This document shows, in pieces, positions 1 to 64,000 of a DNA stretch of 64,000 bases. The notes under the pieces are model-generated. The model had not been told where the DNA came from. It saw only the letters and a list, made by a program, of their open reading frames with translations, and searched no databases. The DNA lies in NCBI RefSeq assembly GCF_009649845.1, contig NZ_WJIE01000001.1:1287054-1351053 (forward strand), read 5' to 3'. This DNA is from Polyangium spumosum. GTDB taxonomy: Bacteria > Myxococcota_A > Polyangia > Polyangiales > Polyangiaceae. The translations under genes were made by a program, and so were the position numbers. The stretch's first letter is position 1. Every line of letters begins with the position of its first letter.

Positions 1-1160
1 TCGACAAACACATCTGCCCGCTGCACGGACCCGGGCCCGTCACGAAGACCTCGGAGACGGTCTTCATCAACAAGGTCGGCGTCGCGCGCGTGGGCGACGC
101 GTGCACGTGCATGGCGCCCTCCACGGCCCTCGGCGGGGGCAACGCCGAAAAACCCGACCAGGGATCGTGGAAGCTCAACGCGGACGGCGTCGCCACGCGA
201 GAGAGCAAGGTCGAGGGCGAGGGCACGGGCAAGTCGCTCAGAGAGGCGGTCGACAACGCGGCCGACGACGCGCTCGGCAACGCGATGAGCCCCGATCCGA
301 AGGCCAACCAGTGGCAACCCAAGGTCGCGGTCGGCGCCAACCGCGAGCTCTGGAGCGCGACGACCATCCCCAAGGGCCACGACGGCAAACCCCTCGACAA
401 CTACACGGACTGGTTCTCGGGCTCGACGCAGGGTTCCATCGGGGCAAACGCCGAGTTCGAGAGCGTTCGCGACATGAAGGCGAACGCCGGCGGCAAGGCC
501 GAGATCGAGGGCTCGCTCTTCCGCGCGGCGGGCAAGGCCGGCGACGCGGACGGGTGGGGCGAGGTCTCGGGCGAGGCGAAGGTCCTCACGGCGAAGGCCG
601 ACGCAAACGCGGGCGGGCAGTTCGAGGTCAAGGACGGGAGGGTCGAGGCGGCGTACGTCGAAGCGGGCGCAGGCGCGGGCGCGTCGGTCGTCGAGGGCAA
701 GGTCTCGGGGAAGAAGTCCGTGACGCTCTTCGGCCTCAAGATCAGCGCGGAGGGCGAGGGCTCGGGGGCGCTGCTCACGGCGGAGGCGCGCGCGAGCGCG
801 TTCGCGGGTTACCGCGACGGCAAGTTCCAGATGGGGTTCGGCGCGAAGGTCGGCGCGTTGCTCGCGGGCCTCGGCTTCAAGCTCAACATCACGATCGAGC
901 GGGCCGAGGAGGAGAAAAAAGAGCCGAAGGAGATCCCCGGCATGCCCGGCGTGATCGGCATCGACACGATCGCGATCGGCTGCATGACCGTGCTCATCGG
1001 CGGCAACCCGCCCGCGTACCGCCCCGGCGCGCCCGCGCCGGACAAGGCGCCCGGCGTCATCGTCGACGCGATCGGCATCCGCAACAAATCCCAGGCGATG
1101 ACGCTCAAGGCCGCGAAGCGCGCGGCCTCGCCGTTCACGCCGATCAAGTGTGATTTCTGA
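1..1160 (+). CDS. PAAR-domain T6SS spike-tip/cargo protein (5' end outside window)
   Basis: The frame is open from the first bases, so the start lies upstream; 385 residues are visible. The first ~35 residues read as a PAAR cone motif (DKHICPLHG, then TVFINKVGVARVGDACTC). PAAR proteins cap the VgrG spike of type VI secretion systems and carry effectors. Residues ~130-270 form a Gly/Ala-rich domain of alternating polar and apolar residues that looks like beta structure (repeated AGGKAEIEG, GEVSGEAKV, ADANAGGQF patterns). The C-terminus has a second PAAR-like half, IAIGCMTVLIGG followed by NPPAYRPG. It heads a same-strand run with DUF4123 and VgrG genes, which supports a T6SS role. The central domain is not recognised; it could be a toxin, a pore-former or a structural part. 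The missing N-terminus limits certainty. Confidence 0.8.
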   Translation, partial: DKHICPLHGPGPVTKTSETVFINKVGVARVGDACTCMAPSTALGGGNAEKPDQGSWKLNADGVATRESKVEGEGTGKSLREAVDNAADDALGNAMSPDPKANQWQPKVAVGANRELWSATTIPKGHDGKPLDNYTDWFSGSTQGSIGANAEFESVRDMKANAGGKAEIEGSLFRAAGKAGDADGWGEVSGEAKVLTAKADANAGGQFEVKDGRVEAAYVEAGAGAGASVVEGKVSGKKSVTLFGLKISAEGEGSGALLTAEARASAFAGYRDGKFQMGFGAKVGALLAGLGFKLNITIERAEEEKKEPKEIPGMPGVIGIDTIAIGCMTVLIGGNPPAYRPGAPAPDKAPGVIVDAIGIRNKSQAMTLKAAKRAASPFTPIKCDF

Positions 1161-1176
1161 GGGGGAACGAGGCTCG

Positions 1177-2091
1177 ATGGACACCGGCATACACGAGCGC
1201 GAGTCTCCCCTCGTCACGACCGCGGCCTTCGCCGACGGGATCGAGCGCCTCGCGGCTTCGGGTCGCCTCTTCGCCGCGGTCGACGCGGCCGACGCGCCGT
1301 ACGTCGCGGAGAAGGCCGCCGAAGCCGGCCCCCTCGGCGCCGTCTGTCTCTACAAACCGCGGGACGCGGCCGAGTGGGCTGACGCGGCGCCGTACCTCTT
1401 CCAGGTCGATTCTGCGGCGTGGACGTGGCTGCGCGAGGGCCTCGCAGAGGATCCGAGCCTCTGCGTCTTCGTGATCGCCGACACGAACCTCGAGGGCGTG
1501 CGGCGGCATTTTCGCCGCTACCTCGTGGTCCAGTCGCCGGCGGGCACGAAGATGAACTTCCGCTTCTACGATCCGCGCGTGCTCGTCACGTGGCTCGACT
1601 GCTGCACGGCGCTCGAGCTCGACGATTTCTACGGCCCGGTGAGCGAGTTCGGCATCCCCACGGAGGACGGCCTCGGCGCGCTCTTCTGGAAGCGCGTCAT
1701 CGAGGGCGCGCCGCGGCGGCGCGAGGACGTGCTCTACAAGCTCCGCCCCGCGCAGATGCGCGCCTTCTCGAAGGCGACCGAGGAGCGCTTCACCGATCGC
1801 ACGGTGAATTTCCTCCAGGCGCAGTTCCCGGACGCGCGGGAGGAGCCGAGGCCCCAGCTCAAGTTCTTCGTCGCGGACCAGATCGACAGGGCGCGCTCGA
1901 TGCACGGGTTCTCGACCGAGCTCGAGCTCGTGACATACGTCATCACGGCCTGGGCGCTCGGCGGTGATTTCGACACGGCGATGCCTGCCGTGGCGGAGAC
2001 GCTCGCGGCCAAGCACCTCTCGTCCGGTGACAAGGCCGCGTGGATCTCGGAGTTCACGCGCAAGCTTCTTCGTACGCTCGAGGAGACCTGA
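1177..2091 (+). CDS. DUF4123 T6SS adaptor protein
   Basis: 304 aa. An in-frame GTG exists at 1150, but ATG 1177 has a GAGGGGGA ribosome site ahead of it and gives a normal N-terminus. Residues ~30-170 match the DUF4123 pattern: a short hydrophobic strand (LFAAVDAADAPYV), a central LCVFVIADTNLEGVRRHFRRYLVV block, then FRFYDPRVL and a GPVSEFGIP turn. DUF4123 (Tap/TEC) proteins are cytoplasmic adaptors that load an effector onto its VgrG or PAAR partner. Only 16 bp separate it from the PAAR gene and 3 bp from the predicted lipase, so it is probably the loader for one of them. The C-terminal ~100 residues are helical and not recognised. Confidence 0.8.
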   Translation: MDTGIHERESPLVTTAAFADGIERLAASGRLFAAVDAADAPYVAEKAAEAGPLGAVCLYKPRDAAEWADAAPYLFQVDSAAWTWLREGLAEDPSLCVFVIADTNLEGVRRHFRRYLVVQSPAGTKMNFRFYDPRVLVTWLDCCTALELDDFYGPVSEFGIPTEDGLGALFWKRVIEGAPRRREDVLYKLRPAQMRAFSKATEERFTDRTVNFLQAQFPDAREEPRPQLKFFVADQIDRARSMHGFSTELELVTYVITAWALGGDFDTAMPAVAETLAAKHLSSGDKAAWISEFTRKLLRTLEET

Positions 2092-2094
2092 GTC

Positions 2095-3393
2095 ATGCCG
2101 GGTGGCAATCTTCTGCAGAGAGCTTGGAGCACGGCCTCGAACGCCGCCAAGAAGACGGCCGGCGCGATCACCGGCGGCGCGAAGGCGATCGGCGACGGCA
2201 TCGTCAGCGGCGCGAAGGCCGTGGGCAATGCCGCGGTCGCGATCAAGGACGGCATCAAGGAGGGCGTCCGCAGCGGGACACGCGCCGTCGCCGACGCCGG
2301 CTACAACGCCCTCGGCGCGGGCAAGGACGCGCTCGACTCCGGGGCGAAGAAGGTCAGCGACGCCTACGGCAAGGCCAAAGAGTTCTTCACGGGCCAGCCG
2401 CCCGCGCAGCCCTGTATTGCTTGCACCGGGAAGGACGTCGATCACGACGGCTCGCTCTTCGGCTACGTGAACGGTCAATGCAAGCCGCTCACGGACAAGG
2501 GCCAGCCAGTCACGCCCGACGACGTCGCGAAGGCGAAGCAGGCCGGATACAACCCGGTCACGAACAAGGGCGACCGCGCGGACAAGAAAGGCGCGGCCGA
2601 CGAGGGGGATTACAACACCTCGGCGGAGACGTCCGAGTGCTGCAAGAAATGCAACGCGGGCAAACCGCCGCGGACCATCTTCTACGTCAATGGCATCAAC
2701 ACGGACCGCGACGCGCATTGCAAGACGCTGAAGCAGATCGGCGACATGACGTGCGCGACGGTCATCGGCGTGTACAACGCGACCGAGGGGTTCGCGCGTG
2801 ACGCGCAGCAGACGTCGAAGGATCGCCGCTTGATCCGCGAGGCCGCGGCGGGCAAGAAGGACCTCACCACGGACGGCCGCAACCCCGCGGTGAACACGCT
2901 GAGCGATCTCGTCGTGCAGGAGCGCGAGGCGGGCAGGCCCGTCGAGATCTTCGCCCACAGCCAGGGCGGCGCCGTGACGAGCCTCGCGCTCTTCGACGCG
3001 AACAACGAGCTCAAGGCGGGCTCGTCCGCGCCGAACGCCGGGCTCGACGGGAACGTGAAGGTCACGAGCTTCGGCTCTGCGGCGCCGCAATGGGTGCAGG
3101 GCCCGGACTACGAGCATTACGTCCACGTGAACGACGCGACGCCGATGGTCTTCGGCCTCGGCGACAAGAAGAGCGACCATGACAAGTACGCGAACGGAGA
3201 CGTCGTCCTCTTCTCGGGCGAGCGCGGCCAGAAGGCCGATTTCGCGATGGATGGGCAGAAGCTCGACAAGAACTGGCTGCCGGGCATGACCGAATACCAC
3301 GGCATCGACGACGACCTGTACTTCAAGGCGTACAACCAGAAGCAGAAGGCCGACAAGACCGGCGACACCTGCGGCTGCGGCAAGAACAAGTGA
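2095..3393 (+). CDS. Predicted T6SS lipase effector (alpha/beta hydrolase, AHSQGG)
   Basis: 432 aa. Residues 1-100 are Gly/Ala/Lys-rich amphipathic repeats (AIGDGIVSGAKAVGNAAVAIKDGI-like), followed by a Cys-rich linker (PCIACTG, ECCKKC). The catalytic domain starts near residue 190 with FYVNGINTD. It has the nucleophile elbow AHSQGG (Ser289), a likely Asp347 in HVNDATP and a likely His402 in EYHGID, giving a complete Ser-Asp-His triad. The C-terminus ends in CGCGKNK. There is no signal peptide, as expected for T6SS cargo. It sits 3 bp after the DUF4123 adaptor gene and upstream of VgrG. T6SS lipases (Tle families) cleave membrane phospholipids of rival cells; membership of a named Tle family cannot be decided here. 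No obvious immunity protein with a signal peptide follows directly. Confidence 0.72.
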   Translation: MPGGNLLQRAWSTASNAAKKTAGAITGGAKAIGDGIVSGAKAVGNAAVAIKDGIKEGVRSGTRAVADAGYNALGAGKDALDSGAKKVSDAYGKAKEFFTGQPPAQPCIACTGKDVDHDGSLFGYVNGQCKPLTDKGQPVTPDDVAKAKQAGYNPVTNKGDRADKKGAADEGDYNTSAETSECCKKCNAGKPPRTIFYVNGINTDRDAHCKTLKQIGDMTCATVIGVYNATEGFARDAQQTSKDRRLIREAAAGKKDLTTDGRNPAVNTLSDLVVQEREAGRPVEIFAHSQGGAVTSLALFDANNELKAGSSAPNAGLDGNVKVTSFGSAAPQWVQGPDYEHYVHVNDATPMVFGLGDKKSDHDKYANGDVVLFSGERGQKADFAMDGQKLDKNWLPGMTEYHGIDDDLYFKAYNQKQKADKTGDTCGCGKNK

Positions 3394-3424
3394 TCTCGCT
3401 CGGAGAGAGGCGCTAGGGACGAAT

Positions 3425-3937
3425 ATGGCGACGCACGGAGACAGGCCGCCGGGGCGGGACAGGGCCGAGGCCCTCATGCAGTTCTACGCGCGCAAGGAGG
3501 GCCGCTACGACGCGGAGCTCGACGCGGGCGGGGACGTCTCGTTCGGCGAGTTCGGCTTCCGGCACGACGCCGACAAGGACGCCCTCACGGGCCGCGTCTT
3601 CGTGGCGAAGGCGTGGCGCCAGGGCGCGCCCGAGGCGCAGATCGACAATTTCATGAAGGTCGGCCGCGCGCTCAACGATCCGGCGATCGGCGGGCTCTTC
3701 GAGCAGGGCGGGGGGTATTTCCACCTCGACCCGGACAAACGCATGTATTTCCTGAAGAAGGATTTCCCTCTCGCCACGACGACGCGGGAGGGCCTCGACG
3801 AGGGCATGGAGGAGCTCCGGGAGCTCGCGGCCGTGTGGACGACGCGCTGGTTCGCGCGCGTCGCGGACATCACGCACGGCCGCGCGCTCCCGCCGCTGCG
3901 CCCCGTGAAGCGGGACGATCCCGACGAACAGATCTGA
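3425..3937 (+). CDS. Small acidic T6SS-cluster protein of unknown function
   Basis: 170 aa, cytosolic with no signal peptide or membrane segment. It is not firmly recognised. Visible features are an early GGDVSFGEFGFRHD strand region, a helix DNFMKVGRALNDPAIGGLFEQGG, a strand pair FHLDPDKRMYFLKKDFPL and a long C-terminal helix EGMEELRELAAVWTTRWFARVADI. This alpha-beta-beta-alpha layout resembles small secretion chaperones of the CesT/SycN class, so a chaperone for the lipase or VgrG is plausible. An immunity protein is the alternative, but lack of export argues against it if the lipase acts on the outer face of membranes. It lies 31 bp after the lipase gene and 20 bp before VgrG. Confidence 0.6.
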   Translation: MATHGDRPPGRDRAEALMQFYARKEGRYDAELDAGGDVSFGEFGFRHDADKDALTGRVFVAKAWRQGAPEAQIDNFMKVGRALNDPAIGGLFEQGGGYFHLDPDKRMYFLKKDFPLATTTREGLDEGMEELRELAAVWTTRWFARVADITHGRALPPLRPVKRDDPDEQI

Positions 3938-3957
3938 CGGAATCGACGAGGCCGACC

Positions 3958-6270
3958 ATGGCAGAGCTCGAGCTTGCTTTCGAAAACAACGAGGACTCCC
4001 TCGACGTCCGGCATTTCTCCGTGCGGGAGGTGATCTCGGGCTCGTTCGACGTGGGCGTGCTCGCGCGCTCCCGCCTCGCCGGGCTCGATCTCGAGAGCTT
4101 CGTCGGTCGCCCGGCGGCGTTCCTCATGATGGGCGGTCCGCTCGCGTCCCCGCGCGCCTGGTCCGGCGTCGCGAGCCACATCCAGATGGTGCAGGCCGAG
4201 CTGACGGGCCTGTCCACCTATTTCGTGCGGATCGTCCCGCAGATGTTCCTGCTCCGGCTCCGCAAGCGGAACCGCATCTTCCAGCACATGACGATCCCGC
4301 AGATCGTGCAGAAGATCCTCGGTGAATACTCGATCGTCCACCAGATGAAGACGACCGACGATCACCAGGAGCACGAGTATCGCGTCCAGTACGAGGAGAG
4401 CGATTTCGATTTCGTGAGCCGCCTGCTCGAGGAGGAGGGCATCTCCTACCATTTCAAGCAGGTCGGCGGCGGCAAGGCCGGCTCGTACACGACCGAGCTC
4501 ATCCTGGCGGACAAACCCGAGGCGGGCGAGGAGCGCCCCGTGCTGCCGTTCGTCTATGCGCCGAACCAGGACGCGCGCCAGGAGTTCGTCCGCAACCTCA
4601 AGGTCGCGCACCGCATTCGCCCCGGCGCGGCGAGCTTCCGCGACTACGACTTCGTGCGCCCCGATTTCCACCTGCTCGGCGACGCGACGAAGTCGGACAA
4701 ACCCGAGGATTTCTACGAGCTCTATCGCTACGCGCCGGCCGCGCTCGTCAAGGATCGGCGCGAGAAGCCGCGCGTCCCCGGCGACATCGAGGGCAAGCTC
4801 GCGGCCGACATCGATCTCGCGGCCGCGCGCCGCGGCAAGCGCGAGATCGAGTTCGATTCGAATGCCTACGACCTCGCGCCGGGCGTCCTCTTCACCGTCT
4901 CCGGCCACCCGCGCGGCGACGTCACGGCGGGCCGCTACCTCTGCACCGAGATCAGCGTCGAGGGCACGCACGACGGCGAGTGGAGCCTCTCCGGCGCGGC
5001 CGCGTTCGTCGAGGAGAAGACGCGGTTCCGGCCCGTGAAGGTCACGCCGAAGCCCGTCGTCGAGGGCGTCGAGAGCGCGATCGTCGTGGGCCCGAAGGGC
5101 GAGGAGATCCACACCGACGAGCACGGCCGCGTCCGCGTGCAGTTCCACTGGGATCGCGACGGCCAGTACGACGATCAATCGTCCTGCTGGATCCGCGTGA
5201 GCCAGGCCTGGGCCGGCGGCGCGTTTGGCATGATCGTGCTGCCGCGCGTGAGCCAGGAGGTCTTGATCGGCTTCCTCGAAGGGGATCCCGATCAGCCCGT
5301 CCTCATCGGCCGCGCGTACAACAAGGTCGCGCCCGTGCCCTTCAACCTCCCCGAACAGCGGACGGTGAGCACCTGGAAATCGCAGTCCTCGCCGAAATCC
5401 GAGGGCTGGAACGAGATCACCTTCGACGACGCCGCGGGCAAGGAGGTGCTCTACGTGCAGGCCCAGAGAAACCTCTCCAAGCTCGTCAAGGCGAACGAGA
5501 ACGAGCGCACGGGCGCGAACCGCTCGATCTTCGTCGGCGCGAACCGCAGCTCCTTCATCGGCGCCGTCGACAACGTCCTCGTCGGCCAGCGCAGCGTCGC
5601 GGCCATGGTCGAGTGGAAGGAGACGGAGCCGAACAAGCCCCCGACGATGGTGCTCAAGGAGACGATGATCGAGACGATCCACCCGAAGATCTCGCTCACC
5701 ACGGGCAAGGGCACGAGCCTCATCGACGACGCGGACATCAACCTGCTCGCCGATCGTAATGTCGTCCTGAAATCGGGCAAAGAAGTCATCATCGAGGGCA
5801 AACACGTCTACATCAACACGAAGAGCGTGCCCGGCCAGGCGCCCAAGGTGGAGGGCAGCGCGAGCGACGGCGCGCGCAGGCCCGAGGGCCGCACGCTCGG
5901 CGCGGTGCGCGAGGTCTTCGGCCAGCCGAAGCCGAGGGCCGTGCGCCTCGCGATGCAGCGCCAGATCATCACGTACCGGCCCCCCACGCCGAAGCAGGTC
6001 TTCATGGCGGGGTTGCCGGGACAAGCGATCGCGCAGGTGCACGCGCGCGCGAAGGTCGCACTCGATTTCTTGAAGAACTTCGGCAAGAAATTCGACCAGG
6101 CCCTCGGCGGGCTGCGCGACTTCTTGCCGTCCGAGGCGAGCGAGATCCTGAGCCAGGTGCAGGGCATCGACCTGAAGAAGCCGGTGCAGAGCATCGTGGA
6201 GAAGGGCCTGCCGAAGCTCATCAGCGCCTCCATCCAGACCCCGCCCTTCGTCCCGCCGGGCCTGCTCTGA
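3958..6270 (+). CDS. vgrG: VgrG/TssI spike protein with C-terminal extension
   Basis: 770 aa from ATG 3958. The reading frame is open further upstream but overlaps the previous gene. Residues ~1-370 are the gp27-like part, with the hallmark EYRVQYEESDFDFVSRLLEEEGI. Residues ~380-470 are the gp5-like OB fold (GEEIHTDEHGRVRVQFHWDRDG, then CWIRVSQAWAGGAFG and LPRVSQEVLIGFLEGDPDQP). A beta-prism region follows (SEGWNEITFDDAAGKEV through KEVIIEGKHVYINTKS). The last ~150 residues are not part of a standard VgrG: Arg/Pro-rich, then helical (AKVALDFLKNFGKKFDQALGGL), ending in Pro-rich PPFVPPGLL. VgrG trimers form the membrane-puncturing spike of the T6SS. The extension may bind cargo. Confidence 0.93.
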   Translation: MAELELAFENNEDSLDVRHFSVREVISGSFDVGVLARSRLAGLDLESFVGRPAAFLMMGGPLASPRAWSGVASHIQMVQAELTGLSTYFVRIVPQMFLLRLRKRNRIFQHMTIPQIVQKILGEYSIVHQMKTTDDHQEHEYRVQYEESDFDFVSRLLEEEGISYHFKQVGGGKAGSYTTELILADKPEAGEERPVLPFVYAPNQDARQEFVRNLKVAHRIRPGAASFRDYDFVRPDFHLLGDATKSDKPEDFYELYRYAPAALVKDRREKPRVPGDIEGKLAADIDLAAARRGKREIEFDSNAYDLAPGVLFTVSGHPRGDVTAGRYLCTEISVEGTHDGEWSLSGAAAFVEEKTRFRPVKVTPKPVVEGVESAIVVGPKGEEIHTDEHGRVRVQFHWDRDGQYDDQSSCWIRVSQAWAGGAFGMIVLPRVSQEVLIGFLEGDPDQPVLIGRAYNKVAPVPFNLPEQRTVSTWKSQSSPKSEGWNEITFDDAAGKEVLYVQAQRNLSKLVKANENERTGANRSIFVGANRSSFIGAVDNVLVGQRSVAAMVEWKETEPNKPPTMVLKETMIETIHPKISLTTGKGTSLIDDADINLLADRNVVLKSGKEVIIEGKHVYINTKSVPGQAPKVEGSASDGARRPEGRTLGAVREVFGQPKPRAVRLAMQRQIITYRPPTPKQVFMAGLPGQAIAQVHARAKVALDFLKNFGKKFDQALGGLRDFLPSEASEILSQVQGIDLKKPVQSIVEKGLPKLISASIQTPPFVPPGLL

Positions 6271-6314
6271 GCCACGAGCGGCCTCCTGCACGAGCTGAAC
6301 GAGTATTTCAGGGA

Positions 6315-7334
6315 ATGGCCAGCCAACGCGCCGCAATCCGCTACCAGCAACGCACACTCCACGCGCCCGTGCCGAGCGACGCCGCCGTTCGGCTCTGCCG
6401 GCTCGCGCCCGGCGGCCACCGCATCGCGTTCGTCCGCGAGGACGAAGGCGAGGACCAGAGCGGGATCTGGATCGCGGAGATCGGAAATGCCCACACGGCC
6501 CGGCTCCTCGTCCCCATGAAGCCGGGCGACGTCGAGGATCTCGCGTTTTCCCCCGACGGCGCGCGTATCGCCTATCGCGTCGCGCCCCTGCTCGGCGCCC
6601 GCGCCACCGTCGGCTGGGCGAGCGCGGAGACGCCGGGCGAGATCCGGCGCGTGGAAGGGACCGGGTACGGCTTCACGCCCGGCGGCGGCGCCATCCTCGT
6701 CGCCGACCCCTACCGCAAATCGCTGCTCCGTTATGGCCTCGACGAGGCCGAGCCGCGCGAGCTCGGCCCCTTCGAGGACGACGCCGATCCCTCATTTCCC
6801 GCGCAGATCGCGGTCTCGCCCGACGGCGCGCACATCGTGTACACGGCCGGTCGCGACGGCGAGGAGATCTCCGAGGTCTGGCTCGTCAAGCGCGACAAGG
6901 GCGTGGTCGTGACGTCGATCCTCACCGAGATCCCGGGGGCGAACGTGCACATCCGGCCTTTCTGGTCCCCGAAGGGCGCGACGCTTGGCCTCTTCTGCGT
7001 GCACGAGGACCAGGAGAAGAGCGCGCTCATCGTCGTCCCGCGCCTCGAGGGCGAGGGGCACGTGCTCTACGAGAGCGGCCTGCTCGATCCGCCGGGGACG
7101 CCCACGTTCACGCCCTCCGCCCGCTCCATCGCCTTTTTCCGTGCGGAGAAGCCGGATCACGAGGAGCGCCCGGGCGAGACCCGCCTCGTCCTGCTCGACG
7201 TCAAGCGCGAGACCTTCGCGGCGCTGACCGAGGTGGACGAGGTCTCGGGCACGCCTCGGTTGTTCGATGACCACACGATCGCCGTGGACGGCGAGGGGCA
7301 AGCGCACCTCTTCGTATTCGACGATCCGCTCTGA
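6315..7334 (+). CDS. TolB/WD40-like beta-propeller protein, T6SS-linked
   Basis: 339 aa, no signal peptide. Repeated propeller blades are visible as hydrophobic strand plus SPDG turns: LAFSPDGARIAYRV, IAVSPDGAHIVYTAG, and degenerate copies FWSPKGATLGLF and FTPSARSIAFF. This is typical of TolB/DPP-IV type six- or seven-blade propellers. It begins 44 bp after vgrG on the same strand, so it is probably co-expressed with the spike module. No catalytic motif is seen, so a binding or scaffold role, or an immunity-like function against the nearby effector, is only inference. Confidence 0.62.
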   Translation: MASQRAAIRYQQRTLHAPVPSDAAVRLCRLAPGGHRIAFVREDEGEDQSGIWIAEIGNAHTARLLVPMKPGDVEDLAFSPDGARIAYRVAPLLGARATVGWASAETPGEIRRVEGTGYGFTPGGGAILVADPYRKSLLRYGLDEAEPRELGPFEDDADPSFPAQIAVSPDGAHIVYTAGRDGEEISEVWLVKRDKGVVVTSILTEIPGANVHIRPFWSPKGATLGLFCVHEDQEKSALIVVPRLEGEGHVLYESGLLDPPGTPTFTPSARSIAFFRAEKPDHEERPGETRLVLLDVKRETFAALTEVDEVSGTPRLFDDHTIAVDGEGQAHLFVFDDPL

Positions 7335-7374
7335 CGATGGTGCTAGACTCGATTCCAGCAAGGAAGAGCTCGAC

Positions 7375-7980
7375 ATGGCGCTCGACGATCCGGATCTCCC
7401 GACCTCTGGTGTCTTCCCGAACGCGGAAGAGCTGAAGGATTGCATCACCGTCACGGTCCGGCAGCCTCGCTCGGATCTCGATTTCAGCGTTCTCTTGCCC
7501 GACGGCTGGTACCAGCAGCCGGCGCCGGTGGACAAGATCAACTTCTCGAAGGAGTCCGAGTTCATGCCGCTCGCGCTCTTCAGCGCGGCGAAGGAGATGC
7601 TCCCGCCGATCCTCTTCATGGTCGGCGTCCGCCCCGCGCCGAAGAAGGGCAACGTGGCCGAGTGGCTGGAGCGGCAATGTTATCTGCAGCAATTCGCGCT
7701 CCTGCGCATGAAGCTCAACAAGTTCCCGTTCGGCTGGGCGGCGGAGGCGGTCGCGCTGCACGCGAGTGATTTCGGCAAGATGAAGCTGCGCGTCACGATG
7801 TTCGAGGACGGCAACCGCCTCTTCGTGCTCACCGGAATGGCGCCGCTCGACGTGTGGGACGCGTGGGTCGTCCCCTTGGGGCTCTGCGTCAACACCTTCG
7901 AGCTGCTCCAGCCCAAGGGTCAGAGCGCTCCGCTCGCGCCGAAGTACTCCGAGGGCGAAGGCGAGCCCGAGGAGAAGTAG
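7375..7980 (+). CDS. Small DcrB/DUF1795-like protein at end of T6SS module
   Basis: 201 aa from ATG 7375, which has an AAGGAAGA ribosome site; an upstream in-frame start would overlap the previous gene. The body reads FSVLLPDGWYQQ, a helix-rich centre (VAEWLERQCYLQQFALLRM), then strands LRVTMFEDGNRLFVLTGMAP, a layout like DcrB/PsbP-type folds. Eag-type T6SS chaperones (DUF1795) share this fold and bind PAAR effectors with membrane segments. That role is only a suggestion here, because no such effector is visible. It is the last gene of the rightward module and faces a convergent gene across a hairpin. Confidence 0.55.
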   Translation: MALDDPDLPTSGVFPNAEELKDCITVTVRQPRSDLDFSVLLPDGWYQQPAPVDKINFSKESEFMPLALFSAAKEMLPPILFMVGVRPAPKKGNVAEWLERQCYLQQFALLRMKLNKFPFGWAAEAVALHASDFGKMKLRVTMFEDGNRLFVLTGMAPLDVWDAWVVPLGLCVNTFELLQPKGQSAPLAPKYSEGEGEPEEK

Positions 7981-7982
7981 CC

Positions 7983-8005
7983 CCCGGGGGGCATGCGCCC
8001 CCGGG
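7983..8005. terminator. Bidirectional hairpin between convergent genes
   Basis: Inverted repeat CCCGGGGG / CCCCCGGG with a 7-nt loop (GCATGCG), in the 38-bp gap between convergent genes ending at 7980 and 8019. On the + strand it is followed by CGGCCTTGTTACTT, a weak T-tract. It could terminate both transcripts. Confidence 0.5.
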
Positions 8006-8018
8006 CGGCCTTGTTACT

Positions 8019-9728
8019 TCACAGCTCGATCTTCGACGCGTCGAGCACGTCGTTTTTCGGATCCGCCGCCACGGTCTTGCTCGGCGGCGGCGCCGTGCCC
8101 TTCTCGGCCCAGTCCACGAGGGCGTCGAACGCGCGTTCGGCGTAGGGCTGCAGGATCGTGAAGGCATCCTGCGCGCCCTCCTCGGCCGGCGTCCCGTCGA
8201 AATCGAAATCGAGCACCCCGTCCGAATGCAGATCCACGTGGCCGCCGCCGGCCACGACGTAGAGCCGGTACAGGCTCGGATCCCCGTACGCGGTCACCGC
8301 GTCGCGATAAGCCTCCGCGTTCGCGATCACCCCGAGCAGCCCGTCCGCGTCGCCGTGCACGCTCACGAGCGGCGCCGAGAACTCGCCCGTGTTCGCGTTT
8401 TTCAGGGCATACGACACGCTCTCGTCCGTCCAGCCGGCGTCCGGCGCCGAGGCCAGGAACGCGTAGAACGGCGGCGGATCCATGTCGTTCGGCGGGAAGC
8501 AGCTATACGCCGCGCTCTCCGTCAGGTCGTGGCCGAGCAGCTCTGCCTTGAAGTAATAGGCCGTGAAGTTGTAGTACCCGATCCCCTTGAATTGCGGGAG
8601 CGCCGCCTTGAGAGAATCGAAGGCCGTGTTGTACGCGCCCCAGATCGTCGCCGACGGCGCGCCGAAGCCCGCCGCGATCATCGCATCCTCTGCGCCCGAG
8701 AACGGCGGCGTCTCCGCGAATGCGGCCGGCGTCGAGAGCGTCGCCGGATCGTAGGCCCATTTCATGGCGAGCGCCGCCCGCTCGTTCGTGCTCACGAGGT
8801 GGTTCGCCGCGGCGTACTCGGCCGTCGACACCGTCCCGTCCTTGTCCTCGTCGAGCACCCGCGCGTCGGGCCAGTAGGCGCCCGACCAGTCGAGCCCGCC
8901 GGCGAAGAGCGGCTCCTCGCCGGCCTTCTGCCTCTCGTGATCGAGCTCCAGCGCGCGCCGCACCTGGTATCCGCCGTTCGACAGGCCCACCGCGTACACC
9001 TCGCTCGGCGCGGCGCACGTCACCTCCTCGAGCCGCTCGGCCGCCCAGCGCGCGAGATCCAGCATCATCGCGCCCCAGTGCTCGGTCGGGTGCGCCTTCG
9101 AGAGCAGCGTCGCGTTCCCGTCCGCGCCGCCGTTCGTCATACCCTTGTTGCCGGCCACGTAGGCATACCCGCGCCGCAGCACCCAGGGCACGATCGTCCC
9201 CTCGTTCGCGAATTCGCTGCGCGTGCCGGGCGTCCCTGCCACCACGAGCTTGCCGTTCCAGTCCTTCGGCACCTTCAGCACGATCTCCTGCGTCCGCGTG
9301 ACGCCGCCCTCGGACACCACGAGCGTGCCCGTGATCTCCGTTCCCGGGACGTCGTCCTTCGGCGCGAGCTTCAGCGAATGCAGGAGGCTCGCCTGCATCT
9401 TCTTCACCTTGTCCTGCTCCGCGGGCGCGAGGCCGTCGAATTCGGCCATCCCGGCCTTGAGCCCCCAGTAGGTGATGTGCGCGAGTCCCCCGTCCCCGCC
9501 GCCGTCATACGTCGCGCGCGTGGCTCCCGTGAGCCCGTCCTCGAGCCCCGCGAGGTCCGCCTTCGGCTCGCACGTCGGCGGCGGGGGATTACACGCGTCG
9601 CCCACGCAGGAAGGCGGCGGGTTCTGCGCCGGATCGTCGCTGCACCCCGCGAGGGATACCGCCGCGAGGACCACGGCAGCCTGGATGGTATTCGCCCGTC
9701 GGGCAAAGGATGGGAAGACCTTGATCAT
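8019..9728 (-). CDS. Secreted alpha/beta hydrolase lipoprotein, tannase/3HB-oligomer-hydrolase-like
   Basis: 569 aa. A signal peptide ends in the lipobox SLAGC (Cys29), followed by a Pro/Cys-rich linker. The catalytic core shows KLVVAGTPGTR, the elbow GLSNGG (Ser250), a probable acid in VHGDADGLL and a probable His in GGGHVDLH, a complete hydrolase triad. The large insertion between Ser and Asp includes a DEDKDGTVS loop like a Ca-binding EF-hand. The layout recalls tannase/feruloyl esterase and 3-hydroxybutyrate oligomer hydrolase families, so it likely cleaves an ester in an extracellular polymer; the substrate is not determined. No ribosome site precedes ATG 9728. Confidence 0.72.
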   Translation of the reverse strand: MIKVFPSFARRANTIQAAVVLAAVSLAGCSDDPAQNPPPSCVGDACNPPPPTCEPKADLAGLEDGLTGATRATYDGGGDGGLAHITYWGLKAGMAEFDGLAPAEQDKVKKMQASLLHSLKLAPKDDVPGTEITGTLVVSEGGVTRTQEIVLKVPKDWNGKLVVAGTPGTRSEFANEGTIVPWVLRRGYAYVAGNKGMTNGGADGNATLLSKAHPTEHWGAMMLDLARWAAERLEEVTCAAPSEVYAVGLSNGGYQVRRALELDHERQKAGEEPLFAGGLDWSGAYWPDARVLDEDKDGTVSTAEYAAANHLVSTNERAALAMKWAYDPATLSTPAAFAETPPFSGAEDAMIAAGFGAPSATIWGAYNTAFDSLKAALPQFKGIGYYNFTAYYFKAELLGHDLTESAAYSCFPPNDMDPPPFYAFLASAPDAGWTDESVSYALKNANTGEFSAPLVSVHGDADGLLGVIANAEAYRDAVTAYGDPSLYRLYVVAGGGHVDLHSDGVLDFDFDGTPAEEGAQDAFTILQPYAERAFDALVDWAEKGTAPPPSKTVAADPKNDVLDASKIEL

Positions 9729-9734
9729 CGAGTG

Positions 9735-9764
9735 AATCTAGCAAGGAGATGTTGCGCTGCACAA
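9735..9764 (-). promoter_or_regulatory. Candidate promoter of the hydrolase lipoprotein, possibly leaderless
   Basis: On the minus strand TTGTGC and TAGATT are separated by 18 bp, and TAGATT ends 6 bp before ATG 9728. No Shine-Dalgarno sequence lies in the short leader. Transcription could start at or beside the AUG, giving a leaderless mRNA. Confidence 0.3.
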
Positions 9765-10015
9765 CGTCGGCCGAGGCGCGGCGCGCCACGTGCGCAGCCG
9801 CTTCGCCAGGAGCCTGCGCGCGTCCGCGTCCGTCGCTTCGCGGTCACCTGTCGAAATTCGGGCGGCTGGTGTCGATGTTCTGCACTTTCGAAACGGACAG
9901 GACGCGAACCGACGTGCGCCCCCTTGCCGGCACGGCCCGTGCCTCTATCGTGGTAGCTTGCTGGATACCGCGATCTCCTTTTCGCGCGCCGGCGCCTTCG
10001 CCACGAGGTAACACC
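9765..10015. other. Intergenic gap between divergent genes, no gene seen
   Basis: About 250 bp between the hydrolase promoter candidate and the exported-protein gene at 10016. Open frames cross it, but without a ribosome site at a sensible spacing or recognisable protein. It should contain the promoter of the 10016-12330 pair; no clear -35/-10 was identified. Confidence 0.4.
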
Positions 10016-11242
10016 GTGCGATCACCTCCCCGACGCCTCCTCTCCTCCGCGCTGCTCACCGCCTCGCTCGTTTTCGCGGCGCCCGCCGCGGCGGACGACA
10101 CGCCCACGCTCCGCTGGGACCGGCCCGTCACCTGTTACCATTTGAACGACGGGAAGGTCCTCCGCGTCCAGTGCACGCGGGACGCCAAAGGAGAGACGTG
10201 CCTCGCCGCCCCCGGCGAGATGGTCGGCATCGGCGATCCGCTCGACAAGGTCCAGTCTTGCACGCCCTCGAGCGACAGCGCTTATCGAGAACTCGCGCGC
10301 CGCGCCCGCATCGTCCCGGCGATCGCCGAGGCGCCGCCCGGTTATGCGCGCGGCGAGAGCGGCCGGGCCTTCCAGGTCAAATTCGACCTCTTGAACCGCT
10401 TCTACATCGGCGTCGGCTGGGCCCCCACCTTGCAATCGAGCCGCGGCTTCGCCGTCCCCCCGGGCTTCCCGTTTGCCCGGGCGAACGCCGAGATGGGCAT
10501 TCACCTCAGCATCCTCTCGCCGCGCAGGCGCGCCCGGCACGACCTCCGGCTCCTCGAGGGCAGCGCCACCTTCGCCGACCTCGAGCTGCGCGGCACGCTC
10601 CTCTCCTACGATTACCAGCACGAGCGCAGGCGCCCGCTCTTCTGGCTCAGCACCTTCTTCGGCGAGCCCGACGTCCACCCGATCCTGCCGCGTATGGGCT
10701 TCGGCTTCCGCGTCCTCTCCGTCCTCGATCGCCAGCCCTCCTTCCGCGACGCCCTCGACATGGAGTTCGGCGAGTTCCACGTCGCCTACAACCCCTGGCA
10801 ATCCGACGACATGTACAGCCACCTCCGCGTCGAGATCGGCGGCGATTTCGGCGCACACTGGCAGGATCGGAAGCTCGTCTCCGGCAAATCGGGCAATTAT
10901 TTCATCGGCCCCACCGCCGCCATCGAGTCGCGTATCAGCCTGGGCAAGGGCGGCCTGCATTATCTCTTCAGCGACCTCACGTTCCGCAGGCCCACCATCG
11001 TCTCCGGCGAGCTCCTCGGCCAGACGGTCAATCGCCTCGCGGGCTCGCTCGCCTACGAAGGTGTGCTCGTCGCGATCAACGATCAGCCCATCTCGGTCCG
11101 CCTCGCGGCCGAGGGCCGCACGCAGAACGATTTCGTGCGTGACCTGCGGGCGGTCGAGCTCCGCTTCTTCGCGGGCCTGCGTATGTCCTTCGGGGCCCCG
11201 CCGCGTGTCTTCGAGCCGATGCCCGCCTTCGAGGATCCGTGA
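10016..11242 (+). CDS. Exported barrel-like protein, first of a tandem related pair
   Basis: 408 aa from GTG 10016, which places a signal peptide at the N-terminus (RRLLSSALLTASLVFAAPAAA). The mature part begins with two Cys in TCYHLNDGKV and VQCTRD. It then has long alternating amphipathic strands: KFDLLNRFYIGVGWAP, AEMGIHLSIL, DLRLLEGSATFADLELRG, HLRVEIGGDFGAHW, AVELRFFAGLRMSFG. This is typical of outer-membrane beta-barrels. It shares GRAFQVKFD and LVAINDQPI with the next gene (GRTFRVRFD, ILAINDEPI), so the two are paralogues. The stop overlaps the next start (GTGA). Function is unknown; an envelope location is inferred. Confidence 0.65.
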   Translation: MRSPPRRLLSSALLTASLVFAAPAAADDTPTLRWDRPVTCYHLNDGKVLRVQCTRDAKGETCLAAPGEMVGIGDPLDKVQSCTPSSDSAYRELARRARIVPAIAEAPPGYARGESGRAFQVKFDLLNRFYIGVGWAPTLQSSRGFAVPPGFPFARANAEMGIHLSILSPRRRARHDLRLLEGSATFADLELRGTLLSYDYQHERRRPLFWLSTFFGEPDVHPILPRMGFGFRVLSVLDRQPSFRDALDMEFGEFHVAYNPWQSDDMYSHLRVEIGGDFGAHWQDRKLVSGKSGNYFIGPTAAIESRISLGKGGLHYLFSDLTFRRPTIVSGELLGQTVNRLAGSLAYEGVLVAINDQPISVRLAAEGRTQNDFVRDLRAVELRFFAGLRMSFGAPPRVFEPMPAFEDP

Positions 11243-12330
11243 TCCGACGCTCCCTCACCGCCGCGATCGCCGCGATCGCCGTCTCCACCGCGCCCATCGC
11301 CGCGGCGGACGAGGGGGACTTTGTTCATTCACCCAAGGGCCGCACCTTCCGCGTCCGCTTCGACCCCGAGAGCCGCATCCGCCTCGGCGCCGCCGCCTCC
11401 GGCGCGCGCAAAGAGAATGGCCGGATCACCCCTGCGCTCGATGTCCACGCGGGCATCTCCGTCCGCCGCCGTTATGCCTTCCACGAGGGCCCCGCGCGGG
11501 TCGAATGGCAATTCGACCAGAAAATCCTCTCCGGCTTCGTCGCGCCCTTCGCTCGTCCGTTCGGGGACATGCCCTCCTTCGACGCCACGCTCTACGGCGC
11601 CGCCGCGCATCGCCACGACCTCGCGCCGCGGATCGTCCTTCCGTCCTCGCCTCCCCTCAGCATCCCTTTCCCCTTCGACGTCGGCTTCGACGGCGAGATC
11701 GGCCGCGTCATCGTCCCCCGGGCCTTGCCCACGGGCGTCGCCGACGGCGCGGCCGTCCCCTTCCTGCGTGTCTCCGTCGCGCGCGCGACGGCCTACCTCG
11801 ATCCTTTGCGCTCCAACCATCCCGGCCGCAGCCTCGAGATCGGCGTCGGCGTGCGTTACGACCTCGACGTCTACGGCCCGCGCCGCGGCGCCGGCCCTGC
11901 GGACGCGATCACGCAGCCTCGCCTCGTGCACCGCGTCGCGCCTGGCACCGTCGGCTCGCTCCGCTTCCGCTTCGAGACCGAGGACGGCCTCCTCGCGCTC
12001 GACACGCGCGCCGAGGTCGCTCCGCACTGGACCAGCGAGGGCACGTGGAAGGTCGGCGCGCTCGGCTACGGCCGCGTCGAGCGCACGATCCTCGCCATCA
12101 ACGACGAGCCCATCGCCGCCTTCTTCGACGCGAGCTACCGCCTCGTCCCCCCCGCGCTCGAGCTCGCCGCGACGCACGACGCGCGGGCGAGCCTCGGCCT
12201 CACGTTCGGGCTCGATCTCACGCCCAACCCGAGGGTCACGAAGATCCAGCCGAGGAAGCGGGCGCTTCCTTCGCGGCCGGCTTCGCGAGAGGCACGTCGG
12301 GGAAAAACAGCGCCGCCACGAACGCCGTGA
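11239..12330 (+). CDS. Exported barrel-like protein, second of the tandem pair
   Basis: 363 aa from GTG 11239, overlapping the previous stop by 4 bp (GTGA), so the pair is translationally coupled. Signal peptide SLTAAIAAIAVSTAPIAAA. It lacks the Cys-containing N-terminal segment of its neighbour but keeps the strand pattern and the motifs GRTFRVRFD and ILAINDEPI. The natural barrel end ASLGLTFGLDL is followed by a basic, low-complexity tail. The last 95 bp (12236-12330) are antisense to the 3' end of the MFS gene, so the tail may come from loss of an earlier stop. Function unknown. Confidence 0.6.
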   Translation: MIRRSLTAAIAAIAVSTAPIAAADEGDFVHSPKGRTFRVRFDPESRIRLGAAASGARKENGRITPALDVHAGISVRRRYAFHEGPARVEWQFDQKILSGFVAPFARPFGDMPSFDATLYGAAAHRHDLAPRIVLPSSPPLSIPFPFDVGFDGEIGRVIVPRALPTGVADGAAVPFLRVSVARATAYLDPLRSNHPGRSLEIGVGVRYDLDVYGPRRGAGPADAITQPRLVHRVAPGTVGSLRFRFETEDGLLALDTRAEVAPHWTSEGTWKVGALGYGRVERTILAINDEPIAAFFDASYRLVPPALELAATHDARASLGLTFGLDLTPNPRVTKIQPRKRALPSRPASREARRGKTAPPRTP

Positions 12331-13732
12331 CGCCGAGCCCGGCGATCATCCAGAACGCCGTCCCGAGGCCCTCGGCGAGCAGGCCCGAGATACGCTGCAC
12401 GACGTCCGGCCCGATCGCCGACATCCCCTCCCGCGAGAGCGCTCGGCTCGCCGCGTCCTTCGGCAGCGACGTGTCCTTCGCGAGCGCCGACACGATCACG
12501 CCGCCCATGACCCCCACCGCGACGGCCCCGCCGATCGTGCGGAAGAACATCGTGCTCGCGGTCGCCACCCCGCGCTGCTCCCAGCGCACCGCGGTCTGCA
12601 CCGAGATGATGAGCGCCGTGTTCGCCGCGCCCATCCCGAGCCCGAAGATCCCCGTCACGACGCGCAGCGCGAGCGGCCCTTGCTCGGCCACGAACGGAAG
12701 CGCGACCGCGGCCACCGCCGTGCAACCCATCCCGAAGCGGACGAGCGCGCGAAAGCCGACCCTGGGCAGGATCCTCCCGCTGAGCGTGCTCGCGATCGGC
12801 CACGTGATGAGCATCGGCGTGATCGAGCTGCCCGCCTGCGTCGGCGTCCCGCCGCGCACGCCCTGGATGTACAGCGGCACGTACGTGAGGATCGCGATCA
12901 TCGCGCCGCCGATGACCGCGCCGATCGCCGACGACAGCGCGATCACCCGGCGCGTGAAGAGCGAGAGCGGCAGGAGCGGCTCCTCGGCGCGCCGCTCGAC
13001 GAAGAGGAACGCCCCGAGCAAGAGCACCGTCGCGAGCACGTACGCCCACTCCGCGGCGTCGTGCACCCCGGAGCTCGCGAGCAAGAGCGCCGTCACGAAG
13101 GCCGCGAGCAGGAAGGCCCCGACGAGATCGAGGCGGCGCTTCTGCTTCTCCACGCGCTCGTGTAGCGCCGTCATGACGAGCGCCGCCGCGGCCACGCCGA
13201 ACGGCAGGTTCATGTAGAAGACCCAGCGCCACGACACGTTCTCGACGATCACGCCGCCGATGATCGGCCCGACGAGCCCGAAGAACCCCCACGCCGCGCC
13301 GAACAGCCCCTGCAGCCGCGATCGCTCCTCGATGCCGTAGATGTCGCCGATGATCGTGAGCGGCATCGGCTGCATCGCCCCGGCGCCGAGCCCCTGGATC
13401 GCGCGGAAGGCGATCAGCGCCGGCATCGACGTCGCCGCGCCGCTCGCCGCCGATCCCAGGAGGAAGATCGCGATCCCCGCGAGCAGCACGGGCTTTCGCC
13501 CGTGCAGATCCGCGAGCTTGCCGAACATGGGCACCGTGATCGCCGACGTGATCAGGTACGCGTTCGTGACCCACGAGTAGTACTGGATCCCGCCGAGATC
13601 CCCCGTGACCGTGGGCATCGCGGTCGCCACGACGGTCGCCTCGAGCGCGGCCATCGCGAGCGCCAGCACGAGGCCCGCGAGCGTGAGGCCTCGGCGCGTG
13701 TGCCGCTCGTGCGGGGCCGACACGGCGACCAT
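12236..13732 (-). CDS. MFS drug exporter, DHA2 (14-TMS EmrB/QacA) type
   Basis: 498 aa, strongly hydrophobic with about 14 membrane spans, the usual size for DHA2 antiporters. The N-terminal half carries the motif A loop GKLADLHGRKPVLL after span 2 and ends of the RAIQGLGAGAMQP type typical of EmrB/QacA exporters; SWRWVFYMNLPFG is the standard motif before span 6. Proton-driven efflux of drugs or metabolites is expected. ATG 13732 overlaps the stop of the upstream nucleotidyltransferase gene (TGATG), so the two are one transcriptional unit. Its 3' end overlaps the convergent gene by 95 bp. Confidence 0.88.
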   Translation of the reverse strand: MVAVSAPHERHTRRGLTLAGLVLALAMAALEATVVATAMPTVTGDLGGIQYYSWVTNAYLITSAITVPMFGKLADLHGRKPVLLAGIAIFLLGSAASGAATSMPALIAFRAIQGLGAGAMQPMPLTIIGDIYGIEERSRLQGLFGAAWGFFGLVGPIIGGVIVENVSWRWVFYMNLPFGVAAAALVMTALHERVEKQKRRLDLVGAFLLAAFVTALLLASSGVHDAAEWAYVLATVLLLGAFLFVERRAEEPLLPLSLFTRRVIALSSAIGAVIGGAMIAILTYVPLYIQGVRGGTPTQAGSSITPMLITWPIASTLSGRILPRVGFRALVRFGMGCTAVAAVALPFVAEQGPLALRVVTGIFGLGMGAANTALIISVQTAVRWEQRGVATASTMFFRTIGGAVAVGVMGGVIVSALAKDTSLPKDAASRALSREGMSAIGPDVVQRISGLLAEGLGTAFWMIAGLGVTAFVAALFFPDVPLAKPAAKEAPASSAGSS

Positions 13733-14787
13733 CAAAACACGCCGAACTGACGCACGAGCCCCGCGATCTCCGGGTCCTCCAGGAAGAAGACCTGATCGAG
13801 CCCGTCCTGGAACGTGTAGGTCAGGTTCGTCGCCTCCTTCCAGAGCGCGTCTTGATCGAAGGCGTCAAACGGCAGGTTCGAGAGGTGCCGGCGTTTGTCC
13901 TCGTCCGAGACGATGGCCATGAACGCGTCGTACGAGCCGATCACCTTCTGCGTGGTCTCGGCGGAGATCGACGGCCGCAGCAGCACCTCGCACATCTGCT
14001 CGAGCGGCGAGAGGCGCAGCCGCTCGCGGAGGAACCGCACCACGCGCGCCGCATCCACGCTGCCCTCGCCGCGCCGGAACTCGCCCTTGCCGAAGAGCTC
14101 GAGCGAGAAACACACCAGCATCCCGCTCGCGAAGAGCAGCTTGCGGCTCATGCGGAGCTTGACGTTGCGTAGCGCCCAGCCGCCCTTGAAGCCCTGCTTG
14201 TTCACGAAGTCGACGGTGATCGTGCGCCAGTAACGGATGATGTCGTTCAACAAAACACGCGTCACGAACTTCGAACGCTTCGAGAACAAGAGCCCCCGAT
14301 CATCGGAGACGTAGCGGTGCAGCACGAGGTCCGTCACCCGCTCGTGCGCCTCGCTCTCGCCGATCGCGATCGACTCGAGCAGCAGCAGGATGCGCTGCGT
14401 GGTGTTGCGGTTCGTGTCGTCGTGGCCGCCGATCAGGTGCAGCAGCGGGTGGCTGAAGGACACGTTGTCGAAGACGCCGAACGGGCTCGGCGGCTGGAAC
14501 CTCGCCTCGTCGAGGATCCGCGTGATCGCGACGGCCTTCTCGAAGTGGTCCCGATCCGCGCGGCCGTCGACGAGCAGCGTCCAGTCGATGTCGCTGCCGG
14601 CCGTGTACTCGCCGCGGGCGAACGACCCGAAGACGACGATGCTCGCGTCCTCGGGATCCTGCCCCTGCAAGAGCTCGCGCAGCCGGCCGAGCGTCTGCGC
14701 GGAGAGGTCACGCGCGGCGTGCACGTGGGGGAAGGCGCGGTCCGCCTTCGCCTCGAGCCGCTGGATCACCTCGGATTTCGCTTCCAT
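13732..14787 (-). CDS. Nucleotidyltransferase-domain protein (polymerase-beta fold)
   Basis: 351 aa. Residues ~50-75 hold the signature GSFARGEYTAGSDIDWTLLVD, the hG-S-x(10+)-D-h-D pattern of the Pol-beta nucleotidyltransferase fold with two metal-binding Asp. The rest is mostly helical and carries conserved-looking patches: GGHDDTNRNTTQRILLLLES, RYWRTITVDF and WALRNVKLRMSRKLLF. Such proteins transfer a nucleotide to protein, RNA or small-molecule acceptors; the acceptor here is unknown. It is translationally coupled (TGATG) to a drug exporter, so antibiotic nucleotidylation plus efflux is a possible but untested reading. It does not look like a classical aminoglycoside nucleotidyltransferase. 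Confidence 0.7.
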   Translation of the reverse strand: MEAKSEVIQRLEAKADRAFPHVHAARDLSAQTLGRLRELLQGQDPEDASIVVFGSFARGEYTAGSDIDWTLLVDGRADRDHFEKAVAITRILDEARFQPPSPFGVFDNVSFSHPLLHLIGGHDDTNRNTTQRILLLLESIAIGESEAHERVTDLVLHRYVSDDRGLLFSKRSKFVTRVLLNDIIRYWRTITVDFVNKQGFKGGWALRNVKLRMSRKLLFASGMLVCFSLELFGKGEFRRGEGSVDAARVVRFLRERLRLSPLEQMCEVLLRPSISAETTQKVIGSYDAFMAIVSDEDKRRHLSNLPFDAFDQDALWKEATNLTYTFQDGLDQVFFLEDPEIAGLVRQFGVF

Positions 14788-14865
14788 TCCGGTCTTCCTG
14801 AAGGGGGCCGGACACTAGCACATGCGCCGTGGACACGGCGGCGAGGGGCCGATTATCCTCCGCGC

Positions 14866-15102
14866 ATGGCGAGAGACGTCACGCGCATCCGCACCAGGGA
14901 CGAGTTCGTCGCGCTGCTTCGCCGCGTCGCCGACGCGGTCGAGCGGGGTGAGCCGTTCCGCGTCCAGGTCGGCGGCGTGCGGGTCACGGTCCCGTACGAC
15001 GCCGAGCTCTCGGTCGAACACGAGGCCGAAGGCGACGCCGAGGAGATCGAGATGCAGCTCCGCTGGCGCCGCGCGCAGACCACGGGCGACGAAGAGACGT
15101 GA
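14866..15102 (+). CDS. Amphi-Trp domain small protein
   Basis: 78 aa from ATG 14866. The whole protein fits the amphi-Trp domain: an N-terminal helix (RDEFVALLRRVADAVERGEPF), two strands (RVQVGGVRVTVPYDAELSVEHEAE) and a closing acidic strand ending EIEMQLRWRR with the late Trp. The function of the domain is not established. Its stop overlaps the GTG start of the exoribonuclease gene (GTGA), so the two are co-translated. Confidence 0.72.
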   Translation: MARDVTRIRTRDEFVALLRRVADAVERGEPFRVQVGGVRVTVPYDAELSVEHEAEGDAEEIEMQLRWRRAQTTGDEET

Positions 15103-16970
15103 ACGACAGCACGGCGCGCGGGCGCATCTCCGTTCACCCGCGTGGGTTCGGCTTCCTCGGCGTCGACGCGCCGAATGCGGCGAGCGCCTTCATCGCGCCT
15201 CCGGACCTGAACCCCTTCCTCGACGGCGACATCGTCAGCGCGCGTATCACCCCCGAGGGCAGCGGCCGCCTCGTCGCGACCGAGCTCGCGCTCGTCAGCC
15301 GCCCGCGCGCCGAGGTCTTCGGCAGCGTCGTCCTGCGCGGCGGCAAGCGATACCTGCGGATCGATCGCTCCGTCGCGAACACCGACTGGCCCCTCGACAC
15401 CACGATCGAGCTCGCCGAAGGCACACACGTCGTGGCCGAGGTCTCGGGTGATCGCCTCGTCGTCGCGCGTGTCGTCCCTGAGGGCGCCGATCTCGGCGTC
15501 GAGCGTTGCATCGCGCGGCACGGCCTGCGCGCCGTCTTCGCCGAGTCCCTCGATCGCGCCGCGGAGGAGGCGACCACGCGGCCCGTGCCCATGGAGCGGC
15601 GGCGCGATCTCCGCAACGTCCCGACCGTCACCATCGACGCGGCCTCCACGCGGGACATCGACGACGCGCTCGCGGCGTACCCCGCCGATACGAGCGGCGC
15701 GCTGCGCGTGCTCGTCTCCATCGCCGACGTCGACGTCTTCGTCCCGGAGCGCTCGCTGCTCGATCGCGAGGCGCGCCTTCGTGGCACGAGCGTCTACCTC
15801 GCGGGCCGCGTCCTGCCGATGCTGCCCGAGGCCATCTCCTCGCGCGCCGCGAGCCTCGTCGAGGGCGAAGATCGGCCTGCCCTCACGGCCGAGCTCCGCA
15901 TCGATCCCGAGGGACGTATCACCTCGACCGACGTCTACGAGAGCCTCATCCGCTCGCGCGCGCGCCTCACGTACGACGCCGTGGACACCTTCCTCGCCGA
16001 GGGCCAGGCCGACGGCGTGCCTCGCGCGGTCGAGGGCACGCTGCGCTGGTTGCGCACCGCGGTCGCGCGCCTCTCGGCCGTCCGCGCCGCGCGTGGTGGC
16101 GTCAACCTCGCGCGCGAGGAGGCGCGTATCGAGCTCGACGCGATCACGGGTGAGCCCACCGCGATCGAGGCGCGCCGCGAGACGCCCGCGCATCGCCTCG
16201 TCGAGCGCCTCATGGTCGCGGCGAACGAGGCCGTCGCGGAGTGGCTCGTCGCGCGTGGCTTGCCTGGCATCTTCCGCGTGCACGACGAACCTTCGCCCGA
16301 CCGCGTCCGCACGCTCTCCCAGCTCGCGCACAACTTCGGCATCGAGGCAGGCTTCGGCCCTCGCCTCTCTTCGCGCTCGCTCGCGGCGTTCGAGGCGCAG
16401 ATCGCGGGCGCGCGCTTCGAGCCTGCGATCCGCACCGTGCTCGGCCAGGCCCTCGGCCCTGCGCGATACACGCCCGAGCCTGGCGCGCACTTCGGCCTCG
16501 GCGCGCCGCTCTACTTGCACTTCACCTCGCCGATCCGCAGGTACGCCGACCTCGTCGTGCACCGCATCTTGAAGCGTTACCTCGAGGGCCACCGCGACTA
16601 CGACGACATCCGCGCCGGGCTCGTGGTGCTCGCGGCCGACTGTGATCGCGCCTCGACGAACGCGGGCAAGGCCGAGGCCGAGCGCCACCGCATGCTCGTC
16701 GCGCGCCTCTACGCGGGCCGACTCGGCGAGGAGGTCACGGGCAACGTCGTCGCGATCAAGCCGTTCGGTTTGCTCGTGCAGATCGCCGGCACGGGCGCGA
16801 TGGGCTCGATCACGACGGACGCGTTGCCCGGCGGGCCGCTACGCACCGACCCCGCGGCGCAAGCGCTCATCGGCGCGGGCGTGCGGTATGCGGTGGGGGA
16901 TCGGATCACCGCGACGGTGGCGGCGGTGCACGAAGAGCTCGGCCGGATCGACCTCGTGCCTTCGCGGTGA
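15099..16970 (+). CDS. RNase II/R family 3'-5' exoribonuclease
   Basis: 623 aa. An N-terminal OB-like region (GRISVHPRGFGFLGVD, DGDIVSARI) is followed by the RNB catalytic domain. Its metal site TIDAASTRDIDDA has the Asp spacing D-x5-D-x-D-D of RNase II/R. Further RNB hallmarks are GTSVYLAGRVLPMLPE, HRLVERLMVAANEAVAEWL and PLYLHFTSPIRRYADLVVHR. A C-terminal S1 domain reads GNVVAIKPFGLLVQI...LVPS. It degrades single-stranded RNA processively. The length is nearer RNase II (~640 aa) than RNase R (~800 aa), so the gene symbol is left open. The TGA stop is the first base pairs of the 21-bp repeat array. Confidence 0.92.
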   Translation: MNDSTARGRISVHPRGFGFLGVDAPNAASAFIAPPDLNPFLDGDIVSARITPEGSGRLVATELALVSRPRAEVFGSVVLRGGKRYLRIDRSVANTDWPLDTTIELAEGTHVVAEVSGDRLVVARVVPEGADLGVERCIARHGLRAVFAESLDRAAEEATTRPVPMERRRDLRNVPTVTIDAASTRDIDDALAAYPADTSGALRVLVSIADVDVFVPERSLLDREARLRGTSVYLAGRVLPMLPEAISSRAASLVEGEDRPALTAELRIDPEGRITSTDVYESLIRSRARLTYDAVDTFLAEGQADGVPRAVEGTLRWLRTAVARLSAVRAARGGVNLAREEARIELDAITGEPTAIEARRETPAHRLVERLMVAANEAVAEWLVARGLPGIFRVHDEPSPDRVRTLSQLAHNFGIEAGFGPRLSSRSLAAFEAQIAGARFEPAIRTVLGQALGPARYTPEPGAHFGLGAPLYLHFTSPIRRYADLVVHRILKRYLEGHRDYDDIRAGLVVLAADCDRASTNAGKAEAERHRMLVARLYAGRLGEEVTGNVVAIKPFGLLVQIAGTGAMGSITTDALPGGPLRTDPAAQALIGAGVRYAVGDRITATVAAVHEELGRIDLVPSR

Positions 16971-17136
16971 CGAGGGCGCTCGGCGGCAGGACGAGGGCGC
17001 TTTCTTGCGTGACGAGGGCGCTTTCTTGCGTGACGAGGGCGCGATCTCGCGTGACGAGGGCGCTTTCTTGCGTGACGAGGGCGCTTTCTTGCGTGACGAG
17101 GGCCTCCAGCGTGATGACGACGCGATTTGCCGGGGG
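16969..17136 (+). repeat. 21-bp tandem repeat array 1 (about eight units)
   Basis: Units begin GACGAGGGCG and end TTGCGT, with starts at 16969, 16990, 17011, 17032, 17053, 17074, 17095 and a weak eighth at 17116; every interval is exactly 21 bp. Central units are nearly identical; the outer ones are diverged. Two further degenerate GACG units 21 bp apart lie at 17150 and 17171, out of phase. The array starts at the exoribonuclease stop and ends ~120 bp before the 17254 gene. Both strands stay open because 21 is a multiple of 3, but no ribosome site supports translation. Confidence 0.88.
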
Positions 17137-17253
17137 CCTCGGTCCGGGTGACGACGGGCCGGGGGCGGGTGACGGCGGGCCCTCTCCGGAGGACGGTGCC
17201 CTGGAGCCGTTCCCCACTTGACACTCCTCGCTGCATCGCCCGATTCTCCCGGC

Positions 17254-18117
17254 ATGCCGGTGCTCCCCAGCGACGATCCGACGCACACCCTCGAAATCCT
17301 CGCCGCGAAGGTCGGCGCGCCCCCGCCGGGATTGCTCGACGCGTTACTCGCCGGCACCGACAACGAGCAGCTCACCGACAAGGGACGGGAGATCGCCACG
17401 AGCCGGCTCGTCGTCGACGGAGTGCGGCTTTATCAGGAGGCGTACAACTTCTGGCAAGAGGCCTCCGACGAGCAGAAGAAGCGCCTCAAGGGCTTCTCGT
17501 TGCCCCTGCTCGGCGTGGCCGTGCATCAGCTCCTCGCGCTGCACGTGCGAGCGCAGAAGATGGCGGATGACGCGTCGGACGAAGGGAAGTCGCGCGCGAA
17601 ACGCACGACCGAGGCGAGCCGGACCGCGTCGCATGCGGTCGCGATGCGTGATCAGGCCGCGTCGGCGCTGCGCGACGCCGCAGGCCTCGACCCGGCCTTG
17701 CGCGCGGAGGTCGACGAGGCCGTGGGCACGGCCGAGACGACGGACACGCTCGCGCGTGGGCTCAGCGGGCTCGCCGATGTCCTCGATACGTGGCTAAAGT
17801 CGCCGGCGGGCTCGTCGATCCACGCGCGGCTCACGCTCGCGAGCCTCGACGCAGCGTACGCGGAGGAGCTCCACGCAACGGCAAACGCCGTGCGAACGAC
17901 CGCAGCGCAAGCCGGCGAGCGCAACGCCGCGCGCGCCGCCGCGCAGGCCGGGCTCGATCGCGAAGACGGCGTGGCGATCCTCCTGCTCGGGCAGATCGTG
18001 CGCGCTTTTGATGCGGCGAACGATCTCGAGCCGACGATCCCGCGGCTGCTCCCGAACTCGACGCGGCGGCTGTTCTCGCGGCGGACGAAGAAGAAGGCGG
18101 GCGCGGCGGAGGCGTGA
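17254..18117 (+). CDS. Unrecognised helical protein, family A copy 1 (287 aa)
   Basis: 287 aa from ATG 17254; a TTG at 17218 is in frame but less likely. Cytosolic, helical and Ala-rich, with no signal or membrane segment. It aligns by eye over its full length with the 288-aa product at 44136-45002. Shared points are a Trp in YNFW / GEFW, then EQKKRLKGFSLPLL versus AQKRRLLGFSEPLL, a central long helix with Ala-rich repeats, LDREDG versus LDLQDG, and the C-terminal PTIPRLLPNSTRRLF versus PSIPKLVPITTRRLF. The N-termini differ. Both copies lie downstream of a 21-bp tandem array. The family is not recognised, and no catalytic motif is evident. Confidence 0.75.
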   Translation: MPVLPSDDPTHTLEILAAKVGAPPPGLLDALLAGTDNEQLTDKGREIATSRLVVDGVRLYQEAYNFWQEASDEQKKRLKGFSLPLLGVAVHQLLALHVRAQKMADDASDEGKSRAKRTTEASRTASHAVAMRDQAASALRDAAGLDPALRAEVDEAVGTAETTDTLARGLSGLADVLDTWLKSPAGSSIHARLTLASLDAAYAEELHATANAVRTTAAQAGERNAARAAAQAGLDREDGVAILLLGQIVRAFDAANDLEPTIPRLLPNSTRRLFSRRTKKKAGAAEA

Positions 18118-18135
18118 CGCCTCCACCCACGCGCC

Positions 18136-20037
18136 TCACTTGTCGAGCAGCCCCATCACCACGAGCAGCGCGATCACGATTCCCATCAAGCTCTCGCCCG
18201 CGATGAACCCGGACGACACGGGCACCGTGAGACGCTCGGCCATCGCCGGCTTCACCTTGCGCAGCACGTGCGCGATGAGCGAGCCGATGAACATCGCGAT
18301 CGCGTTACTCGCCGGGATCACGAGCGCGATCCCGATCCCCGCCGGCGACGGGATGTACGGCAAGAGCTTCTTCGGCGCGAAACGTTCGGCGAGCGCGAGC
18401 ACGAGGCCCAGCGCGAAGCCCACGCCGATCGCGCGTAACGCGCCGGGCGGAAGGCCGCCGAGACCACCCGCGAAGGCTTGCGACACGCCGGCCCACACGA
18501 GGCACGAGGGCGCAGGCCACTCCTCGCTGCCGAGCACCGTCGGGTCCGGGATGATGAGCCAGAAGGCCGGCACCACCACGAGCGCGCCCGCGATCACGCC
18601 GAAGAGCTGGCCCTTGAGCTGCTGACGTGGGCTCGCGCCGAGGAGCCAGCCGCTCTTCAGGTCCGTCAGCAGATCCGCCGCGTGCAGGCCGATCCCGCCC
18701 GTCACGTTCGCGCTCATGATGTTGCCCGTGAGGTTGCCCGGCGTGATCACGCCATACACCGCCTGCGTCACCGGCCCGAGCGCCTTCGTCGGCGTCACGT
18801 CGGTCTCGCCCGTCACGCGCGCCGCGACGAAGCCCATGATCACCGCGAGCGGCACGGCGACGATCCCCGCCCAGAGCGGGATCTTGAACAGGAACGCCAT
18901 GAGCGTGATCACCACGGGCGCGAGGACGGCGAAGCCCGCGGGGAACCACCACTCGGGGCACTCCACCTCCGCGATCGGCTCCCTCTTCTCGGCGGACGCG
19001 CCACGCGAAAATAGCCCCGACAAACCGCGGAACGAACGCGCGACGCTCTTGTAATCGAGCACGAAGCTCGTCAGGCCCGAGGCGACGAGGATCGCGGCGC
19101 CGGGCCAGAGCGTCCAGCCGACGATCGCCTTGTAGCTGACCTCCTTGATCGCGTGCTCCTCGAAGAGCCTCGGCGCGAGGATCACGTAACAGCCGAGCCC
19201 CGAGAGCAGCAGCGACCAGCCCGTCCGGAAGCTCATGAGCGCGCCCGCGCCGACGAGCACGAGCTCGCTCTTCAGCGTGATCGTCCAGTCCTTCGCGGCG
19301 CGCCCGGCGATCGCGAACGGCAGCGGGATCGCGCCGGGGATGTTGAAGGGCATCCACGCAGCCTTCGCGTCGCGCAGGAAGGTGAGCAGCGCGCCGACGA
19401 GCCCCGCGAGCCCGAGCAGCCGCGCCTTGTCTTTGCCGCCGCCCACGGCCTTCTCCGCGCCGGGCGCTCCCGCGTGTGCCGCGTCGTGCATCGAGCGCAG
19501 CGTCTCGGCCGTCGCCGTGCCCGTCGGGAAGGCGAGCGCCTCGCGGTTGATGAGCTGGCGCTTGATCGGGATGGCGGCGAAGACGCCGAGGGCCGCGATC
19601 GCGCCGAACCAGAGCATCATCCAGAGCGGGTCGGGGCGCATCGTCGTGACCATGAGCAGCGCGCCGAACGCGGCCATGTTGCCGCCGCCCGTCATGTAGC
19701 CCGCCGCCGAGGCGACCGAGCCCATCGCGTTGTTCTCGAGGATCGTGAACTCGCTCTTCGTCAGCCTCATCGCCCGGAAGAGCTCGAAGACCGCAAACGC
19801 GAGGATGCAGGCGGTCAGCGTGACGCCGAGGCTCCAGCCCGTCTTGAAAAAGACGTAGAGGTTGCTCAAACACATCACGCCGCCGATGAGCATGCCGGCG
19901 ATGATGGCGCGCACCGTGAGCTGTTTTTCCCCTTTTCGATAGATGGTCTCGAGCCATTGTTGCTCGGGATCCTTCGCGGGGGCGTTCTCCGTCGGCACAG
20001 CGGGATCGGCGGGCGGGGCGTGGTTCATCGTCGTCAT
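18136..20037 (-). CDS. OPT-family oligopeptide/metal-chelate transporter
   Basis: 633 aa with about 14-16 membrane spans. OPT features are the N-terminal LTVRAIIAGMLIGGVMCLSNLYVFFKTGW, the conserved NNAMGSVASAAGYMTGGG block in the first quarter, and IKRQLINREALAFPTGTATAETL. These are typical of the bacterial OPT group. Members use proton symport to import oligopeptides or metal-siderophore/nicotianamine-like complexes; the substrate here is unknown. It is a single gene, convergent with the 17254 gene and divergent from nothing close: the next gene upstream (20090-22090) runs the same way 52 bp away. Confidence 0.9.
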   Translation of the reverse strand: MTTMNHAPPADPAVPTENAPAKDPEQQWLETIYRKGEKQLTVRAIIAGMLIGGVMCLSNLYVFFKTGWSLGVTLTACILAFAVFELFRAMRLTKSEFTILENNAMGSVASAAGYMTGGGNMAAFGALLMVTTMRPDPLWMMLWFGAIAALGVFAAIPIKRQLINREALAFPTGTATAETLRSMHDAAHAGAPGAEKAVGGGKDKARLLGLAGLVGALLTFLRDAKAAWMPFNIPGAIPLPFAIAGRAAKDWTITLKSELVLVGAGALMSFRTGWSLLLSGLGCYVILAPRLFEEHAIKEVSYKAIVGWTLWPGAAILVASGLTSFVLDYKSVARSFRGLSGLFSRGASAEKREPIAEVECPEWWFPAGFAVLAPVVITLMAFLFKIPLWAGIVAVPLAVIMGFVAARVTGETDVTPTKALGPVTQAVYGVITPGNLTGNIMSANVTGGIGLHAADLLTDLKSGWLLGASPRQQLKGQLFGVIAGALVVVPAFWLIIPDPTVLGSEEWPAPSCLVWAGVSQAFAGGLGGLPPGALRAIGVGFALGLVLALAERFAPKKLLPYIPSPAGIGIALVIPASNAIAMFIGSLIAHVLRKVKPAMAERLTVPVSSGFIAGESLMGIVIALLVVMGLLDK

Positions 20038-20089
20038 CGCGGCTCGGCCGCGAGCGTACCGGAGAAACGCCCCCCGCGCGAAGAAAAAC

Positions 20090-22090
20090 CTACTCGTCGA
20101 GACCCGGGAGGATCGTCACTTCGAGCGCGCTCGGCATCGCCTGCGACCGATAGACCCGGTGCGTGGCTTTCGTGTAATCGCTCGGCTTGGCCGCGAAGAT
20201 GCTGGGCACGAATTTCTGCGGGTTTCGATCGATGAACGGGAACCAGCTCGATTGCACCTGGATCACGATCCGGTGCCCTCGTTTCCACGTGTGGAAGACG
20301 TCGTTCACCGCGAATTTCACCTTCGTGGGCTCGCCCGGGACGAAGGGCTTCGGCGCCTCGTAGCTCTCGCGGAAGCGCCCGCGGAAGGGCTCGCCGCGCA
20401 CGAGGATCTGCTGGCCGCCGCGGTCTCTTTTGCCCGCGCGCAGGTCGCTCTTGCTGAAATCCGGCATCTTGCCCGGGTTCTCGTCGATGAGCTTCACCAC
20501 CCAGTCGGCGTCGGTCCCGGTCGTGCTCACCCAGAGCTCGGCCTCGAGCGGGCCCGCGAGCGTCACGTCCCGCTCGAGCGGCTCGGAGCGATATTCGAGC
20601 ACGTCCGGCCTCCGCGAGGCGAAGCGCTGGTCCTCCGCCATGTAGCTCGACGACCAGTCGTTGCCGATGTCCTGGGTATAGGGGACGGGTTTGTCGGGGT
20701 CGCTCAGGTATTCGTCGCTCGCGGCCTCCGTGTTTTGCGGCGGCTCGAACGAGAGCGCGCCGCTCTCGTGCAGGTAGAGCCGCCCTTTTTTCGCCGCGCG
20801 CGGGGGCCAGGCGGAGAACCTCCGGAAGCGGTTCGCGCCCGTCTCGAAGACGAGCGCCTCCGCGAGCTCCGGGTCCGGCCCGTCCTTCAGGTGGTGCTTG
20901 AAGAACGCGAGCTCGAGCTCCTTGAACGCGTCATTCGTGGCGAACCCGAACTCCGCGTCGCCGAGGCTGTCCCCCCTGCCGTGGTGCCAGCCGCCGTGGC
21001 TCCACGGGCCCATGACGATCGAGTTCTTCGCCTTCGGGTTTTGCGCCTCGATCGCCTGGTACATCGCGAGCGGGCCGTAGAGGTCCTCCGTATCGAAGAA
21101 ACCTCCGACGACGAGCACGGCGGCCTCGATGTTGCGCAGGTGGGGCAGGATGTTCCTCGCCTTCCAGAACTCGTCGTAGTTCGGGTGCGCCACGATGTCG
21201 CGGAAGAACGGGCGGTCGCCCTTGAAATGCCGCGCCTCGGCCTCGGCGAGGGGCCCCGCGCCCAGGAAAAACCGGTATGCGTCGGGGGTCCCGTAATCGA
21301 AATCCTCCCAGTCGTCCTCCCCGGGCTCGTAGGGCTTCGCCCTCGGCTTGTCGAAGGAGGCGAAAAAATGGAAGGCGAGCTGGAGGTTGAAGGCGCCGTG
21401 CCGGTGCATGTCGTCGCCGCGGAACCAGTCGGCGATCGGCGCCTGCGGCGAGACGGCCTCGAGCGCCGGGTGCGAGTCGATCGCCCCCGCGGCCGCGTAA
21501 AACCCCGGATACGAGGTGCCGAGCAGCCCCACGCGGCCGTTGTTGTCGGCCACGTTTTTCGTCAGCCACTCGATCGTGTCATACGTGTCCGAGCTCTCGT
21601 CGATGTCGTTCGGGCCTTTTTTGTCGATGTGCGGCCGCATGTTGACGTACTCGCCCTCGGACATGTACCGGCCGCGCACGTCCTGGAGGACGAAGATGAA
21701 GCCCTCCTTTTCGAGCGCCTCGGAGGCGAAGCGGCGCGGATACCGATCGACCCCGTAGGGCCACACGGTGTAGGGCGTGCGCATCATCAGGAACGGATAC
21801 CTTCGCGAGGGGCTCGCGTCGTTCGGCACGTACACGGCCGTGAAGAGCCGCGCGCCGTCGCGCATGGGAATGCGGTATTCGTATTTCGTGTAGCGCGCCC
21901 GGATGAACGCGGCCCGCGGGTTCGGCTCCTCGGCCCCCTTCGAGGCCTCGGCCGCGGCGGCGGGCGCCGGCGGAGAGGCAGGCAGGGGCGGCGGCGACGG
22001 GGCGCCGTTCTCCGAGGTCTGGCACGCCGTGGAGGCGAGCAGCGCGAGGACGAGCGGGGATGTGCGGGGGAGAGAGACACGAACGGACAC
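20090..22090 (-). CDS. CocE/NonD-type hydrolase lipoprotein (S15-like)
   Basis: 666 aa from GTG 22090, chosen because AAGGAGG lies 8 bp upstream and it yields a signal peptide with lipobox LASTAC. A Pro/Ala linker follows, then the alpha/beta domain: YEYRIPMRDGARLFTAVYVP, FIFVLQDVRGRYMSEG, nucleophile in GLLGTSYPG, acid in GGFFDTEDLYG and His in GPWSHGGWHH. The C-terminal jelly-roll (EVTLAGPLEAELWVSTTGTDADWVVKLID, then HRIVIQVQSSWFP) is that of the CocE/X-Pro dipeptidyl-peptidase group. These enzymes hydrolyse peptides, esters or acylated antibiotics. Surface anchoring suggests use of external substrates, perhaps prey-derived. Confidence 0.87.
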   Translation of the reverse strand: MSVRVSLPRTSPLVLALLASTACQTSENGAPSPPPLPASPPAPAAAAEASKGAEEPNPRAAFIRARYTKYEYRIPMRDGARLFTAVYVPNDASPSRRYPFLMMRTPYTVWPYGVDRYPRRFASEALEKEGFIFVLQDVRGRYMSEGEYVNMRPHIDKKGPNDIDESSDTYDTIEWLTKNVADNNGRVGLLGTSYPGFYAAAGAIDSHPALEAVSPQAPIADWFRGDDMHRHGAFNLQLAFHFFASFDKPRAKPYEPGEDDWEDFDYGTPDAYRFFLGAGPLAEAEARHFKGDRPFFRDIVAHPNYDEFWKARNILPHLRNIEAAVLVVGGFFDTEDLYGPLAMYQAIEAQNPKAKNSIVMGPWSHGGWHHGRGDSLGDAEFGFATNDAFKELELAFFKHHLKDGPDPELAEALVFETGANRFRRFSAWPPRAAKKGRLYLHESGALSFEPPQNTEAASDEYLSDPDKPVPYTQDIGNDWSSSYMAEDQRFASRRPDVLEYRSEPLERDVTLAGPLEAELWVSTTGTDADWVVKLIDENPGKMPDFSKSDLRAGKRDRGGQQILVRGEPFRGRFRESYEAPKPFVPGEPTKVKFAVNDVFHTWKRGHRIVIQVQSSWFPFIDRNPQKFVPSIFAAKPSDYTKATHRVYRSQAMPSALEVTILPGLDE

Positions 22091-22200
22091 GAACGGACCT
22101 CCTTGGGCGCGAGGGGCGCACAGGATAGACGCCGCGCGCGGCGATCGTGACCGAAATTGAATCGACGCACCCGGAGCGCGGCGGTAAGGAGTGCCTGGAC

Positions 22201-22827
22201 ATGACGACCACCCCGGAAGAGCGGCTCGAAGCCATCCTGCGGTTCGGGCGCGACGAGGCCACACGTTCCCTCGGCGAGGCTGGCGCCGATCGTCTGCGCT
22301 CGATCGCCTGGGCCCGGTTTTACGCGCTCGCGCCCGAGGCGCCGAGCTTCCGCGAGCGCATGAATCGTAACCTCTTCGTGCTCACCGTGCCGCTGCTCGC
22401 GCTCTACCAGGCGCTCCGGCAGGGCCTCGGGCTCGAGCAAGCGGAGGCGCTCCGCCTCGCCGAGGACATGTTACACGCGGCGTACCACGAGCGCATGAAC
22501 CCCGTGCTGCTCGCGGCGATGAACGTCACCTACCAGGTCGCGCCGATCCGGCGCGTGTTCCTGCGGCGCATCGAGACGACGCAGGAGCCCGGAGGCTTCG
22601 CGTTCGAGGTGCCGAAGGACGCGGACGCCGTGATCGCGCTCGACGTGCGCGTCTGCCCGATCGCGCGTTTCGCCAAGGAGCACGGCGCGCCCGAGATCGT
22701 CCCGCTGATCTGCCGCATCGACGATCTCGTCGCCTCGAAGCTCACGGGCCTGCGCCTCGAGCGCACCGGCACGATCGGCACCGGCGCCTCGTATTGCGAT
22801 TTCCGGTACGTCAAGAAGGACCGATGA
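22201..22827 (+). CDS. L-2-amino-thiazoline-4-carboxylate hydrolase-like protein
   Basis: 208 aa from ATG 22201, preceded by TAAGGAG. The pattern EERLEAILRFGRDEA, then a helical N-terminal half, DVRVCPIARFAKEHGAPEIVPLICRIDDLV, and the terminal ASYCDFRYVKK fit the ATC-hydrolase fold family. Conserved Cys residues lie in CPIARF, LICRIDD and SYCDFRY. The founding enzyme opens the thiazoline ring in L-cysteine production, but most family members are untested. Its stop overlaps the start of the M28 peptidase gene (ATGA), implying coupled translation and a linked function. Confidence 0.7.
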   Translation: MTTTPEERLEAILRFGRDEATRSLGEAGADRLRSIAWARFYALAPEAPSFRERMNRNLFVLTVPLLALYQALRQGLGLEQAEALRLAEDMLHAAYHERMNPVLLAAMNVTYQVAPIRRVFLRRIETTQEPGGFAFEVPKDADAVIALDVRVCPIARFAKEHGAPEIVPLICRIDDLVASKLTGLRLERTGTIGTGASYCDFRYVKKDR

Positions 22828-25124
22828 AAATAGCCCCCGCGGCCAGCCGCGCCGCGCTCGTGTTCGCCCTCGTCGCGCTCGTCGCCCTCCGGATCCTGGG
22901 GTTCGTCCCGAGAGGCGCGGCGGCGAACGCGGAGGCGCTTGGTTTTTCGGTCGATCGCGCGTCGGCCCACGTCACGCGCCTCGCCGCGGCGCCTCGTCCT
23001 CCGGGCACGGAGGGCCACGACGCCGCGCGGGAGATGATCCTCGCGGAGCTCCGGCGCCTCGGCATCCCCGCGGAGATCCAGCGCGCCGCGACGATAGGCA
23101 CCCACTGGGGCGTGCCGTACGACGGCGCCCGCGTCGAGAACCTCGTCGCCCGCCTGGAGGGGCGCGAGCGGGGCCCAGCCCTCGCGCTCGTCGCCCATTA
23201 CGACTCCGTGCCCAATGCCCCCGGCGCGGCCGACGACGCGAGCGGCGTCGCCGTCTTGCTGGAGACGGCCCGCGCCCTGCGCGAGGGCCCCGCGCTCCGG
23301 AACGACGTGATCTTCCTGTTCACCGACGCCGAGGAGGCCGGCGTGCTCGGCGGCGCCGTGTTCGTCCGCGAGCACCCGGCCTTTCGGGACATCGGCCTCG
23401 CGCTGAACTTCGACGCGCGTGGCTCCGAGGGCCCCGTCGGCCTCATCGAGACGAGCCCCGAGGCCGGCGCGCTCGTGCGGCATTTCGGCGCCGCAGCGCC
23501 CTCCCCGGTCGCCTCGTCGCTCTTCCCCGAAATCGCGCGCCGCCTCGGGCACCAGACCGATCTCTACCCCTTCCTGCGGGCCGGCGTCCCCGGGATGAAC
23601 TTCGCCTTCGCCGACGGCGCTGCCCATTACCACGCGCCCGTCGACGACCCGGCGCACCTCGACCGGCGGACCCTCGCGCACGCGGGCACCCTCGCGCTCT
23701 CCCTCGCGCGGCGCTTCGGCGACCTCGATCTCGCGCGCCTCCCGGCCGAGCCGGTCGTCTATTTCGACGTCCCGGGCCTCGGGCTCGTCGTGTACCGCCG
23801 CGCGTGGGCGCTGCCGATCGTGATGATCCCGGCGGCCCTCTTCGCCCTCGCGTTCGTCCGGGCAAAACGGCGCGGGCAGGCGCGCCCGACACGCGTGCTC
23901 GCCGGGCTCGGCGTGCTGCTCGCCTCGCTCGCGGCCGCGTCGGCGCTCGCGACCGGGATCGTCGCCGCGCTCCGGGCCCTCTCGCCCGCGTGGGGCGCGT
24001 TCCGCGGAGATCCCTTCGATCCGGGCCTCGCGCGGATCACCCTCGCCCTCCTCGGCGTCGCCATCCACGCCGCCGCATATCGGTTTGTCCGAAGACACCT
24101 CTCTGCCTTCGAGCTCGCCCTCGGCGCGGCCTCGGCCTGGCTGCTGCTCGCGCTCGCGACGGCCGCGCTCCTCCCGGGCGCGAGTTTTCTCTTCGCCCTC
24201 CCGCTCGCGGCGTCCCTCGTGGGCCTGCTCGTCTGGCAGGGCCGCCCGTCCGAATCGCCATCACGTGGCCTCGTGCTCCTGCTCTCGGCGCTGCCGGCGA
24301 TCGTCCTCGCCGTGCCGGTCCCTCATCTCCTGTTCATCGCGCTCGGCTTGCCGCGGGCCGCGCCCGCCGTCGCCGTCGTCGTGCTCCTCGCGGGCCTCCT
24401 TTCCCCGCTGCTCGAGGTCCTCGGCGGCGGGGCGTCTCGCAGGCCCGCCCTCGGCCTCGCCGGCGCGTCCGGGGCCCTGCTCGGTTTGTCCGTCGCGACA
24501 AACCATTTTTCGCCCGCCCAGCCGCGCCCCGCGTGCCTCGCGTACGCCCTCGACGCCGATCGCCGCGAGGCCGTGTGGACGACGACCGAGGTGAAGCCCT
24601 CTCCCTGGACGGCGTTGCACATCCCCGAGGCCACGCGCGGCGCCGCGCGCTTCTCGCTGCCCGGCCAGGGCGCGCTCCGGCACGAGGCCGAGGCGCCGCG
24701 GCTCGACGTCCCGCCTGCCGAGCTCGAACCCCTCGGCGACGAGGTCCACGAGGGGACCCGCACGCTCCGCTTTCGCCTCCGCTCGGCCCGGCGCGCGCCG
24801 TTCGTCCTCGTCTCGGTCACTTCGGAGGCCCTCCTCCACGGCGCCACGATCGACGGCGTTCGCGTGGAGGAGAAAGGCGGGTTTCAGGCGACGAGCGCCG
24901 ACCCCTGGGGTTTTACCTTCCAGGGTTTGCCCGCGGAGGGCATCGAATGGTCGATCGACCTCGCGCCCGGCGCGCCGGTGGCCGTGCGGGTCGTCGATCG
25001 GACGTATTCCCTCCCCGAGCCGCTCCTCCAGGCGCCGAAACCCGCCGACGTGATGCCGATGCCCTTCCGCGTCGCCGGCTCCACGTTCGTCGCGATGGAA
25101 CGAACGTTCCCCCCGAACCCCTGA
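22824..25124 (+). CDS. Membrane-anchored M28 family aminopeptidase
   Basis: 766 aa from ATG 22824. An N-terminal signal anchor (AALVFALVALVALRILGF) is followed by a zinc peptidase domain. Metal ligands are visible as AHYDS (His), GAADDASG (Asp), DAEEAG (Glu), LNFDARG (Asp) and HYHAPVDD (His), the full M28 set. After residue ~330 come roughly eight membrane spans, then a C-terminal beta-rich extracytoplasmic domain (LDVPPAELEPLGDEV...). This layout resembles Fxna/PFF1-type multi-spanning M28 peptidases rather than soluble aminopeptidases. The catalytic domain likely faces the periplasm and trims peptides. It is coupled to the upstream ATC-hydrolase-like gene by a 4-bp overlap. Confidence 0.88.
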   Translation: MKIAPAASRAALVFALVALVALRILGFVPRGAAANAEALGFSVDRASAHVTRLAAAPRPPGTEGHDAAREMILAELRRLGIPAEIQRAATIGTHWGVPYDGARVENLVARLEGRERGPALALVAHYDSVPNAPGAADDASGVAVLLETARALREGPALRNDVIFLFTDAEEAGVLGGAVFVREHPAFRDIGLALNFDARGSEGPVGLIETSPEAGALVRHFGAAAPSPVASSLFPEIARRLGHQTDLYPFLRAGVPGMNFAFADGAAHYHAPVDDPAHLDRRTLAHAGTLALSLARRFGDLDLARLPAEPVVYFDVPGLGLVVYRRAWALPIVMIPAALFALAFVRAKRRGQARPTRVLAGLGVLLASLAAASALATGIVAALRALSPAWGAFRGDPFDPGLARITLALLGVAIHAAAYRFVRRHLSAFELALGAASAWLLLALATAALLPGASFLFALPLAASLVGLLVWQGRPSESPSRGLVLLLSALPAIVLAVPVPHLLFIALGLPRAAPAVAVVVLLAGLLSPLLEVLGGGASRRPALGLAGASGALLGLSVATNHFSPAQPRPACLAYALDADRREAVWTTTEVKPSPWTALHIPEATRGAARFSLPGQGALRHEAEAPRLDVPPAELEPLGDEVHEGTRTLRFRLRSARRAPFVLVSVTSEALLHGATIDGVRVEEKGGFQATSADPWGFTFQGLPAEGIEWSIDLAPGAPVAVRVVDRTYSLPEPLLQAPKPADVMPMPFRVAGSTFVAMERTFPPNP

Positions 25125-25125
25125 A

Positions 25126-25992
25126 TCAGCCGATTCTCTTCCGCCCACTTCGCGGCGTCGCTCCGCCTTCCGGCGCCTTCTTCCCGTCGCGCAGGTGCTC
25201 CCAGAGCGGCAGCGCGGGCACGATCGGGGCGTCGGCGTCCGCGGCGGCGCGGCGGAGCGCCTGCCTGTCCAGCGCGCCGCTCCTCGGCCAGAGCACCTCG
25301 CCTTGGCCTGCGGCGAGGTTGTCGAGCGCGTCGATGACCTTGCCGCGCGTCACGCCGAGCGTGTCGTGCACGAGCAGGTTCGGCCGGAAAGGCTCCTCCC
25401 GCTCCACGAGCGCGCGCTCGAACGCCTGCTCGTCGAAGCCCGCGCCCCCCGCGGCCCCGAAGCCGAGCTCCTCGGGCGAGGCCACGATCGTCTTTTTTTC
25501 GTAGGTCTCGAGGACACCCTTTTTGAGGGCGACGCGCTCGCCCTCCCCGTCGATCATCGCGCGGCCCTCGAATCCGTCGGGCGTGAAGCGCAGGGCCACG
25601 TCGTAGTCGCCCATGTCCGACGACGCCCACGCCACGTATTGCCAATCTCGCGCGCCGGCCGCCCGAAGCGCCTCGGCCGGCGCCGCGGCCCAGTCGTCCA
25701 CCAGGAACATCTCGCAGCCGAACGAAAAAACGAGGGACCTCTGGCGGAGGTTGCCGGGCAGGTAAAAGACCGCCTCGACGCGCGGGCTCACGGCCACCCG
25801 CACGAGGCTCTCGCCCGCGAAACGCGGCCCGAGCGAGGCCCACGGCGAGAGGAGGGACGCCGCGGAGCAACGGCGTTTGTCGAAAAGGTACGCGACGAAC
25901 AGGGTGCTCACGCAAACGAGCAAAGCATGGTCGAGCCGAGGCGACAACTCCTCCGCCGACGAACCCCCGACGACATTGTGCTCATGAAACAA
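25126..25992 (-). CDS. Unrecognised 288-aa protein, start uncertain
   Basis: The longest version starts at TTG 25992; no in-frame ATG is nearby and an internal GTG just before STLFVAYLF would remove ~28 residues. The N-terminus has a short hydrophobic stretch (ALLVCVSTLFVAYLF) that could be an anchor. The rest is mixed alpha/beta with VEAVFYLPGNLRQRSLVFSFGCEMFLVDDWAA and a helical C-terminus, ending in basic residues. No family is recognised. It ends 1 bp from the convergent peptidase gene and is divergent from the reductase operon across the 23-bp palindrome, so the palindrome may also control it. Confidence 0.5.
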   Translation of the reverse strand: MFHEHNVVGGSSAEELSPRLDHALLVCVSTLFVAYLFDKRRCSAASLLSPWASLGPRFAGESLVRVAVSPRVEAVFYLPGNLRQRSLVFSFGCEMFLVDDWAAAPAEALRAAGARDWQYVAWASSDMGDYDVALRFTPDGFEGRAMIDGEGERVALKKGVLETYEKKTIVASPEELGFGAAGGAGFDEQAFERALVEREEPFRPNLLVHDTLGVTRGKVIDALDNLAAGQGEVLWPRSGALDRQALRRAAADADAPIVPALPLWEHLRDGKKAPEGGATPRSGRKRIG

Positions 25993-26030
25993 CGCTCTTT
26001 CGTGTTCCCCCTCCGACCCGACGGGCGCTC

Positions 26031-26053
26031 AGTGTCAAGTGACACTTGACACT
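26031..26053. promoter_or_regulatory. Perfect 23-bp palindrome, candidate operator
   Basis: Arms AGTGTCAAGTG and CACTTGACACT are exact inverted repeats around a single central A. The right arm contains TTGACA, which could act as a -35 element. It sits 28 bp before ATG 26082 and 38 bp from the divergent gene start at 25992. The obvious candidate ligand is the MerR-like regulator encoded at 27383 in the same operon. Confidence 0.8.
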
Positions 26054-26081
26054 TGGCAGTCCTGGAGGGTACAAGCGAGCC

Positions 26082-27383
26082 ATGGAGCTCGACAAGGCCC
26101 CCCCCCACGAGAGCACGAGCGGAAGCGACGCGCGCAAGAGCCTCGATCCCGCGGCTCTCCTGCCCACCACGGTCGTCGTCCGGCTCGAAGCGCTCGTGCG
26201 GGATGTACGCACGGTCCTGAACGACCTCGCCGGCGTGCGGCCTCCGCCCTTCTCCGTCCGCAAGCCGCTCGCCCGGCACCTGCTCGCGGTGACGGTGCCC
26301 TCGCCCGCCGCGCGCGCCGGCATCACGCCGCGCAAGCTCCGCGTCACGCACGTCACGCGCGAGACCCGGGACGCCGTCTCGTTGACCCTCGCCGATCCCG
26401 ACGGAAGGCGCATCTCGTTCGTCCCCGGCCAGTTCTTCACCGTGCTCGTGACGCTGGAGAGCGGCGAGGTGCTCCGCCGCGCCTATTCGATCTCGAGCCT
26501 GCCCGACGAGGACGGCGCGGCCGCCGAGGTGACGATCACCATCAAACGAATGCCCGGCGGGCGCGCCTCGAGCCTGCTCAACGAGCGCGTCGCCGCGGGC
26601 GACGTCCTCGAGGTGCTCGGCCCCTCCGGGAGCTTCACCGTCACGCCGGATCCCGCGGCGAAGAGGCACCTCGTGCTGCTCGCGGGCGGCAGCGGCATCA
26701 CGCCGCTCGCCTCGATCACGAAGGTTACGCTCGCCCGCGAGCCGGAGAGCCGCGTCTCGCTCATTTACGGCAGCCGCGGGCAGGACGACATCATCTTCCG
26801 CGAGGCCCTCGTATCCCTCGCCGAGGCGCATGCAGGCCGCTTCACCGTCCGCCACGTGCTCTCGGATCCACCCGCGGGTTTTACCGGACGCACCGGCATG
26901 CTCGATCGGGACAACGTCACGCGCGAGCTCGACGCGATCGCCGCGTCCGTGGGGATGGACGCGAATGCGACGGACTATTACGTCTGCGGCCCCGAGCCGA
27001 TGATGGCCGCCGCGCGCGAGGCGCTCGTCGCCCGCGGCGTCGACCCCGGCCGCATCCACGAGGAGCGCTTCTCCTCTCCCGCGCGCCGCGGTGCGCCTTC
27101 GCTCCCCACGCTCTCGGCGCCCGTGGAGATCCGGCTCCGCGGCGCCACGAAGACCGTGGTCTCGGAGCCCGGACAAACCTTGCTCGAGGCGGGCCTCGCG
27201 GCGTCCTTGCCCATGCCGTTCTCGTGTACGATGGGCGGATGCGGCGCGTGCAAGGTGAAGCTCCTCTCGGGGGATGTGGCGAGCGAGGAGCCGAATTGCC
27301 TGCAAGAGGAGGAGCGGAGCCGAGGGTTCGTTCTCGCGTGCGTGTCCCGCGCGACGGCGCCGTGCACGGTGGAAGTGCCGTGA
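26082..27383 (+). CDS. Flavin/NAD(P)H and 2Fe-2S oxidoreductase (PaaE/phthalate-dioxygenase-reductase type)
   Basis: 433 aa from ATG 26082. After an ~85-residue helical N-terminal extension come the FAD domain (RAYSISS motif, PGQFFTVLV), the NAD(P) domain (GGSGITPLASI and CGPEPMM) and a C-terminal plant-type ferredoxin domain with ligands SCTMGGCGACKV and LACVS (CX4CX2C...C). This is a complete one-protein electron chain from NAD(P)H to a one-electron acceptor. The acceptor is probably the diiron protein encoded two genes downstream. The stop overlaps the MerR start (TGATG), so they are co-transcribed. Confidence 0.9.
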   Translation: MELDKAPPHESTSGSDARKSLDPAALLPTTVVVRLEALVRDVRTVLNDLAGVRPPPFSVRKPLARHLLAVTVPSPAARAGITPRKLRVTHVTRETRDAVSLTLADPDGRRISFVPGQFFTVLVTLESGEVLRRAYSISSLPDEDGAAAEVTITIKRMPGGRASSLLNERVAAGDVLEVLGPSGSFTVTPDPAAKRHLVLLAGGSGITPLASITKVTLAREPESRVSLIYGSRGQDDIIFREALVSLAEAHAGRFTVRHVLSDPPAGFTGRTGMLDRDNVTRELDAIAASVGMDANATDYYVCGPEPMMAAAREALVARGVDPGRIHEERFSSPARRGAPSLPTLSAPVEIRLRGATKTVVSEPGQTLLEAGLAASLPMPFSCTMGGCGACKVKLLSGDVASEEPNCLQEEERSRGFVLACVSRATAPCTVEVP

Positions 27384-28153
27384 TGGATGTGGTGATTTCG
27401 AGCAAGGAGGCCGCGCGGCCGAGCGTGGACCGCGAGGCTTACCCGTATCGCATGAAGGACCTCTGCGAGCGGACGGGTTTGCCGCGGCAGGTCATTCATT
27501 TCTACATCCAGCAGGGCCTCGTGCCGGAGGGTCACAAGACCGGCCGCAACATGGCGTATTACGGCGAAGAGCACCTCGCGCGTATCCTCCTCGTGCGGAA
27601 GCTCCAGCACGAGCGGTTCCTCCCGCTGCGCGCGATCAAGGCCCTGCTCGACGAGCGCGACGAGGCGTTCAGCCCCGCGCAACGCAGCTTCGTGCACGAG
27701 GTGAAATCACGCCTCAGCAGGGCGCTCGGCGCCCGCGCCGACCGGCCCACGACCGTGGACGCGAACGAGCTCATCCAGAAGCTCGGCCTGTCCCGGAAGG
27801 ATCTCGAGGACATGGTCGAGCTCGGCCTCATCGCGGCCGCCGAGGAGCACGACGCGAAGGGCCGCGCGCGCCTCGTCGTGGCGAGCGACGACACCTGGAT
27901 CCTCGAGACGTACGCCGAGCTCCGCGCGATCGGCTTCGACGAGTCGAAGGGCTTCTCGGCGCGCGACATCCTGATGTACGAGGAGGCCATGAGCGCGCTC
28001 TTCGCCCGCGAGGCGAAGATCCTCGCCGAGCGCCTCTCCTCGCTCTCGCCCGAACGAGCGGCCCACATGGTCGAGCGGGCGATGCCGATCATCAACGCAT
28101 TTCTGGTCCGCTACCACGACGCCCTCGCGAGGAACTTCCTCGCGACCCTTTGA
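27383..28153 (+). CDS. MerR-family regulator with extended effector region
   Basis: 256 aa from ATG 27383, overlapping the reductase stop. Residues ~20-90 are a MerR winged helix: YRMKDLCERTGLPRQVIHFYIQQGLVPEG, then RNMAYYGEEHLARILLVRKLQHERFLPLRAIKALL. Residues ~115-190 look like a second HTH-like unit (ANELIQKLGLSRKDLEDMVELGLI), followed by a helical C-terminus. No Cys cluster typical of metal-sensing MerR proteins is seen, so an organic or redox signal is more likely. Its position between the reductase and diiron genes, with a palindrome ahead of the operon, suggests autoregulation. Confidence 0.85.
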   Translation: MDVVISSKEAARPSVDREAYPYRMKDLCERTGLPRQVIHFYIQQGLVPEGHKTGRNMAYYGEEHLARILLVRKLQHERFLPLRAIKALLDERDEAFSPAQRSFVHEVKSRLSRALGARADRPTTVDANELIQKLGLSRKDLEDMVELGLIAAAEEHDAKGRARLVVASDDTWILETYAELRAIGFDESKGFSARDILMYEEAMSALFAREAKILAERLSSLSPERAAHMVERAMPIINAFLVRYHDALARNFLATL

Positions 28154-28178
28154 GCCCCAACGTTCAAGGAGACGAACC

Positions 28179-29357
<1,179 letters not shown>

Positions 29358-29375
29358 GCCGAGCCGCGACGCCTC

Positions 29376-29999
29376 TCACTCGAGCCCGCGCCACGGCTTC
29401 GGGAAGAAGCGCCAATTGCCATTGACGAACACGAGCCCGTCGAACGCCATACCGATCGTCTCGCCGGGCTTCACGAACTTGAACCGATACCAGCGGACGC
29501 CCGGCTTCATCGCCTCCACGGCCTTCTTGTATCCGCCGGGGAATTTCGACGCGTCGCCCTGGCCCGCCGCGAGCTCCTCCGTCGTCGCCGAGTACAAGAG
29601 GAGCTGGGTTTGTCCCTCGTTCGGCTTGACCGCGGCGGTCGGATCGGCCCACATCTTCCGGTAATGCGGCTCGAGCTTCGCCGCGGCCTCGTCCTTGAAG
29701 ATGGCCGTGTAATCCTCGGTCGTCGGCTGCAGCGGCTTCGTGAGCGCCACGTGATCGGCGCCGGGCTTCAGGAACTGCTCGAGCAGCGCCTTCGCCGCGT
29801 CCATGTCCCCGCCGCCGCCCGCGGGCGCCGCCGCGCTCTCCCCCGCGGGCTTCGGCGCCGGCGCGGCCTTCTCCTCGGCGGCGCCGGTCTTGCCCTCCGG
29901 CTTCACCTCCCCGCCGGACGCCTTGTCGGACTTGTTGCACCCGGCCGAGCCGAACATCACGGCGACGAGCGAAACCGCAGCAAAAACACGAATGGACAC
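29376..29999 (-). CDS. Lipoprotein of unknown function
   Basis: 207 aa from GTG 29999; the GGGAGG ribosome site favours this over a GTG 6 bp earlier. Signal peptide SLVAVMFGSAGC with lipobox GSAGC. A Lys/Ala/Pro/Gly-rich linker of ~50 residues follows, then a small folded domain: MDAAKALLEQFLKPGADHVALTKPLQPTTEDYTAIF, GQTQLLLYSATTEEL, and a closing strand GMAFDGLVFVNGNWRFFPKPW. The FDGLVFVNGNWR ending is common in lipoproteins of predatory bacteria of unknown role. It is convergent with the diiron gene, 18 bp apart. Confidence 0.7.
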   Translation of the reverse strand: MSIRVFAAVSLVAVMFGSAGCNKSDKASGGEVKPEGKTGAAEEKAAPAPKPAGESAAAPAGGGGDMDAAKALLEQFLKPGADHVALTKPLQPTTEDYTAIFKDEAAAKLEPHYRKMWADPTAAVKPNEGQTQLLLYSATTEELAAGQGDASKFPGGYKKAVEAMKPGVRWYRFKFVKPGETIGMAFDGLVFVNGNWRFFPKPWRGLE

Positions 30000-30087
30000 G
30001 GACACCTCCCTCGGGCGCACGAGCGCCGCGGCGCGCGAGTCTAGGCGAATCACGCGCCGGCCGTAAACACTCGCCCTGGAGGGACGT

Positions 30088-33048
<2,961 letters not shown>

Positions 33049-33334
33049 GGGAAAACATGAAACACGGATTCGGCCCTTTGTCCACGAATCCGCCCGCCCG
33101 TCGTGTGCTTTGGACAATCAACCATCGTCCGGACCTTTTCGTCCGGCGCTGCAATCCCTATGTCTGCGCCGCTCCGGCGCGTCGCAAACGGCGACGACCC
33201 GTCACCCGTCGGCGCCGGGTTCGTCCGCGGACGCCCGGGGGCCAGCGTCGAAATTCCGACGCTTTCCGTCCGACACACGCGCGCGCCGACCTTGTTTCGG
33301 TCGGAACCGAGCCGTGATAGCGTCCCCCTTGCGT
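33049..33334. other. Divergent intergenic region with hairpin-forming repeats
   Basis: 286 bp between the surface lipoprotein and the kinase gene. It holds an inverted repeat CCGGAC / GTCCGG with a 6-nt loop (33129-33146), and further down CCGACC / GGTCGG around TTGTTTC just upstream of the kinase. Promoters for both genes should be here; no unambiguous -35/-10 was seen. Confidence 0.4.
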
Positions 33335-34720
33335 ATGACGGTCGCGCCGTCGCCCGGGACCCTCCTGCTGGGAAAGTACCGCGTCGAGCGAGAGCTCGGC
33401 AGCGGCGGGATGGGCGTCGTCCTCGAAGCCACGCACCTCGCGCTCGGCCAGACCGTGGCCATCAAGCTCTTGAACCCGTCGCTCGCGCTCTCGCACGACG
33501 TCGTGACGCGGTTCCTCCGCGAAGCGCGGATCGCCGCCACGTTGCCCTCCGAGCACGTCGCGCGCGTCAGCGACGTGGGGCAGACCGAGACGGGCGCGCC
33601 GTACCTCGTGATGGAGCGCCTCTACGGCCGCGACCTCGAGGCCGAGCTCGGCCGTCGCGGCAGGTTGCCCGTCGCCGAGGCCACGGACCTCGCGCTCGAG
33701 GCCTGCGAGGGCATCGCGGCCGCGCACGCGCAAGGCCTCGTGCACCGGGATCTCAAGCCCGCGAACCTCTTCCTCGCCGAGCGCCCGCTCCGCCCGCCGG
33801 TGCTCAAGGTGCTCGACTTCGGCCTGTCCAAGGAGGCGCCGGGGCAAAACGCGTCGATCACCGGCACCGACGCGGTCTTCGGCACGCCGCAGTACATGTC
33901 CCCCGAGCAGATCCAGTCGACCAAGAACGTCGACGCGCGCAGCGATCAGCACGCGCTCGGGATGATCCTGTACGAGATGCTCGCGGGCAGCCCGCCCTAC
34001 CAGGCCGAGAGCGTCACGCAGCTCATCGTGGTCATCGCCACGCAGCCGCCGCCGCGCGTGCGGGAAAAACGCCCCGAGGTGCCCGCGCCGCTCGAAGCGG
34101 CGATCGTGCGCGCCCTGGCGAAGCGGCCGAACGAGCGTTTCCCGGATCTCGGCGCGTTCGCCGAGGCGATCGCGCCCTTCGGCGGCCCCGACGCGCACGC
34201 GCGCGCCGCGCGTATCACGCACGTGCTCGCGGGCACGGCGAGCGTCGACACGGCGGCGCCGCCGCGCCCCTCACGCGTGCCGACCGACGAGGCCGTGACG
34301 TTGCCGCGCGCGCCGGCCCATACACACGCGGGCGTCACGAGCTCCGTCGACTTCGGCGATTCGGTTCGAGGTCGGAAAAAACGCGCGGCCCTGCTCGTGA
34401 TCGGCGGCCTCGTCGCTGCTGCGCTCGTCGTCGCGTTGCTCGTCACCACGGGAGGCGACGCGCCGCCGGAGGCGACGACGGCGCAGCAAGACACGTCCTC
34501 CGCGGCGCGCGCGCCCGAGGCGACGCGAGGCGCGACCGAGCCCGCTCCCGAGGTGACGAGCGCGCCGCCGCTCCCCTCGGCGACCGCGCTCGCGAGCGCG
34601 AGCACGAGCACGAGCACGACTGCGGCGAAGACCTCGAAGCCGCCGCGCGAGACGACGAAGACCTCGAGGCAGTCCAAGATCAAGCAAACCGTCGGAGTTT
34701 TTGGTGGCAGCCGCAAGTAA
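33335..34720 (+). CDS. Hanks-type Ser/Thr protein kinase with single membrane span
   Basis: 461 aa from ATG 33335; GTG 33314 is an alternative. All kinase subdomains are present: GSGGMGVV loop, AIKLLN (Lys), HRDLKPANLF catalytic loop, DFGLSK, GTPQYMSPEQ and SDQHALGMILYEML. A membrane helix LLVIGGLVAAALVVALLV follows at ~350-372, then a Ser/Thr/Ala-rich extracytoplasmic tail with no recognised sensor. The kinase domain is cytoplasmic. The gene overlaps the next by 17 bp, so the downstream exported TPR-like protein is probably co-expressed. Confidence 0.92.
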   Translation: MTVAPSPGTLLLGKYRVERELGSGGMGVVLEATHLALGQTVAIKLLNPSLALSHDVVTRFLREARIAATLPSEHVARVSDVGQTETGAPYLVMERLYGRDLEAELGRRGRLPVAEATDLALEACEGIAAAHAQGLVHRDLKPANLFLAERPLRPPVLKVLDFGLSKEAPGQNASITGTDAVFGTPQYMSPEQIQSTKNVDARSDQHALGMILYEMLAGSPPYQAESVTQLIVVIATQPPPRVREKRPEVPAPLEAAIVRALAKRPNERFPDLGAFAEAIAPFGGPDAHARAARITHVLAGTASVDTAAPPRPSRVPTDEAVTLPRAPAHTHAGVTSSVDFGDSVRGRKKRAALLVIGGLVAAALVVALLVTTGGDAPPEATTAQQDTSSAARAPEATRGATEPAPEVTSAPPLPSATALASASTSTSTTAAKTSKPPRETTKTSRQSKIKQTVGVFGGSRK

Positions 34721-35741
34721 GTTCGTCCTCGTCGCCGCGTCGCTCCTCGTCCTCGCGCCCGCCGCGGCCCGCGCGGACGAGGAGCCATCGCCGCTCCCAA
34801 CGCCCGCGGATCCCAGCGAAAAGGCCACGCTCGCGGAGACGCTCTTCCAGGATGGCAAGCGCCTGCTCGAGCAGGGCGCGTTCGTCGAGGCCTGCGCCAA
34901 GCTCGCGCAGAGCGACGCGCTCGATCCGGCGATCGGCACGCTCGGCCTGCTCGCGGCTTGCCACGAGCAGGAGGGCCGCGTCGCCACGGCGTGGCGTGAG
35001 TACGGCGAGACGGCCGCGCGCGCGGCGGCCGTGAACGACGAGCGTGGCGCGTTCGCCCGGCAACGCGCGAGCGCGCTCGAGCCCGAGCTGCCGCGCCTGC
35101 TCGTGCGGCTGCCCCAAAGCGCCAACGGGATCGCCGTCTTCCGCAACGGCGTGCGCCTCTTGCCGGACGAGCTCGGCGTCGCGCAGCCCGTCGATCCGGG
35201 CACGTACGAGATCATCGCGCGTTCGTCCGGCCGGCCCGAGTTCCGGGCCACGGTCACGGCGCGCCCGCGCAACGTCGCCGAGGTGGAGATCCCCGCGTTC
35301 GCGCGCGCCGCGCCTGCCGACACGGCCAAAAAAACCCCGGCGGTCGTGCCCCCGATCGCCTCGACGGCGAAGGGCCTCGGACCGCGCAAGATCGGCGCGA
35401 TCGTGGCGGGTGGCGTGGGGCTCGCGGGCTTCGCCGTCGCCACGGGCATGGGTTTGTCGGCGTCGAGCAAAAACGCCGCGTCGATCTCGCTCCAGGAGAC
35501 GTGCGTGGGCTCTTCGTGCGCGCGAGGGCGCGAGCTGCGCGAGGACGCGCTCGGGTCGGCCATGGTGGCGAACGTCGCCTTTGGCATTGGCGCGGCGGGC
35601 GCGGTGACGGCCCTCGTGCTCGCCTTGCTCCCGGAGCGCGCCGACGAGGCCCCGAAGCCCGCGGGCGTCGCCGCTCGTTACGACCTCGTCCCCTGGGCCG
35701 AGCAGGCTGGCGGCGGGGCGCTTCTCATCGGAAATTTCTGA
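34704..35741 (+). CDS. Exported TPR-like/PEGA-type protein paired with the kinase
   Basis: 345 aa from GTG 34704, with GGAG 8 bp upstream inside the kinase gene. A signal peptide (FVLVAASLLVLAPAAARA) is followed by helical TPR-like repeats (ATLAETLFQDGKRLLEQGAFVEACAKLAQSDALDPAIGTLGLLAACHEQEGRVATAW). A small beta domain like PEGA repeats follows (VFRNGVRLLPDELGVAQPVDPGTYEIIARS). Near the C-terminus are two hydrophobic stretches (GAIVAGGVGLAGFAVATGMGL and MVANVAFGIGAAGAVTALVLALL), probably membrane spans. Kinase plus this protein is a recurrent pair in Polyangiales. A link between kinase signalling and the envelope is inferred. Confidence 0.75.
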   Translation: MAAASKFVLVAASLLVLAPAAARADEEPSPLPTPADPSEKATLAETLFQDGKRLLEQGAFVEACAKLAQSDALDPAIGTLGLLAACHEQEGRVATAWREYGETAARAAAVNDERGAFARQRASALEPELPRLLVRLPQSANGIAVFRNGVRLLPDELGVAQPVDPGTYEIIARSSGRPEFRATVTARPRNVAEVEIPAFARAAPADTAKKTPAVVPPIASTAKGLGPRKIGAIVAGGVGLAGFAVATGMGLSASSKNAASISLQETCVGSSCARGRELREDALGSAMVANVAFGIGAAGAVTALVLALLPERADEAPKPAGVAARYDLVPWAEQAGGGALLIGNF

Positions 35742-35798
35742 TCCCACCCCCGCGAGTTTTCTTGCAGAGCGAAAAAAACTCGTCCTAGACTACTGAAC

Positions 35799-36407
35799 AT
35801 GCGTTCCATCGTTCTAGGTGCAGGGTTGTTTGGCTTGCTCCTGTCCGTGAACGGCTGCGCGGACATCCTCGGCATCGAGCCCTGGAAGGATCCGGCGCAG
35901 GCGGGCGACGGCAATGACGACGGCGAAGGGGGAAAGGAGGACGTCACGTCGAGCGCGGCCGGAGGTGGGGGCGTCGGAGGGGGCGACACGTGCAGCGATG
36001 GCGTTCAGGATGGGGACGAGGCCGACGTCGATTGTGGCGGCTCCACCTGCCCGGCGTGCCCCGACGGCGCCGCGTGTATGACGGATGAAGACTGCGCGAG
36101 TGATTTCTGCTCCCCCCGGCAGCTCTGCGCGTATGACGACGGCCGCTGCGAGATGGAGAGCGAGGCGGGGCCGACCTGCGGCGATTGCCTGAAGAATGGC
36201 GACGAGACCGACGCCGATTGTGGTGGCGCCACTTGCCTCGCGTGCCGGCCGGGCAAAACGTGCCTGCAGGACGCCGATTGCCTGGGCGGTGCGTGCCTGA
36301 ACAACGTCTGCGACGCGGGCGCCGCGGGCACGCGTTGTTACGCGAACGCCGATTGCAAGGGCGGGCAATGCCTGGGCGCGGACCTCACGGGAGGCGTCTG
36401 CCAGTAG
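35799..36407 (+). CDS. Cys-rich lipoprotein
   Basis: 202 aa. Signal peptide with lipobox LSVNGC. An acidic Gly-rich linker is followed by Cys-repeat units of the GDEADVDCGGSTCPACPDG and GDETDADCGGATCLACRPG type, with flanking CMTDEDCASDFC and CLQDADCLGGAC pairs. These repeats are common in secreted myxobacterial proteins and are held by disulfides. No function is assignable. The 3' end overlaps the convergent regulator gene by 23 bp. Confidence 0.75.
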   Translation: MRSIVLGAGLFGLLLSVNGCADILGIEPWKDPAQAGDGNDDGEGGKEDVTSSAAGGGGVGGGDTCSDGVQDGDEADVDCGGSTCPACPDGAACMTDEDCASDFCSPRQLCAYDDGRCEMESEAGPTCGDCLKNGDETDADCGGATCLACRPGKTCLQDADCLGGACLNNVCDAGAAGTRCYANADCKGGQCLGADLTGGVCQ

Positions 36408-38049
36408 GCTCGGCTCCGTACTCCTTCAGCTTTCGATAAAGCGTCGCCACCCCGATCCCGAGCTTCGCCGCGGCTTCCTTGCGGTTCCCTCCCTCGGCTT
36501 CGAGCGTCGCGAGGATGTGCTCGCGCTCGACCTCCGCGAGCGTGCGCGGCGAGGACCCTCCGCCGCTCGGCCGCGCCGCCCCCTCGCCCCCGATCTCGGG
36601 CGGCAGATCCGAGCGCTCGATCGTCTCCCCCTCCGACAGGATCCGCGCCCGCTCCATGGCATTGACGAGCTCGCGCACGTTGCCCGGCCAGGCGTGCTCG
36701 TAGAGCGCGCGACAGGCCGATTTGCCGAGCTCCTTCGGCGCCTCCCCTTCCCTCGCCGCGGCCTCCGAGAGCTGCCGCCGCGCGATCGGCAAGATGTCCT
36801 CCGGCCGCTCCCGGAGCGGCGGAATCACCACCTCCACGACCCGCAGACGGAAATAAAGATCCTGCCGGAATCGCCCCTGCGCCACGGCCGCCGCGAGGTC
36901 CCGGTGCGTGGCCGCCACGATACGCACGTCGATCGGCCGCGTCCGGTTCTCGCCCACCCTGCGCACCTCGCGCGCCTCCAGCACCCGCAAGAGCTTCGCC
37001 TGCATCGCGACCGGGATCTCGCCCACCTCGTCGAGGAACAAAGTCCCGCCCCGCGCCGCCTCGAAGAGCCCGGCCCGCTCGGCCACGGCCCCGCTGAAGG
37101 CGCCCCTCGCGTGCCCGAACAGCTCGCTCTCGAGCAGGCTCTCCGGCACCGCCGCGCAGTTGATCGCCACCATCGGCCCGCCCACCCGCGGCGACGCGTC
37201 GTGCACGAGCCGCGCGATCCGCTCCTTTCCCACCCCGCTCTCCCCCAGGAGCAGCACCGTCGCGTTTGTCCGGGCGACCCGCCGCGCCATCGCGACCACG
37301 CCCCGCATGGCCTCGCTCCGCGCCACGATCCCCGGCACCTCGGCCTCGTCGTCCTTCGCCGCGAGCAGCCGCTCGGCGCGCAGCAGCTTGCCCTCCGCGC
37401 GCTTGAGCGCCCGCTGCACGTGCCGGAGCGACGCGTCGAGGCAGTCTGTCTCGTAAAACGAGAGGTGCGGCTCGATCACCTCGCCCCACTCCTCACGGCT
37501 CCGCCCGATCATCCGGCAGACCGCGTCCCCTTTGCCGCGGCACGACTCCTCCAGGGCGAAGATGGGCCGACCATTGACGCGGCTCAGGTATCCGCTCGCG
37601 AATCCGCACAGGGTCCAGCACACCGGCTCCGACGCCTGCCCGAGGTGCAGGAGGTGCTGCTCGGCCTCGTACGAGTCGCGCCAGATCGCGTCGGCGAACG
37701 GCTCGGGGCCCGGGCGCCCCGACGCCTCGACCGGTTCGAACGTCACGAGCCCCCAGAGCCTGTGCAGCCGCCCGCCCGCGATGCGCCATTCGCGCTCGTC
37801 GGCCCAGGGGATCGCCTCGCGCAGCGCCTCCGCCGTCCGCCAGCCGTGCCCGTAGCCGAAGCGCGTGAGCGCCGCGCGCGCCGCGTGGTAGCCGAAGCTC
37901 TCGATGAGCTGCCTGCGCAGGAGCCCGAGGGCCACGGCGTCGAAGAGGAGCACGCGCTCGCCCGCGAACCGCATGACCCCGCCCTTCGGAGCGAACGAGA
38001 ACAGATCCGAGAGCCGGAGCTCGGCGGCCCGCATGCCGGGGGATTTCAT
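36385..38049 (-). CDS. Sigma-54-dependent activator, XylR/DmpR type (V4R + AAA+ + Fis HTH)
   Basis: 554 aa. The N-terminal XylR_N-like sensory region and V4R domain (~100-200) include CRGKGDAVCRMIGRS. The AAA+ domain has Walker A GESGVGKE, the sigma-54 contact loop GAFSGA (a variant of GAFTGA), Walker B LFLDEVGEIP and FRQDLYFRLRVVEVVIPPLRERPEDI. A Fis-type HTH closes it (EGGNRKEAAAKLGIGVATLYRKLK). XylR_N/V4R domains usually bind aromatic or other small ligands. It is divergent from pirin, which has a -24/-12 promoter, so it very likely activates pirin/wrbA. An inverted repeat 2 bp before its ATG overlaps its own ribosome site. Confidence 0.92.
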   Translation of the reverse strand: MKSPGMRAAELRLSDLFSFAPKGGVMRFAGERVLLFDAVALGLLRRQLIESFGYHAARAALTRFGYGHGWRTAEALREAIPWADEREWRIAGGRLHRLWGLVTFEPVEASGRPGPEPFADAIWRDSYEAEQHLLHLGQASEPVCWTLCGFASGYLSRVNGRPIFALEESCRGKGDAVCRMIGRSREEWGEVIEPHLSFYETDCLDASLRHVQRALKRAEGKLLRAERLLAAKDDEAEVPGIVARSEAMRGVVAMARRVARTNATVLLLGESGVGKERIARLVHDASPRVGGPMVAINCAAVPESLLESELFGHARGAFSGAVAERAGLFEAARGGTLFLDEVGEIPVAMQAKLLRVLEAREVRRVGENRTRPIDVRIVAATHRDLAAAVAQGRFRQDLYFRLRVVEVVIPPLRERPEDILPIARRQLSEAAAREGEAPKELGKSACRALYEHAWPGNVRELVNAMERARILSEGETIERSDLPPEIGGEGAARPSGGGSSPRTLAEVEREHILATLEAEGGNRKEAAAKLGIGVATLYRKLKEYGAEPTGRRLP

Positions 38050-38051
38050 TT

Positions 38052-38079
38052 TGATAGGCCTCTTCTATCATCTTGATAG
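38052..38079. promoter_or_regulatory. TGATAG inverted/direct repeats, candidate enhancer site
   Basis: TGATAG (38052-38057) and CTATCA (38065-38070) form a perfect inverted repeat with a 7-bp spacer; a third TGATAG lies at 38074-38079, 22 bp from the first. They are 54-80 bp upstream of the -24 element for pirin and directly in front of the regulator's ATG, as expected for an activator binding site that also autoregulates. Confidence 0.6.
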
Positions 38080-38132
38080 ACGTCCGGCGAGCCCCCCTCG
38101 TGTTTCCCCGACAAAACCGCGCCGTCCTGGGC

Positions 38133-38149
38133 TGGCCCGGGTCGTGCTT
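38133..38149 (+). promoter_or_regulatory. Sigma-54 (-24/-12) promoter upstream of pirin
   Basis: TGGCCCGGGTCGTGCTT matches the consensus TGGCAC-N5-TTGC, with the GG and GC pairs at the correct 12-bp distance. It lies 26 bp before the pirin ATG, with the AAGGAG ribosome site (38163-38168) between. The presence of a sigma-54 activator gene next door supports the call. Confidence 0.7.
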
Positions 38150-38174
38150 CCTGCCCCGCATCAAGGAGACCACG

Positions 38175-38873
38175 ATGATCACGCTGCGACGCTCGGAAGA
38201 ACGCGGACACGCGAACCACGGCTGGCTCGACTCGTACCACACGTTCTCGTTCGCCAACTATTACGATCCGGCCCACATGGGCTTCCGCGCGCTCCGGGTC
38301 ATCAACGAGGACCGTGTGCAGCCGGCCCAGGGCTTCGGCACGCACCCGCACCGGGACATGGAGATCCTCTCGTACGTGCTCGAGGGCGCGCTCGAGCACA
38401 AGGACTCGATGGGCAACGGCTCGGTCATGCGGCCCGGCGACGTGCAGCGCATGAGCGCGGGCACGGGCGTCACGCACAGCGAGTTCAACGGATCACGCAT
38501 CGATCGCGTGCATTTCCTGCAGATCTGGATCCTGCCCGAGGCCCGCGGGATCGAGCCTGGTTACGAGCAGAAGCGCTTCACGGACGAGGACAAACGCGGC
38601 CGACTTCGGCTCGTCGCCTCGCGTGACGGCCGCGACGGCAGCGTCACGATCCACCAGGATACGAGCGTGTATGCCGGGCTCCTCGCGGATGGCGACGAGG
38701 CGCGCCACGCGCTCGTGGAGGGCAGGCACGCCTACGTGCACGTCGCGAAGGGCGAGGTGAAGCTCGGCGAAACCGTGCTCCGCGCGGGCGACGGCGCGGC
38801 CGTGAGCGGCGAAAAAGAGCTCGTCCTCTCGGGCCACGGCGAAGGAGAGGTGCTCGTCTTCGATCTCGCGTGA
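38175..38873 (+). CDS. Pirin-family bicupin (quercetinase-like)
   Basis: 232 aa. Pirin signatures: [28 protein letters not shown], metal ligands in [19 protein letters not shown] (two His) and [12 protein letters not shown] (His and Glu), then [10 protein letters not shown]. The four metal ligands of the N-terminal cupin are all present, as in YhhW-type quercetin 2,3-dioxygenases. The C-terminal cupin is degenerate. A role in detoxifying flavonoid or quinone-like compounds, or redox regulation, is likely. Preceded by a sigma-54 promoter and followed after 48 bp by wrbA on the same strand. Confidence 0.9.
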
Positions 38874-38921
38874 TACCGTACGCGCCCGACGTCTCGACTC
38901 GAACGGAGGAAAAACTTCAGT

Positions 38922-39512
38922 ATGCCCAACGTAGCGATCATCTACTATTCGTCGACGGGGACCAACCACGCCATGGCCCAGGCCGTGGGCGAGGGCGCGC
39001 GCTCGGCGGGCGCCGAGGTGCGCGTGCGCCTCATCGCCGAGACCGCGCCGGACGCCGCGATCGATTCGAACCCTGCGTGGCGCGCGTTCGTCGACAAGAC
39101 GAAGGACGAGCCCCGCGCCTCGCACGACGACCTCGTCTGGGCCGACGCCGTCGTCATCGGCACGCCCACGCGGTTCGGCAACGTCGCCTCGCAGCTCAAG
39201 GCGTTCATCGACACGACGGGCGGCCTCTGGTACCAGGGCAAACTCGCGAACAAGGTCTATGCGGGGTTCACGTCCGCGAACACGGTCCACGGCGGGCAGG
39301 AGTCGACGCTGCTCGCCCTCTACAACACGTTCTACCACTGGGGCGGCGTCATCGTGACGCCGGGCTACACCGACCCGCTCGTCTTCAAGTCCGGCGGCAA
39401 CCCCTACGGCCCGTCCGTCACGGCGGAGCGCGCCCCCACCGAGCACGACATCGCCCACGCGACCTACCTCGGCAGGCGCGTCGCTGAAATGGCGAAGAAG
39501 CTCCGCGCCTGA
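38922..39512 (+). CDS. wrbA: NAD(P)H:quinone oxidoreductase WrbA-type flavoprotein
   Basis: 196 aa, with a GGAGG ribosome site. The flavodoxin fold is clear: FMN phosphate loop YYSSTGTNHAMAQAV, isoalloxazine contacts GTPTRFGNVASQLKAFIDTTGGLW and FTSANTVHGGQES, and the C-terminal HATYLGRRVAEMAKKL. The length matches WrbA (~198 aa). It reduces quinones by two electrons, avoiding semiquinones. Being co-directional with pirin behind a sigma-54 promoter suggests one quinone/aromatic stress response. Confidence 0.9.
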   Translation: MPNVAIIYYSSTGTNHAMAQAVGEGARSAGAEVRVRLIAETAPDAAIDSNPAWRAFVDKTKDEPRASHDDLVWADAVVIGTPTRFGNVASQLKAFIDTTGGLWYQGKLANKVYAGFTSANTVHGGQESTLLALYNTFYHWGGVIVTPGYTDPLVFKSGGNPYGPSVTAERAPTEHDIAHATYLGRRVAEMAKKLRA

Positions 39513-39734
39513 CGACGCGCCGCTCCATGCTGCATCGCAGCACGCACATCGGACGTCCGTTTGCAGTGCTGCGGTCCCTCCCCCGCCACATTCCTTCGCA
39601 CGCGCAGCATCGATCGACCCTCGGGGCTCGAACGATGCTTGAAACTGCCGCGACTCGCCGATAAGCATGGACGCGCCGCACTTGCTGCGGTCGCACAACC
39701 CGAGCTCCCTGGAGGCGCTGCCCAGGAGGTTTCC
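39513..39734. other. Intergenic gap between wrbA and lipase-like gene
   Basis: 222 bp. It contains a short inverted repeat TGCTGC / GCAGCA around ATC (39528-39542) shortly after the wrbA stop, which is too weak and without a T-tract to call a terminator. Open frames crossing it have no ribosome site until GGAGG at 39725-39729, which serves the next gene. Confidence 0.4.
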
Positions 39735-41780
39735 ATGCTGCAATCCGCTCCCCGTCGTTCCTTCGTGCTCACCGCCCTCGCCGCGGCCCTCTCCGCCGCG
39801 GGCTGCGTGGCGGAGCCCGTCGACGATCTCGCGCCCGGCGACGAGACCGGCGACATCTCGTCCGCGTTCACGTTCGTCTCCGATCACGAAGCTTATTTCG
39901 ATCCTCCCGCGACCAGTTTGTATTCGCAGAGCTACAAGCTCGTCGGCAGCGTCACGCCGCCGAGCTGGTCCTGGGGCAAGATCGAGCTGCTCGAAGGGCG
40001 GCAGAAGTTCCGCACCGAGGGCTACAACCTGCGCACCGCGAAGGGCCGCTGGCAGGACACCTTCGAGGACGCCACCTACCCGCTGCGCACCTATTTCGGC
40101 GCCCTCAACCAGCAGCTCGTCGACGGCTTCAACATCCATTACAAGAACACCTGCGCGGGCTCCGTCGGGCAGACCTCGGCCGCCGCTTGTCCCGACAAGG
40201 GCCCCACGCGCCCCGAGGCGCGCTTCGTCCTCCTGCACCACGGCCCGAAGACCGCGCTCGGGCAATGCGACACGACGAAGGCCCCCGTCCTCCTCGTGCA
40301 CGGCGCCATGCAAAACGCGAACGTCTGGCTCCGCCCGAGCGGCCACGACGGCGCGGGCAACCTCTACCCCGGCATGACCCAGGCGACGGGCTTCGTGCAG
40401 GCGCTCGAGGCCGAGGGGTTCTGCACGTTCGCGACGACCTTCGGCAACTTCCACGGCGACAATTTCAACCAGGCCATTCACATCGCGAACGCGCTCTCGC
40501 GCATCCGCTCGATCACGGGCCGCCCGAAGGTCAACCTCGTCGCCTGGAGCAAGGGCGTCGTCGCGGCGGACCTCTACATGTCGAGCCCCGCGGGCTGGAC
40601 CGACTGGGGGCCGAAGTATTTCGAGCAGCTCGCCGCGTTGCAATCGAAGAGCGTCCCGAACTTCCGCAAGGACGTGCGCACCTACGTCGCGCTCTCCGGC
40701 CCGCACCTCGGCATCGACCTGAACTTCCGCCACCCGTTCAACCCGCTGCTCATCTACAGCACGGCGGAGAACGCGCCGCTCGGCCAGGGCCCCGTGACCT
40801 GGGGCTACATGTCGGCCGTGCAATGCGTGACCTGGGGTTACGCCGACTCGCCGAGCGACATCTTCCCGAACCCGTATGCGTATTCGGTCTGCGAGAACCG
40901 CGGCGGCATGTGGCCGGATTTCTGGAAGCGCATCTACACGTCGAACATCAGCGGCCTCGATTCCACGGGCAAGCCCGTCTACACGAAGACGCTGAAGACC
41001 TTGAACACCGAGCAAGGCGCCTCGTCCTCGGGCTTCTCGTTCGACAAGTACAACCTCGCGATGTGGGGCTCGGTCGACGACGGCGGCAAGCTCGTCTCGG
41101 CCTACCTCGGCCAGATGCAGGTCGCCTACGACCTGCGCCCGTATTACCCGCTCCCGAACCGGCAGGACGATCCCTATAGCTACGACTGGTCCGAGCTCGA
41201 CACGGACGAGACGAAATGGCGCGACTGGATCGCCATCAAGACCAACTACAACCCCGCGAACATCTTCGGCGGCGCCGGCTGGATCAAGGACGATACCGGG
41301 CACATCACCTGCCGCGCCACGGCCTTCGACCCCGCGCTCTCCCCCTGCAAGGCCGAGCACCTCTATTACGATTCGCAGAACGCCGAAGCGTATTCGTTCG
41401 GCTACGCTCGGTACAAGCTCATGGACGGCATCGGCATCAAGGCCGTCATGGAGATGGGCGGCAACCTCATCGAGCGGCTCCGGGCGCGAGGCCTGAGCAC
41501 GAGCCTCGATTACCTCTACGTGCTTCACGGCACGTCGGGCGGGGCGAGCGGGCAGGTGTTCGAGATCGACGGCATGGAATGCCCGACCTGTGATCCCAAG
41601 GGCGACGGCGTGCTCTTCGACGTGAGCATCGCGGCGCGGGATCAGCTCACGAAGGGCTGGACCACCACGAACAAGGCGAACAAGTCGAAGCAGGAAGGCG
41701 TGCCCTACGGCCACCTCGAGGTCGGCGTGACGCCCGCGGTCTGGGCGAAGATGATCACGCAATTCAAGGCGCTGCCCTGA
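39735..41780 (+). CDS. Secreted alpha/beta hydrolase (lipase-like) lipoprotein
   Basis: 681 aa from ATG 39735 with an AGGAGG site. The lipobox LSAAGC follows the signal peptide. The hydrolase core starts at VLLVHGAMQNANVWL (oxyanion HG) with the nucleophile elbow VAWSKGVVAADLY (Ser in AWSKG) and LSGPHLGID, a pattern close to secreted lipases/triacylglycerol hydrolases. A large region after it is rich in Trp/Tyr (NLAMWGSVDDGG, YYPLPNRQDDPYSY) and may be a lid or binding domain. The candidate catalytic His is GHLEV near the C-terminus (PYGHLEVG). Likely surface-exposed ester hydrolysis. Confidence 0.78.
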   Translation: MLQSAPRRSFVLTALAAALSAAGCVAEPVDDLAPGDETGDISSAFTFVSDHEAYFDPPATSLYSQSYKLVGSVTPPSWSWGKIELLEGRQKFRTEGYNLRTAKGRWQDTFEDATYPLRTYFGALNQQLVDGFNIHYKNTCAGSVGQTSAAACPDKGPTRPEARFVLLHHGPKTALGQCDTTKAPVLLVHGAMQNANVWLRPSGHDGAGNLYPGMTQATGFVQALEAEGFCTFATTFGNFHGDNFNQAIHIANALSRIRSITGRPKVNLVAWSKGVVAADLYMSSPAGWTDWGPKYFEQLAALQSKSVPNFRKDVRTYVALSGPHLGIDLNFRHPFNPLLIYSTAENAPLGQGPVTWGYMSAVQCVTWGYADSPSDIFPNPYAYSVCENRGGMWPDFWKRIYTSNISGLDSTGKPVYTKTLKTLNTEQGASSSGFSFDKYNLAMWGSVDDGGKLVSAYLGQMQVAYDLRPYYPLPNRQDDPYSYDWSELDTDETKWRDWIAIKTNYNPANIFGGAGWIKDDTGHITCRATAFDPALSPCKAEHLYYDSQNAEAYSFGYARYKLMDGIGIKAVMEMGGNLIERLRARGLSTSLDYLYVLHGTSGGASGQVFEIDGMECPTCDPKGDGVLFDVSIAARDQLTKGWTTTNKANKSKQEGVPYGHLEVGVTPAVWAKMITQFKALP

Positions 41781-41786
41781 GCGATT

Positions 41787-42890
41787 TCAATACGGGTTCG
41801 CCGGGCTCGTCACGCCGCCCGCGGCGCTGAGGGGCTCGGCGGGCACGTTCGTTTGCCCCGAGGGGAACTCGAGCGTATCGCCGGCCGAGAGCCGGTGATA
41901 AGAGAGCCCCGAATACACGAGCGGCTTTCCGGCCTCGCAGACAGCGGGTTTGTCGTTCGCCACGACGAGATACACCTTCCCCTCCCCCATCACCTCACCT
42001 TTGCCCATGGCGTCGATCACGACGGCGGTCCGCTCGTCGACGCCGATGCCCTTGGCCTGCGGGGCCCAGCCGTCCGTGAGGATCCGGCCGAGGAAGCCGA
42101 CGAGGCGGCCCATGCGGTCGCGCGGGACGAAATGGGTGTCCGTGATGAGCCCCTCGAGCGGCGGGAAGGCGAAGAAATCGCGCTCCATCGTCATGAAGAC
42201 GTTGTAGGGATCCTGGAGCGCCTCGTCCGAGTACACGGTGCCCTCGTACGCCGCGAAGACGAACGGCCCGAGCACCGCGCACCCCGCGCTCGTGCCGCCG
42301 ACGACGCCGCCGCGCTGATACACGGAGGTGACGGCGGATTCGAGGGCCGTGCCGCGCCAGAACGACACGTAATCGGCCTGATCGCCGCCGGCCATGAAGA
42401 CGCCCTCGGCGTGCTCGACGCGCCATTTCACGTAATCGCTGTTCGCGAGCTCCTTGCTCGTGACGAGCATCGTCTCGACGGAATCGGAAGCAGAGAGCGC
42501 CTGGAGATACTCGTTGTACCCGTCGGCCCCGGAGGTCCGGAGCACGACCACGTCGCCGCCCGCGATTCGTGGTTTCCACCAGGTGAACGCGGCGTCCACG
42601 TCCGTCGCGCCGCCCATCAAAATGAGGCCCGGCCCCGCGGGCGTCACGTCGGCGTCGGCGTCGTTGCCCGTCACGTAATGCACGAGGCCCGCGGGAGGCG
42701 CGGGGGTTTCACCGCTGCCGCCGCTGCCGCCGCTGCCGCCGCTGCCGCCGCTTCCGCCGCTGCCGCCGCTGCCGCCGCTGTCGCCGCTGCCGCTCCCATT
42801 TCCGCTTCCGCTCTCGCCTCCGCCACCACATCCGGCGAGCGCCAGGAGGACGACCAGCGAGGCGGCGATCTTCTCATTTCGCGTCCGCAT
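41787..42890 (-). CDS. Cyanophycinase-like (S51) lipoprotein
   Basis: 367 aa from ATG 42890; the frame continues upstream but this start gives the signal peptide with lipobox LALAGC. A Gly/Ser linker of repeated GGS follows (~28-58). The catalytic domain shows ILMGGATDVD, GVFMAGGDQADYV, nucleophile GGTSAGCAV, and TDTHFVPRDRMGRL with the His/Arg pair. These are the S51/cyanophycinase landmarks. Cyanophycinases release Asp-Arg dipeptides from cyanophycin; secreted relatives may act on external peptides. It abuts the convergent lipase-like gene (6 bp). Confidence 0.84.
   Translation of the reverse strand: MRTRNEKIAASLVVLLALAGCGGGGESGSGNGSGSGDSGGSGGSGGSGGSGGSGGSGGSGETPAPPAGLVHYVTGNDADADVTPAGPGLILMGGATDVDAAFTWWKPRIAGGDVVVLRTSGADGYNEYLQALSASDSVETMLVTSKELANSDYVKWRVEHAEGVFMAGGDQADYVSFWRGTALESAVTSVYQRGGVVGGTSAGCAVLGPFVFAAYEGTVYSDEALQDPYNVFMTMERDFFAFPPLEGLITDTHFVPRDRMGRLVGFLGRILTDGWAPQAKGIGVDERTAVVIDAMGKGEVMGEGKVYLVVANDKPAVCEAGKPLVYSGLSYHRLSAGDTLEFPSGQTNVPAEPLSAAGGVTSPANPY
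42712..42795 (-). repeat. 9-bp microsatellite coding (GGS)n linker
   Basis: Tandem GCCGCTGCC units on the + strand, i.e. Gly-Gly-Ser codons on the coding strand, make the linker between lipid anchor and catalytic domain. The copy number is likely to vary between strains by slippage, changing tether length without shifting frame. Confidence 0.7.
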
Positions 42891-42943
42891 TCCCCACCGG
42901 TACCCACGCCACGAACGGGCGTCAATCGACCGCCGCGGAGCCG

Positions 42944-43888
42944 CTAGAAAAACCCGAACGTCAGCCCGCCCTGCGCGGCGACGCCGACCGATTCGAGCAC
43001 CCGCAGGTACACCGGCCCCGCGCTCGCGAAGAACCCCACCCGCCCGCCGCTCCGCGCCCACCCGAAGCGCGAGGTCTCGCCGAGGGCGAAATCGAACTCG
43101 AACCCGAATCGCCCCCCGTGCCCGGCATTGAGGCCGAGCAGCCCCACGAGGGGATAATAGTTGTACCCCGTGAACAGGACGATCGCGAGCGACTTCGCCA
43201 TATCGGCGCGATAACGCACCTCCGGCCCGATCGCGCCCGCGCCGATCATCGCGGAGAGGCCGACGGAGAAGGGACCGAACTGCGGCCCGGAGAAGATCTC
43301 GATCCCCCCGAGCCCCGCCGCCCGGCTCACGCCCGTCTGAATGACGCCGCCGCCGACGCGGGCCACGAAGACCCACGGGGCATCCGCCGGAGGGCCATAC
43401 CCGAGGTGAGGCTTTCTCGGGTTGACGAGGGGCAATGGCTCGATCGCCGCGTCGGGCCCGCCGACGAGCCGATGCAAGCGCAACGAATACGGCGCGCCCG
43501 ATTCGAGGGGCACCTCCGGCAGCGTGAGGCGGAGCGTCGCGCCCTCACCCGGGCCGAGCTCGTCGTCGCCGTCGAACACGCGCGCGGAGACGAGCGGGCG
43601 CGCCCCGCCGAGCGAGCCGAGCTCGATTCGCTCGGGATCGACGCGGAGGGGCGAGGTGCCTTCGTTGACGACGCGCACATCGACGCGCGTGTTCGCGCCT
43701 TTGCGCCAGTACCCGGCGTGGATACGCTGGACGCGGGCCGAGATGGCGCCGCCGCGCGTCTCGAGGCCAGCGTTGGGGCGCGGCTCGAGCGCGCGGTAGC
43801 CGACGCGATCGCAGGCGGCGGTGAGGAGGAGGGGCAGCAGAAGGAGCGCGATTCGGGGTCGGAGGGGGGCGCGGCGATCCTCGGGCAC
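42944..43888 (-). CDS. Lipoprotein with barrel-like C-terminal domain
   Basis: 314 aa from GTG 43888; GTG 43903 is an alternative with a slightly better ribosome site. Lipobox LLTAAC. An N-terminal Ig-like region (TRVDVRVVNEGTSPLRVDPERIELGSLGG, LGPGEGATLRLTLPEVPLESGAPYSLRL) is followed by Gly-rich amphipathic strands (FVARVGGGVIQTGV, FSVGLSAMIGAGAIGPEVRY, GRFGFEFDFALG, GRVGFFASAGPVYL) ending AQGGLTFGFF, with the terminal Phe typical of outer-membrane barrels. A lipid anchor plus barrel is unusual. Function unknown. Same strand as the cyanophycinase-like gene, 53 bp apart. Confidence 0.6.
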   Translation of the reverse strand: MPEDRRAPLRPRIALLLLPLLLTAACDRVGYRALEPRPNAGLETRGGAISARVQRIHAGYWRKGANTRVDVRVVNEGTSPLRVDPERIELGSLGGARPLVSARVFDGDDELGPGEGATLRLTLPEVPLESGAPYSLRLHRLVGGPDAAIEPLPLVNPRKPHLGYGPPADAPWVFVARVGGGVIQTGVSRAAGLGGIEIFSGPQFGPFSVGLSAMIGAGAIGPEVRYRADMAKSLAIVLFTGYNYYPLVGLLGLNAGHGGRFGFEFDFALGETSRFGWARSGGRVGFFASAGPVYLRVLESVGVAAQGGLTFGFF

Positions 43889-43951
43889 GGCGCACCCTAC
43901 CACAAGTCGTCCCCGTTCCCCCCGTCCGCCTGCCACCTCGACCCCCCACGC

Positions 43952-44035
43952 GCCTCCCACCCATCCAGACCCCGTCCCCACCCATCAAGACCGCGTCCCC
44001 ACCCAGCAAGACCGCGTCCCCAGCCAGCAAGACCG
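43952..44035 (-). repeat. 21-bp tandem repeat array 2 (four units)
   Basis: Units start at 43952, 43973, 43994 and 44015, each 21 bp; a partial fifth begins at 44036. On the minus strand a unit begins GACGCGGTCTTGC and ends GGGTGGG. The first unit is the most diverged. As in array 1, the pieces GACGnGG and TCTTGC recur, here on the opposite strand. The array lies between the divergent starts of 43888 (-) and 44136 (+), ending 100 bp before the latter. Confidence 0.82.
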
Positions 44036-44135
44036 CGTCAACGGTGATCGGCAACACGCCTACACCTCCCACCTCGTCCCCTTCCCCGCATCTTTCCGCT
44101 TTTCTTCGGGGTCCCCGACGGATACCTTGGCAAGC

Positions 44136-45002
44136 ATGATCACCACCCCCACCTACACCTGGCCCGCTGTCCTCGCGATGGTCGCCGCGCCGACCGAGGA
44201 AGAGGCGGAGCGTTATGCCGTCGAGATTTCGACCTCCGATTTGATGGAGCTCGGGTCGCAGATTCGTAGCCAGAAGATCCTCACCGACCTCGTCCGGTTC
44301 GGCGGCATCATCGGCGAGTTCTGGCCCAAGGCCACGACCGCGCAGAAGCGCCGCCTCCTCGGGTTCTCCGAGCCGCTCCTCAAGGTCTTCGTCCATTCCG
44401 GCAAGAAGCTCGCGGACATGGTCGCGCAATTCGACGCCCACGTGGACAGCCGCGAGGCCAGCCGCGCCGCCGCCTTCGCCGCCGCCGACCAGGCCTACAA
44501 GGAGGGAATGGACGAGCGCGAGCGCCTCGTCACCGCCCTCGAAGGCGTGGCGCACCTCGAGCCGGGGCTCGAAGAGCGGATCACGAAGGCCGCCTCCCGC
44601 GTCACCGATTTCACCTCGCTCGCCCAGTCCCTCGCGACACTCGTGAATGTCGCCAAGGAGATCCGCGCCAATCCCATGTCGAAGGCGGCGAAGCAGCTCG
44701 ACGACGGCGGGCTCGACGCCATGCAGATCACGGCGTTCGAGGAGATGATCTCGAAGGTAAAAACAACCGGGGAAGCCGCCTCCGGCGCGCGGATCAAGGG
44801 GCCGGTGACGCAGGCCGAGCTCGACCTGCAAGACGGGATCTGCCTCTCGCAGATGGAGCGCGTGATGAAGGTGTTCAATCGCGCGCACGAGCGGGATCCG
44901 TCGATCCCGAAGCTCGTGCCCATCACGACGCGCAGGCTCTTCGTCTCGCCCCGGAAGCGGAACGAAGACGTGCCCGCGCCGGAAGGAAACGCGGGCGGTT
45001 AG
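44136..45002 (+). CDS. Unrecognised helical protein, family A copy 2 (288 aa)
   Basis: 288 aa from ATG 44136; the frame is open through the repeat array upstream, but no ribosome site supports that. Helical and soluble. Full-length paralogue of the 287-aa product at 17254: shared IIGEFWPKATTAQKRRLLGF, a central charged helix with Ala repeats (ASRAAAFAAADQAYKEG), LEPGLEERI versus LDPALRAEV, LDLQDGICL versus LDREDGVAI, and the C-terminal DPSIPKLVPITTRRLF. The C-tail is basic then acidic (SPRKRNEDVPAPEG). No family is recognised. Convergent with the MYXO-CTERM gene, 13 bp apart. Confidence 0.75.
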   Translation: MITTPTYTWPAVLAMVAAPTEEEAERYAVEISTSDLMELGSQIRSQKILTDLVRFGGIIGEFWPKATTAQKRRLLGFSEPLLKVFVHSGKKLADMVAQFDAHVDSREASRAAAFAAADQAYKEGMDERERLVTALEGVAHLEPGLEERITKAASRVTDFTSLAQSLATLVNVAKEIRANPMSKAAKQLDDGGLDAMQITAFEEMISKVKTTGEAASGARIKGPVTQAELDLQDGICLSQMERVMKVFNRAHERDPSIPKLVPITTRRLFVSPRKRNEDVPAPEGNAGG

Positions 45003-45015
45003 CCGGCGGTTCGGC

Positions 45016-47658
45016 TCATCCGCCGATCCGCCCGCGCCTCCTCCGCATCCTCCAGCCCATCGCCGCCCCCGCGAGCACGAACCACCACGCGTCGCCCCTC
45101 GGCTTCGCCTCCAGGCTGCACCCGCAGCCGCCCTCCGCGCCGCTCGTGGCCCCGCCCTGGCCCCCCTGGCCACCCGCGCCGCCCATTCCACCCATTCCAC
45201 CGGCGCCCGCGCCGCCCATTCCACCCATTCCACCGGCGCCCGCGCCGCCCATTCCGCCCATTCCACCGGCGCCCGCGCCGCCCATTCCACCCATTCCACC
45301 GGCGCCGGCGCCGCCCATTCCACCCATTCCACCGGCGCCCGCGCCGCCCATTCCACCGGCGCCGCCCATTCCACCGGCGCCGCCCATTCCACCGGCGCCG
45401 CCCGATCCGGGCAGCTCGTCGAGGGGCGACGGCAGGATCTGCGCCCGCACCCGGATCGTCCCGAAGGGCGCCTCGTTCACCAATCGCTCGTAGCCGAGCA
45501 AGAACCGCCCCTCCGGCAGCGCCGCGAGCGTCGGATACCCGTGCAGCCCCGGATCCACCTCGGAGACCACCGCGGGGAAGTCGAGCACCTCCCCCGTCGT
45601 GGACAGGCGGACCCTCACGAGCCTGTTCATGCCATCCCGATACGCGATCACGAAATCCGTGCCGTCGAACGTCGCGCCGAGGCCCGCCGACGAGCAATCC
45701 GCGTTGCCCAGCCAGCCCCCCCATTGCTCCACGGCCATCACGTCGACATACCGATACCGGATCTTGCAAGACGACCCGTCCTCGTTCCAGACCACGAGAT
45801 ATCCCGCTTGATCCGTCGTGATGGCCGGCGGCGTCTCCTCCACGATGTTCGACGATCCTTGGTCGACCACCACCTGCGCGGCCGGGTTTCCATTCGCGTC
45901 CACCGGCAGCAGGTAGAGCCCCGTGCCGGCCCTCCGCGCGAGCATCCACCCGCTTCCATTCGACGCGACGCTCGGCGCAGGCGTATTCGCAGAGCCGAAG
46001 CCCGCGGGGAGCGCTACCGGGGCCGTGAGCGCGTTGCCCGACGCATCCACGCGCGCGACGTACTCCACCGAGGGGCTCCACGCCTGCCAGAAGAGCAGGA
46101 AATCCGAGCCCCCGAAGGAGAGCCGAGGTTGACTGCGCACCTCACCCGGAGGCGCGAACTCGACCGTCGCCGTCGCCGGCCCTCCCGCGGCCTCGTACCG
46201 ACGCAAGAACAGCCGCCTCGCCGGCGATCGCACCGTCGCGACGAGGAAGCTCGTGTCCGTCGCGGCGACGTCGCCGAAGAACTCGGCATTCGCGTCCGCC
46301 AGCGCGACCTCGATTCCCAGAGGATCCAGGACCTCGCCCGTCGCGTCGATCCTCGTCCCGATCGCGTTCTGCACGTACGAAAATGACGTGCCTCGATCGA
46401 TCCATCGATCCTCGTTCCAGCCGACGAACGAGACGTACCCGGCCGTCGCCGAGCGCGCGTTCCGCTGGCGCGCGGCCGCGTACGAGACCGCGAACGGGAG
46501 GGGCGCGATCGGCTCGAGGCTCGCGTCGACGAAGTGCGCGAAGATATCGTTGCCGTCCACCGGGCGCGGCTTCAGATCGAAGACCACGAGGGCCCCGCCC
46601 GGCTGCACCCCGAGCGCGATCGACCTCGAGTCCTTCTTCCCCGTCACGTTGGGCAAGGTCTGCACCGCGGAGGGCGTTCCATCCGCCGCGATCGTCGCCG
46701 TGACGAGCCCGGATCCGCTGGTCGGCCCGAAACTCGAGGCGAGCAGGAACGACCCGTTCGGCCCGGGCGCGATGGCGATCTGCCGCTGGTTGGTCGACGA
46801 CGCGCCGTCAGCGTCGGCCGCGACGAGCACGCCCGCCGGATCGAGCGAGACCTTGTCGCCATCGACGCGCATGCCGCGGATGCCCAGAGCGAACCACGCG
46901 AGGTACGAGATCCCATTCTGGGCCGAGAGCGCGAAGGCATCGGACGGGTTGACGTTCGACACCAGGGTCGCCCCGGAAGCGTCGGGCACGCCCGCCGTCG
47001 TGACGTGCGAGAGCAGGATGGAGCCGCCGCTGCCCCGCGCGACGACGTAGCGGGTGCCATCGAAGGCGACACGCGCGGACGCGCCGGAGCCCACGGGGAT
47101 CCCCATGGGATCGAGCACCTGGGAGGAGAATCGTGTCGCTTCGACCAGGCTGCCGGTGTCCCAGGCGATCAAGCATTCGGCGCCGCTCGACGTGATGCTC
47201 GTGCGGTTCTGCGCGACAGAGCTTGGCTTCACGGGCACGGGAGGCGAGGCCAGGGCGAGGGAGGCGCCGCTGTCGTCGAGCGTCGCGACGACGACCTGAT
47301 TGGTGTACGAGCCCGACACGGGGAGCCTCTGGCTCCAGACGACCGTGGGCTTGCCGTCGCAGAGCGCGATCTGCGGAGACTCGCTGTACCCGGACTCGCC
47401 GAGCACGAAAGCCGGCCGATCGAGGACCTCGCCGTTCACGTCGATACGCGCCGCGAGGATCCGGTCGGGCACGGAACTCTGGCTTTCGTGCCAGACGACG
47501 ATGTGATGCGCTCCGGTCCAGACGACCGCGGGGCGCGATTGCGTCCCCATCGCGGGCCGCTGCACGTCGGGCAAGGTGCCGAGATCCGCGGACGCGAGGC
47601 CCGGCGCGAGGAGAGTGAAGCCAAAAAGAATACTCGATCGAGGGAGAAGCGTCTTCAT
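45016..47658 (-). CDS. Surface protein with MYXO-CTERM-like sorting signal
   Basis: 880 aa from ATG 47658; a signal peptide (SSILFGFTLLAPGLASA) is followed by a long beta-rich region of repeated ~50-60-residue units of the ARIDVNGEVLDRPAFVLGE, TRIDATGEVLDPLGIEVA and RLSTTGEVLDFPAVV type, resembling propeller blades (GTRYVVARG, GSDFLLFWQ, GTDFVIAYRD). A Gly/Ala/Met linker follows, then the C-terminus GGCGCSLE, a hydrophobic helix WWFVLAGAAMGW and RMRRRRGR. That Cys-Cys, membrane helix, Arg cluster is a MYXO-CTERM signal, which predicts cleavage and outer-surface anchoring. Function unknown; adhesion or binding likely. Confidence 0.83.
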   Translation of the reverse strand: MKTLLPRSSILFGFTLLAPGLASADLGTLPDVQRPAMGTQSRPAVVWTGAHHIVVWHESQSSVPDRILAARIDVNGEVLDRPAFVLGESGYSESPQIALCDGKPTVVWSQRLPVSGSYTNQVVVATLDDSGASLALASPPVPVKPSSVAQNRTSITSSGAECLIAWDTGSLVEATRFSSQVLDPMGIPVGSGASARVAFDGTRYVVARGSGGSILLSHVTTAGVPDASGATLVSNVNPSDAFALSAQNGISYLAWFALGIRGMRVDGDKVSLDPAGVLVAADADGASSTNQRQIAIAPGPNGSFLLASSFGPTSGSGLVTATIAADGTPSAVQTLPNVTGKKDSRSIALGVQPGGALVVFDLKPRPVDGNDIFAHFVDASLEPIAPLPFAVSYAAARQRNARSATAGYVSFVGWNEDRWIDRGTSFSYVQNAIGTRIDATGEVLDPLGIEVALADANAEFFGDVAATDTSFLVATVRSPARRLFLRRYEAAGGPATATVEFAPPGEVRSQPRLSFGGSDFLLFWQAWSPSVEYVARVDASGNALTAPVALPAGFGSANTPAPSVASNGSGWMLARRAGTGLYLLPVDANGNPAAQVVVDQGSSNIVEETPPAITTDQAGYLVVWNEDGSSCKIRYRYVDVMAVEQWGGWLGNADCSSAGLGATFDGTDFVIAYRDGMNRLVRVRLSTTGEVLDFPAVVSEVDPGLHGYPTLAALPEGRFLLGYERLVNEAPFGTIRVRAQILPSPLDELPGSGGAGGMGGAGGMGGAGGMGGAGAGGMGGMGGAGAGGMGGMGGAGAGGMGGMGGAGAGGMGGMGGAGAGGMGGMGGAGGQGGQGGATSGAEGGCGCSLEAKPRGDAWWFVLAGAAMGWRMRRRRGRIGG
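45179..45412 (-). repeat. Coding minisatellite of 33-bp and 18-bp units
   Basis: On the + strand CCCATTCCACC and GGCGCCCGCGCC alternate; 33-bp units encode the 11-residue GAGAGGMGGMG, and 18-bp units at one end encode GGMGGA. They make the flexible linker before the sorting signal. All unit lengths are multiples of 3, so copy changes keep the frame. Confidence 0.8.
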
Positions 47659-47693
47659 GGGTCCCGCCAGCGAGCCCCACCTTCCCCCGCGCG

Positions 47694-48551
47694 TCAACCG
47701 CCAATCCCCGCCCGCCCCAGGATCGCCCCGAGATCCTCCCCGTGACTCGCGCGCGCGCCGAGGGATTCGAGCAGCGCGACCTCGTGCGCCGCGGGCGCGC
47801 CTGGGCCCGTCATCATGTGCACCTGCATTCCGAGCGCGAGCGGCAGCGCGAGGTCGAGCTCGTAGATGTCGCCGCAGACGAGCACCTCCTCCGGCGTGAC
47901 GCCCGTCTTTTGCAGGATACGCGCGAGCGTCTCGTAATAACGACCGCGCCGCGCATACACCGGGCGCTCGAGGCCCGCGAGCCGGATCTCCGCGGGGACA
48001 CGCGAGAATCGCTCGTCGGTCGATTCGGGCTCGGCCACCACGTACTTGCGCGCGTCGCCGTGCACCTCGATCCGCGAGAGCCCCTCCGGTCCCAGCGTCC
48101 GGAGTTTTTTTAATGCCGCCTCCGTCCGCGCATTCGTCACCACGAACGTCGGCAGCCCCGACGCGGCGAGGGCCTCGAGCACCTCCTTCGCGCGTGGTCG
48201 AAATGCGGTCCATGTGCGCTCGTAGGCGAGGTGATACAGCGCGGTGAGCACGGCCGTGCGGACCTCCTGGCTGCGGAGCACGCCACGCGCCTCGAAGAGG
48301 GCCTGCGCGACGGTCGTCGCGCGGATGTACGGATCGGCCCCCGCGGGCGCGACGATACGGCCCTCGAACATCCAGCCGTATCGGCCGGGGTGTTTCGTGA
48401 TCTCCGCCTGCCGCTCCTCCCAGCCGGCGAGGTCCTCGCGGCCGAGGACGTCGAAGACGGCGGAGCGGTACGTTTCCACGAAGGGCGCGGCCTCGCGCTC
48501 GACGTCCGTGAAGGTGCCGTCGAAATCGAGGACGATACATCGAACGGGCAT
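47694..48551 (-). CDS. HAD-superfamily phosphohydrolase
   Basis: 285 aa from ATG 48551. Motif I VLDFDGTFTD (two Asp), motif II Thr in VVTNART, a motif III Lys in EAALKKLRTL, and motif IV CGDIYELDLALPLALG are all present; the cap is helical. The family removes phosphate from small molecules; the substrate is unknown. Fourteen bp separate it from the upstream phosphofructokinase-like gene on the same strand, so the pair may form a sugar-phosphate pathway step. AGG-rich sequence before the ATG fits a ribosome site. Confidence 0.85.
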   Translation of the reverse strand: MPVRCIVLDFDGTFTDVEREAAPFVETYRSAVFDVLGREDLAGWEERQAEITKHPGRYGWMFEGRIVAPAGADPYIRATTVAQALFEARGVLRSQEVRTAVLTALYHLAYERTWTAFRPRAKEVLEALAASGLPTFVVTNARTEAALKKLRTLGPEGLSRIEVHGDARKYVVAEPESTDERFSRVPAEIRLAGLERPVYARRGRYYETLARILQKTGVTPEEVLVCGDIYELDLALPLALGMQVHMMTGPGAPAAHEVALLESLGARASHGEDLGAILGRAGIGG

Positions 48552-48565
48552 GGGAGAACCTCGCT

Positions 48566-49738
48566 TCAAAGGCTGTTCTTTTCGCTGGTGAAATGGTCCC
48601 GGATCCACGTGGAGAAGCCCGGGATCTGGAACCGCGAGAGCAGCGGCAAGAACGCGCGCTCCACGCGGTCCTCCCGCGTGACGAGATGAAATGGGCGCAC
48701 GCCGACGTCGTTCGACGCGAGCACGAAGGGCATGATCTCCGTCTGCCCCTCCTCGAACGCGTCGAAGAGCAAGGACGCCTTGAGGTACGCCGCCGAGACC
48801 TCCAGGAACGCGGGCCGCACGCCGCGCAGATAACGGCTGAACGGCTCGGCGATGACGCGCTTCTGCGCCGAATCCGCGAGCCCCGCCGCCGCGAGCTGCC
48901 GGCGCAGGAACTCGCTCGCGCTCTCGCCCGGCGCCTCCTTCGCCCTCCGCTCGCGCTCGTAGCCCTCGGCGACCACGACGAGCGCGTAATCGGCCCGCGA
49001 CAGGGCCTCGGCCGTCTCGCGCAGCACGGCCTCCGGGAACTGGAAGAAGGGCAGCACGATGAGGTGCGCGCGCGCCGCGACCCCGCAATGCAGCGCGTGC
49101 CGGCCGCTGCGGTTGCCCATCATCTCGAGCAGGTAGATCCGCTTGTGCGTGTAGGCGTCCTCGTAGAGCCCACGCGCGATCGTCGCGCCCGCCTCGACGC
49201 CCGAGAGGAAGCCGATCGCGCGATCCCCGGCGAGATCGTTGTCGATCGAGACGTTCACGAAGCCCGCGGGCAGGCGCGGGCTCATCTCGGGGAGCAGCGC
49301 GCGCAGGCCCTCGAACGTGCCATTGCCGCCGACGCCGACGACGTGCGAAAACCCCTGGACGCGCAGCGTCTCGGCGGCCGCGCGGCGCTTGTCCTCGTCG
49401 TGGAAGCCGAGGTAACGCTCGCTGCGGAAGTCGCTGCCGGCGTCGAGCACGCGGCGGCCCATGCTGCGCGCGGGGATGCCCTTGGCGAGCAGGGCGTAGC
49501 GTTCACGACGGCTCACGATGAGGCGCTCGAAGCGCGGATCCCCCGTCGCATCGGGCGTGAGCGAGCGGAAGCCCTCGGTCGCGGCCCAGACCTCGTAGCC
49601 GCGGCGTGACGCCTCCTCGGTGAGCGCGACCGCGACCGACGCGTAGCCCGGCGCGTTGCCCCCGTCGAAGACGAGCAGCAGGCGCCGCTCGGACGGCGGC
49701 ATCGCGGCGGGGGTCCCGAACTCCACGAGGTTCGTCAT
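48566..49738 (-). CDS. Divergent phosphofructokinase-like protein
   Basis: 390 aa from ATG 49738. The PfkA fold is seen in LLLVFDGGNAPGYASV, GVGGNGTFEGLRALLP, VSIDNDLAG and LLEMMGNRSGRHALHCGVAA. Two usual active-site residues differ: the GGDG(S/T) motif is GGNGT (metal-binding Asp to Asn), and the substrate Arg of the MGR motif is Asn (MMGNRSG). The catalytic TIDND Asp is kept in SIDND. A true 6-phosphofructokinase is therefore uncertain; another sugar or a regulatory role is possible. It shares a unit with the HAD gene and starts 105 bp from the divergent PYP gene. Confidence 0.72.
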   Translation of the reverse strand: MTNLVEFGTPAAMPPSERRLLLVFDGGNAPGYASVAVALTEEASRRGYEVWAATEGFRSLTPDATGDPRFERLIVSRRERYALLAKGIPARSMGRRVLDAGSDFRSERYLGFHDEDKRRAAAETLRVQGFSHVVGVGGNGTFEGLRALLPEMSPRLPAGFVNVSIDNDLAGDRAIGFLSGVEAGATIARGLYEDAYTHKRIYLLEMMGNRSGRHALHCGVAARAHLIVLPFFQFPEAVLRETAEALSRADYALVVVAEGYERERRAKEAPGESASEFLRRQLAAAGLADSAQKRVIAEPFSRYLRGVRPAFLEVSAAYLKASLLFDAFEEGQTEIMPFVLASNDVGVRPFHLVTREDRVERAFLPLLSRFQIPGFSTWIRDHFTSEKNSL

Positions 49739-49842
49739 GCCCGAGGCGCGTACCACGAAGGGGGGGCGCGTTGGAAGATCGACCCAGGCCGGAGCACGCC
49801 GATCGCTGCGCGCGGGGCGCGATCCGTGTTAGGGTGCATGCC

Positions 49843-50214
49843 GTGTTCAGGAACTTCGAACAGGTCACCTCGCGGGATCTCTCCGGCATGTCGGCAGCCG
49901 AGTTCGATGGGCTGCACTTCGGCGCGATACGGCTCGATCGCCACGGCACGGTGAAGGCATACAACGACTGGGAGGCGGCGCTCGCGCGGCGCGACAAGGG
50001 CACCGTCCTCGGCAAAAACTTCTTCACGGACGTCGCGCCCTGCACCGACGTGGCCGCGTTCCGGGGCCGCCTCGATCGGCTGGCGCTGAGCGGGGACAAG
50101 TCCTACGTCTTCGATTTCGATTTCGAGTTCCCCTGGGGCAAACGCAAGGTCCGCATCCGATTCCTCGTCGAATCGGACGACGAGCGCTGGGTGTTCGTCA
50201 CGGACGTGACGTGA
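49843..50214 (+). CDS. pyp: Photoactive yellow protein homologue (PAS-fold)
   Basis: 123 aa from GTG 49843 (AGGGTG upstream; GTG 49834 is an alternative). Compared with the well-known 125-aa Halorhodospira PYP, the sequence runs in register with an offset of two: FDGLHFGAIRLD, Tyr40, Glu44, Arg50, then GKNFFTDVAPCTD with Cys67, matching Tyr42, Glu46, Arg52 and Cys69, which bind and tune the p-coumaryl chromophore. Thr50 of PYP is Ala here. The end DERWVFVTDVT matches SYWVFVKRV. A blue-light receptor role is therefore likely. No tyrosine ammonia-lyase or p-coumarate ligase gene is in the window. Divergent from the PFK-like gene. Confidence 0.85.
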   Translation: MFRNFEQVTSRDLSGMSAAEFDGLHFGAIRLDRHGTVKAYNDWEAALARRDKGTVLGKNFFTDVAPCTDVAAFRGRLDRLALSGDKSYVFDFDFEFPWGKRKVRIRFLVESDDERWVFVTDVT

Positions 50215-50295
50215 GTCCCCCTTCGTCACCGATGTGAGCCGAGCATCTAGGCTCGGGCGCGAGGGTCGGATATCCTGCCCGTGGAGGTGACGACC

Positions 50296-50871
50296 TTGAA
50301 CCGACGAATCTTCTTCTTGCCGCTTTTTGCCCTCGCCCTCGGCCTCGCCGGGTGCAGCGACGACGTGGGCTCCGAGGAGGACGCGCGCCGCGCCTACGTC
50401 GGCCTCGACAGGTCGATCGACAAGGCCATGCAGCTCGGCTTCCAGGGCTTCAACGCCGCGTCGAACGCGAACATCGACCCACAAATGACCAATGGTGACA
50501 GGGCGGGCACCCTCACCGTCAGCGGCAAGGTGGATCAGGGAGACTCCCCCAACAAAACGATGACACTGAACGAGGTGATGAAGGATTACTCCGACGACGG
50601 AGAAATCACCTACAACACCTCGGGCACGGCCCCGGTCATCGACCTGAAGCTCAACAACATCCCGAACGGCACCATCACGGGAAGGCTCGACGGCGCGTTC
50701 ACGATGTCGGGAGAGCTCGAGGGCAACGTGACCTTGAACCTCACGATCGACGGCGAACTCCAGCCCACGATGGCCGATCCGATGAAGGTCGAGCGCAAGC
50801 CGGGGACGACGAAGATCTCCGGGACGGCGACGAGTGATTACGGCACGTACGACGTCGACCTGACCCGCTGA
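50296..50871 (+). CDS. Lipoprotein of unknown function
   Basis: 191 aa from TTG 50296, chosen because GGAGG (50283-50287) is 8 bp upstream and the signal peptide NRRIFFLPLFALALGLAGC is then complete with lipobox GLAGC. An upstream GTG overlaps that ribosome site. The mature protein has acidic helical patches and then regular beta strands with Thr/Gly repeats (TLTVSGKVDQG, GTITGRLDGAFTMSGELEGNVTLNLTIDGEL, GTTKISGTATSDYGTYDVDLT), suggesting a beta-sandwich or beta-barrel-like fold. No family is recognised. Confidence 0.72.
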   Translation: MNRRIFFLPLFALALGLAGCSDDVGSEEDARRAYVGLDRSIDKAMQLGFQGFNAASNANIDPQMTNGDRAGTLTVSGKVDQGDSPNKTMTLNEVMKDYSDDGEITYNTSGTAPVIDLKLNNIPNGTITGRLDGAFTMSGELEGNVTLNLTIDGELQPTMADPMKVERKPGTTKISGTATSDYGTYDVDLTR

Positions 50872-50917
50872 CGATTTTCCTTCCCCCGCCGGCCCTCCGA
50901 GGCGCATCGTTCGATTC

Positions 50918-51598
50918 GTGTATTCGCCTCGTTCGTTCGTCCTGCCCCTCGTCGCCGCGCTCGCCTCGGCCTGCGGCGCCTCCGCGCCGCCGCCCCCCGA
51001 ACCCGCGCCGATCTCCGTGGAGGTCGCGGGGGAGCCCCCGCCGCCGCCCGCGCCCGCGGAGGTCGCCGCGGAGGAGCCGCCCGCGCCCGAGCCCGCGCCC
51101 GCGCCGGAATCACCTCCCGCGACGCCTTCGCCGTGGCTCGCAGGGCCGACGAACCCGGGCCCGGGCGCGTTCGTGCTCGACGGCGGCCGGCTCGTCGTCA
51201 AGGAGCCCATCGAGTTCGAGCTCGCCAAGGAGACCCTCGCGCCTTCGAGCGGCCCGGCCGTCGATTACGTGACCGCGTTTCTCCAGGCCAAACCCGACAT
51301 CACGCTCCTGCGCGTCGAGGGGCACTCCGACAACCGGGGGAGCGGGGCGGCGAACCTCGCGCTCTCGGGCCAGCGCGCGTTCTCCTTCGCGCGGGCCCTC
51401 GTCGCGCGTGGCGTCGATTGCAGGCGCCTCTTGCCCGTGGGGTTCGGCGAGACGAAGCCCGTCGCCGACAACCGGACCGAGGAGGGGCGCAAGCAAAACC
51501 GCCGCATGGAGTTCGTCGTCGCCGCGCTCCGGGGCCGGCCCGTCGGGGGCATGCCGGTCGACGGCGGGGGCCGTATCGCGGGGGATCCCTGCCGGTAG
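50918..51598 (+). CDS. OmpA/Pal-like peptidoglycan-binding lipoprotein
   Basis: 226 aa from GTG 50918. Lipobox LASAC, then a ~65-residue Pro/Ala/Glu linker (PAPAEVAAEEPPAPEPAPAPE). The OmpA C-terminal domain (~105-215) has IEFELAKETLAPSSGPAVDYVTAFL, EGHSDNRGSGAANLALSGQRAFSFARALVARGV and GFGETKPVADNRTEEGRKQNRRMEFVV, the diaminopimelate-binding signature (Asp and Arg in the NRTEEGRxxNRR region). It links the outer membrane to peptidoglycan. The long linker suits reach across the periplasm. Confidence 0.88.
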   Translation: MYSPRSFVLPLVAALASACGASAPPPPEPAPISVEVAGEPPPPPAPAEVAAEEPPAPEPAPAPESPPATPSPWLAGPTNPGPGAFVLDGGRLVVKEPIEFELAKETLAPSSGPAVDYVTAFLQAKPDITLLRVEGHSDNRGSGAANLALSGQRAFSFARALVARGVDCRRLLPVGFGETKPVADNRTEEGRKQNRRMEFVVAALRGRPVGGMPVDGGGRIAGDPCR

Positions 51599-51728
51599 AG
51601 GACAACGGGCCTCACCTGCTGGCAAAAGGGTGATGCCTCGCCCCCTCGGTCCGGGGCCCGTCGCGTCATGGAATCGTGGGGTTGGGAGCTCCGCGTTCCG
51701 GGCATAAGGCTTGCTCGGGCCCGGCGCC

Positions 51729-52556
51729 ATGAACGAGACGATTCAAAAATACATCGACCTGGCCGTGCAGCTCGGCATGAGCGTGGGGCTCAAGATCCTC
51801 GGGGCGCTCGTCCTCTGGATCATCGGCCGGATCGTGATCCGCGCCGTGCTCGGGATCCTCGACCGGAGCCTGCGGACGCGGAAGATCGACGACACCGTCA
51901 GCAAGTATCTCGGCTCGGTGGCCGGCGTCCTCCTGAACATCCTGCTCCTCCTCTCGGTGCTGAGCGTCTTCGGCATCGAGACGACGACGTTCGCCGGCCT
52001 GCTCGCCGCGGCGGGCGTGGCGATCGGCGTCGCCTGGTCGGGCCTGCTCTCGAACCTCGCCTCGGGCGTCTTCATGATCGTGCTGCGGCCCTTCAAGGTC
52101 GGCGATTACGTGATCGCGGGCGGCATCGAGGGCACGGTGCAGGCCATCGGCCTCTTCGTCACGGCCATCGACACGCCCGACAACGTCCGGACCTTCGTGG
52201 GCAACGGCAAGATCTTCAGCGACACGATCAAGAACTTCTCGGAGAACCCCTACCGCCGCGTGGAGCTCGTCGCGCAGCTCTCGGGCCAGGCCGACGTGCA
52301 CAAGGTGATCGCGGTGCTGAAGGAGAAGCTCAAGGCGATCCCGAACGTCGCGAAGACCCCGGCGCCGGACGTCGAGGTGCTGACCTTCACCCTCGCCGGC
52401 CCCGTGCTCGCCGTGCGGCCTTATTGCCACACCGAGCATTACTGGGCGGTGTATTTCGCGACGAACCAGGTGATCAACGACGAGATCGGCAAGCTCGGCT
52501 TCCCCGCCCCGGCGAACCCGGTGCTCATCACCGAGCAGAAGCGCGCCGCCGCTTAA
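51729..52556 (+). CDS. MscS-family mechanosensitive channel
   Basis: 275 aa, the size of small MscS. Three N-terminal spans (SVGLKILGALVLWIIGRIVIRAVLGIL, YLGSVAGVLLNILLLLSVLSVFG, FAGLLAAAGVAIGVAWSGLLSNLASGVFMI, the last the pore helix), then the beta domain FKVGDYVIAGGIEGTVQAIGLFVTAIDTPDN and the C-terminal alpha/beta domain. ATG 51729 is preferred over an in-frame upstream start. It releases osmolytes on hypo-osmotic shock. Its stop overlaps the convergent gene by 4 bp. Confidence 0.9.
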   Translation: MNETIQKYIDLAVQLGMSVGLKILGALVLWIIGRIVIRAVLGILDRSLRTRKIDDTVSKYLGSVAGVLLNILLLLSVLSVFGIETTTFAGLLAAAGVAIGVAWSGLLSNLASGVFMIVLRPFKVGDYVIAGGIEGTVQAIGLFVTAIDTPDNVRTFVGNGKIFSDTIKNFSENPYRRVELVAQLSGQADVHKVIAVLKEKLKAIPNVAKTPAPDVEVLTFTLAGPVLAVRPYCHTEHYWAVYFATNQVINDEIGKLGFPAPANPVLITEQKRAAA

Positions 52557-54646
52557 TCCCCGCTCCCCCGCCCCTGCCCGAGCCGCGCCCGCGACAACAA
52601 GAACCTGACGTTCGGCCCGTCCGTTCGACCGGGCGGCAGGTTCTGCCGGTCGTAGATCACGAGCGGCACCTCCATCTCCATCACGACGTCCGCGCCAAAC
52701 GATCGGCGGAGCTCGCTGCACGTCCCCGCATACGCCTCGTCCGGCGCTTTTCCGGACCAGCAGGGCAGCCCCTCGTACAGGTAGAGGCACGCGGGAGGGT
52801 CGCGCAGGAGATCGTCGATCGAGCGCTCGACCTTCACCTCGGGGCTCAGCCCCGGGGCAAACGCGGGGACGACACGATAACGATCCTTTTCGTGATCCCG
52901 CCCGCCCGCGCGCGCGCCCATGCGGGCGAAGCGGAGCTCTTTGGCCTGCGCGTCCGCGCCGACGTACTCGACCACGGTGCAGCCCTCGGGGACGATCTCG
53001 CGGGCCTTCTGCACGAACGCGTGCTCCCGCATCTCGGTGTACCCGACGTCCTCGATCCAGCCGCGATGCATCCACGGCGCCACGAGCAGCGCGCCGCAAG
53101 CGACGAAGACCCCGGCGCGGCGCCGCTCCCAGAGCCACGGCACCACGATCGCGCCGAGCAGCAGGAAGGGGACGACGAGGTGGAGGTGATACCGCGGGCG
53201 CATCGTCTCCTCCATGACGAAGGCGTGCGCGACCGTGAAGATCACGATCCAGCCGACGAGGAACGAGACGAGCCTGCGCTCGCCCGCGCGATATCCGAGG
53301 ATCGCGCCCGCGACGGCGAGCACCACGAGGACGGGCGGCGTGATGGAGGGATCCGTGAGCACGAAGAGGTTCGGCACCAGGAACGCGCGACCGGTATCGA
53401 AGAGCCAGCGCGGCGAGAAGAGGGCCGTCTGCACGGCCGCCTCGTTCGTCGAGACGAAGACCGGAAACACGAGCAGGCCCATTCCACCAACGACGACGAG
53501 GCCAACCACGCGACGAACACGCGGCGCCGTCTCCGGGTGCAGCGAGGCGACGGCGGCCATGTAGACGACGATGAACAGGATGTTGAGCGGCCGGAGCAGG
53601 TAGCCCGTGTAAAGCGCGGCCGGCAAGCAGGCGATCGCGACGAGGCGGAAGACACGCGAGGGATCACGCAGCCACGCGTGGATGAGCGCGAACGAGAGCG
53701 AGGTGATGACGAGCGAGGGGATGAACGCGTCCTCGCAGCGCGAGAAGCGGATGTGTTGCGGCAAGAGCGCGACGGCGAAGGCGGCGAAGAGGCCGGCGCG
53801 AGGATCCCGCAGGAGGTAGGTCGCGTGCCCGAAGAGCACGAGCGGCATCGCGGCGGCATAACCGAAGTTCGTCCACGTGATGACGTCGGTCAGGTAAAAC
53901 GGGCCGCCGGCGCGCGCGGCGATCACCTCGAGCACGGGGCCGTCGGCGACAGCGCGTACGTTCGGCCAGAGGCGCGTCCAGGGCCAGGCGCCGAGGAACG
54001 AGACGGGCGAGAGCAGGAGGCGGCTGGCCACGCCGGCGAGGACGATCGCGGCGAGGGCGCCGCGGATCCAGGCAGGCTCGCCGCGCGTCAGCCGCGCCGC
54101 GAGGACGGTGGCGAGCACGACGAACGCGAGGAGCGTGACGATGCCGTCGAGATCGCCCCACTGCCCCGAGGCGAAGGCCGCGGCGCGTGGCGTGCTGGCC
54201 GGGACGCCGGGCACGATCGAAGGAGGCTTCGGGCGCGGCGGCTCGATCCACAGGCCGCCGTGATCGTTTCGCGCGAGGGCCTCGGCGAGCGTCGTGATCG
54301 CCTTCTCGGCCGCGGGATCACCAGAGCGCTCCTGCAGGACGACGAAGCTCGACGATCGCGGCGCGTCGGGGCGCGCGGCGTCGTCTTCCGGGTGGACGAG
54401 GGAGAACTTCACCTCGCGGCCCTTCGGCTCGCGCAGGCCGACGAGGATCCGCTGGGGCTCGATGGAGACGTTCCAGAGGGAAAAACCCGCGGCGACCTCC
54501 TTGCCGAGGGTGAAGGGCGCGAAGAGCGCGAGCACGTCCTTCTCGCGCCCGCCGGGCAGTTTGTACGGATGCGCGGAGGCGCGCTCTGGCCACAAGACGA
54601 GCGCGAGGACGAACAGGAGGAAGGACAACGCTCGGCGGAGCTTCAC
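52553..54646 (-). CDS. Polytopic membrane protein, possible GT39-like glycosyltransferase
   Basis: 697 aa. Signal-like N-terminus, then a periplasmic-looking soluble region (~25-165), about 10-12 membrane spans and a soluble C-terminal domain (~540-697). The polytopic part includes AAAMPLVLFGHATYLLRDPRAGLFAAFAVALLPQHIRFSRCEDAFIPSL, where RFSRCEDAF resembles the catalytic acidic loop near the start of dolichyl/undecaprenyl-sugar transferases. No firm motif was found. The C-terminal domain has CTVVEYVGADAQAKELRFARMG. Sugar transfer to an envelope acceptor is a weak guess. Confidence 0.62.
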   Translation of the reverse strand: MKLRRALSFLLFVLALVLWPERASAHPYKLPGGREKDVLALFAPFTLGKEVAAGFSLWNVSIEPQRILVGLREPKGREVKFSLVHPEDDAARPDAPRSSSFVVLQERSGDPAAEKAITTLAEALARNDHGGLWIEPPRPKPPSIVPGVPASTPRAAAFASGQWGDLDGIVTLLAFVVLATVLAARLTRGEPAWIRGALAAIVLAGVASRLLLSPVSFLGAWPWTRLWPNVRAVADGPVLEVIAARAGGPFYLTDVITWTNFGYAAAMPLVLFGHATYLLRDPRAGLFAAFAVALLPQHIRFSRCEDAFIPSLVITSLSFALIHAWLRDPSRVFRLVAIACLPAALYTGYLLRPLNILFIVVYMAAVASLHPETAPRVRRVVGLVVVGGMGLLVFPVFVSTNEAAVQTALFSPRWLFDTGRAFLVPNLFVLTDPSITPPVLVVLAVAGAILGYRAGERRLVSFLVGWIVIFTVAHAFVMEETMRPRYHLHLVVPFLLLGAIVVPWLWERRRAGVFVACGALLVAPWMHRGWIEDVGYTEMREHAFVQKAREIVPEGCTVVEYVGADAQAKELRFARMGARAGGRDHEKDRYRVVPAFAPGLSPEVKVERSIDDLLRDPPACLYLYEGLPCWSGKAPDEAYAGTCSELRRSFGADVVMEMEVPLVIYDRQNLPPGRTDGPNVRFLLSRARLGQGRGSGD

Positions 54647-54682
54647 GAGGCGAGCGTACTCGATCCCGGCTCCGCCGCGGCC

Positions 54683-55654
54683 TCACCACGCATACGCTTC
54701 GGGCGCCGCGCCGCCGGGGCCGGGGAAGATCTCGTCGAGCCGCTTCAAGGTCGCCTCGTCGAGCGTGAGGTCGAGCGCGGCGGCCGTGCCGTCGAGCTGC
54801 TCGATCGTACGAGGCCCGATGATCGGCGCCGTCACGGCGGGCTGCGCGAGCAACCAGGCGAGCCCGACGTCGGCGGCGGACTTGCCGAGCTCCTCGGCCA
54901 GCGCCTCGAAGCGCTGGAGTTTGTCCCGGTATTTGGCGAGGTTCTTCTGCGCGAATTCGGTGGCGAGGCGGCCTTCTTTTTCTTTCTTGAGGGCGCCGCC
55001 GAGGATGCCGCCCTTGAGCGGGCTCCACGGGATGAGGCCGAGCCCGTAGTGCTGGCAGGCGGGGATCACCTCGAGCTCGATCGTGCGGTCGATCAGGTTG
55101 TAGAGGCTCTGCTCGGAGACGAGGCCGAGGAAGTGGCGCGACCTGGCCGCCTCGTTCGCCTGGGCGATGTGCCAGCCCGCGAAGTTCGACGAGCCCACGT
55201 AGATCACCTTGCCCTGCTGGACGAGGACCTCCATCGCTTGCCAGATCTCGTCCCAGGGCGCGTCACGATCGACGTGGTGCATCTGGAAGAGGTCGATGTG
55301 ATCGGTCTGCATCCGCCGGAGCGACGCCTCGCACGCCTGCCGGATGTGCAGCGCCGAGAGGCGCGACGTATTCGGCCAGTCGCCCATGCCGCCGTAGACC
55401 TTCGTCGCGATCACGGTCCTGTCGCGGCGCCCGCCTCCCTGGGCGAAAAAGCGGCCGAGGATCTGCTCCGTCCAGCCCTCGCCTTTTTTCCAGCCGTACA
55501 CGTTGGCCGTGTCGAAGAAGTTGATCCCGAGCTCGTGGGCGCGATCCATGATGCGGAACGAGTCCTCTTCGCTCGTATGAGGGCCGAAGTTCATCGTGCC
55601 GAGACAGAGTCGGCTGACCTTGAGGGCCGTGCGGCCGAGTCGCGCGTATTGCAT
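54683..55654 (-). CDS. Aldo/keto reductase
   Basis: 323 aa, the usual AKR length. The catalytic tetrad is visible: Asp in NFFDTANVYG with Tyr, Lys in VIATKVYGG and His in LFQMHHVDRD. NADPH-site residues include GSSNFAGW, EQSLYNLIDR and IIGPRTIEQLD, the last typical of the YakC/Gcy-like AKR group. It reduces aldehydes or ketones; the physiological substrate is unknown. It lies 36 bp downstream of nothing on its own strand except the polymerase gene further up, so co-transcription with polB is possible. Confidence 0.9.
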   Translation of the reverse strand: MQYARLGRTALKVSRLCLGTMNFGPHTSEEDSFRIMDRAHELGINFFDTANVYGWKKGEGWTEQILGRFFAQGGGRRDRTVIATKVYGGMGDWPNTSRLSALHIRQACEASLRRMQTDHIDLFQMHHVDRDAPWDEIWQAMEVLVQQGKVIYVGSSNFAGWHIAQANEAARSRHFLGLVSEQSLYNLIDRTIELEVIPACQHYGLGLIPWSPLKGGILGGALKKEKEGRLATEFAQKNLAKYRDKLQRFEALAEELGKSAADVGLAWLLAQPAVTAPIIGPRTIEQLDGTAAALDLTLDEATLKRLDEIFPGPGGAAPEAYAW

Positions 55655-55700
55655 GGCGCGGCAAGATACCGCCCGCGCGAGGGGCTGTCACGCAGGGCCT

Positions 55701-58043
55701 TCAGAAGAGCGAGAGCTGGCGCCGCGCGCCCGTGATGTCGTCGAAATCGCGGCCGCCCGAGAGGCGCAGCACCGCGTCGGCGATCGGCTTGATCTGATGC
55801 TCGACGTAATGCTCGTGGTCCAGCGGGGACGAACGCGCCGAGATGGGCTCGGGGCCGTTTTTCGTGACCACGTACACGACCACGCGGCCCGCGTCCGCGC
55901 CGAGCCTACGCGCGGCCTTGACGTGCGGCGGCGTGGTCTTCGTGTACGCGTCGAGCGGCTTGCGTAACGCCTTGCGGTAAACGAGCTCGGCGTCGAAGCG
56001 GCCCGCCCGTAGCTCCTCGACGAACGCGAGGACAAACGGCTCGACCGGGCGATCGTGAAAGACACGGTCGAGGAGCTCGCGCTGGAACCTCCGCGCGATG
56101 GCGCTCGTGTCGCGCCGGACGGCCTCGAGGCCCACGATCTCGACCTCGCCGTCGCCGCTCGGGTGGTACACGAGCCCCGCGTATCGTTTCTTGCTGCCCT
56201 CGGCGCGGCCGCGCATCTCGGGCAGGAAGAACCGCGTGTACATCTTGGCGAACGCGAGATCGAGGAAGCTCTCGACGGAGAAGGTGGCCGCGATGGCGCG
56301 ATCGACCTCCCCGGCGATGTGCTCGCGGAGCACGAGCGCGTAGGCCGCGGCTTTTTCGGGATCCGGCTCGCCCGCGTCGACGAAGAGCGAGTCGGTGTCG
56401 CCGTAGAGCACACGATGTCCGGGGAGCGAGGCGGCGGCGCGGGCCGCGACGCGGATGACCCATTGCCCCGCGAGCGGGATCGCGCTCGCAACGGGCGGGG
56501 AGAAGAGGCGCGAGGCCGGGGAGCCGAGGACGCCGTAGAGCGAGTTCATGAGGATCTTGATCGCCTGCGCGCGCCGCTCGTCCCCCTCGCGCCGGGCCTG
56601 CGTCCGCTGCTCGCCGAGCCGCGCGACGAGATCGGGCAAGACGCCCCGCTCGTCCCTGCGGAACGTGGCGCCGCCGGGGACGTGGAGGACACTCGGGTCG
56701 TCGGTTTTTCCCTCGCCGGCGAAGGTCAAGGGGTCGATGTTGAAGGTGCGGATGAGGCTCGGGTAGAGGGACTTGAAATCGACGACGATGACGTTCCGAA
56801 AAAACCCGGGTTTTCCTTCGAGGACGAGGCCGCCGGCGAGCGGGGCCCCGTCGCCATCGTCATCGCGGGCGACCGAAGGCGCGACACGGCCGCGGCTCCG
56901 GAGCTCGCCGAGGTAGAGCGAGTCGACGGCGGCGATCTGCGAGCCGACCCTATCGGGCGGCATGCCCGTGAGCAGGCTGCGCTCGACGGCGAGCTCGACG
57001 AGGCCGAGCTTCTGCACGATCTCCAGGACGAGCCGGGCGTCTTCGAGGTTGTACGCGGCGAGGGAGGCGGGGGCGTCGCGGAAGGCGGACTCGATGGAGT
57101 GGCCACGATCGTCCGGGCCAAACAGCTTTCCGCGGCCGAGGATCGTGCGGGCCGCGGTCTCGAGGCGATAGTCGTCGAGCCGCACGAACGCGCCACGCAC
57201 GAGCGCGAGCCCGTCGAGCACGGCGCGGCCAGGGACGAACGCGCGCGCCTCGCGGGTGAAGCCAGGATCCCGGCGGATCGTGGGGTTGCCCGCGGCGCGG
57301 CCGAGCGAGCACGAGAGGCGCGCGCGGCGGGCGAACGCGACGAGCTGGGGGAGGTCGAAATCTGGCAGGCTCCAGCCGGTGAGGACGTCGGGATCGGCCC
57401 TCTGCACGTGCTCGAAGAAGGCGGCGAGGAGGGAGCGTTCGTCGGAAAAAACCTCGACGTGAGGCGGGAGTTCCTCCGCGGGGCCACCTCGTATCAAGAA
57501 GACACGCTCGCCGCCCTTGCCGGCGGAGGCGATGGAGAAGAGGCGCGCGCCGTCGAGGCTCGTCTCGATGTCGAACGAGAGGAGCGAGAGGCGCGGCACG
57601 AACGAGGCCGGCGAGAGGCGCGGATTCCGGTAGACGCGACCGACGCCGCGGCGGCGCTCGAAGGGGCCCTCGACCGAGAAGGAGCCGCGGACGCCGTGAT
57701 CGATGAGGAAACGTTGCACGAAACGTACGTCCGACTCGAGCGGGATCACGCCACTCGCGACGAGGGATGAGCGCGACGCGGCGAGGCGCTCGGGGTTCGG
57801 GGCCTCGATGCGCAAGACGGGCTCTCCCGCGAACGAGACGAGGGACGTCTCCGAGAGGCGCTCGCCCACGACGCGGCGCGCCACGGCTTCATCACGCGCG
57901 CGGACGAACAGGTACGGCCGATCCTGATCGTGCACGAGCAGCGCGGGCTCGCCGCACGCGAGGACCGCGTACAGGTGCACCTCGGTCCGATCCTCGTGGA
58001 TCCGGTAGGTCGGGGTCAGGATGAATCCGCGCTCGGCGTTCAC
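55701..58043 (-). CDS. polB: DNA polymerase II (family B)
   Basis: 780 aa from GTG 58043, against 783 in E. coli Pol II; the open frame upstream is much longer but without support. Exonuclease motifs: LSFDIETS (Asp158, Glu160), GWSLPDFDLPQL, and YNLEDARLV. Polymerase motifs: DFKSLYPSLIRTF (A), KILMNSLYGVLGS (B), YGDTDSLF (C), plus KKRYAGL. The C-terminus ends QLSLF, a clamp-binding peptide like the E. coli Pol II tail. It acts in repair synthesis and replication restart. A perfect palindrome TCGAAC-G-GTTCGA lies 27 bp upstream. Confidence 0.93.
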   Translation of the reverse strand: MNAERGFILTPTYRIHEDRTEVHLYAVLACGEPALLVHDQDRPYLFVRARDEAVARRVVGERLSETSLVSFAGEPVLRIEAPNPERLAASRSSLVASGVIPLESDVRFVQRFLIDHGVRGSFSVEGPFERRRGVGRVYRNPRLSPASFVPRLSLLSFDIETSLDGARLFSIASAGKGGERVFLIRGGPAEELPPHVEVFSDERSLLAAFFEHVQRADPDVLTGWSLPDFDLPQLVAFARRARLSCSLGRAAGNPTIRRDPGFTREARAFVPGRAVLDGLALVRGAFVRLDDYRLETAARTILGRGKLFGPDDRGHSIESAFRDAPASLAAYNLEDARLVLEIVQKLGLVELAVERSLLTGMPPDRVGSQIAAVDSLYLGELRSRGRVAPSVARDDDGDGAPLAGGLVLEGKPGFFRNVIVVDFKSLYPSLIRTFNIDPLTFAGEGKTDDPSVLHVPGGATFRRDERGVLPDLVARLGEQRTQARREGDERRAQAIKILMNSLYGVLGSPASRLFSPPVASAIPLAGQWVIRVAARAAASLPGHRVLYGDTDSLFVDAGEPDPEKAAAYALVLREHIAGEVDRAIAATFSVESFLDLAFAKMYTRFFLPEMRGRAEGSKKRYAGLVYHPSGDGEVEIVGLEAVRRDTSAIARRFQRELLDRVFHDRPVEPFVLAFVEELRAGRFDAELVYRKALRKPLDAYTKTTPPHVKAARRLGADAGRVVVYVVTKNGPEPISARSSPLDHEHYVEHQIKPIADAVLRLSGGRDFDDITGARRQLSLF

Positions 58044-58069
58044 ACGTGTCGTCCCGGAGCGTCTACCTC

Positions 58070-58082
58070 TCGAACGGTTCGA
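58070..58082. promoter_or_regulatory. 13-bp palindrome upstream of polB
   Basis: TCGAAC and GTTCGA are exact inverted repeats around one G, 27 bp before the GTG of polB. The GAAC/GTTC half-sites resemble LexA boxes of several bacteria, but the 1-bp spacing is shorter than in known boxes. SOS control of polB is therefore only a suggestion. Confidence 0.4.
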
Positions 58083-58221
58083 CGCTCTAGACCACGGCGA
58101 GGCATTGGTTGCAAGCAGCAGGCCGTGCCGCACTGCGACATGGCTTTTCAGGGCCGAGGTTCCCGGACGAACCACCTGGACGGAGCGTCGAAACCAGGCT
58201 CGATGGTTGAATTCGCGTGCC

Positions 58222-58237
58222 CGCCTGTGGACAGGCG
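58222..58237. promoter_or_regulatory. 16-bp inverted repeat upstream of tldD
   Basis: CGCCTGT / ACAGGCG with a GG centre, 40 bp before the tldD ATG at 58277. No T-tract follows. It is a plausible operator for the tldD/tldE unit. Confidence 0.35.
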
Positions 58238-58276
58238 TGTATCGTCGTGACCGTACTTTCACCTGGAGCTCGGACG

Positions 58277-59878
58277 ATGGGCGATCATCGCATGAACCGG
58301 AGGCAATTCATCGAGATGGGGGCGTCGAGCGTCGCTCTGGCCTCGGCGAGCGGGTTTTTGCTCGGCTGCGCGGGGCAGGCGCTGGAGAAGCCCACCACGG
58401 CCGCGGTCGTCCCCTCGGCGGACGCGCCGCGGGTCTCGTATTTCAGCCGGTTCGGCGTGGACGAGGGGATGATCCGGGACGCGCTCGGGGTGGCGCTCTC
58501 GCGCGGCGCCGATCACGCGGACCTCTTCTTCCAGCACCGCGTGCTCAATGCATTGCAGCTCGAGGACGGCGAGGTGAATCGCGCGTATACCCGCGTGGAG
58601 CTCGGCGTGGGCGTGCGCGTGGTGCGCGGGGATCAGACGGGTTACGCGTACACGGAGGAGCTCACGCGTGAGTCGATCAAGCGCGCGGCGCAGACGGCGG
58701 CGGCGGTCGCGGACGGGCCCGCGCGGCCCGTGCCGACGGCGCTCGCGGTCGGGGCGGCGCTGCCGCAGAGGTACGCGATCGACGTGCCCTGGGACGGCGT
58801 CAAACCCGAGCAGAAGCTGCCGATCCTCGACGGCGTGAACGCGGCGATCTTCAAGATGGATGGCCGCATCAAGAAGGTGAACGTCTCGTTCATGGACGAG
58901 GCGGGCGTGATCCTCATCGCCGACAGCCAGGGCCGGCTCGTCGAGGATTTCCAGCCGATGACGTCCCTCTACGTCTCGTGTGTCGCCGAGCAGGGCGGCC
59001 GCAAGGAGACGAACGGCTACAACGTGGCGGGCCGGCGGGGGATCGATTTTTATTCGCCGGAGACCATCGGCCGCGTGGTGCGCGAGGCGGTCTCGCGGAC
59101 GACCGTGCTCTTCGACGCGGTGCCGGCGCCCGCGGGCGAGATGCCCGTGGTGCTCGCGGCCGGCTCGTCGGGCATCCTGCTCCACGAGGCGATCGGCCAC
59201 GGCATGGAGGCCGATTTCAATCGCAAGGGGACGTCGATCTACGCGGACAAGATCGGCAAGCCCATCGCGCAGCCCTTCGTGAACATCGTCGACGACGCGG
59301 CGCAGCCCTTCGCGCGCGGGGCGATCAACGTCGACGACGAGGGCAACCCGGCGGGCACGACGACGCTCGTCGACAGGGGCGTGCTCGCGACGTACATGCA
59401 CGACTCGATCTCGGCGAAGCACTACGGCCTGAAGCCGACGGGCAATGGCCGGCGGCAGAGCTACCAGCACCCGCCGATGCCCCGCATGCGGGCGACGTAC
59501 ATGTTGCCCGGGCCGCACGAGCACGACGAGATCGTGGCCTCGGTCAAGCGGGGCATCTACTGCCAGAGCTTCTCGAACGGCCAGGTCAACATCGGCGCCG
59601 GGGATTTCACGTTTTTCGTGAAGAACGGTTTCCTCATCGAGGACGGCAAGCTCGGCCGGCCGATCAAGGACGTGAACATCATCGGCAACGGCCCCCGGGT
59701 GCTCGAGCGGATCGACATGGTGGGCAAGGACCTCGTCATCGACGAGGGCGGCTGGACCTGCGGCAAGGACGTGCAGAGCGTGCCCGTCTCGCAGGGCATT
59801 CCGACGGTGCGCGTCTCGTCGATCACGGTGGGGGGTCAGGGGGGAAGCCCCGCGGCGAAGGCGAAGGCGAAGGGCTGA
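58277..59878 (+). CDS. tldD: TldD-family metalloprotease with Tat/lipoprotein-like signal
   Basis: 533 aa from ATG 58277 (CTGGAG upstream; ATG 58292 also possible). The N-terminus NRRQFIEMGASSVALASASGFLLGC has a twin-arginine RRQF and a lipobox-like LLGC, so export by Tat and lipid anchoring are predicted. The body is TldD: metal site LHEAIGHGMEAD (HExxxH, residues 303-308), GRRGIDFYSPETIGRVVREAV and DEGGWTCGKDVQSVPVSQGIP. TldD/TldE form a heterodimer that degrades unfolded peptides and matures peptide products such as microcin B17. Eight bp precede tldE. Confidence 0.9.
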   Translation: MGDHRMNRRQFIEMGASSVALASASGFLLGCAGQALEKPTTAAVVPSADAPRVSYFSRFGVDEGMIRDALGVALSRGADHADLFFQHRVLNALQLEDGEVNRAYTRVELGVGVRVVRGDQTGYAYTEELTRESIKRAAQTAAAVADGPARPVPTALAVGAALPQRYAIDVPWDGVKPEQKLPILDGVNAAIFKMDGRIKKVNVSFMDEAGVILIADSQGRLVEDFQPMTSLYVSCVAEQGGRKETNGYNVAGRRGIDFYSPETIGRVVREAVSRTTVLFDAVPAPAGEMPVVLAAGSSGILLHEAIGHGMEADFNRKGTSIYADKIGKPIAQPFVNIVDDAAQPFARGAINVDDEGNPAGTTTLVDRGVLATYMHDSISAKHYGLKPTGNGRRQSYQHPPMPRMRATYMLPGPHEHDEIVASVKRGIYCQSFSNGQVNIGAGDFTFFVKNGFLIEDGKLGRPIKDVNIIGNGPRVLERIDMVGKDLVIDEGGWTCGKDVQSVPVSQGIPTVRVSSITVGGQGGSPAAKAKAKG

Positions 59879-59885
59879 GGGCGTC

Positions 59886-61214
59886 ATGACGAACGGAGCC
59901 ATGCTGGAGATCGCCAGGAACACCGTTTCTCTGGCCAAACAGAAGGGCGCGGCCGAGGTCGGGGCGGTCGCGAAGGTCAAGCGCGAGGTCGACGTCACGT
60001 GGCGCGACGGCAAGCTCGAGAAGATCACGGAGGCCACGAGCCGCGCGCTCGAGGTCCGGCTCTTCGTCGACGGGAGGTTCTCCGTCTGCCAGACGAGTGA
60101 TCTGCGCCCCGAGGGGATCACGTCGTTCCTCGACAACGCCATCGGGCTCACGCGCACGCTGGCGAAGGACCCGCACCGGACCCTGCCGGATCCCGCGCTC
60201 TACACGAGCGCGACGCCGGAGGGCCTGTCGATCGCCGATCCGCGCATCGAGAGCGTCACCGCGCTCGATCTGCGCCGCATGGCGCAGACCATGGAGGAGG
60301 CCGCGCGCTCCGTGAAGGGGAGCGAGGTGATCCTGAGCGTCAGCTCGAACGGCAGCCACGCGTGGACCGAGACGACGCAGGTGCATTCGAATGGGCTCGA
60401 AGGCAGCTTCGTGTCCACGGCGTTTTCGATGTACACCGACGTGAGCATCAAGGACGACGACGGGCGCCGCCCGGAGGAGGGCGATTATGCGTGGGTCCGG
60501 ATGTACGCGGACCTGCCCGACCCGGCCACCCTGGGGCGCCGCGCGACCGAGCGCGCGCTCGCGCGGCGGGGCGCGAAGAAGATCCCGTCGGCCGTGATGC
60601 CGGTGCTGCTCGACAACCGCGCCGCGGGCCGCTTCATGAGCTACGTGCTCCGCCCGCTCGGCGGGTCGGCGCTGCAGCAGAAGCGCTCGTACCTCGAAGG
60701 GCTCGTGGGCAAGCCGTTCGGCAGCGACAAACTGGATTTCGCGGACGATCCGCTCCTGCCGAAGGGGCTCGGTACGCGGCCCTTCGACAACGAGGGCCTG
60801 GCCGCGCGGCGGCTGCCCATCTTCGAGAAGGGCGTGCTCCGGAACCATTACATCGACACGTATTACGGCAAGAAGCTCGGCATGGCGCCGACGACGGGCA
60901 GCTCGTCGAACATCGCCTGGAAGCTCGGCGCAAAGACGCAGGCCGCGCTGCTCGTCGACGTGAAGGAGGGCATCTTCGTCACCTCGTTCCTCGGCGGAAA
61001 CTCGAACGACACGACGGGCGATTTCTCGCTGGGCGTGCAGGGCTTCGCCATCCGCGGGGGCAAGCTCGCCGAGCCGATCGCCGAGATGAACGTGTCCGGC
61101 CGCCACCAAGACGTGTGGAAGCGCCTCGTGGCGGTCGGCAACGATCCCTTCGTCCATTCCCCGAGCCGCACGCCGACGCTCGCCTTCGACGGCATGCAGG
61201 TCGCGGGGACCTGA
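59886..61214 (+). CDS. pmbA: TldE/PmbA homologue
   Basis: 442 aa, the usual PmbA length. Signatures: KKGAAEVGAVAKVKREVDVTWRDGKLEKITEAT, AVMPVLLDNRAAGRFMSYVLRPLGGSALQQKRSYLEGLVGKPFGS, GTRPFDNEGLAARRLPIFEKGVLRNHYIDTYYGKKLG and DFSLGVQGFAIRGGKLAEPIAEM. It lacks the HExxxH of its partner, as is normal for TldE, and has no signal peptide. The partner encoded just upstream does have one, so the pair may not share a compartment. Co-transcription is clear. Confidence 0.9.
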   Translation: MTNGAMLEIARNTVSLAKQKGAAEVGAVAKVKREVDVTWRDGKLEKITEATSRALEVRLFVDGRFSVCQTSDLRPEGITSFLDNAIGLTRTLAKDPHRTLPDPALYTSATPEGLSIADPRIESVTALDLRRMAQTMEEAARSVKGSEVILSVSSNGSHAWTETTQVHSNGLEGSFVSTAFSMYTDVSIKDDDGRRPEEGDYAWVRMYADLPDPATLGRRATERALARRGAKKIPSAVMPVLLDNRAAGRFMSYVLRPLGGSALQQKRSYLEGLVGKPFGSDKLDFADDPLLPKGLGTRPFDNEGLAARRLPIFEKGVLRNHYIDTYYGKKLGMAPTTGSSSNIAWKLGAKTQAALLVDVKEGIFVTSFLGGNSNDTTGDFSLGVQGFAIRGGKLAEPIAEMNVSGRHQDVWKRLVAVGNDPFVHSPSRTPTLAFDGMQVAGT

Positions 61215-61221
61215 GCGCTCT

Positions 61222-62304
61222 TCAGTTGTTCGGCGCCCCGGCGCAGATCCAGTTTGCCACCGTGCTGATCTGCGCCGAAGGCAACAACCCGAGCTTGGGC
61301 ATCTTCGTGCCCGAGCAGATGTCGACGTTCATCATCTTGTCAATCAGGTAGCTCTGCGCGGGATCGCCGGGCAGGACGCGCTTGCGGCCGTCGTTGCATT
61401 GCGACGCGGGCACATCGACGAGCGCGGCGTACGCGTTGCCGGCGCTCAGATCGAGGTCCTCCTGCGCGTTTGCCCCCTTGTGGCAACCGGCGGACGCGCA
61501 GCTCGTGGTGAAGATCGGCTGCACATCGGCGGCGAACGAGACGCTGCCGCTGGCGCAGGTGCAGGCCCCGCCCGCGCACGTTTGCCCGGCCGCGCACGTG
61601 TTCCCACAAGCGCCGCAGTTCGCCGGGTCCGTCTGTGTATCGACGCAGCCTCCCCCGCACGCTTCGAGCATCCCGCACGTGGCGGCGCACGCGCCCGCAT
61701 TGCAGACCTCGCCGGTGCCGCAGACATTGCCGCAGGCCCCGCAGTTCGAGACATCCGCGGCGAGGTCGACGCAACTCGCGCCGCCGCACGTCTCGCAGGT
61801 CGGCGCGTCGCTCCCAGCGTCGGTCCCGCCGCCCGCCCCGCCCGTCCCGCCGCCGCCGCCGCCGCCCTCCGGGAGCCCTGCGATCCAGGACTCGATGCAT
61901 GCGATTTCTTCGGCCGAGAGGCCGCCCGTGAGCGGCATCCGGACACCGCAGCTCGGCGTGGCCTGCTTGACCTTCTCGACCAGGAACGATCCTACGGGAT
62001 CCCCCGGCGCCACGAGGACCTTGTTTTCGCACGTCGCCGACGGCGCCCCGACGAGCCTTTTTTCGAGCCCCGGCGACGCGAGGTCGAGGAACACCGCGGG
62101 CTCGACGGACGCGTGACACCCCGCCTGGGAGCAAGCACGCGCGAAGACCGTCTCCTGAATGGATGCGAGGTCCGGCGTGCACGTGTCTCCGGGTATAGGC
62201 TGCGCGTCGGTCCCGGAGCAAGCCGAGGCGAGCGAGAATGCGGACACGGAGAGCGAACCAACGAGCGACCAGGGAATGGCCCGACGTGAAATCGCGAAAG
62301 TCAT
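61222..62304 (-). CDS. Lipoprotein with two CX4CH c-type-haem-like domains
   Basis: 360 aa, lipobox LASAC. The first domain contains CSQAGCH (58-64) and later GDPVGSFLVEKV and MPLTGGL (Met123); the second contains CASAGCH (269-275), GDPAQSYLIDKM and MPKLGLL. The two are duplicated units with the same order: CX4CH, GDPxxS(F/Y)L(V/I), then a Met-Pro, a layout like c-type cytochromes with His/Met ligation. CX4CH is a rarer haem-attachment form. Between them lie a Gly linker and Cys repeats (CGACGNVCGTGEVCNAGAC). Haem binding is inferred, not shown. A candidate promoter lies upstream. Confidence 0.7.
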   Translation of the reverse strand: MTFAISRRAIPWSLVGSLSVSAFSLASACSGTDAQPIPGDTCTPDLASIQETVFARACSQAGCHASVEPAVFLDLASPGLEKRLVGAPSATCENKVLVAPGDPVGSFLVEKVKQATPSCGVRMPLTGGLSAEEIACIESWIAGLPEGGGGGGGTGGAGGGTDAGSDAPTCETCGGASCVDLAADVSNCGACGNVCGTGEVCNAGACAATCGMLEACGGGCVDTQTDPANCGACGNTCAAGQTCAGGACTCASGSVSFAADVQPIFTTSCASAGCHKGANAQEDLDLSAGNAYAALVDVPASQCNDGRKRVLPGDPAQSYLIDKMMNVDICSGTKMPKLGLLPSAQISTVANWICAGAPNN

Positions 62305-62319
62305 GTACGGACTTTATAT

Positions 62320-62347
62320 ACGATACGTTTGTCCTGAGTAAATGCAA
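62320..62347 (-). promoter_or_regulatory. AT-rich promoter candidate of the haem-like lipoprotein
   Basis: In an unusually AT-rich patch, the minus strand has TTGCAT and TATCGT separated by 16 bp, 16 bp before ATG 62304. A shifted reading (TTTACT to TATATA) is also possible. The base composition stands out from the surrounding 70% GC sequence. Confidence 0.35.
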
Positions 62348-62400
62348 ATTCGGTGTGGGATTGTGAAATGATGCGGAGGCGGGGGAATGGAAGAGACCAC

Positions 62401-62429
62401 GCGGGGATCCGGGCCTGCCGGATCCCCGC
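62401..62429 (-). terminator. Strong hairpin after the subtilase gene
   Basis: Perfect 12-bp stem GCGGGGATCCGG / CCGGATCCCCGC with a 5-nt loop, 13 bp past the subtilase stop on the minus strand. No long T-tract follows (GTGGTCTCTTCC), so Rho-independent strength is moderate. Confidence 0.65.
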
Positions 62430-62441
62430 TCGATCAGGGGA

Positions 62442-64000
62442 TCACTGGCAGGTCTTGTTCTTGCCCTTGCCGCTGCAGACGCCCGAGCAGCAGGTCGAGC
62501 CATCCGAGCAGCTCGCACCGGCCGCGCTGCAGGTGGGCCCGCCGCCGCCGCCGCTGCTGCCGCTGAGGAGCGCGTCGAGCGAGTTCTTCGCGCGCACGAG
62601 GCCATAACCGAAGTTCACGTCGCGGCCCGCCGCGCCGAGATCCTCCGCCGTCGAGGTGAGCGCATTCCGGACGTCGCTGTTCGTCGCCTCGGGCTTCTGG
62701 CTCCAGATGAGCGCCGCGACCGCCGAGACGTGCGGCGTCGCCATCGACGTGCCGTCCCAAGCCTCGTAGCCGGTGCCCGGGATCGTCTGGATCGTATTCA
62801 GCGTGGCGCTCGTGCCGAGCGAGCCCGCGACGAGGACCTGGCCGTCCTCCATGCTGATGCCGATGGCCGGGATCGCGCTCGTGCCGTTGAGCGTGCCCGC
62901 GAAGCCGCCGGAGACGTTGTTGTAAATGATCGCGCCCGCGGCGCCGCCAGCCTGCGCGTTGTTGACCTTGTCGGCGAAGCTGACCACGCCGCGCTGGCAC
63001 AGTACGATCTTGCCCGCCCACGAGCCGACCGAGTCGCACAGGCCGCCGTCGACGAGCGCGCCGGAGACGGACTTCGCCGCCGCGCCGTCGATGATCGAAC
63101 CCGCGTACGCGCTCGAGCCCACCGTGAGGCTCGGCGTCGACCACGGCACCGTGGAGAGGACCTGCACGCCCGGCGCCGCGATCTCGACGTCGGCGTTGTA
63201 TTGCGAGAAGTCCGCCTTGGCCTTCGCCGAATCGACCGCCGCCACCGACATGACGGAGGCATAACCGGCCGGATACGAGGTCCTGTTGTTGCCGCCGTTG
63301 CCCGCGGCCGCGATGTTGAGCACGCCCGCGGCGTTGGCGCTGTCGAACGCGTTCTTCTCCGTCGTGCTGGAGAAGCTGCCGCCGAGGCTCATGCTCACGA
63401 CCCTGGCGCCCGCGCTGCGGCACTCGTTCAGCGCCCCGACGAGATCGGAGGAGTACGACCAGGCGCAGTCGGCGCCGTCGAAGACCTTCACGATGTGCAA
63501 AGAGACATTGTCCGGCGCGACGCCGACGACGCCCAGCGAGTTGTTCACGGCGGCGATCGTGCCGGCGACGTGCGTGCCGTGGCCGCAGCTATCCGTGTTC
63601 CACGACGTGCCGCTCTCGCCCGTGACCGAAAGGCCCTGGAGATCGGCGTGGCCAGCATAAAAGCCCGAGTCGATGATGCAGACCTTCGTGCTGCCGCCCG
63701 CGTTCGAGAAGGCGGGATCGGTCGCCTGCACCATCGAAATGCCGTACGGCATCGTCTGGCCGTAGAGCTCGCGGCGCTGATCGACCTCGATGTACTCGAC
63801 GTTCGGATTGTTCGCCATGGCCTGCACGGCCGAGTCCGGCAGATACACCGCCGTCGCCGCCTGCTCCGGCAGCTCCCGCGCGACCTTGCCGCTCGCCGCC
63901 GAGATGGCCTGGCCGCGCTTCGAATAGTCCTTGAACTTGATGATGTAACGGCCCTCCGCCGAGATGGCGGCCGGCGCCGAACCCACGTCCTCCACCCCCT
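62442..64000 (-). CDS. Secreted subtilisin-like (S8) protease, 5' end outside window
   Basis: At least 517 aa visible; the frame runs to the window edge, so the signal peptide is missing. A propeptide I9 domain (GRYIIKFKDYSKRGQAISAASGKVARELPEQAATAVYLP) precedes the catalytic triad: Asp in VCIIDSG, His in CGHGTHVAGT, Ser in GTSMATPHVSAVAALIW. A protease-associated (PA) insert (VSGALVDGGLCDSVGSWAGKIVLCQRG) lies between His and Ser, and the oxyanion Asn is in AAAGNGG. The C-terminus ends with a Cys-knot-like CSAAGASCSDGSTCCSGVC. Likely an extracellular digestive protease of a predator. Confidence 0.93.
   Translation of the reverse strand, partial: GVEDVGSAPAAISAEGRYIIKFKDYSKRGQAISAASGKVARELPEQAATAVYLPDSAVQAMANNPNVEYIEVDQRRELYGQTMPYGISMVQATDPAFSNAGGSTKVCIIDSGFYAGHADLQGLSVTGESGTSWNTDSCGHGTHVAGTIAAVNNSLGVVGVAPDNVSLHIVKVFDGADCAWSYSSDLVGALNECRSAGARVVSMSLGGSFSSTTEKNAFDSANAAGVLNIAAAGNGGNNRTSYPAGYASVMSVAAVDSAKAKADFSQYNADVEIAAPGVQVLSTVPWSTPSLTVGSSAYAGSIIDGAAAKSVSGALVDGGLCDSVGSWAGKIVLCQRGVVSFADKVNNAQAGGAAGAIIYNNVSGGFAGTLNGTSAIPAIGISMEDGQVLVAGSLGTSATLNTIQTIPGTGYEAWDGTSMATPHVSAVAALIWSQKPEATNSDVRNALTSTAEDLGAAGRDVNFGYGLVRAKNSLDALLSGSSGGGGGPTCSAAGASCSDGSTCCSGVCSGKGKNKTCQ

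Follow-up and report, generated by a model that had tools for sequence, protein, structure and literature searches.

How does a photoactive yellow protein (PYP) obtain its chromophore in a genome where neither of the enzymes dedicated to supplying it is found? And has such a gene arrived recently, or is it an old one? These questions are raised by an open reading frame of 123 codons on the plus strand, at positions 49843..50214 of a 64,000-nucleotide stretch of Polyangium spumosum DNA; we call the whole stretch the window and the encoded protein the window PYP. The genome comprises 10.76 Mb in 61 contigs. In our reading, the window PYP is probably a p-coumarate-binding photosensor whose chromophore comes from outside the cell or through a general enzyme, and its gene is a long-standing resident of the genome. 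The argument is built from sequence comparison. It has to account for a divergent protein, for the missing enzymes and for the absence of the gene from close relatives.

PYP identity and the chromophore pocket

The frame is intact, open from a GTG at 49843 to the stop codon ending at 50214; a second candidate start, an in-frame GTG at 49834, can be read from the sequence. GC at third codon positions (GC3) is 0.88, against 0.63 and 0.43 at the corresponding positions of the two alternative frames. Six neighbouring genes have comparable GC3 values, 0.87-0.96. Overall GC is 0.645 for the PYP gene versus 0.696 for the window. Scanning 49500-50400 for promoters and terminators revealed none, although such a scan is little informative for the phylum Myxococcota.

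The protein is a single PAS-type domain, and its closest relatives in the PDB are PYPs. In phmmer searches the best match was Ppr-PYP of Rhodospirillum centenum (1mzu, E 7.6e-22), with Halorhodospira halophila PYP at E about 1e-21, and each of the 33 sequences with an E of 0.001 or below was a PYP or derived from one. The NCBIfam model photo_yellow (TIGR02373) matches with E 1.9e-29 and 102.3 bits. This lies below its cut-off of 143.05, so the protein is not filed as a TIGR02373 equivalog. The sole Pfam match, PAS_4, falls exactly at threshold; the available text of PMC9664959 describes the same outcome for most of the 30% of PYP homologues missed by Pfam PAS.

The predicted structure agrees. 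AlphaFold2, given 40 sequences, yields a model with a mean pLDDT of 91.6, and when this model was compared with the PDB by Foldseek the top 39 matches were PYPs or the PYP-derived FAST and nanoFAST proteins, with TM-scores to the query of 0.71-0.89. The first PAS domain that is not a PYP appears at rank 40 (TM 0.63). We therefore reject an ordinary PAS domain, given this rank and the 33 of 33 PDB sequence matches. Homology to PYP and Cys69, by which PMC9664959 defines the family, are both found here, as are the hydrogen-bonding pair Tyr42/Glu46 and the predicted PYP fold. On sequence grounds, then, the window gene encodes a genuine single-domain member of the PYP family. An earlier note on this DNA had proposed just that, a free-standing PYP homologue in a myxobacterium, and was right on each count.

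Are the residues of the photocycle in place? The alignment confirms the four equivalences proposed in that note. Tyr40 (codon 49960..49962), Glu44 (49972..49974), Arg50 (49990..49992) and Cys67 (50041..50043), all on the plus strand, correspond to H. halophila Tyr42, Glu46, Arg52 and Cys69. Of these, Glu46 is the proton donor in PYP and Cys69 carries the chromophore thioester; Cys67 is the only cysteine in the window PYP. The claim of a gapless register holds through H. halophila residue 107, and one gap lies beyond it. Among 136 PYP domains, all scoring 55 bits or more against a profile, a selection that favours conserved sites, Tyr42/Glu46/Arg52/Cys69 is the commonest combination (66/136); the consensus at position 52 in a larger published set is Leu, according to the accessible part of PMC12826048. 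Position 50 is Ala, as had been pointed out, yet there is nothing unusual about it: Ala is the commonest residue there in our set (57/136) and the family consensus given in the same portion of PMC12826048, where four characterised Ala50 PYPs are reported to absorb between 435 and 465 nm.

In H. halophila numbering, the window PYP also keeps Phe63 and Val105 and, besides Tyr42, Glu46 and Cys69, the pocket residues Ile31, Phe62, Val66, Ala67, Pro68, Phe92, Phe96 and Trp119. The pocket is retained although the protein as a whole shares 29-42% identity with the remaining 39 rows of our alignment A2, which implies constraint. Other sites have changed. Leu replaces Phe79, as in just 3 of the 136 domains. 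Trp98-Gly-Lys100 (codons 50134..50142, plus strand) occupies the positions of H. halophila Met100 to Pro102, and in the residue table of the 136 homologues the window PYP alone has Trp for Met100 or Lys for Pro102. Both residues sit in the '100s loop', which holds Met100 in H. halophila PYP.

Distribution and loss within the genus

PYPs in Myxococcota, and genomes with several PYPs, are already in print (PMC9664959, PMC12826048). In the parts of these sources available to us, Myxococcota have the highest share of PYP-bearing genomes, which gives no support to a PYP being unusual in a myxobacterium, and 16% of genomes have more than one. A PYP of Stigmatella aurantiaca has been published (available text of PMC11832031). 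We found no account of PYP loss scars, of the window PYP or of photochemistry in a myxobacterial PYP in the literature searched, which included few subscription papers.

According to Xing et al. (PMC9664959, available text), TIGR02373 recovers about a fifth of PYP homologues. Within the order, 62 of 183 genomes contain a match to it with E no higher than 0.001. In 46 of these the match reaches 1e-15; the other 16 matches are weak (best E about 8.7e-4 to 1.5e-6) and may be other PAS domains. A single one of the 183 genomes passes the cut-off. As a control for specificity, 14 further genomes yielded one match, in Synechococcus elongatus, under the cut-off. A sample of the phylum gave matches in 48 of 377 genomes, the best other than the window PYP itself at 51% over 103 residues, and the best score other than its own was 82 bits versus 273. 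A collection of genome contigs, from which very near genomes were possibly excluded, held 51 loci, all at 33-48% identity except for one 36-residue match at 58%. Five of 72,556 plasmid records match, all at less than 60% identity, the best listed at 44%.

We found 137 PYP domains and dropped one that scored below 55 bits. The remaining 136 rows, over 119 columns, were placed in a tree by a quick method. The 51 genome-contig loci supplied 48 rows (the rest were short or identical to another row), 39 of which are in alignment A2; order matches below 58 bits were left out unless they fell within a fetched stretch, and the phylum sample contributed its better matches only. The earlier note had called for such a tree. 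The tree gives the window PYP no supported place: the protein has the longest end branch (1.08), and the rows closest to it by path are from Acidobacteriota.

Close relatives tell us more about the gene's age. None of five sampled congeners (G148-G152) has an intact window PYP gene, and all five have the flanking block. In G151, a remnant between the phosphofructokinase-like and lipoprotein genes matches window 50129-50172 (46 columns, 87%, E 5.6e-9), which belongs to the final portion of the PYP gene. G152 still shows the region upstream of the gene and the gene's beginning (window 49757-49854, 79%, E 4.9e-16). After these comes a stretch of 27 columns that matches that same portion at 81%, with an E of 0.22 that is weak if taken alone. 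For each congener separately, we asked which one deletion from the window sequence fits best, trying lengths of 0 and from 180 bp upwards in steps of 3. Both fits gave 270 bp, with starts three bases apart: about this much is absent at the scar, 49858..50127 in G151 and, as the best fit, 49855-50124 in G152. The two genomes also align to each other across the deletion junction.

The simplest account of these remnants is one deletion in the shared ancestor of G151 and G152. If so, the PYP gene stood here in their common ancestor with P. spumosum, and the window PYP is a relict rather than a recent arrival, since the same deletion of about 270 bp best explains both remnants. The other three congeners, G148, G149 and G150, carry other DNA at the PYP site (about 0.6, 8.3 and 2.3 kb), and we infer that they too have lost the gene. 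The spacer between the phosphofructokinase-like and lipoprotein genes (window 49757-50280) ranges from about 0.25 to 8.3 kb across the five, which suggests a site prone to deletion and insertion.

Could P. spumosum itself be losing the gene? In that case it would have little or no expression, and any function would have passed to a second PYP. Absence from five of five sampled congeners, two of them with a shared deletion, together with the longest end branch, could indicate relaxed selection. A second PYP homologue does exist. It has 175 amino acids (G000:C2:801909-802199; ORF L099:6748-7275, minus strand), is 43% identical to the window PYP, and, as listed, its ORF shares four bases with the end of a DUF4388 gene. 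It is present in four of the five congeners and forms a genus clade with their copies (SH-aLRT 98); the exception is G151, in whose genome the TIGR02373 search detected no PYP at all. Like the window PYP it keeps Tyr42, Glu46 and Cys69. Unlike it, however, the second PYP has Ser50, Leu52 and His100, and its match to the PYP model ends at position 107 of 124. Because the tuning sites differ and the model match stops at 107, it is no obvious substitute. The intact frame, native GC3 and preserved pocket of the window PYP also speak against decay. We regard ongoing loss as doubtful, but worth bearing in mind.

Chromophore supply

If the window PYP is a functioning photosensor, where does its chromophore come from? 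The earlier note had suggested a genome search for tyrosine ammonia-lyase (TAL) and p-coumarate:CoA ligase (pCL), and homology finds neither. P. spumosum has one aromatic amino acid lyase, the histidine ammonia-lyase HutH (NCBIfam 675 bits, cut-off 539.15), which carries a Ser-His motif. At that site the lyases adjoining PYP in six loci (L009, L022, L025, L027, L028 and L029) read His-Leu; in five more loci with a PYP-adjacent lyase, the pattern used found no motif. We take this site to set substrate choice. A TAL elsewhere in the P. spumosum genome was rejected, its sole candidate being HutH. Each of the five congeners has a Ser-His lyase, and G151 has a second lyase in addition.

For pCL we built a model from an alignment of 15 pyp-adjacent ligases. 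All 128 candidates in the P. spumosum genome were scored and none is a pyp-type pCL; the best reaches 64.4 bits over part of the model. In a control with ten PYP-bearing genomes, the four that had supplied rows of the alignment scored 436-514 bits, and every other match was at or below 121.5. The remaining six had nothing above 67 bits, so the lack of a pCL is not peculiar to P. spumosum. Across the order, with at most nine candidates scored per genome, the best score was 171.5 bits and 27 of 183 genomes had a match with E no higher than 1e-20. Two of these matching CoA-ligase-like genes lie about 1.7 kb from an aromatic lyase (G178:C77 and G179:C65). These gene pairs, as we understand such loci, resemble flexirubin or aryl-polyene clusters, and are a possible source of p-coumarate in other PYP-bearing members of the order.

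Pyp operons without these dedicated enzymes are also common in published data. As far as the available text of PMC12826048 goes, 5% of predicted pyp operons include a TAL and 32% a pCL, most operons have neither, and the authors suggest chromophore uptake or broad-range enzymes. A general CoA ligase or lyase may do the job in P. spumosum; this is compatible with the homology result. The failure to find either dedicated enzyme in this genome leads us to favour an outside or general-enzyme source. The chromophore would probably be a plant-derived hydroxycinnamate, or else the product of a general enzyme, and a general acyl-CoA ligase would activate it. Once bound to p-coumarate, the window PYP would absorb blue light, partly unfold and signal to a partner.

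The missing TAL and pyp-type pCL could also mean another ligand, or none. A protein of PYP fold might have drifted from light sensing to the binding of a different ligand, or might now act through Cys67 without a chromophore or by redox chemistry. The longest end branch among the 136 rows, the unique Trp and Lys in the 100s loop and the rare Leu79 all fit such drift. The chromophore-contact residues that we checked are intact, however. Moreover, the PYPs for which a redox role has been proposed, some of those in methylobacteria, have lost Cys69 and gained two cysteines (PMC9664959, in the part available), whereas the window PYP has its single Cys67. We think drift of this kind unlikely.

The photosensor reading can be extended further, as a long shot. 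The PYPs of the genus, lacking a dedicated chromophore supply, might be armed only by plant hydroxycinnamates and so report light and plant litter together, with the window PYP, marked by Trp100 and Lys102, as an orphan lineage with a photocycle of its own.

Neighbouring genes and known systems

Do the neighbours give the gene a role? Divergent from it on the minus strand is a phosphofructokinase-like gene (48566..49756; Pfam PFK, 116.5 bits), the two starts lying 86 bp apart. The syntenic block also includes a HAD-type hydrolase (47694..48530, minus strand), a putative lipoprotein identified by eye and without a Pfam or NCBIfam match (50281..50871), an OmpA-domain protein (50918..51598) and an MscS-type mechanosensitive channel (51711..52556), the last three on the plus strand and all but the lipoprotein assigned by Pfam. 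Pfam and NCBIfam found no sensor kinase, GGDEF protein, chemoreceptor, TAL or pCL among the five nearest genes, in keeping with the earlier remark that no gene for chromophore synthesis lies nearby.

All five congeners retain the block, its aligned pieces being 77-88% identical in DNA sequence, with only the end of the lipoprotein gene found in G148. The phosphofructokinase-like protein is 92-93% identical in the five, none of which has the window PYP. Its pairing with the PYP gene therefore looks incidental, and it is probably a bystander. A search of 39 genomes gave ten close matches to it outside the window, at 70-93% identity, and none of them adjoins a PYP match. A light input beside a sugar-kinase-like gene had been singled out as unusual, but the link is not conserved, the pair being kept in none of the five congeners; nor is there support for the idea that the pair serves to put the phosphofructokinase-like gene under light control. 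In place of the GGDGS/T of ordinary phosphofructokinases, the phosphofructokinase-like protein has GGNGT, and it is 70-75% identical in five other genomes of the order Polyangiales. Further off in the window, near-perfect tandem repeats with 33-bp and 18-bp units (45173-45403) lie in a minus-strand ORF of 1174 amino acids and give it a run rich in Gly, Met and Ala close to its C-terminus, and a 156-bp tandem repeat is present in 3.6 copies with 72% matches (31630-32185).

A recent horizontal gain of the PYP gene beside the phosphofructokinase-like gene, which it would regulate by light, has in its favour the closely spaced divergent starts, the lack of a close relative in the order and phylum samples and the Acidobacteriota rows nearest in the tree, but is very improbable given the shared deletion that places the gene in an ancestor of G151 and G152, its native GC3 and a neighbour so well conserved without it.

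Read as an old resident and a photosensor, the window PYP is a divergent addition to the PYPs of the phylum from which the family is presumed to stem. Within a single genus it clearly exemplifies the loss of a PYP, and the scar left behind lends itself to mapping on the species tree. It is also a case for asking how PYPs obtain a chromophore in genomes without a detected TAL or pyp-type ligase. If external p-coumarate suffices, such a PYP would sense light only when plant material is present.

How does it compare with the PYPs already known? The clade A PYPs of Myxococcota and Pseudomonadota, as presented in the available text of Xing et al. (2022, PMC9664959), have the conserved pocket in common with the window PYP, which itself falls in no supported group of our tree. 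H. halophila has both TAL and pCL in its own pyp operon (PMC12826048, available part), whereas neither was found in the P. spumosum genome. In predicted fold and length the window PYP is like H. halophila PYP (for example PDB 2phy and 2qj7) and R. centenum Ppr-PYP, and it shares with them Tyr42, Glu46, Arg52, Cys69, Trp119 and the VAPCT motif. It is about 40% identical to these proteins and differs from them by Ala50, Leu79, Trp100 and Lys102.
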